Source: Stentor roeselii
Taxonomy: Eukaryota; Ciliophora; Heterotrichea; Heterotrichida; Stentoridae
Direction: 5' to 3'
Assembly: GCA_006503475.1 (NCBI GenBank)
Contig: RSEH01000381.1
Coordinates: 1-30,725, forward strand
Length of the DNA stretch: 30,725 bases
Notes under the pieces: model-generated
Database searches by the model: none
What the model was told of the DNA's origin: nothing
Seen by the model: the letters and a program-made list of their open reading frames with translations, nothing else
Program-made: the position numbers and the translations under genes
Shown here: positions 1 through 30,725 of the stretch, piece by piece
Numbering within the stretch: the stretch's first letter is position 1
Layout of the letters: each line of letters opens with the position of its first letter

Positions 1-1830
1 GATAGCAGCTTTGACTTTATCACCGTTTCCAAGTATTCTTTGATAAGCATCTCGAAGAGTCCTTCTCGGAATATTTGCAAGAGCGGATTTAAGTTTTTGA
101 GACTTGAGCATATCTAAAAACCCTTTTTTATCAATTTGATTGGCATAGTTGATCCACTTTTTAATAGCATCTCTAGGTTTTCTCTTGACTTGATTAAACA
201 TTCCAACAATAACTCCTTTAATTCTATTTCCGTTTCCAACAATTCTCTGATGAGCGTCTTTAAGAGTCCTTCTTGGTACCTTCGACAAAGCATTTTTCAG
301 CATTTGACTTTTAGCAGCATCCATCGCCTTTTTAGTCTTACAATCATGAACATAATTTTTCCAAAGATTAAGAGCATTTTTCGGTTTCCTTTTAAGTGCA
401 GCAATAATATTCGCAACTTGTCCCTTAATTTTATCTCCTCCTCCAACAATCCTTTGTTCAGTATCCCTTAAAGTCCTCTTCACAATATTTTGCATGGAAT
501 TTTTCAGTTTCTGACTTTTCAGATTATCCATGAGTCCTTTTTTATTAACATCATTCACAAACTTAGCCCACTTAACAACAGCTAACTTTGGTCTTTTCAT
601 GATATTCGCAAGTGCTCTAATAATGATTCCTTTAGCAACATTGCCATCTCCAACAATTCTATTAAATGCATCTCTAACACGTTTTTTCGGTACTTTATTC
701 AATGCATTCAGGAGTTTTTCTGACTTTATATTATCCAGAAGATTCTCTTCTTTCACATCAGCGATGAATCTGATCCACTTAATAAAGGCAAGCTTCGGCC
801 TTTGCCCTATCAAATGAAAGATTCTCGCCAAAAGTCGCTTTGTTTTGTCTCGGTCACCAAGGAATCTGTCGCAGCTGGATCTTAAAACTCTTCTCGGCAA
901 GGGCATTAATAATAAAGCTAAAACTTTTGCTCTGTCTTTTTCTCCAGATTTTTTTATTTTTCCTGAAATTTTTGAAAAAGCGTCACGTAAGGTTCTTTTA
1001 GGAACTCGGTTTAAAGAGTCTGAAAGTTTTTGAGATTTTAGACGATCTATTAGGACTTTTTTGTCACAGTCTGATGCGAATTTCAGCCATTTTAATAAAG
1101 CTTTTCGAGGACGTTTTTTTATTTTTCCTAGAATGCATCTGATGGATCCTTTGGCTTTGTTGCCATCTCCAACAACACGACTAAAAGAGTCTTTAATTGT
1201 CCTTCGAATCACTTTATTAAGCACAAAGTTAAGTTTGTTACTATTCGAATTATCCAAAATCTGCTTAGTTTTAACAAGTGTGACATACTTTGTCCATTTA
1301 GTGAAAGTGATTTTCGCCTTTTTCTTAACAACTCCAACAACACACTTAAGCGCTCCCTTAACTTTTTCACCTCCACCCAAGATCCTTTTTTCCGTATCAA
1401 GTAACCTTCTAATCAAAATCTTGACCATGATTTTCTTAAGAGCAGCAGAAGTGGCCTGTTTAAACCTTTTTTTATTTTTCACTTCACTACTAAAGTTTTT
1501 CCAAAGATTCATCGCATTTTTCGGTCTAAACTTGAGTTTTTCCACACAAAAAGCCAAAGACCCCTTAACCCGACTTCCATGTCCAAGAATTTTTTCAGAA
1601 GCAGTTTTAAGTCCATTATTTGAAAGAATTCTTAAAATTTCCTTAAGTCTTGCAGTTTTAAAGTTATCAAGAACTGAGTTATTTTTCAAGAGTTTTGCGA
1701 TATTTTTCCATGTGAAAAAAGAATCTTTTCGTTTAGATTCAAAGCTTCCCACAAGTTTCTTTAAAAGACTCATGACCTTCCCAGTTCCAGTACTTTGTAC
1801 CATCTGATTGAAAAGTCTTCGAAAAGGTTT
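1..1830 (-). repeat. Tandem 207-nt (69-codon) protein-coding repeats
   Basis: The conserved Trp codon (CCA on the + strand) occurs at 154, 361, 568, 775, 1087, 1294, 1501 and 1708. All steps are exactly 207 nt except 775 to 1087, which is 312 nt. The next Trp, at 1909, is 201 nt away. A second landmark, the G-x-G-x-[KR]-x-KG motif, keeps the same period. Units are clearly diverged in DNA, so this is an old protein repeat and not a recent satellite. The array continues past the left edge. Confidence 0.85.
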
Positions 1831-4392
1831 AATCATCAAGTTCATAAGTCGAGCCATTCTATAATTATCCAACATTTCCTTCTTTCCACAGGAATCTTTG
1901 AAATCTCTCCAAGTCTTAAATGCGAGGTTAAGTCTTTTACTGAGTTTATAAACAACACTGATCACAAGTGAATTTTTACTGTTTTCATAGTCAATCATTT
2001 CATCGCTATTCTTCTGAGCTTTCCACCTGTTAAAAGAAACTCTTATATTTTCAGCGTATTTCTTGTTGTACTCTCGCCAAACATGCTTTAAAATCGTTAC
2101 ACGTTTCGTACTAAGAAGAGCTTTAAAAGTAAGCAGTTTAAAACGTGCCCTGAAGACTTTGTGAACAGACATGACAAGTTTCGCGGTACCATCAGCTCGA
2201 TGAACACATTTTTTTGCTTGGTTTATTTCTTTCCATCTGCTAAAAGCGTATTTTGTAGGATTCGCCATCATGTGCATCGCCTTTGCCACGGATTTTTTCT
2301 TGTCGTTGCCTGATTCGATTAGTTTGAAGTACTTCCATCTCAACATTCCAATGCGAAGAGCCCAGTCTTTCACGTGGGTTAACTTTCGAATGCATCTTCT
2401 CATTATTTGGTCTGCGTCTTTTATTATACGTGGAGGGTTGAATACTCTTTTGCCTTTGCAGGTGAATATTCGGTGGATCACGGAAATCATTGCGAAGAGT
2501 TGACGTGAGTTGTTTTTTTTTACTTGACGCCAACGGGAGAAAAATGCGATTAATACCATTTTGGGATATTTTGCTAGGTTTCTGAGTAGGTATTCTTCTA
2601 CTTTGCCTTTTATATTCTTTCTACTGATATACTGAAACCAATTATTAAAAACCTTCGTCTTCGCCCACAACAAATTTTTACACAAAGCAACAATAGCATT
2701 CGACAATATTTCATCATTCGGTTTCTGACTTTTAGGCATAAGAAAGCAAGTTTTAGCATTTCTAGAAACCGCTTGATTAAGCATAGCAATAAAAACTTCA
2801 ACTTTCCTTTTTTTATCCACATGAATCTGAGAATCATTTTTGATGACCCAGGTTCTAAAAACTTGCGCAATCCTGATATTGAAAATCTTGAAAATAAGTC
2901 CAATTGTAGCCTTTTTAAAAGCTTCATTCAAATCATGCGGAACCCTTTCCAGTGCCTTTACAATAGACTTATTTTTCCATCTCAAAAGTGCGATTTTAAC
3001 AGAATTCGAGAAAAGAATCGCTTTCGAAGCAAGTGTTTCAAATATTTCCGTATTTTGCTGAACCTGTCGATATTCAATTGTTTCTTCCACATATTTCTCT
3101 TCTTTCAGCAACATGGAGTACTCAGGAAGGTAAAAAATCAGTTTTGAAAAACTTGGCCTTAGCAAGTTTTTTAAAGTGAATAAACCTTTCGACATGCGGG
3201 AGAACTTTGAAGACTTGCGAAGACTTTCGACTTGCCAGCGACTCAGAGCAGAAGAGGCGAGTCCAACTTTTTGACTGTTGATTTTTCTCATTAAAGAGAT
3301 AAGACCTGCGAATTTTCCCTTGTTTCTAATGCGATTTGAAAGAGAATTAACTAAAATCGCGATTTTTTCAGATTTTTTCGAACTTAAAAGATGATTTTCA
3401 GTCATTTTTTGAAGAAGGTCTTTTAAGTCCTTGTCGGTGATTTGGTCTTTTGGAGGTTTTTCTGATCTTGTTTTGACGACTCTGGTGATTTTCTTTCGAT
3501 GTTCTTCTTCTTCTTCTTCGAACTCTTCGTACATCTGGTCTCCTTGCCAGGACTTGAGGACAAGGACTTTGGCGAAGAAGAGGCGAAGTTCAGTTCTTTG
3601 AAGGACTTTCAAGAAAAGATGCTTTTTGCGTTCCCAGGGCGGAACGCAGAAGTCTTTTAATCTTTTCAATGATATCTTTTTTAACATTGCTTGACGAAGA
3701 CTGTTCGCCATTTCTGTTGCACTTTTCAGACGCTCTTCGTATTGCTTTAAGGTTTGGACTACTAGTCTCCATCTCCAGAAGGCTTGCTGTTCGAATGCGA
3801 GAGGACTGTACATTACGAGAGCTTTAACTGAAGTTAGACGCTTTTCTTGTCTTTGGAATAAAGTTAAAGTGTTTTTTCTGAGGATTCTCTTTGGCTGGGC
3901 TTTAATCTTACTCCAACGTTCAATAGTCTTTTCCATGGAAACCCCTAAATTCGCCTTAATTCCTGAAATAAGTCTTGCACAATGAAGTCTTTTAATTTCC
4001 AAGTCTTTTCCAGCACAACAAGCTTCAATTTTTAAACTGCAAAAAGCGCTTTGTGTAAAACTTTGAGATTTGATTTCAATTTTATAAAGCGCATGAAAAA
4101 TAGCCGCGACCTTCAAACCAGTGCAAATTTTTGTCAAATGAGACAAAGAAGGAAGGCTTGAAGCTTGTTTGATTTTCGACAAGTAAGAAGTGAATAACGA
4201 GTGATCTGCCCTTGAAAGGCGTCCTGAGTCCAGCATTGATGAGCTTATTCGAGACGCTGACTGAATCGTGGACTGAGGAGAGGTCTTTAGAAGCTTGTGT
4301 AGCTTCTCGCTGCTTTCTTTGTAGCTCCGAAGGTCTTCTGGCCGGCCTGAGAGAACCTCCTCCAGGAGGATTGGAAGATTTTGGCTTTCCAT
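1..4392 (-). CDS. Giant Trp-repeat (Sfi1-like, putative centrin/spasmin-binding) protein, 5' part
   Basis: The reverse strand is open for 1464 codons from ATG at 4392 to the window edge, so the gene is cut off on the left. An in-frame TAA just upstream (4396-4398) supports this start. The protein is basic and helical, with about twenty motifs of the form hydrophobic-x2-W-[KR], for example AFSRWKEI, AFKTWRDF and ALNLWKNY. They resemble Sfi1 repeats, whose Trp helices bind centrin. They are irregularly spaced in the N-terminal half. From about 1911 down to the edge they fall into tandem units of 69 residues. Each unit has a half ending in a motif like RIVGNGNRIKG and a half with [KL]W-[KIA]-x-[FY] followed by a KK/LD stretch. 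Sfi1-type proteins organise centrin fibres, and giant spasmin-binding proteins of contractile heterotrichs are also built of repeats, so a contractile-fibre or basal-body scaffold is likely. Family assignment is inference; full length is unknown. Confidence 0.68.
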   Translation of the reverse strand, partial: MESQNLPILLEEVLSGRPEDLRSYKESSEKLHKLLKTSPQSTIQSASRISSSMLDSGRLSRADHSLFTSYLSKIKQASSLPSLSHLTKICTGLKVAAIFHALYKIEIKSQSFTQSAFCSLKIEACCAGKDLEIKRLHCARLISGIKANLGVSMEKTIERWSKIKAQPKRILRKNTLTLFQRQEKRLTSVKALVMYSPLAFEQQAFWRWRLVVQTLKQYEERLKSATEMANSLRQAMLKKISLKRLKDFCVPPWERKKHLFLKVLQRTELRLFFAKVLVLKSWQGDQMYEEFEEEEEEHRKKITRVVKTRSEKPPKDQITDKDLKDLLQKMTENHLLSSKKSEKIAILVNSLSNRIRNKGKFAGLISLMRKINSQKVGLASSALSRWQVESLRKSSKFSRMSKGLFTLKNLLRPSFSKLIFYLPEYSMLLKEEKYVEETIEYRQVQQNTEIFETLASKAILFSNSVKIALLRWKNKSIVKALERVPHDLNEAFKKATIGLIFKIFNIRIAQVFRTWVIKNDSQIHVDKKRKVEVFIAMLNQAVSRNAKTCFLMPKSQKPNDEILSNAIVALCKNLLWAKTKVFNNWFQYISRKNIKGKVEEYLLRNLAKYPKMVLIAFFSRWRQVKKNNSRQLFAMISVIHRIFTCKGKRVFNPPRIIKDADQIMRRCIRKLTHVKDWALRIGMLRWKYFKLIESGNDKKKSVAKAMHMMANPTKYAFSRWKEINQAKKCVHRADGTAKLVMSVHKVFRARFKLLTFKALLSTKRVTILKHVWREYNKKYAENIRVSFNRWKAQKNSDEMIDYENSKNSLVISVVYKLSKRLNLAFKTWRDFKDSCGKKEMLDNYRMARLMNLMIKPFRRLFNQMVQSTGTGKVMSLLKKLVGSFESKRKDSFFTWKNIAKLLKNNSVLDNFKTARLKEILRILSNNGLKTASEKILGHGSRVKGSLAFCVEKLKFRPKNAMNLWKNFSSEVKNKKRFKQATSAALKKIMVKILIRRLLDTEKRILGGGEKVKGALKCVVGVVKKKAKITFTKWTKYVTLVKTKQILDNSNSNKLNFVLNKVIRRTIKDSFSRVVGDGNKAKGSIRCILGKIKKRPRKALLKWLKFASDCDKKVLIDRLKSQKLSDSLNRVPKRTLRDAFSKISGKIKKSGEKDRAKVLALLLMPLPRRVLRSSCDRFLGDRDKTKRLLARIFHLIGQRPKLAFIKWIRFIADVKEENLLDNIKSEKLLNALNKVPKKRVRDAFNRIVGDGNVAKGIIIRALANIMKRPKLAVVKWAKFVNDVNKKGLMDNLKSQKLKNSMQNIVKRTLRDTEQRIVGGGDKIKGQVANIIAALKRKPKNALNLWKNYVHDCKTKKAMDAAKSQMLKNALSKVPRRTLKDAHQRIVGNGNRIKGVIVGMFNQVKRKPRDAIKKWINYANQIDKKGFLDMLKSQKLKSALANIPRRTLRDAYQRILGNGDKVKAAI

Positions 4393-6597
4393 TTTTATAT
4401 TTGTGATAGCCAGGAAAAGTTGAACTTGTTGATGGAGATTTTATTGGGTTTAAACTTTTGAGGGTTTTCGATGATTTTTGAGGAAATTTGATGAAATTGT
4501 TGGTTTTTAGTTATTTATCTTCTCATTGTTCTCTATTAATGGGGCAGGAAAAATTAGAATCGTCTTAGAATTTCGAATGGAATTTAAAAATCCATTAAGA
4601 ATTTTAGGTGTTTGATGGAAATAGGAAGGGATTTGGGAGAGGGGGGAATGGTATGGTTGTTGATTGGGTTCAGGTTTTTTTTTGGAATTGGGAAGCTTTG
4701 GGATGTGATTTTGGGTGTTGAGGCTATGTTAAATTATGAATTAATTAAGATTGTGCTGGTATATTGACTTAGTGCCCTATGATATCACCGACACTTAAAT
4801 TTTAATCATGCTTTTGTTAGCATAGAGATATGCATTCAAATTCTTTAAAATTCTTCAATTATTATCAAATGCTTTATTTTTAAGGAGTTGAAAGGAGAGA
4901 TAGTAGTATAAAATATATAAACGGTATCTGACATATATGAAGTTATTTTAGGTTAGAAATTAAAAGAATTAGAGAAATCGAAGCTTCAATAATTTCATAA
5001 AGTTTCAATTATTAGAGCTGTAATCCCTTGATAAGATAATTATTAAACTATATGAATTGAAAAGGATACAAAGTAATTCTTTAGAAAATGAATTATCATT
5101 GAAATTTTCTTAATATAAACAGTGCGACATGAGGATTTTCAGCAATTAGTCTTTAGTAAAGACTATTTATCAATTTTAGATATAACTGTATCAGGTAGAT
5201 TGTCTTTTCATATAATCGTTTGAAGTATTTATATAAATTTATATTATTTAGTCTTAAGCTATTTGATTTTTTAAGCAAGTATCATCCTGAAGATTAAATG
5301 ACAATTAACTGAGCATTAGCTTGAAATCTCCGTGATTGCTTAAATGAGCTTCTTCACTATAGATTCAAATAAACACTTGCTCAGATATATATAAAATATT
5401 TGATTAGTATGGCTAAATTAAGACTATTGCCTTAAAGACATTAATTATTAACAGCTGGTGACAATTATAATAAGTGTTTCTCCTAGATTATTCTGATTGG
5501 CAAGATCTTTATCATAGCCTTGCGGATAATCATTTGTTTAATAAGAATTTTTCAAAAGAGAAGGCAATTCTTATAACTAGACCAAAGAAAGTAGGTAAAT
5601 CTCTAAACTTTAAGACTTGAAGGTTTATTTACTTGTGTAATTTATCGTTTTATGATGCTAAAAATCTTTAGGTTTATTATTATCCAATAAATTCACTGTA
5701 TATATTTTTTTCAACCAAAATTTTTACCAGAAGGTACTAACTTAGAGAGTAAAGGTAAGTAATTTTTGGTAAGATCTTGTTTTTTGAGTAATACTCAAAT
5801 CCAATTGTTCTTTAGGAAAATGAGGCAGATTTATTTATTAAATAAAATTATTCTATGTGATTGTAAATTATGTCAGGAAAATATGTGATTATGGGGTGAA
5901 AAAGCTTAGCATTTAAAAAAATATTTTGAAAACTTGAATATCAGTGCCACAATAAAAGACCGATATATCTTGTTGATCTAACTAAAATAGATGATTTAGA
6001 TTGAAGGAAACGCTTTTGGCAATGATTCTGAATTCAGTACATTAAACGCTTCGAGATAAGAACTGGATTTCAAGATCTCGAATAAGAATTAAATTATGAA
6101 TTTATCCAGTCTAGTTTAAAATTAGCCAGATAATCTTTTTTCACTTTTAATTCACGAAACTGGATCTAAAACCCTAAATATCTTTAAAAGTTTCTCAGGA
6201 AAAGTTCTTTCTTCCTGCAAAGTCAAAAAGTGTCCTGAGTTTTCATTTCTACTTATTCATTCCCTAATGTAAAACCAATGAATAATACTTATGATTATAA
6301 AAAAAACAGAAGATTAGAAAAGGTGATGCACCTTGATGAACTTCATTATTAAATAATCAACCAAATTCACTAAATTAAAAATGTTATTTGGTTCAAACCT
6401 CTGAATAAATTATTCTGATAATCATGGCCAACAATAATCTTCATTCTTGATTAAGAATAGAGATAGTAATGCTAAATCAAGATATTTATATATTAAATTT
6501 TGTAATCTCAATTATCCTTCTCTTAAATAATTACTCTAAATTCAATCTAAAATCTTAATCACCTATTAACCTTAAATATCTTTATACTATCTAAAAA
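4393..6597. other. AT-rich intergenic spacer, no gene seen
   Basis: This lies between two divergently transcribed genes, so it must contain both upstream regions. I see no open frame of useful length, no recognisable protein fragment, no tandem array and no tRNA-like structure. The part next to 4392 (about 4400-4720) is richer in G and T and may be the leader side of the giant repeat gene. It is far longer than the other intergenic gaps on the left side of the window. Confidence 0.6.
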
Positions 6598-8451
6598 ATG
6601 GAAGCCCTCAACAACTGTATCTTTCAAGAAGAGTATTTTTCCGGTCAAGTACTAAAAAAAGTGCTAGTCCAAGGATCAGGCATCCAAATCGAGCAAGGAA
6701 GTCGAATCCATTACTCCGAGTCAATTTACTCCGACTCTTCAAATAACCTTCTAAGTTCCACCTCCAAAAAGGCCTACAAAATAATCCTATACCCAGAAGC
6801 CTCTTCAATATCCCCCTTCGACTATATGCTTCTAACTCTTCGCGAAGGTGACGAAGTTCTAATAAAATTTCCATACACAGTGCACAACATTCCAGAAGCC
6901 TGTTGGGAAACAATCTGGTACCATTTAAAGATCCTCTCAGTAGACACTTCTCAAGACCTTCTAAGTCTTCCTGAATTTTCTTCCTTTTTACGAGAACATC
7001 GCCTGGGCCCTGAAAAAGAACTAAAAAAACGAGTCTTATCCGAAGGACTTGGAAATCCTGCAACAGTGAACTCGCGAGTTCTTTACTCTTGTGAAATGAT
7101 CCTCGAAAATGGTTGCATTGTTGAGACAGTCACTGGCCGGTCCTATACTTTAACTCGCAACATCAGCCCAGGCATGCATCGCGGAATTCACCTTGCCTTG
7201 TACACTATGAGAGTTGGAGAAAAGGCCTTGATTTACATGAAGCCAACTTTTCATGTCTGTGAAAAGTTCAAAGCGAATTCAGTCTGGGGGTCTTTAATTC
7301 TTGAAAATATTGAATTTTGTCAAGAGCTTCTTTACCCTCAGCAGCAGAAATTTCTTGAAGAAGTTGAGTTGAAAAGTGACAAGGCCGTGGTGAAGAGAAT
7401 AGTAAAAAATGGCCAGGGACCTTTTTTGGATTTCGCTAATAAGGTCTGGGTGGAGATTCAAGGAAGACTGGAAGACGGGTACCAGTTCCAGAAGCCTAAG
7501 GAAGAAGTCATCACTTTGAATGGAAGTAAAATTTACAGTGAAGGACTGGTTCTTGGAATTTCAAGTATGAAACGTGGAGAGACTGCCTGGATTAAGGCCT
7601 CTGCTGAAACTCATCTTTACAAAGAAGGATATGAACAAGAAACTCTTTGGTTTTTGATCACTGTCAAGGAGTACCTTGAACCTTATGAAAAAGTCTTGCC
7701 TTCCATGCCGATTGAATATAAACTTGAACTTTCTGACAGTCTTCTTAAAATCGCGAATAGACTTTACAGCTCAGGGACTAAAAAAGAATGCAGAACTTTG
7801 TACAATGATATCATCACTGCACTTAAATTAAAAAAAGATGGATTCGCTGAATTACCTGATGACTTGAAACCTTCTTTTATAGATGTTAGAGGCAGAGCCA
7901 TGATGAACATCTCTCTGATGCTCTTCAAAGAAGCTGAAAACAGTGAAAAGGAAGACCTGAAAATAAAAAACGCTCAGAAAATCCTGGAATTTTGCAATGA
8001 ACTTATCAAACTCAACCCAAAACACAATAAAGCTTTTTTTAGAAAAGCCCAGGCTTTTATATTGAAAAAAGAATATAATTCTGCTTTGGATGAGTTGAAG
8101 AGACTTCTGGAAATCGACCCGAATAACAAGGACGCTAAAGATTTATTTAAAAGAATTAAGCGCGAAACTCAAAAAAATGATGTAAAGGAAAAAAAAGTTT
8201 ATCAAGGAATTTTTTTAGGGAATAAATGGGCAGAAGAAAGTGAAAAGGACGAAATTGAAACGCAAAAAAAAGTGGAAATTGAAAGTAAAGCGTTTTTTGA
8301 GTGGAAGGAGGAGATGAGAAGGAAGAAGGATGAGGAGGACTTGAAGAGGATGGAGTATGAAACAATGGTGAAACAACTGGAAAAAGGAATGATTATTGAT
8401 ACAAATGACTCTGCTGATCCTGTCACTGACTTGTTTTTGTTAGATAATTGA
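6598..8451 (+). CDS. FKBP-TPR immunophilin-like protein (three degenerate FKBP domains)
   Basis: 617 aa from an ATG in an A-rich context (CTAAAAAATGG). Three FKBP-like units follow one another at about residues 15-130, 140-250 and 260-370. Each starts with a strand like KKVLVQGSG, KRVLSEGLG or KRIVKNGQG and has a later [RK]-x-GE/GD strand (TLREGDEVLIK, TMRVGEKALIY, SMKRGETAWIK). A TPR region (about 378-520) ends with the clear motif AFFRKAQAFILKKEYNSALDEL. After it, EKKVYQGIF matches the place of the segment that follows the TPRs in FKBP51/52, and a charged helix closes the protein. Plant and animal FKBPs of this design are Hsp90 co-chaperones. The usual aromatic active-site residues are not obvious, so prolyl isomerase activity may be reduced or lost. 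No intron is needed. Confidence 0.85.
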   Translation: MEALNNCIFQEEYFSGQVLKKVLVQGSGIQIEQGSRIHYSESIYSDSSNNLLSSTSKKAYKIILYPEASSISPFDYMLLTLREGDEVLIKFPYTVHNIPEACWETIWYHLKILSVDTSQDLLSLPEFSSFLREHRLGPEKELKKRVLSEGLGNPATVNSRVLYSCEMILENGCIVETVTGRSYTLTRNISPGMHRGIHLALYTMRVGEKALIYMKPTFHVCEKFKANSVWGSLILENIEFCQELLYPQQQKFLEEVELKSDKAVVKRIVKNGQGPFLDFANKVWVEIQGRLEDGYQFQKPKEEVITLNGSKIYSEGLVLGISSMKRGETAWIKASAETHLYKEGYEQETLWFLITVKEYLEPYEKVLPSMPIEYKLELSDSLLKIANRLYSSGTKKECRTLYNDIITALKLKKDGFAELPDDLKPSFIDVRGRAMMNISLMLFKEAENSEKEDLKIKNAQKILEFCNELIKLNPKHNKAFFRKAQAFILKKEYNSALDELKRLLEIDPNNKDAKDLFKRIKRETQKNDVKEKKVYQGIFLGNKWAEESEKDEIETQKKVEIESKAFFEWKEEMRRKKDEEDLKRMEYETMVKQLEKGMIIDTNDSADPVTDLFLLDN

Positions 8452-8485
8452 TGAGGAATAAAGAGGTTATATCTTCAAGTTATTC
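8452..8485. terminator. 34-bp convergent intergenic gap
   Basis: Stop codons of two convergent genes are separated by only 34 bp, so both 3' UTRs and cleavage signals must lie here or overlap the neighbouring coding region. No specific polyadenylation motif can be assigned from sequence alone. Confidence 0.4.
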
Positions 8486-11400
8486 TTAAAACTCGTTTTC
8501 AATTCTTTTCAACTCACATTCAAATAACTTCCAGGCCACTAAAGCTTCAAAGCTATTTGATTCTAGTTCTTTCTGAGCTTTTTCTAGTCGACTTAGCCAC
8601 TTTTCCTTCTCAATACAAATGCAGTTGCTTTTATTTCTGTCAATCTTCAAAGCAATTCCAATTAATTCCTCAAAATTCTCAAAAGGTCTTTTCGAGTAAT
8701 TCTTAACAAAGTGGTTTAAATCACTATCACTTAAAACATTCATTTCAATACAAATTTCAATAATATCTTCAAAAGCGACTTCTTGTGTGACAATATCTTC
8801 ACTTTCAAGTCGTGAGAACTTAGCAGGACAAATAAACCTAACAGCAATACAGAAGTCATATTGAAGAACAGGTGAATTTTCCTGATATCCAAGAGCTTGA
8901 AAGAGAGTTTTTGCACCTTTTACTATTTTCTTCTGGTGACTTTCATAAGCATCACAAAGGACTTCTAAGACGTATTCAAGTTCAATCAGCCCTGTGCTGA
9001 TCCTTTGTGGGTCAGGAATAGCTTTGGCCTCAACTGAGCTTATCAGAAGGTTGATAGAAGCTCGGTCAAGAAGACCTTCAAGTTTTTCTCGAAGACATTC
9101 AGCAGCCCGGTTGATAGGAAATAAATTTTTATCATCAGTTTCTTCATAGTTCATAGTGATTCCAATTTTTGAAGTCAGCATGTAATTTAAACTTGACAGG
9201 TAAAGATTTAAAGTAAATTTACTGTACCCTTCAATTTGGACCATTTTTCCTACTCCTGAAAGTTTTATAAACATAAAAGGCCGTTTGTAGGTCTTTACCT
9301 TGAAAAGAGAAGCAAGGAATTCCATGAACTTTCGATCAGTTACTTTTTTTAACCCGTATCTCTGAGAAAACTCGTCGTAACATATTTCAAGAAGTTCTTC
9401 TGGAGACTCTAAACTTGCCTTTGATACTGCAGAGGACAGGGTGTTCGCTATGATTTTATTTACCATTTTTTTTCCTGCTTTTGCCTTTTTTTCTATCAGA
9501 TCCTTCGATTTTTTTAGAAGGTTTTTCACGATTTCGTGAGCAGGACTTGGAGGTTTTATGAATGCCGGCTTTATTTTAGCGAATTTAAATTCAGCGAATT
9601 TTGTGAGTTCTTTAGTTGATTTTATTAGGTCTTGGCCTGCTGTTCCTCGACGGTATTTTAAATTGGATGAGTTGAAACTGGTTTCGTTTATCGCCGCTTT
9701 GCTGGTGTCTTTGTCGGAGTCATCGGAAAGAGAATTGTTTAATTCTTTTATTGCTTTGACGTAGCCTTCGTCGATCCCTTCTTCTCTTCCGATTGTTTTT
9801 CCTTTTTGTAGACCACTTGTCCTTCCGCGGGCGAATCCGATGTTATAACCGTTTTTCCAGACTTGTGAGTCGAATTCTTCGAATTGTTCGTTGGGGTCGT
9901 CTTCATCCTCATCTTCTTCTTGAATAGGAGTATTATTAAAAGACCTTCTCTTCATAATACTGACTGAATTTCTCTTCATCAATTCATCATTAATAATACT
10001 TTTTATCACATCATGAGAAACCGATTTTCTTCTCTTTTCTTCGGCAGTTTCATCAGGTTTCAACGAAAGACGTTTAAGAACTTTCTGAAGCACGTCAGCT
10101 GTCGACATCCTCCTTTTATTTGCAGGCATGAGTTCGACCGAGTTGCTATCTGATGAAGAGCTATCACTCGACGACTCATTAAGTTTTTTTCTTTTTTCTT
10201 CAATTTGACGTTCAATATCAGCCAGTTCTTTTTTCTTCATTTGAATACTTTTAAGAATAGAAAGAGTTGTCAGTTTTACATTGTTCGGCACTCCTGGTTC
10301 TCTCATTTCTTTTAAAAGTTGAGGACCTGACAATAGCAGCGGGACTGACCCTCGACGTTCTGAAGTGGCTTTGATGTTAATAATATAAGAGTCTCTTTTA
10401 CGTGCCGAGTGTTTTTCAGAGTTTTTCCTTGAAAATTCTTTCGAAGTGTCTAAAAGTAGCCCGGGTCTATCACTTGACTTTTCCCCGATATTTTCTTCTG
10501 AATTTTCTTTTCCTTTAAGAAGTTCTGGAGAAGAAGCTTGTATCAAGTTAATTTCTGGAGTTTTTCTCTGTTTTTTTGAATCTTGTGACTTTTTCTTCGT
10601 CGTTCGATTTCCTGTCTTAGAAACATTAAGTGAAACATTTGAATCACCTGATTCTCCAACGTCATCTTCTGAGATTTCTGTAAGATTTTGAATCTTGCTT
10701 AAAGTGTTTTGCTTCTGAACTCGAGGTGCCGGGTCTGAAGACTGAGAAGACCTTCTGATTGCCAAGTTAATTTTTTCTTTCAGGTCTTTAGAAGAAACTA
10801 TTTTTGTAAGAATTTCAGGTTTTGAGTTCATTTCAGAAGCTTCTGTGAAGCTTAAGTTTTTTGATGAACTTCCTGAGGACAGGTTTTTTTGTGAAGTCCA
10901 TTCGCTGAGGTTTGGAGGCGTCGGGGAAGCCACTTGGCTTAAAACTTTTGGAGTACTTATCAGTCCTGGCTTTGGAGTCATTGACTGGCCTTTAGGCTTT
11001 TTTGAGTTTAATGATCTTTCGGGTGTTTTTTCGTTTTGATTGTCTCCACGACTTCTAGCTCTTATTTTTTCTTCTTCTTGTGGCGGTAGAGCTACGTGAA
11101 GGGAGTTTTTACGTGGTTCTTCTGGTTTTGATTTTAGGTCTTTTTGTAACTTTTTGTTTTCTGAGAGGTCGTTTTGAAGGATTGAAGAATTTTTTCCTTC
11201 GTTTATTGTTGGAGCCTCGTTTTGCATTATGGGACTTTTGAAGTCGAAGCTAGGGTCTTGCTTTTTTAAGTACTCGTCGAATTTTTCAGTGTGGTTTTGT
11301 TTTTTTCCGATTAAAGCAGCTGTCCAAGAATTTTGAGAACCTCTGAAATACGACTCTTCATTATTTTCCTCTTCACTGATTTCAGCGAATTCTTCAAGTA

Positions 11401-12826
11401 GTTCATTTTCAAGAATATTCTGAATTTCCGCCATTTCACTATCATTGAACTCTTCAAAAGGATCAGTTTGCACTTCTTTATCAGTCATTTTATTTTCTTC
11501 CTGAGTTTTTTTATCTTCTTGTTCAAGTTTCGCCTGATCATTTTCAGCATTTCCTAAATTTTCAGCATTTCCTGAATTTTCAGCATTTCCTGAATTTCCT
11601 TCTTTATAAACATCAGGTTTCTGTTGTGTTGGAAACAAGAACTCATCATTGACAAAAGAAGATCGATTTGAATAATAAGAAGCTTCACTTTTATCAACTT
11701 TTAATTCTTCAGTTTGAACTTCAACATCAACGAGTTGAAGCCCGGCTTGATCCTCTTGAAATTTAAGACATTCTTCTCTATACATCTGAAGTTCTGCAAC
11801 GTCTAAAGCCTCACCTGATTCAATTTTTTTTTTCAACTCTTCAGGAAAAGCAGGTTCACTAGGAAAAAGGTCAGGTCTAAGCCTTGTGACAGCTAAATTG
11901 TAGGAAGAATTAAAAATCACTAAATTCTGATGATTTTGTCTACGAGAAACATTCAGCCATTGTTTTTTCCAGAGTTCCTGTTCTTCTAAGTAAAGTTTCT
12001 GCATATCTTGAAGTTTTTTCTTGAAGAACCCGACATCTTCTTGTAGATTTTTTACGATTTCTTCATGTTTTTTAACTAAATTCACGATTTCAATTCCTTT
12101 TGCATGAAGTTTTCGTCCAAGGTCCTCAATTCTTTTCTCAAATTTTTCAAGTTTTTTCTGACTGGTTTGATGAACTTCTTGAATTTTCTCGTCAGACTTT
12201 TCCTTTGCTCTGATGGCTGCATTGTGATAATGCGCGAAGATCATTTTCAACAGATTTCCTCGAGTCTTGCATTCAACCAGCACATGTTTCACGAGTTCCT
12301 GTTCACAAAGAATGACGACAGACTCGAAGTTTTCATCATTTTCGTATTTGTTTTTCATCTCAACAAACCAGTTCATCAAATTTTCTGCTTCTTTTCTGCT
12401 GCTTGGGAAACCATGGTCGAGTTTTTGAAGAAATTCAATTGTTTGCTCGTCGATATCTGAGAGTTTTTTTGAGTGGTGTTCAGAAGAAGCTGCTTTTAAA
12501 CAGGCACTTGAAGAGTTTTCAGTCAAAAGACCTTGAAACTCTAAAATTTTGCGAAGTTTTGCAAGGTCTGTTGGGAAGGACGATGGGGAGACCTGAGTCT
12601 TGGGAGAACGATTTTTTTGAAGGTGAGAAACATCTCGAGATGATTGAAGTTTTAGAATAGGAAGATGGGTTTTTAAGTCTTGACGGATCAGCTCGTTTAT
12701 TGGGTTTTTTGGAATTGATGATTGACGTAAAATGTTCTCTGATGAAGTGTTTTTTAGGTGCTTGTAACGATCTTTCAGTTGACGGATTTTTTGCTCGATT
12801 TGATCGGCTAGAGATGTTTTTTTCAT
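8486..12826 (-). CDS. Large coiled-coil and low-complexity protein, unrecognised
   Basis: 1446 aa, uninterrupted, from ATG at 12826. I do not recognise the family. The N-terminal part has a Gln/Lys-rich helical segment and a coiled coil at about residues 200-310. Next comes a long disordered acidic and Ser/Lys-rich region, which contains a triple repeat of NAENSG/NAENLG type. Two motifs there, VEVQTEE and KEVQTDP, resemble QT-containing dynein light chain (LC8) sites common in centrosomal proteins. At about residues 985-1030 is a Gly-zipper stretch, GYNIGFARGRTSG followed by further G-x3-G steps. The last 290 residues look folded and helical, beginning near YDEFSQRYGLKKVTDRKFMEF. A cytoskeletal or basal-body role would fit, but this is only inference. 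It is divergent from the gene at 13319 and convergent with the FKBP gene. Confidence 0.85.
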   Translation of the reverse strand: MKKTSLADQIEQKIRQLKDRYKHLKNTSSENILRQSSIPKNPINELIRQDLKTHLPILKLQSSRDVSHLQKNRSPKTQVSPSSFPTDLAKLRKILEFQGLLTENSSSACLKAASSEHHSKKLSDIDEQTIEFLQKLDHGFPSSRKEAENLMNWFVEMKNKYENDENFESVVILCEQELVKHVLVECKTRGNLLKMIFAHYHNAAIRAKEKSDEKIQEVHQTSQKKLEKFEKRIEDLGRKLHAKGIEIVNLVKKHEEIVKNLQEDVGFFKKKLQDMQKLYLEEQELWKKQWLNVSRRQNHQNLVIFNSSYNLAVTRLRPDLFPSEPAFPEELKKKIESGEALDVAELQMYREECLKFQEDQAGLQLVDVEVQTEELKVDKSEASYYSNRSSFVNDEFLFPTQQKPDVYKEGNSGNAENSGNAENLGNAENDQAKLEQEDKKTQEENKMTDKEVQTDPFEEFNDSEMAEIQNILENELLEEFAEISEEENNEESYFRGSQNSWTAALIGKKQNHTEKFDEYLKKQDPSFDFKSPIMQNEAPTINEGKNSSILQNDLSENKKLQKDLKSKPEEPRKNSLHVALPPQEEEKIRARSRGDNQNEKTPERSLNSKKPKGQSMTPKPGLISTPKVLSQVASPTPPNLSEWTSQKNLSSGSSSKNLSFTEASEMNSKPEILTKIVSSKDLKEKINLAIRRSSQSSDPAPRVQKQNTLSKIQNLTEISEDDVGESGDSNVSLNVSKTGNRTTKKKSQDSKKQRKTPEINLIQASSPELLKGKENSEENIGEKSSDRPGLLLDTSKEFSRKNSEKHSARKRDSYIINIKATSERRGSVPLLLSGPQLLKEMREPGVPNNVKLTTLSILKSIQMKKKELADIERQIEEKRKKLNESSSDSSSSDSNSVELMPANKRRMSTADVLQKVLKRLSLKPDETAEEKRRKSVSHDVIKSIINDELMKRNSVSIMKRRSFNNTPIQEEDEDEDDPNEQFEEFDSQVWKNGYNIGFARGRTSGLQKGKTIGREEGIDEGYVKAIKELNNSLSDDSDKDTSKAAINETSFNSSNLKYRRGTAGQDLIKSTKELTKFAEFKFAKIKPAFIKPPSPAHEIVKNLLKKSKDLIEKKAKAGKKMVNKIIANTLSSAVSKASLESPEELLEICYDEFSQRYGLKKVTDRKFMEFLASLFKVKTYKRPFMFIKLSGVGKMVQIEGYSKFTLNLYLSSLNYMLTSKIGITMNYEETDDKNLFPINRAAECLREKLEGLLDRASINLLISSVEAKAIPDPQRISTGLIELEYVLEVLCDAYESHQKKIVKGAKTLFQALGYQENSPVLQYDFCIAVRFICPAKFSRLESEDIVTQEVAFEDIIEICIEMNVLSDSDLNHFVKNYSKRPFENFEELIGIALKIDRNKSNCICIEKEKWLSRLEKAQKELESNSFEALVAWKLFECELKRIENEF
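11539..11600 (-). repeat. 18-nt coding minisatellite, about 3 copies
   Basis: A unit close to CATTTCCTGAATTTTCAG on the + strand is repeated in tandem three times with few changes, encoding GNAENS/GNAENL steps in the disordered part of the 1446-aa protein. The in-frame 18-nt unit can vary in number without breaking the frame. Confidence 0.75.
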
Positions 12827-13318
12827 GATTTATATTTAATTAGTTTGGGTATAGGATAGATTATCGTGGGGTTGGTTTTTAATTGAATTGGTTTAGGTTG
12901 TAATTTATGAAATGAAATGATGTTGAAGTGTAGAAAAGATTGGGAAAGGTTAGTTGTGTGATTATGATTAATTCTCTGACAATGAATTTATTTTACTTCT
13001 GATACCGAGACTGGATTTTAGGATGATCAACTAAACAAAAGTAATTCATTTTAAGTAAATATCCATCCAGCTGTAACAAAATCAGCTATAATTAAATCAT
13101 TAATTCTCTTAATATAAGAATCTCAAAAATCCTTAAAAAGGCTTCCAGTTTAAATAAATTCTTTTAAATCTCTTTCTTTATCTCATTAAGATTGAGATAT
13201 TTATGATTTTTTATAATAAGAAAATCAATGTAAAACCTCTGATTACTTGGTGATACCATTCAACTAGACCTTACTTGACCTCAAATTCAAAATCTTGACC
13301 AAAACATCCATAAATAAT
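12827..13318. promoter_or_regulatory. Divergent intergenic region
   Basis: AT-rich, about 490 bp, between two start codons facing away from each other. It must hold both promoters. I see no open frame, no repeat and no motif that I can name. Confidence 0.4.
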
Positions 13319-14479
13319 ATGGACACTCTCGAAAGATGGCAGTACAACCACCTTCATGACCTGCACAAAAAGAAGCTGGAAATGATCCAAACTCAAAGCA
13401 GCAGTAAAAGAATCGACAACTCGATTCCAGAAACTTTAAATATAAACCGAACAAAAGTTTCATCATTTCAAACAATAAAAAATCGTGAATTCCAAGACAT
13501 TTACAAGAAAAATCAAATCTTATTCGATGCTTTAGAGGATATCAAAAAGCGAAAAGTAAAATTTAACTAGAAACGAGCACCTTCAGTAGATGTTTTCACT
13601 CCTTCGTCTCTAAATATATACAAAAGGAAGAGAGATATTGAAAAAATCACGAGGGAAAATGGACTTATTCATCAGAAACTCACAAGTAAAGAAGCTACTC
13701 TTTCTATGAAACAACTTGATAGAGACTACCAGATTTCCCTTAAGTATAAAAAGAATCTTTCGAAAAAGTTCTTGATTGACAGTCCAAAAAAACCTGAAAA
13801 AAAGAAAAAACTACCAAAAATTGGAAAGGAAAAAAATAAGGACGTAAAAGAAACGAAGGACATAAAAGAAAAGAAAGAAAAAAAAGAAAAAAAGGAAAAA
13901 AAAGAAAAGAAGGAAAAAAAAGAAAAGAAAGAGAAAAAAGAAAAGAAGGAAAAAAAAGAAAAGAAAGAGAAAAAAGAAAGGAAGGAAAAAAAAGAAAAGA
14001 AGGAGAAAAAAGAGAAAATGAGTAGAAATAGTGGTAGCGATATTGAAGAAAATGAAAAAGCTGAAATTCAACAGGATTTAAAAGATGATAAACCTGAAAT
14101 TGATTTGATTCAGGATCCTAAACTTCAAGAAAATCATAAAAATGATGAGCAGAAAAAGAAAAGTCTAATACTCGATAGAAAGAAGTCAAGTGATGACCAA
14201 GAAATTACTGGAATATTGAATCAAAATGTTAACATTGATTTGATAAAAAAGTTTTCTTTAAGGGAGATCATTTCTTCTCCACAAATGTTCCTTCAGGATA
14301 AGCAAGACCTAAAATTAATAAAAAACAGATCCTCACCAGCGGAATCTAAAAATACTTTCAATTTCGAGCCTAACCCTGATCCTCAGATTAAAGCCTCAAA
14401 AAGCATAAAAAGTTCATCATCAAGTTCATCAAAATCCAAAAAGCAAATCTCAAGGAGTAGTTCATCATCAAATAACTAG
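13319..14479 (+). CDS. Lys/Glu-rich protein with possible CFAP97 (Hemingway)-like region; one 15-nt intron
   Basis: Two open segments join after removing a 15-nt intron (13556-13570, phase 0). Exon 1 gives 79 codons and exon 2 gives 302, total 381 aa. ATG at 13319 is chosen; the frame extends upstream only through a TTG. Residues about 75-140 read KRKRDIEKITRENGLIHQKL, then a stretch ending in YQISLKYKKNLSKK. This I-x3-EN-x2-L...Y-x2-N pattern resembles CFAP97/Hemingway ciliary proteins, but the match is by eye and modest. Next comes a long KEKKEKK tract, then an acidic/polar region and a Ser/Lys-rich tail. Splicing, not the identity, is the firm part: without it the frame stops at TAG inside the intron and no second start is plausible. 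The eIF2B gene begins 35 bp after the stop on the same strand. Confidence 0.8.
13556..13570 (+). other. 15-nt spliceosomal intron
   Basis: GTAAAATTTAACTAG, phase 0, joins codons for RK and KR. It has GT/AG ends and TTAA at positions 8-11, probably including the branch adenosine. If retained it adds an in-frame TAG. The size and pattern match two other introns in this window. Confidence 0.85.
13864..14018 (+). repeat. 155-nt pure purine tract coding for Lys/Glu repeats
   Basis: Every base on the + strand from 13864 to 14018 is A or G. The tract encodes repeated KEK and KKEKKE units, with a loose 18-nt period in which GAAAAG, AAGG and long A runs alternate. It sits inside the gene at 13319-14479 and stays in frame. 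Confidence 0.9.
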
Positions 14480-14514
14480 TCCATCTTTCAATCTCTCTAA
14501 TCTCATCTAAAAAA

Positions 14515-15564
14515 ATGGATCAATGGCTTGCTTCTTTTGAAGAGTTCATGCGTTCCCTGAAAAGAGGAGGAAAGAACGGTACCTACGAGTTATGCTTAAA
14601 AGTTTCGAAATACATAATGAGCCTCTTAGAACAAAAACGTCTGAAATCCGTGAAAGACATAAAAAACTCAATCCAGCTTCTCAACAAGTTCATCGAGTTA
14701 GCCCAACGTGTCCTTCCTCTGGAAATCACGATTTCCAACATAATCCGTCGAATTCTTCACATAATCCGCGAAGAAGCCTCTCACCGCAACCTGTACACAG
14801 CAAGTCAAAAAGGTCAAATCACGACTCTCACGGCACTTTTCAACCGTCATTCAAAGCCAGAAGATTCTGAAGACATTTCAGAGCTTCAAGAGTTTGTCAA
14901 AGCAGAAGTTCGAAACCTAATCGAAGAACTTGAGACTCATGAAAAAAATATATCAGACCAAGCCTTGAACCATATAAACAACAATGAAATTATCTTGACT
15001 TATGGTTTTTCGAATACTGTTTTGAACTTCTTGAAAAAAGCTCATAAAGCTGGAAGAAAATTTGAAGTCCTTGTTGGTGAAAGTGCACCTTTGCTCAGTG
15101 GACATACTATGAGTAAGGCTTTGGCTAGTGAAGGGATTGATACAACTTTGATCACTGATTCTTCGGTTTTTGCCTTGATGAGTCGGGTGAGCAAAGTGAT
15201 CATTGGCACCAGGGCGATTATGGCGAATGGAGGCTTGCTTACTGAAGCTGGCAATTATGGAGTTTGTCTTTCTGCACAGGCTCATTGTGTTCCTGTACTG
15301 GTCACTTGTGCACTTTATAAACTTAGCCCTTTGTACCCGTTTGATCAGGATACTTTTAATGAGTACTTGTCACCTTTTACTATTGCTGATAAGCCGGAAT
15401 TCGATGAGGTCGAGTTTATTAATTACAATGTACCGGCTTTTGATTATATACCGCCTGAACTCATTTCTTTGTATGTGACGGATGTGGGGGGAAAGATGAA
15501 CTCTTATTTATATCGACTACTTTCTGAGTATTACTCAGCTGAAGACTACAGCTCAGTCAATTAA
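14515..15564 (+). CDS. EIF2B2: Translation initiation factor eIF2B subunit beta
   Basis: 349 aa, close to the length of the human beta subunit. eIF2B is the guanine nucleotide exchange factor that recharges eIF2 with GTP in the cytoplasm; alpha, beta and delta form its regulatory core. The N-terminal helical domain has FMRSLKRGG and the IIRRILHIIREE segment. The C-terminal Rossmann-like domain has DQALNHINNNEIILTYGFS, VGESAPLLSGH, then ALMSRVSKVIIGTRAIMANG. The end, PAFDYIPPELISLYVTDVGG followed by SYLYRLLSEYY, separates beta from the alpha and delta paralogues. ATG at 14515 lies in AAAAAATGG context. The stop is 5 bp from the stop of the convergent TPX2-like gene. No intron is needed. Confidence 0.95.
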   Translation: MDQWLASFEEFMRSLKRGGKNGTYELCLKVSKYIMSLLEQKRLKSVKDIKNSIQLLNKFIELAQRVLPLEITISNIIRRILHIIREEASHRNLYTASQKGQITTLTALFNRHSKPEDSEDISELQEFVKAEVRNLIEELETHEKNISDQALNHINNNEIILTYGFSNTVLNFLKKAHKAGRKFEVLVGESAPLLSGHTMSKALASEGIDTTLITDSSVFALMSRVSKVIIGTRAIMANGGLLTEAGNYGVCLSAQAHCVPVLVTCALYKLSPLYPFDQDTFNEYLSPFTIADKPEFDEVEFINYNVPAFDYIPPELISLYVTDVGGKMNSYLYRLLSEYYSAEDYSSVN

Positions 15565-15569
15565 GTTAC
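15565..15569. other. 5-bp gap between convergent stop codons
   Basis: The TAA of the eIF2B beta gene ends at 15564 and the stop of the reverse-strand gene begins at 15570. The mature 3' ends of the two mRNAs must therefore overlap each other's coding sequence if either has a 3' UTR of normal size. Confidence 0.8.
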
Positions 15570-16517
15570 CTAATACTCGATGTCCATCATTGTGTCATTT
15601 GTAGAACTGGCAAAGTCAGTACTTCGATCTTCCAAGTGATTATCATTATTCCAGTCAAGAACCCTTTTAAAGTAAGGCATAGGCCTGGCTTTAAACTCAG
15701 CCTGCTTTCTTATAACTTTCATTTCTTCTTCATCCTGCATGGCTTTAAGCCTAGCTTCTTCTTCAAGATTCGCAATTCGAGCCCTTTCAAGTTCCTTGAG
15801 CCTTTCCTGAAACATTTCTCTATCCTTAGCCCTTTTAGTGCTATGCAGTTCAATTTCCATAAATCCAGTACTTTCCTTCAACCCATTAGAAACAAACGAT
15901 CCTTTCGAATGACTCCGACTGTGAAGGCTTACCAGGGCAGGTTCTTCTCTCTGAAAAGAAGAAGAATGTTTTAAACAAGAATTCGAAAAGCCCTGTCTCG
16001 AAACTTCTTCAAAAGTTTTTCCTTTCTTAGGAGTAATGCAAGGCTGCCATGGTTTTGAAAAGTCAGGCATTGGCCGAGCCCTAAAAGTCTCTACCTGAGT
16101 CATGAGCGGCTTTTTCGGTGAAGGCGACGTCAGGTTGAACTGCTGAGGGACAGTCACTTGTTTTTCAACTGGCTTCTGCAGGGTAAAAGGCTGGTAAAGC
16201 GATCGCGGGATTGGCCTTGCTCGAAATTTCTGCCTTTCTGAAGATTTCACGTCTTTTTCCAGGTTTTTTCCCTGCAGCGAGTTGTTTCGAGAAGACTGAA
16301 AAGTCGAGTCTTGCCCAAAGTCGCTGGAATCTTGCCACCCGCTTTGAAAACCAGAGAAGGCGGAAGTTTTAACTGCTTGGACTCCATTTTCCAGTTTTCG
16401 TCTTCGACTGTCTCCAAAAATGGTGCCAGTCGCAGGGGTGAATTGTCTTTTTTGAAGAGTTTCAGGCAAAGGATGGTCAAGGGCACTGACTTGGGCGAAG
16501 GGTAAAAAGTGATTCAT
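15570..16517 (-). CDS. TPX2-like microtubule-associated protein
   Basis: 315 aa from ATG at 16517 (MNHFLPFAQ); the frame continues upstream only to a TTG. The protein is mostly disordered and carries three spaced copies of F-[RK]-ARP-[IM]-P: FRARPIPRSLYQPF, FRARPMPDFSKPW and FKARPMPYFKRVLDW. The last copy follows a charged helix, about 50 residues of E/R/K-rich sequence. This combination of helix and KARPMP is typical of TPX2-family domains, which bind microtubules and promote their nucleation at spindles in animals and plants. Here the expected role is at spindle or cortical microtubules. The gene is head to head with a kinesin gene, only 58 bp apart. The family call is fairly secure; the exact function is inferred. 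Confidence 0.75.
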   Translation of the reverse strand: MNHFLPFAQVSALDHPLPETLQKRQFTPATGTIFGDSRRRKLENGVQAVKTSAFSGFQSGWQDSSDFGQDSTFQSSRNNSLQGKNLEKDVKSSERQKFRARPIPRSLYQPFTLQKPVEKQVTVPQQFNLTSPSPKKPLMTQVETFRARPMPDFSKPWQPCITPKKGKTFEEVSRQGFSNSCLKHSSSFQREEPALVSLHSRSHSKGSFVSNGLKESTGFMEIELHSTKRAKDREMFQERLKELERARIANLEEEARLKAMQDEEEMKVIRKQAEFKARPMPYFKRVLDWNNDNHLEDRSTDFASSTNDTMMDIEY

Positions 16518-16575
16518 TTCAAATATTAACGTACAGAAAAAGTAAAATGGAAAATCGACTATTATAATAAACCGA
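16518..16575. promoter_or_regulatory. 58-bp shared divergent promoter
   Basis: The start codons of the TPX2-like gene (-) and the kinesin gene (+) are only 58 bp apart, and the strip is AT-rich. Both transcripts must start from it, or each must start inside the other gene. This suggests coordinated expression of two microtubule-related genes. Confidence 0.7.
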
Positions 16576-18627
16576 ATGGACAAGGACTTGGAACTGCAAC
16601 AAATGAAGGATTATGTAAAGTCACTTGAATCCGAGTATTTAGAGTGATTTTTAAGCAGGTATCAAGAACAGAGCAAAGAACTGGAAATGAGTCTGGAACA
16701 GGAACTTGCAAACGCTGAGGAGAAACTTAAGAAATCATTGGTTAAAGTTCAGGATTTGGAAGAGGAACTTGCGAAATTTAAAGAAAAGTACCAGAAAGAC
16801 CAGGCAGAAATTGTTAGATTACACAAGGAAATAGATTCTTTAAGAAAAAGCTTGAAAAGGTTTGAAGAACGTCGAAGGGAACTGGAAGATCTGAATGATC
16901 AATGGGAAAATTCAAGAAGGGTCTTGGAGTATTCTAATAAGGATTTGGAAGAAAGGCTTTACCAGGCTGAGGAAAGTGTCATTATGTATAAGGAAGAACT
17001 GGATGAGGTTAATTCGCTCAAAGAAGCTGAAATGCAAAGGCTTAGAGATGAGGTCAAGGACTTGAAACATGAACTCACTGTTCTTGTTAGTCAACATGGG
17101 GATGCTGATAAAATCGCTGAACTTGAAGAAGCACTTGGTAAGGCGGAGCATGAACGACATCAACTTAAGCTACAGCTTGATAAGTCTAAAATTCCAGAAC
17201 TCGAGACTTTCAGCACTGTATCGGTTTATGTCAAGGTTAGACCTTTTTTACCGTCTGACTCTACTAAGGTTCCTGGAATCTCTTCCAATTCCACTTCAGT
17301 GATTTTACTCCCAGTGAAGGACAAGTCCAGGCAAATCATGCCAAAATCATTTGAATTCGAAAAAGTTTACGGTTGTAAAGAAAACCTTGATGACATTTTC
17401 AACGATTTGCTACTTTCAATCAATCATTTCGCAGCAGGAGGTACTTGTTGCATAATGTCCTACGGGCAGACAGGATCAGGAAAGACTTTCACAATGAATG
17501 GCCTGATATCAAAAACCTTAGATTTACTCTCCTCGATACTTTCAAACGACGCGAAAATTTCATTTCACTGCATCGAAGTTTACAATGAGCAAGTCCGAAA
17601 CCTGTTGTCTGACGGTCAGTTAAGCAAGAACTGGAAGGATATCATTTCTATTTCTCAGATACAACTTCAAAGCGACTGGTATACGACTGTCAAAAAACTT
17701 ATACAAATCGCTTCAGCGAAAAGAGCCACAAAGTCAACTGACTGTAATGAGCAGTCTTCACGAAGTCATTGCATTTACACATTTTTCTTATCAATGCCTA
17801 ACCGGAAAAGCATCATGCAGTTTGTCGACCTGGCTGGAAGTGAGAGGATTTCAAAAAGTTCAGTCACAGGAGATACTTTAAAAGAAGCTTTACATATAAA
17901 TAAGTCACTTTCTGCACTTCAAGATGTGATCGCTGCTCTTGAAAGTAAGAACTCACATGTTCCTTACCGGAATTCACTTTTAACAAGAATTTTGAAACTT
18001 TCTTTATCAGCTTCGAGTAGTAAAATATCAGTCATTTTGAATTGTAGTCCGACTGAAGATAGCATAAATGAAACGATTTCAACTCTAACCTTGGGACAAC
18101 GACTAAAAAGCATTGACTTGTCTTGGGCCATTCGGAAGAATATTAAAACTGAAGAGGTTGAGAGGACTCTTGACCTGTTGGAAAAAGAAAGAAATGAAAA
18201 AAATAGCCTCATTCGAAAATTAGAAAAACTTGAAAGAGACCTAGACGGCTACATCACTGCTTTAAAAGAAAGAGACAATAAATTAGCCAATTTGACTTCA
18301 AAGTTGAAACAAATCGAAAAAACCGCCTCCGAAGAAATCGACTGTTTGAGAAAAGACTTAAAGTTTTCTAAAATAAAAAATGAAGAAATCACTAAAAAGT
18401 TCATCCTCGTGAAGACAAAAGCAGACAACGAAAAGCCAAAAAAACCTTCAAAGCCCAAGAACCCAAAGCTTTTATTTCCCACCAGCCCAACTCCAAAGAC
18501 TGAAAAATCAAGTATCACTCCTCTTCTAACTAAAGAAAAGAAGTCAATCGACACTCTGAACCTCTCCATATCATCCAGAATACCAAAACCCGGATATATA
18601 TCATGTAATACGTCTAAATTAATGTAG
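16576..18627 (+). CDS. Kinesin motor protein (kinesin-14-like layout), one 15-nt intron
   Basis: The start is ATG at 16576 (MDKDLELQQMK). A 15-nt intron at 16644-16658 (phase 2) connects this short exon to the long frame, giving 678 aa. Order: N-terminal coiled coil to about residue 200; motor domain about 209-510; second coiled coil and a basic Pro/Lys/Ser-rich tail. Motor motifs are complete: VYVKVRPF, P-loop GQTGSGKT near 292, FHCIEVYNEQVRNLL, switch I NEQSSRSH near 386, switch II DLAGSE near 413, and HVPYRNSLLTRIL. The long coiled coil before the motor resembles kinesin-14, often minus-end directed, but more than 160 residues follow the motor, which is unusual for that class. An exon-2 ATG at 16687 could serve as a start but would lose 32 residues of continuous coiled coil. 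Confidence 0.92.
16644..16658 (+). other. 15-nt spliceosomal intron
   Basis: GTGATTTTTAAGCAG interrupts the kinesin gene in phase 2 and restores a Glu codon when removed. It has GT/AG ends and TTAA at positions 8-11. Retention puts a TGA in frame. Confidence 0.85.
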
Positions 18628-18700
18628 TCTTAACCTCTCTCACAATTCACTAAAAAACCTTAATTTCCTAATCCTCATCATTTTCTTAACAGTTATAAAA

Positions 18701-20158
18701 ATGTTCACGATGCAACAAACTCAAGGCGGCCCGCGCTACTCCAGCAAGGTGCTGATCGGCAACTGGAGTGAAGACGTTGAACTGGAGCAAGTGCGTTTCA
18801 AAGACTTTCTAAAAAAGCGAGAGACTGGGCAGCTCTCAGTGCATCAGGTTCAAGGAAAAATTGCGAAGTCATTAGTGCCAGTCGGCCACAGCTTTTCTCC
18901 AGATGGAAAGCTGAGGTTCGGAGATAAAATCATGCTCGGCAACCAGAAGACCCGAGGACTGCTCGCGGCAGATGTCGGAGACCGAGTACAAAGCACTGGC
19001 TTCGCTTGTGCCGTGACTAGTTCGCCTTTTATTACTGGGCCGGTGTCGAGAGCTGTCTTTATTTTAACCAGAGTTAATGCGAAAGACGGGTTCCCTGGGG
19101 ATTATCTTCATTATGGACAGGAGTTCACTTTGGCCACGCATCCTCGATTGTTCCCGGATAGTCTTTTTTTGTATTCGGCTACTGTCACACCTTATAGCTT
19201 TGCAAAGTTTTCTAGGTTTCAAGAGGTCTCCATGAGTAGTGTCAAAGGACCTAATACTATTTGGGTCGCTGAACATGCGGATTCTAGAGTTAGGTTTGAA
19301 AATCAAGGAGTTCCTGTTACTGCTAATTCGGATGTTGTTATCAAACATAATCAGACTGGTCAGTGGCTGAGTACAGACCATATCAACTACCGCAACGATT
19401 TCGGAGTGGAATTCGAAGTGAGTTGCCATTCATATCTAGACACCAGAAAAACCCAGCAGCTTTCATCAGAAAAGGTAGGAAAAGTCACAGGCGACATAGC
19501 AACTCGTCTTCAAGGCTTAGAAAACGTTTGGCGAATTTTCACATCCGAAAGTCCAGACCAAGCCGAAGAAAAAGAAGAAGTCTCAGTAGCCCCTCCAGAA
19601 GTGATTTTAAACAACGTAAAGCGAACCCTTCTCGAAAGAGGAGCATACGGAATCAGAGGTTTAGCAAAAGTATTCAAAAACATGGACGACAACGGAAACC
19701 GTCTTCTGGAGCCAGAAGACTTCAAATGGGGTCTGATAAACTACGGAGTATACCTGAAAGACGATGAACTCCGTAGTTTAATCAAAGCTTTTGATAGAAA
19801 CGGTGACGGAGTCGTCAACTTTGACGAGTTTTTAACGACTTTAAAAGGCCAGATGAATGAAAGACGACTGAAACTAGTGGCTCAAGCCTATGAAAAACTT
19901 GATGTGAACAAGGATGGACGAGTGACTCTCGATGACATTGCAAAGCTTTACGATGCCAGCAAACATCCAGAGGTCAGAAACGGCCGAATGACTGAAGAGC
20001 AGGTTTTTAGCCAGTTTATTTCAATGTGGGACACTGAAAAACCTGATGGAATCGTGAGTTTACGAGAATTCGCCAGGTATTATGAGGATATCAGCGCAAG
20101 TGTCGACTCTGATGACTACTTCGAAGCTGTTATTAAAAGCGCTTGGAATCTTAGATAA
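18701..20158 (+). CDS. CFAP161-calcyphosin-like fusion, ciliary protein
   Basis: 485 aa. The first 280 residues follow CFAP161, a microtubule inner protein of ciliary doublets, along their whole length: VLIGNWSEDVELEQ, KDFLKKRETGQL, LHYGQEFTLATH, RFENQGVPVTANSDVVIKH and a final HSYLDTRKTQ. After a short acidic linker comes a calcyphosin-like unit: LLERGAYGIRGLAKVFKNMD, then EF-hand loops DDNGNRLLEPEDF (about 328), DRNGDGVVNFDEF (about 364), DVNKDGRVTLDDI (about 401) and a changed fourth loop DTEKPDGIVSLREF (about 444). Loops 2 and 3 have good Ca2+ ligands; loop 1 has Asn/Arg at some ligand positions, and loop 4 has an extra residue. In animals these are separate proteins. The protein probably sits in cilia and may make the doublet lumen Ca2+-responsive. 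The frame is continuous, so the fusion is real in this sequence. Confidence 0.88.
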   Translation: MFTMQQTQGGPRYSSKVLIGNWSEDVELEQVRFKDFLKKRETGQLSVHQVQGKIAKSLVPVGHSFSPDGKLRFGDKIMLGNQKTRGLLAADVGDRVQSTGFACAVTSSPFITGPVSRAVFILTRVNAKDGFPGDYLHYGQEFTLATHPRLFPDSLFLYSATVTPYSFAKFSRFQEVSMSSVKGPNTIWVAEHADSRVRFENQGVPVTANSDVVIKHNQTGQWLSTDHINYRNDFGVEFEVSCHSYLDTRKTQQLSSEKVGKVTGDIATRLQGLENVWRIFTSESPDQAEEKEEVSVAPPEVILNNVKRTLLERGAYGIRGLAKVFKNMDDNGNRLLEPEDFKWGLINYGVYLKDDELRSLIKAFDRNGDGVVNFDEFLTTLKGQMNERRLKLVAQAYEKLDVNKDGRVTLDDIAKLYDASKHPEVRNGRMTEEQVFSQFISMWDTEKPDGIVSLREFARYYEDISASVDSDDYFEAVIKSAWNLR

Positions 20159-20178
20159 TAGAATAAGTCTTACATACC
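20159..20178. terminator. 20-bp convergent intergenic gap
   Basis: Only 20 bp separate the stop of the CFAP161-like gene from the stop of the flippase gene on the other strand, so the 3' ends must overlap or be extremely short. Confidence 0.4.
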
Positions 20179-23100
20179 TTATAAAAAGAAACCGGGATCT
20201 GTGATTTGGGGAGTGTGTCCTGCCTCTCCGCTGAAGGCGAATCCTGTATGAGGACGGTTGTAAGACTTTAGGTTCTCGTGTGCTAATAAAATTTCATCTG
20301 GAAGTAGTTCTATGTCTTCTTTTATTGTTTCTGCTACTTCCTGAGGTTCTGGCTCTACTTGGTTTCCTTTTAGCATTGCTTTGATTTCTATGGCTGCATC
20401 GTATATTGGCTTTAGGAAGAAACCGTAAAATATAGAGATACAGATTGCTGAGTAAGTATTAGGGTTCTTCATTATTCGTACTGAACTCCCTCGACTGTCG
20501 AAATTGTCCAGCCAATGATTTATCGGTAAAATTTCAGTCAGCAGTGCAGTGAACAAGAAAAAGCTTCCAGTACTGACAACAATAATCAAAATAGTAAACC
20601 AGTAATGTGAATAGCTAAAATTAATAACCTTGAGATTCACAAAAAGAACAATCAAAGCAAATATAAGACTAGCAGGAACATGCACATTTTCCATTTGTCC
20701 ATATTCAGAATCCCCAGTACTCACCAGCAAAGCAAACAAACTCAACAAAACAATAACAAGTCCCTGACAAAAAGCTTCTAAAATCCAAAACCAAAAAATC
20801 GAAGTACTAAACAACTCACCCTGAAGTCCTAGTTTATAATAATTCGGAATAGTTTCCAGTTCAAAGTAAGGAATTTCCTTATCAAAAATTGCATACAAAA
20901 CAATCGGCATGGCTGCAAAGACGATATTAAACAGCTGATAAGTCCACATATTATAAATAAGTTGTCCTGAATACGCAGAAAACATTCCATAATAAAACAA
21001 AGGAATCACAAGCAGCACATTTTTATAAAAATTGTAACAAATTAAATTTGCATTCCGACGATAACACTCTCGCCCGTGAACAAATAAAAGTCTTTGAAGA
21101 AAACAAAACTGGCCTATTGAGTAGTCTGAAGCTCTCACTGCCTGCTGCCCTTCAAGCCCTGCGATGCCGATACCGACATGTGCCGCGGTAATCATGTTGA
21201 CATCATTTGCGCCGTCTCCAATGCTAAGTGTTCGAGCTTTCGGCTTGTAATCACGGACTAACTTCACAACATCAGCTTTTTGTTGAGGACTTACTCGGCA
21301 GCAAATGACCACCGAGCATTTTTCAGCAAGTGATATCAATAATTTAACTAAATCTTTCCCTGTTGCTCGGGAAAGAGCTTCTCCTGAAATAATCAAAGAA
21401 AATACTGAGTTGTTTTCTGCTTTCACTGTTAGAAGTCCTTTGTCAAGTTCATTCTTGACCTCAGGTCCAGTCCGTGATTCAATAATTATTCTGACCATAT
21501 CATGTGTGATGAGATTACAGGAAAAAGCGATATTTATAGCGGTTTCTATTTTGTCTCCTGTGAGAACCCAGAGTTTGATTCCAGCTTCTCTTAAAGTCTT
21601 GATAGTTTCAGGAACTTTTTCCTGCAACATATCTTCAATGGCTGTGGCTCCAACGAGTTCCAAGTTGCTTTCAATCATTTCTCCAACTTCAGACATTCTT
21701 TGTTCTCTGTTGTGAATATCTCTTATAGCATCGTTGTAATGTTCATTCCAAGTCCAATACTCAGACTCTCCAAGTTCCCTCTCAGCAAGAACAAGTGTCC
21801 TAAGTCCTTCATTTGCAAAGTCCTCAAGATGTTTCCAGGTCTTTTCCCAGTACTGACTGTAAACCAGTCTCGGTTGTAAGATGGTATCAGCTCCTTTGCA
21901 CATTAATTTGATTTTACCATCAGGCATCCTCACAACGACTGACATTCTTTTCCTATCAGAAGTGAATTCCAGGACATTCATAACCTTGACATAGTATTTT
22001 TCGCCCTTGATCATCAACTCAACGTTTTGATCTGAGTCTCTTCCTAAGAATTCTATTCCGAAGAACTTTGCAGCATTGACCAATGCAAGTTCATCAGGTG
22101 AGCTGGCCTTATACTCGACCTTCCCATTTTTAACAGAGGACAAAATCGTATGACAAACAGCTAAGTGCATTAAAAAGTCGTAGTAAGAGTTGTCTGCAGG
22201 GTCGAAAGACTCATCAACAAAGTCAACATGTTGAATCTTGTTAGGTCCTGTGAAGTGCTCAGAGGTGCCGAAACTTTCTCCATTTATCGACATTTTCCTG
22301 AACTCCATCACATTCCTAGTCAAAGTGCCAGTTTTATCTGAAAAGATGTAGTTAATTTGACCGAGTTCTTCATTCAAACTTGAAGACTGGACCCCTGTTC
22401 GGATGTCGTTCGGCTCAAAGTAAACTTTCAGGTCTTTTCCGATGAACCCAGCCTGCATAAACCGAACCATCTCGAGAGTGACAAGCAAGGAGATAGGGAC
22501 AAAGTTGGTGAAAATAAGCATCCAAGAAAAAAACTGAATGACACAAACAACTAAAGGGTCAGTGGAAGTGCTTGACCTGCTGAGTTCTAAATAAACATCA
22601 GTTTCTCTCTTGTTGCTCACGAACCAGTTCGAGTAGTAAAGAGCGCAGACCAGACAAAGCGCGAGTTGCATTAAAAAGATGTAAACAATTTGACGGTTCA
22701 TCTGAGATTCCAACTGAGATGTCTTGGTTCTCGCTTTCGAAGAGTTCAGCATTATTTTGCTTTGATGACCTGTGTAAACTACCAGCCCGTTGATGAAGTC
22801 AGTGTTTTTTAAAGAAGACCCTCGAAGTAAGAACTGTTCATTCGTGAAAGGCAGGGCTAAGTCGTTGAAGTAGAAGACTCCGTTGAACTGGTAAATCAGA
22901 GGGTTCGGGTCTTCACATTTCAAAGCGCCTTTCATTTCACTGAACTTTTTATCGATATTAAAAAAGGTTTGAGTGTCTTTTATGGCTAGTTTATGCTTCA
23001 AGTTCGTCTCGCCGTCGAGGTTTTTCGTCTCGATGTAAGCGATTCCTTTGGCATCTGCTGACGTTAAAATCACCAGATCTGCAGGGAAATACTCGTCTTT

Positions 23101-23523
23101 CTGCACTTGGACCACATCGCCTACCTTCAAGTCCAGCCATCGACATTCCCGCCAGTCCTCGTCGAACCATCTCAGAGCTTTTCGACAGTTTTCTTCCTTG
23201 TCTGACTTTTTTCTTTTCAGGTCTTCTAACAGATCTTTTATTGCACTGACAGTGAGAACAAAGCTGAGGGGCATTAAGATGTTGGGAATGCCTCCTGTCA
23301 CTGAGATCTGGGGGATTGACTGGAGAACTGCTATTATCAAAAAGTAAACATTCGCTGATTTTTGGAATTGCTCGAATAGGTTTTTAGGTAAAAAGGTCAA
23401 AATGTTGTACTTTGACGTGGATATTGAGTTTGATATGAAAAGTTTGGGATTGTTCAGTGGAAAGTGAATCAGACGCTCTGAATGAGACTCTTGTTCTTTT
23501 CCATCAACGAGGGGTTCTTTCAT
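20179..23523 (-). CDS. P4-type ATPase (phospholipid flippase)
   Basis: 1114 aa from ATG at 23523 (MKEPLVDGKEQ); the frame extends 27 codons further only to a TTG. P4-ATPases use ATP to move aminophospholipids from the outer to the cytosolic leaflet of plasma or Golgi membranes. Motifs are complete: actuator DGETNLKHK near 168, PISLLVTLEMVRFMQA in TM4 (PISL is a P4 signature), phosphorylation DKTGTLTRN near 393, nucleotide-binding KGADTIL, TGDKIETAINIA, and hinge GDGANDVNMI near 768. Six further membrane helices follow, then a cytosolic tail of about 70 residues. The N-terminal FNSISTSKYNILTFLPKNL region is of the usual type (here ISNSISTSKYN). The length is normal for the family. Partners such as CDC50 are not encoded here. 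No intron is seen. Confidence 0.95.
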   Translation of the reverse strand: MKEPLVDGKEQESHSERLIHFPLNNPKLFISNSISTSKYNILTFLPKNLFEQFQKSANVYFLIIAVLQSIPQISVTGGIPNILMPLSFVLTVSAIKDLLEDLKRKKSDKEENCRKALRWFDEDWRECRWLDLKVGDVVQVQKDEYFPADLVILTSADAKGIAYIETKNLDGETNLKHKLAIKDTQTFFNIDKKFSEMKGALKCEDPNPLIYQFNGVFYFNDLALPFTNEQFLLRGSSLKNTDFINGLVVYTGHQSKIMLNSSKARTKTSQLESQMNRQIVYIFLMQLALCLVCALYYSNWFVSNKRETDVYLELSRSSTSTDPLVVCVIQFFSWMLIFTNFVPISLLVTLEMVRFMQAGFIGKDLKVYFEPNDIRTGVQSSSLNEELGQINYIFSDKTGTLTRNVMEFRKMSINGESFGTSEHFTGPNKIQHVDFVDESFDPADNSYYDFLMHLAVCHTILSSVKNGKVEYKASSPDELALVNAAKFFGIEFLGRDSDQNVELMIKGEKYYVKVMNVLEFTSDRKRMSVVVRMPDGKIKLMCKGADTILQPRLVYSQYWEKTWKHLEDFANEGLRTLVLAERELGESEYWTWNEHYNDAIRDIHNREQRMSEVGEMIESNLELVGATAIEDMLQEKVPETIKTLREAGIKLWVLTGDKIETAINIAFSCNLITHDMVRIIIESRTGPEVKNELDKGLLTVKAENNSVFSLIISGEALSRATGKDLVKLLISLAEKCSVVICCRVSPQQKADVVKLVRDYKPKARTLSIGDGANDVNMITAAHVGIGIAGLEGQQAVRASDYSIGQFCFLQRLLFVHGRECYRRNANLICYNFYKNVLLVIPLFYYGMFSAYSGQLIYNMWTYQLFNIVFAAMPIVLYAIFDKEIPYFELETIPNYYKLGLQGELFSTSIFWFWILEAFCQGLVIVLLSLFALLVSTGDSEYGQMENVHVPASLIFALIVLFVNLKVINFSYSHYWFTILIIVVSTGSFFLFTALLTEILPINHWLDNFDSRGSSVRIMKNPNTYSAICISIFYGFFLKPIYDAAIEIKAMLKGNQVEPEPQEVAETIKEDIELLPDEILLAHENLKSYNRPHTGFAFSGEAGHTPQITDPGFFL

Positions 23524-23952
23524 TTTTTTTAGTGGGTTTTTAAATGTGAAGAAGGATGTTTGATTTGATGAGGAGTAATCTATGATTTTAAACAAGGGCT
23601 GCAATAAAAGAAATTAGTTTAAATTTTCGGTAAAAGAATAAATTATTAGTTTTTTAGTTAGATTATAGATGGGAAGTGTTAACATTATCGTAATTATTTT
23701 TATTGAGGCATAAGAAACTTGTTGTATAGATCAATGAGAAATAGTATCAATGCAGGTATCATAATATTTTAATCTTAAATCACTATTTATAAGTTTTTTT
23801 GTGAAAATTTGAGCACGAGAAGTACTTGAAGACTTATTATCCTTAACATAGTAGGGCATAACTCTATCTATACATAAGTTTTCACAAAATTCAATTGATA
23901 TTTTTCATGATTTAATAAGTATTTGTAAAAAAAAACCCTGTTGATTTAATTA
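23524..23952. promoter_or_regulatory. Divergent intergenic region
   Basis: About 430 bp of AT-rich sequence between the starts of the flippase and the glutathione S-transferase genes. No open frame or nameable motif is visible; an A9 run lies just upstream of the transferase start. Confidence 0.4.
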
Positions 23953-24615
23953 ATGTCTGAACTCAAAGTCTATGGATACATTCTCTCACAGCCAGTAAGA
24001 TCAGTACTCGCTTACTTGAAATTCTCTGACATAGACTACACTTTCGTACGCACACTCGCTCTTCTAGGTGAAAATCTGACAGAGGAGTACCAAAAAATCA
24101 ACCCATTCCAAGCAATCCCAGCAATCCTTCACGGTGATTACAACTTATGGGAAAGTGCAGCGATTGTGACCTACATCTCCGAGGTGTACGATAAAGACAA
24201 CTCTTGGTACCCGAAAGATCTTAGAGTTAGAGGTCGAATCAATGCTTATTTGCACTGGCACCACCAGGCAGTGAGAGACCCTTGCATGGCTTATATCGGC
24301 GCAAAGATCACAGGGCCAAAGTTTTTTGGACAACCTGAAATTACTGAGGAACAAGAAATCCCGATTAAAGAAAGATTTAATCAAATGTTGGCTGACTTGA
24401 AATGGGCACTTGGTGAAACTCGATATGTTGCAAGGACTTCTGGCCCTACAATTGCTGATGTTTTTGCTTACAATGAGTTGACTATTGTTGTTGCTTTGAA
24501 GTTTTTTAGTTTAGATGATCATCCAGAAATCAAGTCATGGTATGATGAAATTGGAGCCGTTCCACTGTTGAAAGAATTTACTGAGGAATGCTCGAAAATA
24601 TTAGCAACTTTTTAG
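23953..24615 (+). CDS. Glutathione S-transferase (theta-like)
   Basis: 220 aa, the usual length for a cytosolic enzyme. Cytosolic glutathione S-transferases join glutathione to electrophiles for detoxification. The N-terminal thioredoxin-like domain has LKVYGYILSQPVRSVLAYLK, where the Ser before QPVR is the likely catalytic residue as in theta-class enzymes. It also has INPFQAIPAI with the cis-Pro and LWESAAIVTYI with the E-S pair that holds glutathione. The helical C-terminal domain includes SGPTIADVFAYNEL, the N-capping motif. The class call is moderate; the superfamily call is secure. ATG at 23953 is the only sensible start. No intron. Confidence 0.92.
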   Translation: MSELKVYGYILSQPVRSVLAYLKFSDIDYTFVRTLALLGENLTEEYQKINPFQAIPAILHGDYNLWESAAIVTYISEVYDKDNSWYPKDLRVRGRINAYLHWHHQAVRDPCMAYIGAKITGPKFFGQPEITEEQEIPIKERFNQMLADLKWALGETRYVARTSGPTIADVFAYNELTIVVALKFFSLDDHPEIKSWYDEIGAVPLLKEFTEECSKILATF

Positions 24616-25442
24616 ATCCAAATTAATTAGATTTTAGTTAGATTAATTATTGATGATAAATCGCTTATATAATTATCTCCTTATTTCAAACCTGATCTAA
24701 TAATAACATTTTAAGATCGTCTAAAATAGGATCTGAATTCAAAAAATTTTTAATCAAATTTTTATCATTTTTATGTTTTGAATGATTTTTAGATAATTGC
24801 AAGTTTAAATTTTGGAATGTTGGATTTGTTGAAGGACCAGAAGTATTTCGTGTTATCTCTGATATGAAGGTATTATTGTTTGATCTAGTTTATCATCACT
24901 CATAAATGACCTAAAAGAAAAATAGCGTGACTCTTCAAAGAGGTTTGTTTTTTCTTCACCTTTTTCATTGTTTAGAAAGAATTATTTAATTGCCTGACTT
25001 AGAGTCTCCTTGTGAATCTGAGTTCAGTCATCGATATTTCCCACTTTGAATGTTCATTTTGTCCAAAACTCACAACTCTTAGTATGAATATTTGTAAACT
25101 GTGTCCTTAATCAGTGGTACAATTCAAAGTAATATAACGTTTATTAAAGAGCTGAGCGCTTATTTCCGAGTTTAATAATATAGATCTTAGAAGCAAGTAA
25201 TCATCATAATTAATTCGATGTAAAATTGATTAATTTGTAATGGGATGCTTACTATATTTTGTTTGATTCATCTAAGGTTTATGTCTACAAAAAATAATCA
25301 AAATAATCCTTTGAGTTTATGTTTTATAACCACATTTTTTCGACAATAAAAAAATTTACAATATAGTGAATAGTCTTTATTCAATCAGTAGTCCTCTTAA
25401 AATTATGATTCAAGAAACTAGTTTCTTGATATCAGTTTATAA
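24616..25442. other. AT-rich intergenic region with a short Cys-rich open stretch
   Basis: No gene is seen in these 827 bp. One short + strand frame around 25005-25110 reads a Cys-rich string ending CSFCPKLTT...NICKLCP before TAA. The spacing C-x2-C-P...C-x2-C recalls Cys-rich ciliate surface proteins, but 36 codons are too few to call. The rest looks like plain spacer and the upstream region of the kelch gene. Confidence 0.4.
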
Positions 25443-27479
25443 ATGATAAGGCTTTTATTTTTAGTCTCTATAGGAATTTGTTTACATATTGAACAGCTAC
25501 CAAAGTCAAGATCCCCTCCAGAGAGACTGATTCACTCAACTTCTGCTACGGCAAAGTCGACGGTCTATCATTACGGTGGAGAAAAATCAGATAATACTTT
25601 TAGTTCTTCATTGTTCGCTTATGATTCATTGAATTTTTACTGGGAAGAAATCATTCCTCAGTCATCATTACTACCTCCAGCTTTATCTCGAAGCAAGTCA
25701 TTTATTGATTCTAAAAATCAATTTAAAGTGTTGTTTGGTCTGAACGAAAACAGAATCTCGGAAGTTTTGTACTCTTTCAATCTGGAACTTTTACACTGGA
25801 CTCAAGAATCCTTAACAGGAGACTTGATTTACCCTTCAATCGACTCAGCAGACTGCCTGTTTACCTTTAGGTCTTCCAGATATTTAGCCTTATACGGAGG
25901 TGTATCATCATCTGGAATCCTGGACACCTTTTATTTGTAAAACTTAATCAGAATCAACACCGAAACCTTAGAAGTGCAAAGCAAAACGCAAGGTAATCCA
26001 GGGAAAATGACTGAAGCGTCTCTAGTCTTCCACAACGATTTCTCTACCTATTAGGAGTCCAAGACAAAAATCCCTATTTGTTCTTTATTTAAACTTGACC
26101 TAACTACTAGCCTTTGGTCAGAGGTAAAAACGAAAAACGTGGTTCTTTCAAGAAAAGGGCAAATATCTGTAGTCTTTAATAATACCTTGCTCGTCTTTTT
26201 TGGGTATTCGGGAAGTCAGAAGTTTGTTGAAATGCTTGAACTAGACCTGCTGAGCTTACAATGGGAAAGCTCAAACAGTGAGGAGTATCTTTATGGGTCA
26301 TCGGCTCAGATGTTTCAGAATATGGTGATTTTTTTACTTGGAAGAACTGTAAAAAGCTATCAAAACTCACTTCGAGCGTATTTTTTTGAAAGTCGAAGCT
26401 TACAGAACTTAACTTTTTCAAGTGATTTTCCTGTTGCCAGGAAAAATCATGTAAGTTGGGTTTACAGCAACTCAGTTTATATTTTTGGAGGGGTTGGCTC
26501 TGATGGGGTTTTCTTGTATGATATTTGGAAATATGATGTTAAGGTTCATAGGTGGGAATTTGTGCAGACTACTGGAGAACAGCCTGAACCGAGAGAGCTG
26601 GCTGGAAATGATTTTATTCAAGGGACTGGGCTTGTAATTGTAGGTGGAAGGTCAATAAATTCAATTCTCTCTGATTTTTATTTATTTCTTCCAAAATCAC
26701 TCATCTGGGTTCCATACAAAACATCAGGGGTTAAGATGAGTCCTCGTCACTCTAGCTGCGTCTACACCTATATGTTCAAAACTCTCATATTTGGAGGCCA
26801 AGACGAAAAATCCGCCCAAAATGATTTCTGGTCTTTCGACTACACTTCAAGTACTTTCACAAAACTGGAAATCCAAAACGAAAAAATTTTAAAAATAAAA
26901 AAATATCGATGCGCATTCGAACAGAAAATTGATTCTCTTTCTCTTTACCTGATTGGAGGCTCGACTGAAAACAACGAGGTAAATGACTCAGTCTTTAAAA
27001 TCACGTTGACTGACTTTCCGAATGAAAACCAAACTATTGAGGCAACATTCCACTGGAAAAGCGATTATTTGATGTTGCAAGACTTTTCATTGCATATGGA
27101 CAACTCATGGACTTTCCTCATAGGAGGCCGATCAGGTCGAGAGCTTTCCAAATCGATCCTGAAGCTCAGCCTTCGCGAAAAGACTATTGAAGCCTACCCT
27201 GTCTCTTATATGCTCTGGGTGACAAGTCATACTTCTGCCCATCTTGGTCAAAATTTGTTTATATTTGGAGGGGTTTCTTCAAAAAGTGGATTTTTTACCA
27301 GTTCTCGCCCGAAAAATCAACTGTTCAAACTAGAGGACTTGAATCTCACTTGTCGCTTCGGAAATATTACTGGAAATAAATGCTCGCCTTGCAACCTGGA
27401 TATTTTTGGACCTCGGGAAAGTGTCTACCTTGTTTTAAGAACTTTTAAGGCCTCTGGCAGCTGCATTGTAGACACCTGA
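25443..27479 (+). pseudogene. Secreted kelch-repeat protein, frame-disrupted
   Basis: ATG at 25443 opens with a likely signal peptide (MIRLLFLVSIGICLHI) and kelch-type strands such as YLALYGGVSSSGILDTFYL. A 15-nt intron at 25937-25951 continues the frame. The frame then reaches TAG at 26052. A better kelch strand, YLLGVQDKNPYLF, lies one frame over (26045-26083), and the first frame returns at about 26088 with FKLDLTTSLWSEV. So a one-base loss near 26040 and a one-base gain near 26085 compensate each other. The later part has many kelch units (VYIFGGVGSDGVFLYDIWKY, LIFGGQDEKSAQNDFW, LFIFGGVSSKSG), then CRFGNITGNKCSPC and a TGA. Past TGA and a nearby TAG the same frame still looks protein-like (TWGFSKQSSSFRQGF). 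I call it a decaying gene; base-calling errors could explain the first lesions. Kelch repeats form propellers for protein binding. Confidence 0.7.
25937..25951 (+). other. 15-nt spliceosomal intron
   Basis: GTAAAACTTAATCAG in phase 2 of the kelch reading frame; removal restores a Leu codon and continues with INTETLEVQSK. GT/AG ends and TTAA at 8-11 as in the other two introns. Retention gives TAA. Its intact form shows that the gene was functional recently. Confidence 0.75.
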
Positions 27480-27569
27480 TGCTAGACATGGGGATTTAGT
27501 AAGCAAAGTTCGTCTTTCCGTCAAGGTTTCTTAATAAATGTACGACACGATCCGAATCTCAAAACTTAG

Positions 27570-28237
27570 GCATCCAACTCTAAATCTTCTTCTACAATTC
27601 TGCAGCTTTCAGACTGAACCAAACGTAGAGGATTTATTCGAATTTTTCATTGATCTGAATTTGGAGAATTTTCGTGATGACTTGATAGTCTTGTTTTTTC
27701 ATTACTTCTAAAACAGTGGCTTCGATACATTTCACATAAAATACCTCGGCCGGTCTTGAGAAGCCCATTTCGCGGAAAGACTGCCTGACAAGAAGTACTG
27801 TGATTTCTTTTTAATAAGGGGGTTGGTGTTTACTTGGATTTTTTTTGGCGAGAGTTTGATTTCGAAAATTTTCTTCTTCTTATGCTTCGAAAGGCTCGTT
27901 GGATAAAATTCTTACGCTGCCTTTCAGCATGAAGAAAAATCCCTGGCCTTCACCATCAAGACAGACGTAGTTGTTTGTGTTGAAGGAATACACTGATATG
28001 AATATGCAAATTCTTGGTGCAGTTTAAAGACTCTTCTTTTAGGTCTTGAAAGAATTTTAAGTTACTTGTTTGGCTGCTGATTGATTTTATCTGAAAGACT
28101 TTGGCTCGTCTGGAGGGATTCGCAGAAAGTCGATCAAGAAATGAACTGAAAGACCATTTTCTCTTACTCCCTGAATTTACTGGAAGATGGAAGTATAAGA
28201 TGAGATTATTTGAATAAGTAAAAGAGTTCTGAGGCAC
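27570..28237 (-). pseudogene. Relic of a cyclic-nucleotide-binding-domain protein
   Basis: Reverse-strand fragments line up in the order of a cNMP-binding domain. From about 28237 to 27956 one frame contains NLKFFQDLKEESL and CTKNLHI. A shifted frame then gives NYVCLDGEGQGFFFMLKGSV and RIL (27900-27972), matching the EGD...FFIILKGSV strand. A TAA follows at 27880-27882 and another at about 27811. The same frame then resumes with VLLVRQSFREMGFSRPAEVF, KCIEATVLEVMKKQDYQVI and a TAA at 27634-27636; the SFGEM-type phosphate-binding cassette here reads SFREM. Further down, a third frame gives VQSESCRIVEEDLELDA. Stops plus at least two shifts, and no ATG start, mean it is broken. Intact relatives in ciliates act as cAMP/cGMP sensors. 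Confidence 0.65.
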
Positions 28238-28249
28238 CAGAATCTATCA

Positions 28250-29440
28250 TTAAAAAAAAATCAGTCTCAAACAATCCAAAATTCAACACTCCAACTCTTA
28301 AAATCCTGATCACCTTTAAACCCTTCTAAATTCCTCAATTTTCATCCAAGCCCTAAAAAATAACTACCTCGAATCTTTTCCGATCATCAAGTTTTCCCAA
28401 TCAACTCAGTCTCAAACCTACTAAAAACAGATGATGAATAGAAAATGAAATTTGTAAAAAGAAATTGAAGGTGCTACCCTCATTACGTGGTTGCACACGA
28501 AGGAAAGCTGTTGATCAGCGAAAAGCGCATCACAATTGTAACAGGAGAGTCCAGGAAAAGCTTCTAAGGAGACGATGGACATAGACTAGCTGCTAAATTG
28601 CTGGGGAGTTATCACCGATGATCAAATGTCAACTCCACTTAGACGCCTGAGAAGTCATCCTGTCAGTCCTCTGAAGGACTATATCTGATGTTTATCATGA
28701 TTAAACCACACTGTCTACACTTCAAACATCAACGATGACTCCAACTCTTCTTACACAACAACTCTCTTGCACTTCTAGAAAGCTCGTCAATTACAAATCA
28801 AAATGCAGAAATTATATATTGGAGAATTAGATCTTGCCCAACTTTTATCAGACATCAACAAAGAGAAAATTTATTTTAAAATATCATCCTCAATCGAAAA
28901 TTGAATTTTCTATGATTAAGATTGCTTTGAGAAAGTCTGAAATATTTCAAAGAATGGACAAATCTTGATAGTCATAACATTGAAATCATTCGATGTTGTG
29001 ATGAATATTTCAAGGATATAGATAGAAGGAATTTATAGGAGATTTGAGACATAAATTTACTTGAATCACTCACGATCTCTTAATCTAAAACAAGAATCTC
29101 TTTAAAAAATCAACAAAACTATCAAAAATTCAATCAACCCATGAGGACCTTTCCGGGATCCTTAAAAATTTATCGATTCTGCATCAAAAGCCCTAAACGA
29201 CTGAGAAACTCTTCGAAAATTCACCAAAAAGTCTGCTTCAACTGAAAAACTCTCACTTCTATATCTTTAGATCAAGAAACTGCTTCAACCCGTAAATAAA
29301 CCAGAAATTTCACAAACTCTTTTTTGAAAGATGGTAGAAATCATCAAAAATCACTTAGAAACGATCAAAGATAAGGTAAAACAGTGGAAAAGGAAAATTC
29401 TTTGAACAATTGAAAATGAATTAAGAATCCTCTGATGGAT
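28250..29440. other. Non-coding or heavily decayed stretch
   Basis: No intact gene. At 28469-28621 (+) a less AT-rich part has 32 open codons (including HYVVAHEGKLLISEKRITIV), then TAA, then 17 more protein-like codons (GDDGHRLAAKLLGSYHR). I do not recognise the family. The remainder is AT-rich with frequent stops in all frames. Confidence 0.45.
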
Positions 29441-29443
29441 TAA

Positions 29444-30529
29444 TGGAAAGTCTCGTCTTTCGTTGATAACATTGGAAAGATTATTTCTATTTCTCTCAGC
29501 AAGTCTGGAATTTTCTTTGTTTTCAGGTCTGAATACTTTACTATGAGAGTTTTCAACGTTTTGATAGAAGAATTGAATGTATTATGATTATATCTGGGAA
29601 TAATTTATGTGTTAAAATGAGCGATTCAGAAAAACTCGTGATTTCTGGTTCAGATGATAAAACAGTCAGGGTGGATTCAGCCTCAAAAAAAATTGAAAAT
29701 CTTGGGAATCATATCAAAGGGTTAAATGATTTCCTTGTCAGATAATTGATAGGTATTCAATCAGTTCAGGTGCTAATGAAAAAGCTTTCGTTTTAAAACT
29801 GTCAGAAAATTTGATTATCTTAAAAGTGATTATATCAGCGGACTAATCAAACCATTGTTCAATAGTCCAGGCACTTTTGTATAAGATCGTAATAAAAGCT
29901 TGAAAACTAATTCGATTTTAAGATTGGATTTCAAAGAATTTTGTATGAACATCTATCAGCTGTTTTACTCTTTGCAATGACAGGAAGAATGCATTATTAG
30001 TGTTTAGATGCCTTTATTTGATAATAGAAATATGGTTCAGCAAGATCATACAATTTCGGCAAATTTTTATCAACCCTAATCAATTGAAAGGACGTTAATA
30101 GATCTTCGGCTACATTCCAAAGTCAGTTTTTTTATATCTCTTAGATCAGGAGACAGAACTTCTACAAATCTTTAACAAATGCAAGGATGTTAAACTTATG
30201 CATTTAAAGAGCACACTCTATAATACCCATCCAGTATTTTTATTTATCCTAAATAACTCTATCGCATTTTATAAGATGCCTGAAGATGAATCGAGAGGTT
30301 TATATCTTTTCTTATTTCGACGCAATTGTTTCAATTACTTCCGATGACAATACTTTATTGTTATTCCCATCATTAACAACCAAGTTTCCCTTTTTAAATC
30401 GAGCTCGTCAAAGTAATTTGGGAACTTCTAAGGCATAGCTGTAAAGTGACTAATCTTGTGATAAGTAAAAGCAACTAAAGTATTATCTCGACTTATTCAA
30501 AGGGAGAGTTGAAAGTATGGACTCTGTAA
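29444..30529 (+). pseudogene. Relic of a WD40-repeat protein
   Basis: Several WD40-like blades can be read but in different frames. 29444-29587: SFVDNIGKIISISLSKSGIF then MRVFNVLIEE. 29617-29745: SDSEKLVISGSDDKTVRV, the clearest blade, with the expected Trp of the closing WD missing, then a TAA. About 29750-29830: YSISSGANEKAFVLKLSENL. 30102-30347: 81 open codons with LDQETELLQIFNKCKDVKL and FLFILNNSIAFYKMPEDE. 30313-30438: DAIVSITSDDNTLLLFPSLT. 30401-30529: LLRHSCKVTNLVISKSN, an in-frame TAA at 30476, then STYSKGELKVWTL. The order is consistent with one ancestral propeller protein interrupted by several indels and stops. It may continue beyond the right edge. WD40 propellers are protein-binding platforms; the original function cannot be told. 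Confidence 0.65.
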
Positions 30530-30725
30530 TAGGTTGCTTTGGTATCTTGTTTCATCTTTAATCCAATAATTTTACTTTTAATGCTTTCCAGCAAGAAACT
30601 CTTTCACTTAGAGCTTAAATGATAAGACAATCGCCTTGCACGGTCTTCAAGACTCTCTCGAGATCAGCAAGTTTGAGATATGTCTAACTATTTTGAAGAG
30701 TTTATTCTTTTCACATGATGATTTT

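Follow-up and report, generated by a model that had tools for sequence, protein, structure and literature searches.

The window, i.e. the whole stretch of DNA analyzed here, is an entire contig of 30725 bases (C323; the C-labels denote contigs of one assembly of 44.4 Mb and 522 contigs). Its minus strand carries, from position 4392 to 1, an open frame of 1464 codons without a stop codon, which is truncated by the contig end at base 1, so that the 3' side is missing. The frame (residues 1-1464, 1..4392) encodes a giant repeat protein that starts with an N-terminal head (residues 1-180, 3853..4392). This head is common to C432, C307, C378, C118 and C51, where it was aligned, and to C339, where it was recognized from the frame. 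It is followed by an irregular region (residues 200-810, 1963..3795), in which the spacing of the Trp residues is uneven (2-104 residues) and which contains a weak unit-like match at residues 692-729. At residues 812-855 and 871-920 (1633..1959) there are two degenerate units, to which a profile built without window sequence gave 30.3 and 29.4 bits.

The regular part of the array, on the same strand, begins with three copies of a 69-residue unit: residues 928-992 with Trp 964 (1417..1611, 52.0 bits), residues 995-1061 with Trp 1033 (1210..1410, 56.7 bits) and residues 1063-1130 with Trp 1102 (1003..1206, 73.3 bits). The series is interrupted by a 35-residue insert without Trp (residues 1131-1165, 898..1002), whose first 18 residues scored 7.2 bits. 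By eye the insert looks similar to an extra helix B; it gives a Trp spacing of 104 = 69 + 35 residues, which is also found in C432 and C165. Four more units, all included in the AlphaFold2 model below, occupy residues 1166-1234 with Trp 1206 (691..897, 72.3 bits), 1235-1303 with Trp 1275 (484..690, 80.9 bits), 1304-1372 with Trp 1344 (277..483, 84.2 bits) and 1373-1441 with Trp 1413 (70..276, 76.9 bits). The start of the next unit (1..69, 23.7 bits) is truncated by the contig end.

A unit profile built from other contigs only matched the whole window protein with an E value of 2.7e-159. The same profile, which holds no window units, resolved the protein into 12 stretches: seven are near-full units (65-69 residues, 52-84 bits), two are degenerate, another two are weak, with 3.9 and 7.2 bits, and the last is cut by the contig end. 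The autocorrelation of the protein, computed for lags 10-159, peaked at lag 69 (7.9 SD) and lag 138 (4.9 SD). The initial annotation had described units of 69 residues; the autocorrelation at lag 69 and the independent profile bear this out from about residue 812 onward. Its remark that the array has no sign of an end is also correct, but the end is a break in the assembly, and the C-terminal halves of sister genes are located on other contigs.

The remainder of the contig contains genes of other kinds. Two spindle-type genes, a TPX2-domain gene on the minus strand and a kinesin gene on the plus strand (motor at residues 206-476 of 646), adjoin each other at 15570-18627. The plus-strand gene at 18701-20158 encodes EF hands fused to a CFAP161-like domain; there are many other EF-hand frames of ~460-530 residues in the genome, which perhaps constitute a large family of their own. 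A tandem repeat of 18 bases in 9.3 copies (13846-14013) encodes a run of Lys and Glu. A Kelch-repeat gene on the plus strand (25443-27479) has an in-frame TAA (25938-25940) and an in-frame TAG (26052-26054). The sequence is by eye coding-like on both sides; the gene may be decaying or subject to rare read-through. No open reading frame of at least 100 residues (table 11) occurs at 27500-30725, and the WD40-like fragments recognized there by eye on the plus strand from ~29600 onward are perhaps the remains of a decayed propeller gene.

The window protein, used as a query against the genome, gave at least 84 matches, which are spread over ten contigs including the window itself. A search with the C-terminal tail found eight contigs (C118, C165, C144, C436, C513, C343, C339 and C51), including three newly detected ones (C144, C513 and C339); the match in C51 was weak (E 2e-20 over 150 residues). 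The head was located by search on six contigs (C323, C432, C307, C378, C118 and C51); C339, which was missed by both the whole-protein search and the head search, raises this number to seven by its frame. Altogether 13 frames on 13 contigs were read, that of C51 for only 2746 of its 2996 residues. Head and tail are both present in C118, C51 and C339; C513 has the tail with a different start, and C487 is an internal piece. Four N-terminal ends (C323, C432, C307 and C378) and four C-terminal ends (C165, C144, C436 and C343) break off at contig ends. Because there are eight different tails, the genome must contain at least eight related genes, or twelve if none of the halves pair. The longest complete frame, in C118, has 4783 residues with 55 unit matches. 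C513 is an array-poor sister, and C339 (1162 residues from its Met) has the head and the tail with 0 unit matches. The initial annotation had suggested that the window gene may be the counterpart of the giant spasmin-binding proteins of Spirostomum; with at least eight related genes present, it is not a single counterpart.

No exact join of contig ends was found, i.e. there was no suffix-prefix overlap of at least 8 bases among the 5 x 3 ends compared (C144 was not among them). Candidate pairings were judged by shared 25-mers and by a tree of the tails. The shared 25-mers numbered 53 between C432 and C165, 480 between C378 and C487, 72 between C487 and C436, and 11 between C378 and C436. A tree of seven tails (without C51) grouped C436 with C343 (support 94/95) and C165 with C144 (97/94), and the tree of the heads gave no resolved groups. 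It is only a guess that the window gene continues in C144. In C487 (5400-7200) units abruptly adjoin a stretch that by eye resembles phospholipase D, with stops between the two; this is either a mis-assembly or a real break.

Four of the eight C-terminal tails were examined for leucine heptads; the hydrophobic fraction at positions a and d was 0.61-0.67 as compared with 0.41-0.49 after shuffling. The p values for these four tails were 0 of 2000, 0.002, 0.02 and 0.06, i.e. significant in three of them. Such coiled-coil-like heptads suggest that the chains may pair. The structure model of the head is all-helical and of moderate quality (pLDDT 67.9, pTM 0.41).

The unit consensus, PRRTLRDAFQRIIGDGDKVKGALKRLINGLKRKPKKAFDKWKKYVEDVKNKKLLDNLRSQKLKNALERI, was derived from 253 seeds that were picked by Trp at a spacing of 69. 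A profile of this consensus gave 299 matches, of which 268 reached at least 20 bits. They are distributed over 12 of the 13 frames, and 260 shuffled sequences (20 per frame) yielded none. Lag 69 was within the top two lags in all 10 frames that were autocorrelated. The array periods differ between the genes: some follow a pattern of 69-69-69 and others one of 69-69-72 (= 210), and C432 has a super-period of five or ten units plus the 35-residue insert. When units are compared with each other, synonymous sites have reached saturation, with a median pS of 0.71-0.78 per frame at a pN of 0.41-0.50. Recently copied units exist only in some frames, such as C487 with 81% nucleotide identity at lag 3 and C432 with 66% at lag 5. 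The Trp is kept in 204 of the 211 full-length units (40 bits or more), a count that is biased upward because the seeds were chosen by Trp. All 13 frames are very basic, with a net charge of +8 to +12 per 69 residues.

For a structural model, four window units (residues 1166-1441) were submitted to AlphaFold2 together with 34 sister rows; five of 40 four-unit rows had been left out, three of them clearly out of register and two with a minor deviation (260 and 265 of 276 positions). The model (pLDDT 79.4, pTM 0.28) predicts two helices of 31-32 residues each per unit, one at positions 18-49 with Trp 41 and the other from position 52 to position 13 of the unit that follows. The breaks fall at N50-K51 and G14-x-G16. 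We are fairly sure that the predicted helix borders are reliable; the arrangement of the helices is not given by a model with this pTM. No PDB chain matched the four-unit model in Foldseek. The idea that helix A and helix B are homologous halves was discarded after a self-comparison of the profile, in which shifts of 33 and 36 were above the mean but below shifts of 7, 26, 3 and 40.

Next to its repeats, the window protein was said to contain about twenty Sfi1-like Trp motifs. This holds for the loose motif: there are 25 Trp residues, and 22 of them have a hydrophobic residue at W-3. It does not hold for the strict minimal motif [FLW]xxW[KR], the minimal centrin-binding motif as used in excerpts of PMC10180636, which occurs at only 8 of the 25 Trp. 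Even this number was reached by none of 5000 residue shuffles (mean 0.97, maximum 7), and a control of ten other, hand-chosen open reading frames from the window had two such motifs in 5944 residues. In ten frames of the family the form [FL]xxW[KR] occurs 160 times, while 300 shuffles gave a mean of 14.2 and a maximum of 25.

The positions around Trp 41 of the unit are conserved as well, with F/L at position 38 in 65%, Y/F at 44 in 73% and V/I/C/L at 48 in 83%; unlike the Trp itself, its neighbours played no part in the choice of the seeds. Centrin targets are described by the motifs 1-4-8 and 8-4-1 in the available text of PMC8622359. The site of the unit fits both directions, as [FL]38-W41 in the 8-4-1 form, with Pro at position 8, and as W41-[YF]44-[VICL]48 in the 1-4-8 form; the forward 1-4-8 form is present at 11 of the 25 Trp of the window protein. 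At W-7, 63% of the 253 unit seeds have a Pro. The strict pattern LLxxx[FL]xxW[KR], by which the full consensus AX7LLX3F/LX2W was judged, is absent from the ten frames, and a relaxed pattern with any two of LIVMF in place of LL occurs six times (shuffle mean 1.3, maximum 4, 300 shuffles). Few sites thus come near the full Sfi1 consensus, and by this consensus the scaffold is not Sfi1, since the LL is missing and Pro stands at W-7.

A comparison with Sfi1 profiles had been proposed in the initial annotation as a check, with the lack of a match counting against its reading. The Sfi1 profile (PF08457) had no match in the window or in the sister frames searched, but the PF08457 control was silent too (0 of 14 genomes). 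The scaffold sequences had no relevant match in the PDB, and no Sfi1 chain was among the results. One round of the Pfam search took in three sister frames, C118 only up to residue 2354. Weak matches of the arrays were considered and rejected as the result of chance or composition; in C343 these were DUF3150 (28.3 bits, cut-off 24.9), CaM_bdg_C0 (20.6 bits, cut-off 20.2) and SCRE (27 bits, cut-off 27). In the remaining array frames searched, no Pfam match was above the curated cut-off.

The scaffold shares with yeast and human Sfi1 (PF08457, PDB 2DOQ) the minimal motif [FL]xxW[KR] and a helical repeat, and its predicted helices of 31-32 residues are close in length to the centrin-binding region of ~33 residues given in excerpts of PMC8622359. 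It differs from Sfi1 in that there is no profile match, the AX7LL part is missing, a Pro is located at W-7 and there is only one Trp site per 69 residues. Furthermore, yeast Sfi1 is one long helix according to the same excerpts, whereas breaks are predicted here between the helices. The label "Sfi1-like" would nevertheless apply by the practice for divergent proteins, which are named by an excess of the motif, without homology, in the text available from PMC10180636.

The genome also contains a large set of potential partners; 150 EF-hand matches were scored out of 1155 candidates. Five near-identical EF-hand proteins of 176 residues (L043-L047), whose genes are distributed over five contigs, have a protein identity of 95-100%, and the genes differ at 54-76 of ~103 synonymous sites and at 0-18 of ~425 other sites. 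Such old, frozen copies are in keeping with a protein that is needed in bulk. L043 has four EF-hand stretches, and its nearest solved relatives, among the best 60 of 205, are caltractin (1.3e-58) and centrin-2 (8.4e-56); within the same 60, calmodulin chains mostly scored ~1e-41, with the exception of a calmodulin-calcineurin fusion (4il1, 4e-55). Judged by these relatives of L043, the five proteins are classified as centrins. Among the matches to this centrin listed (of 156), at least 31 extend over 146 residues or more with an identity of at least 40%, and another five are shorter; the 31 are not all centrins, because L054 is a likely calmodulin. The net charge is -17 for L043 and -8 to -24 for seven other EF-hand proteins. 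Centrin-like matches were also seen within longer frames of 426-644 residues (C281:192055-193140, C344:92094-93326, C247:136259, C40:223953, C237:90033 and C429:67371); those in C281 and C344 have two matches per frame and look like tandem or fused centrins. A centrin-like antigen has been located in the myonemes of Stentor, as stated in part of PMC8017755.

These data agree in part with the giant centrin scaffold that was initially postulated. The great size, the many centrin-type Trp sites, the large centrin set and the heterotrich-like telomeres described below are all in its favor, but neither a profile match to Sfi1 nor the full consensus was found. Centrin-laden backbones are thought to let ciliates shorten very fast without ATP. 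We consider it probable that the scaffold is an Sfi1-like carrier that would bind centrin or spasmin, most likely as part of Ca2+-driven myonemes. The gene product would be a giant, very basic and helical protein made of the head, the region of uneven Trp spacing, a long array of two-helix 69-residue units and a C-terminal tail with a coiled-coil-like end; such a tail is probable in the window gene because its sister genes have one. Since each unit has one centrin-type Trp site, the array would carry a long row of acidic centrin or spasmin molecules. A rise in Ca2+ would change the shape of the bound centrins, neighbouring units would be drawn together and the array would shorten; removal of Ca2+ would allow it to return to its extended state. 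The heterotrich myonemes may be built jointly from several of the sister scaffolds and many centrins. This scheme is modelled on the Paramecium lattice as outlined in excerpts of PMC6189993 and on statements about Spirostomum in parts of PMC12661445 and PMC13035854.

A more specific version of the scheme must be called tentative. The 69-residue unit may be a centrin-binding module of its own, composed of a Trp helix and a helper helix, and not a Sfi1 repeat. The fibres might then be a copolymer of several giants, in which super-periods (69; 69-69-72 = 210; the C432 insert) set the spacing of the centrins, and the array-less C339 might be the head-and-tail form from which the giants grew.

The family could, on the other hand, consist of scaffolds of the Sfi1 type that belong to basal bodies, rootlets or the oral apparatus and bind centrin to place and anchor basal bodies, not to contract. 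We consider this unlikely, as the length of the array (a frame of 4783 residues) and the number of sister genes seem to be beyond the needs of a basal-body link. However, Tetrahymena Sfr1 and Sfr13 act on basal bodies according to excerpts of PMC5483020, some of the centrins in this genome will presumably serve basal bodies too, and the array-poor C513 and the array-less C339 could be members with this task.

So basic an array might also have other acidic partners. If it were a basic helical scaffold for calmodulin, tubulin, nucleic acid or a membrane, the Trp would serve in packing instead of binding centrin. This explanation would account for the net charge of about +10 per unit, the missing profile link to Sfi1 and the Pro at W-7, and a 12-residue match in C343 to a calmodulin-binding family (20.6 vs 20.2 bits), probably due to chance, could be added. 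It is improbable in view of the Trp and the positions W-3, W+3 and W+7, which are kept in the pattern of a centrin target, and of a centrin set that is large and partly frozen. The breaks of four N-terminal and four C-terminal ends at contig ends within arrays, together with the abrupt joint in C487 between units and the phospholipase D-like stretch (by eye), could even raise the suspicion of a functionless repeat expansion or an assembly artefact. This is very hard to reconcile with synonymous sites that are saturated while the protein is conserved, with frames of up to 4783 residues without stops and with heads and tails that are shared between genes.

The centrin/spasmin scaffold that we favor has likely counterparts, by description only, in GSBP1 and GSBP2 of Spirostomum minus, a ciliate that probably belongs to the same class as the host of this DNA. 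These are reportedly giant spasmin-binding proteins with regular repeats, encoded by two genes (said to be from Zhang et al. 2023, Sci Adv). The two systems are alike in giant size, many repeats and centrin- or spasmin-type partners in the genome, and the giant regular array is present here in the form of the 69-residue units and the complete sister frame of 4783 residues. They differ in gene number, with two genes reported there and at least eight related ones here, one of them without an array. A centrin-Sfi1 fishnet is said to exist in Spirostomum ambiguum (reportedly Lannan et al. 2024, bioRxiv); it is alike in idea, by description, as Ca2+-binding centrins on a long scaffold would power fast contraction.

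For Spirostomum, centrin on a repeat scaffold in contractile nets is mentioned in parts of PMC12661445 and PMC13035854. In the infraciliary lattice of Paramecium, PtCenBP1 is the centrin scaffold (excerpts of PMC6189993 and PMC5483020). It resembles the present family in its repeated centrin-binding sites, extended scaffold and many centrin genes, but comes from another ciliate class and is likened by description only. PfSlp of Plasmodium was also named for its excess of minimal motifs without clear homology to Sfi1; unlike the scaffold found here, it has 407 kDa and acts at the centriolar plaque, and the available text of PMC10180636 describes no 69-residue array. In the accessible parts of the open-licence literature we found no description of such a scaffold family in another heterotrich. 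The principle, a centrin scaffold shortened by Ca2+, is known from Paramecium and Spirostomum and is not new. What appears to be new is the size of the family, the two grammars of the arrays and the array-less sister. With its heads and tails, and with members that are rich in units or have no array, the scaffold family and the centrins of the same genome provide a concrete parts list, and the regular spacing of the units makes the shortening model testable.

The contig ends provide information on the host. Three repeats of CCCTAACA had 547 exact matches in the genome and the reversed control had 0; among the matches listed, they start at bases 3-8 of a contig or lie at high coordinates (in C31 up to 250809 of 250816). 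In part of PMC9942806 this repeat is described as the telomere of Blepharisma, so that the telomeres are heterotrich-like and the host is probably a heterotrich. Four candidates for 15-nt introns were found, three of which start with GTA; a length of 15 nt was not enriched relative to other lengths. Tiny introns are typical of heterotrichs, and the four candidates resemble them. Unlike in the Blepharisma code, it is not necessary to read TGA as Trp, as frames of up to 4783 residues are open, and the genetic code of the host is probably the standard one. As a guess, the host could be a Stentor or a Spirostomum; an exact SSU rRNA pattern had no match in the genome. Elsewhere in the genome, FAM161A_B gave four matches above the cut-off, on C194, C407, C239 and C182.
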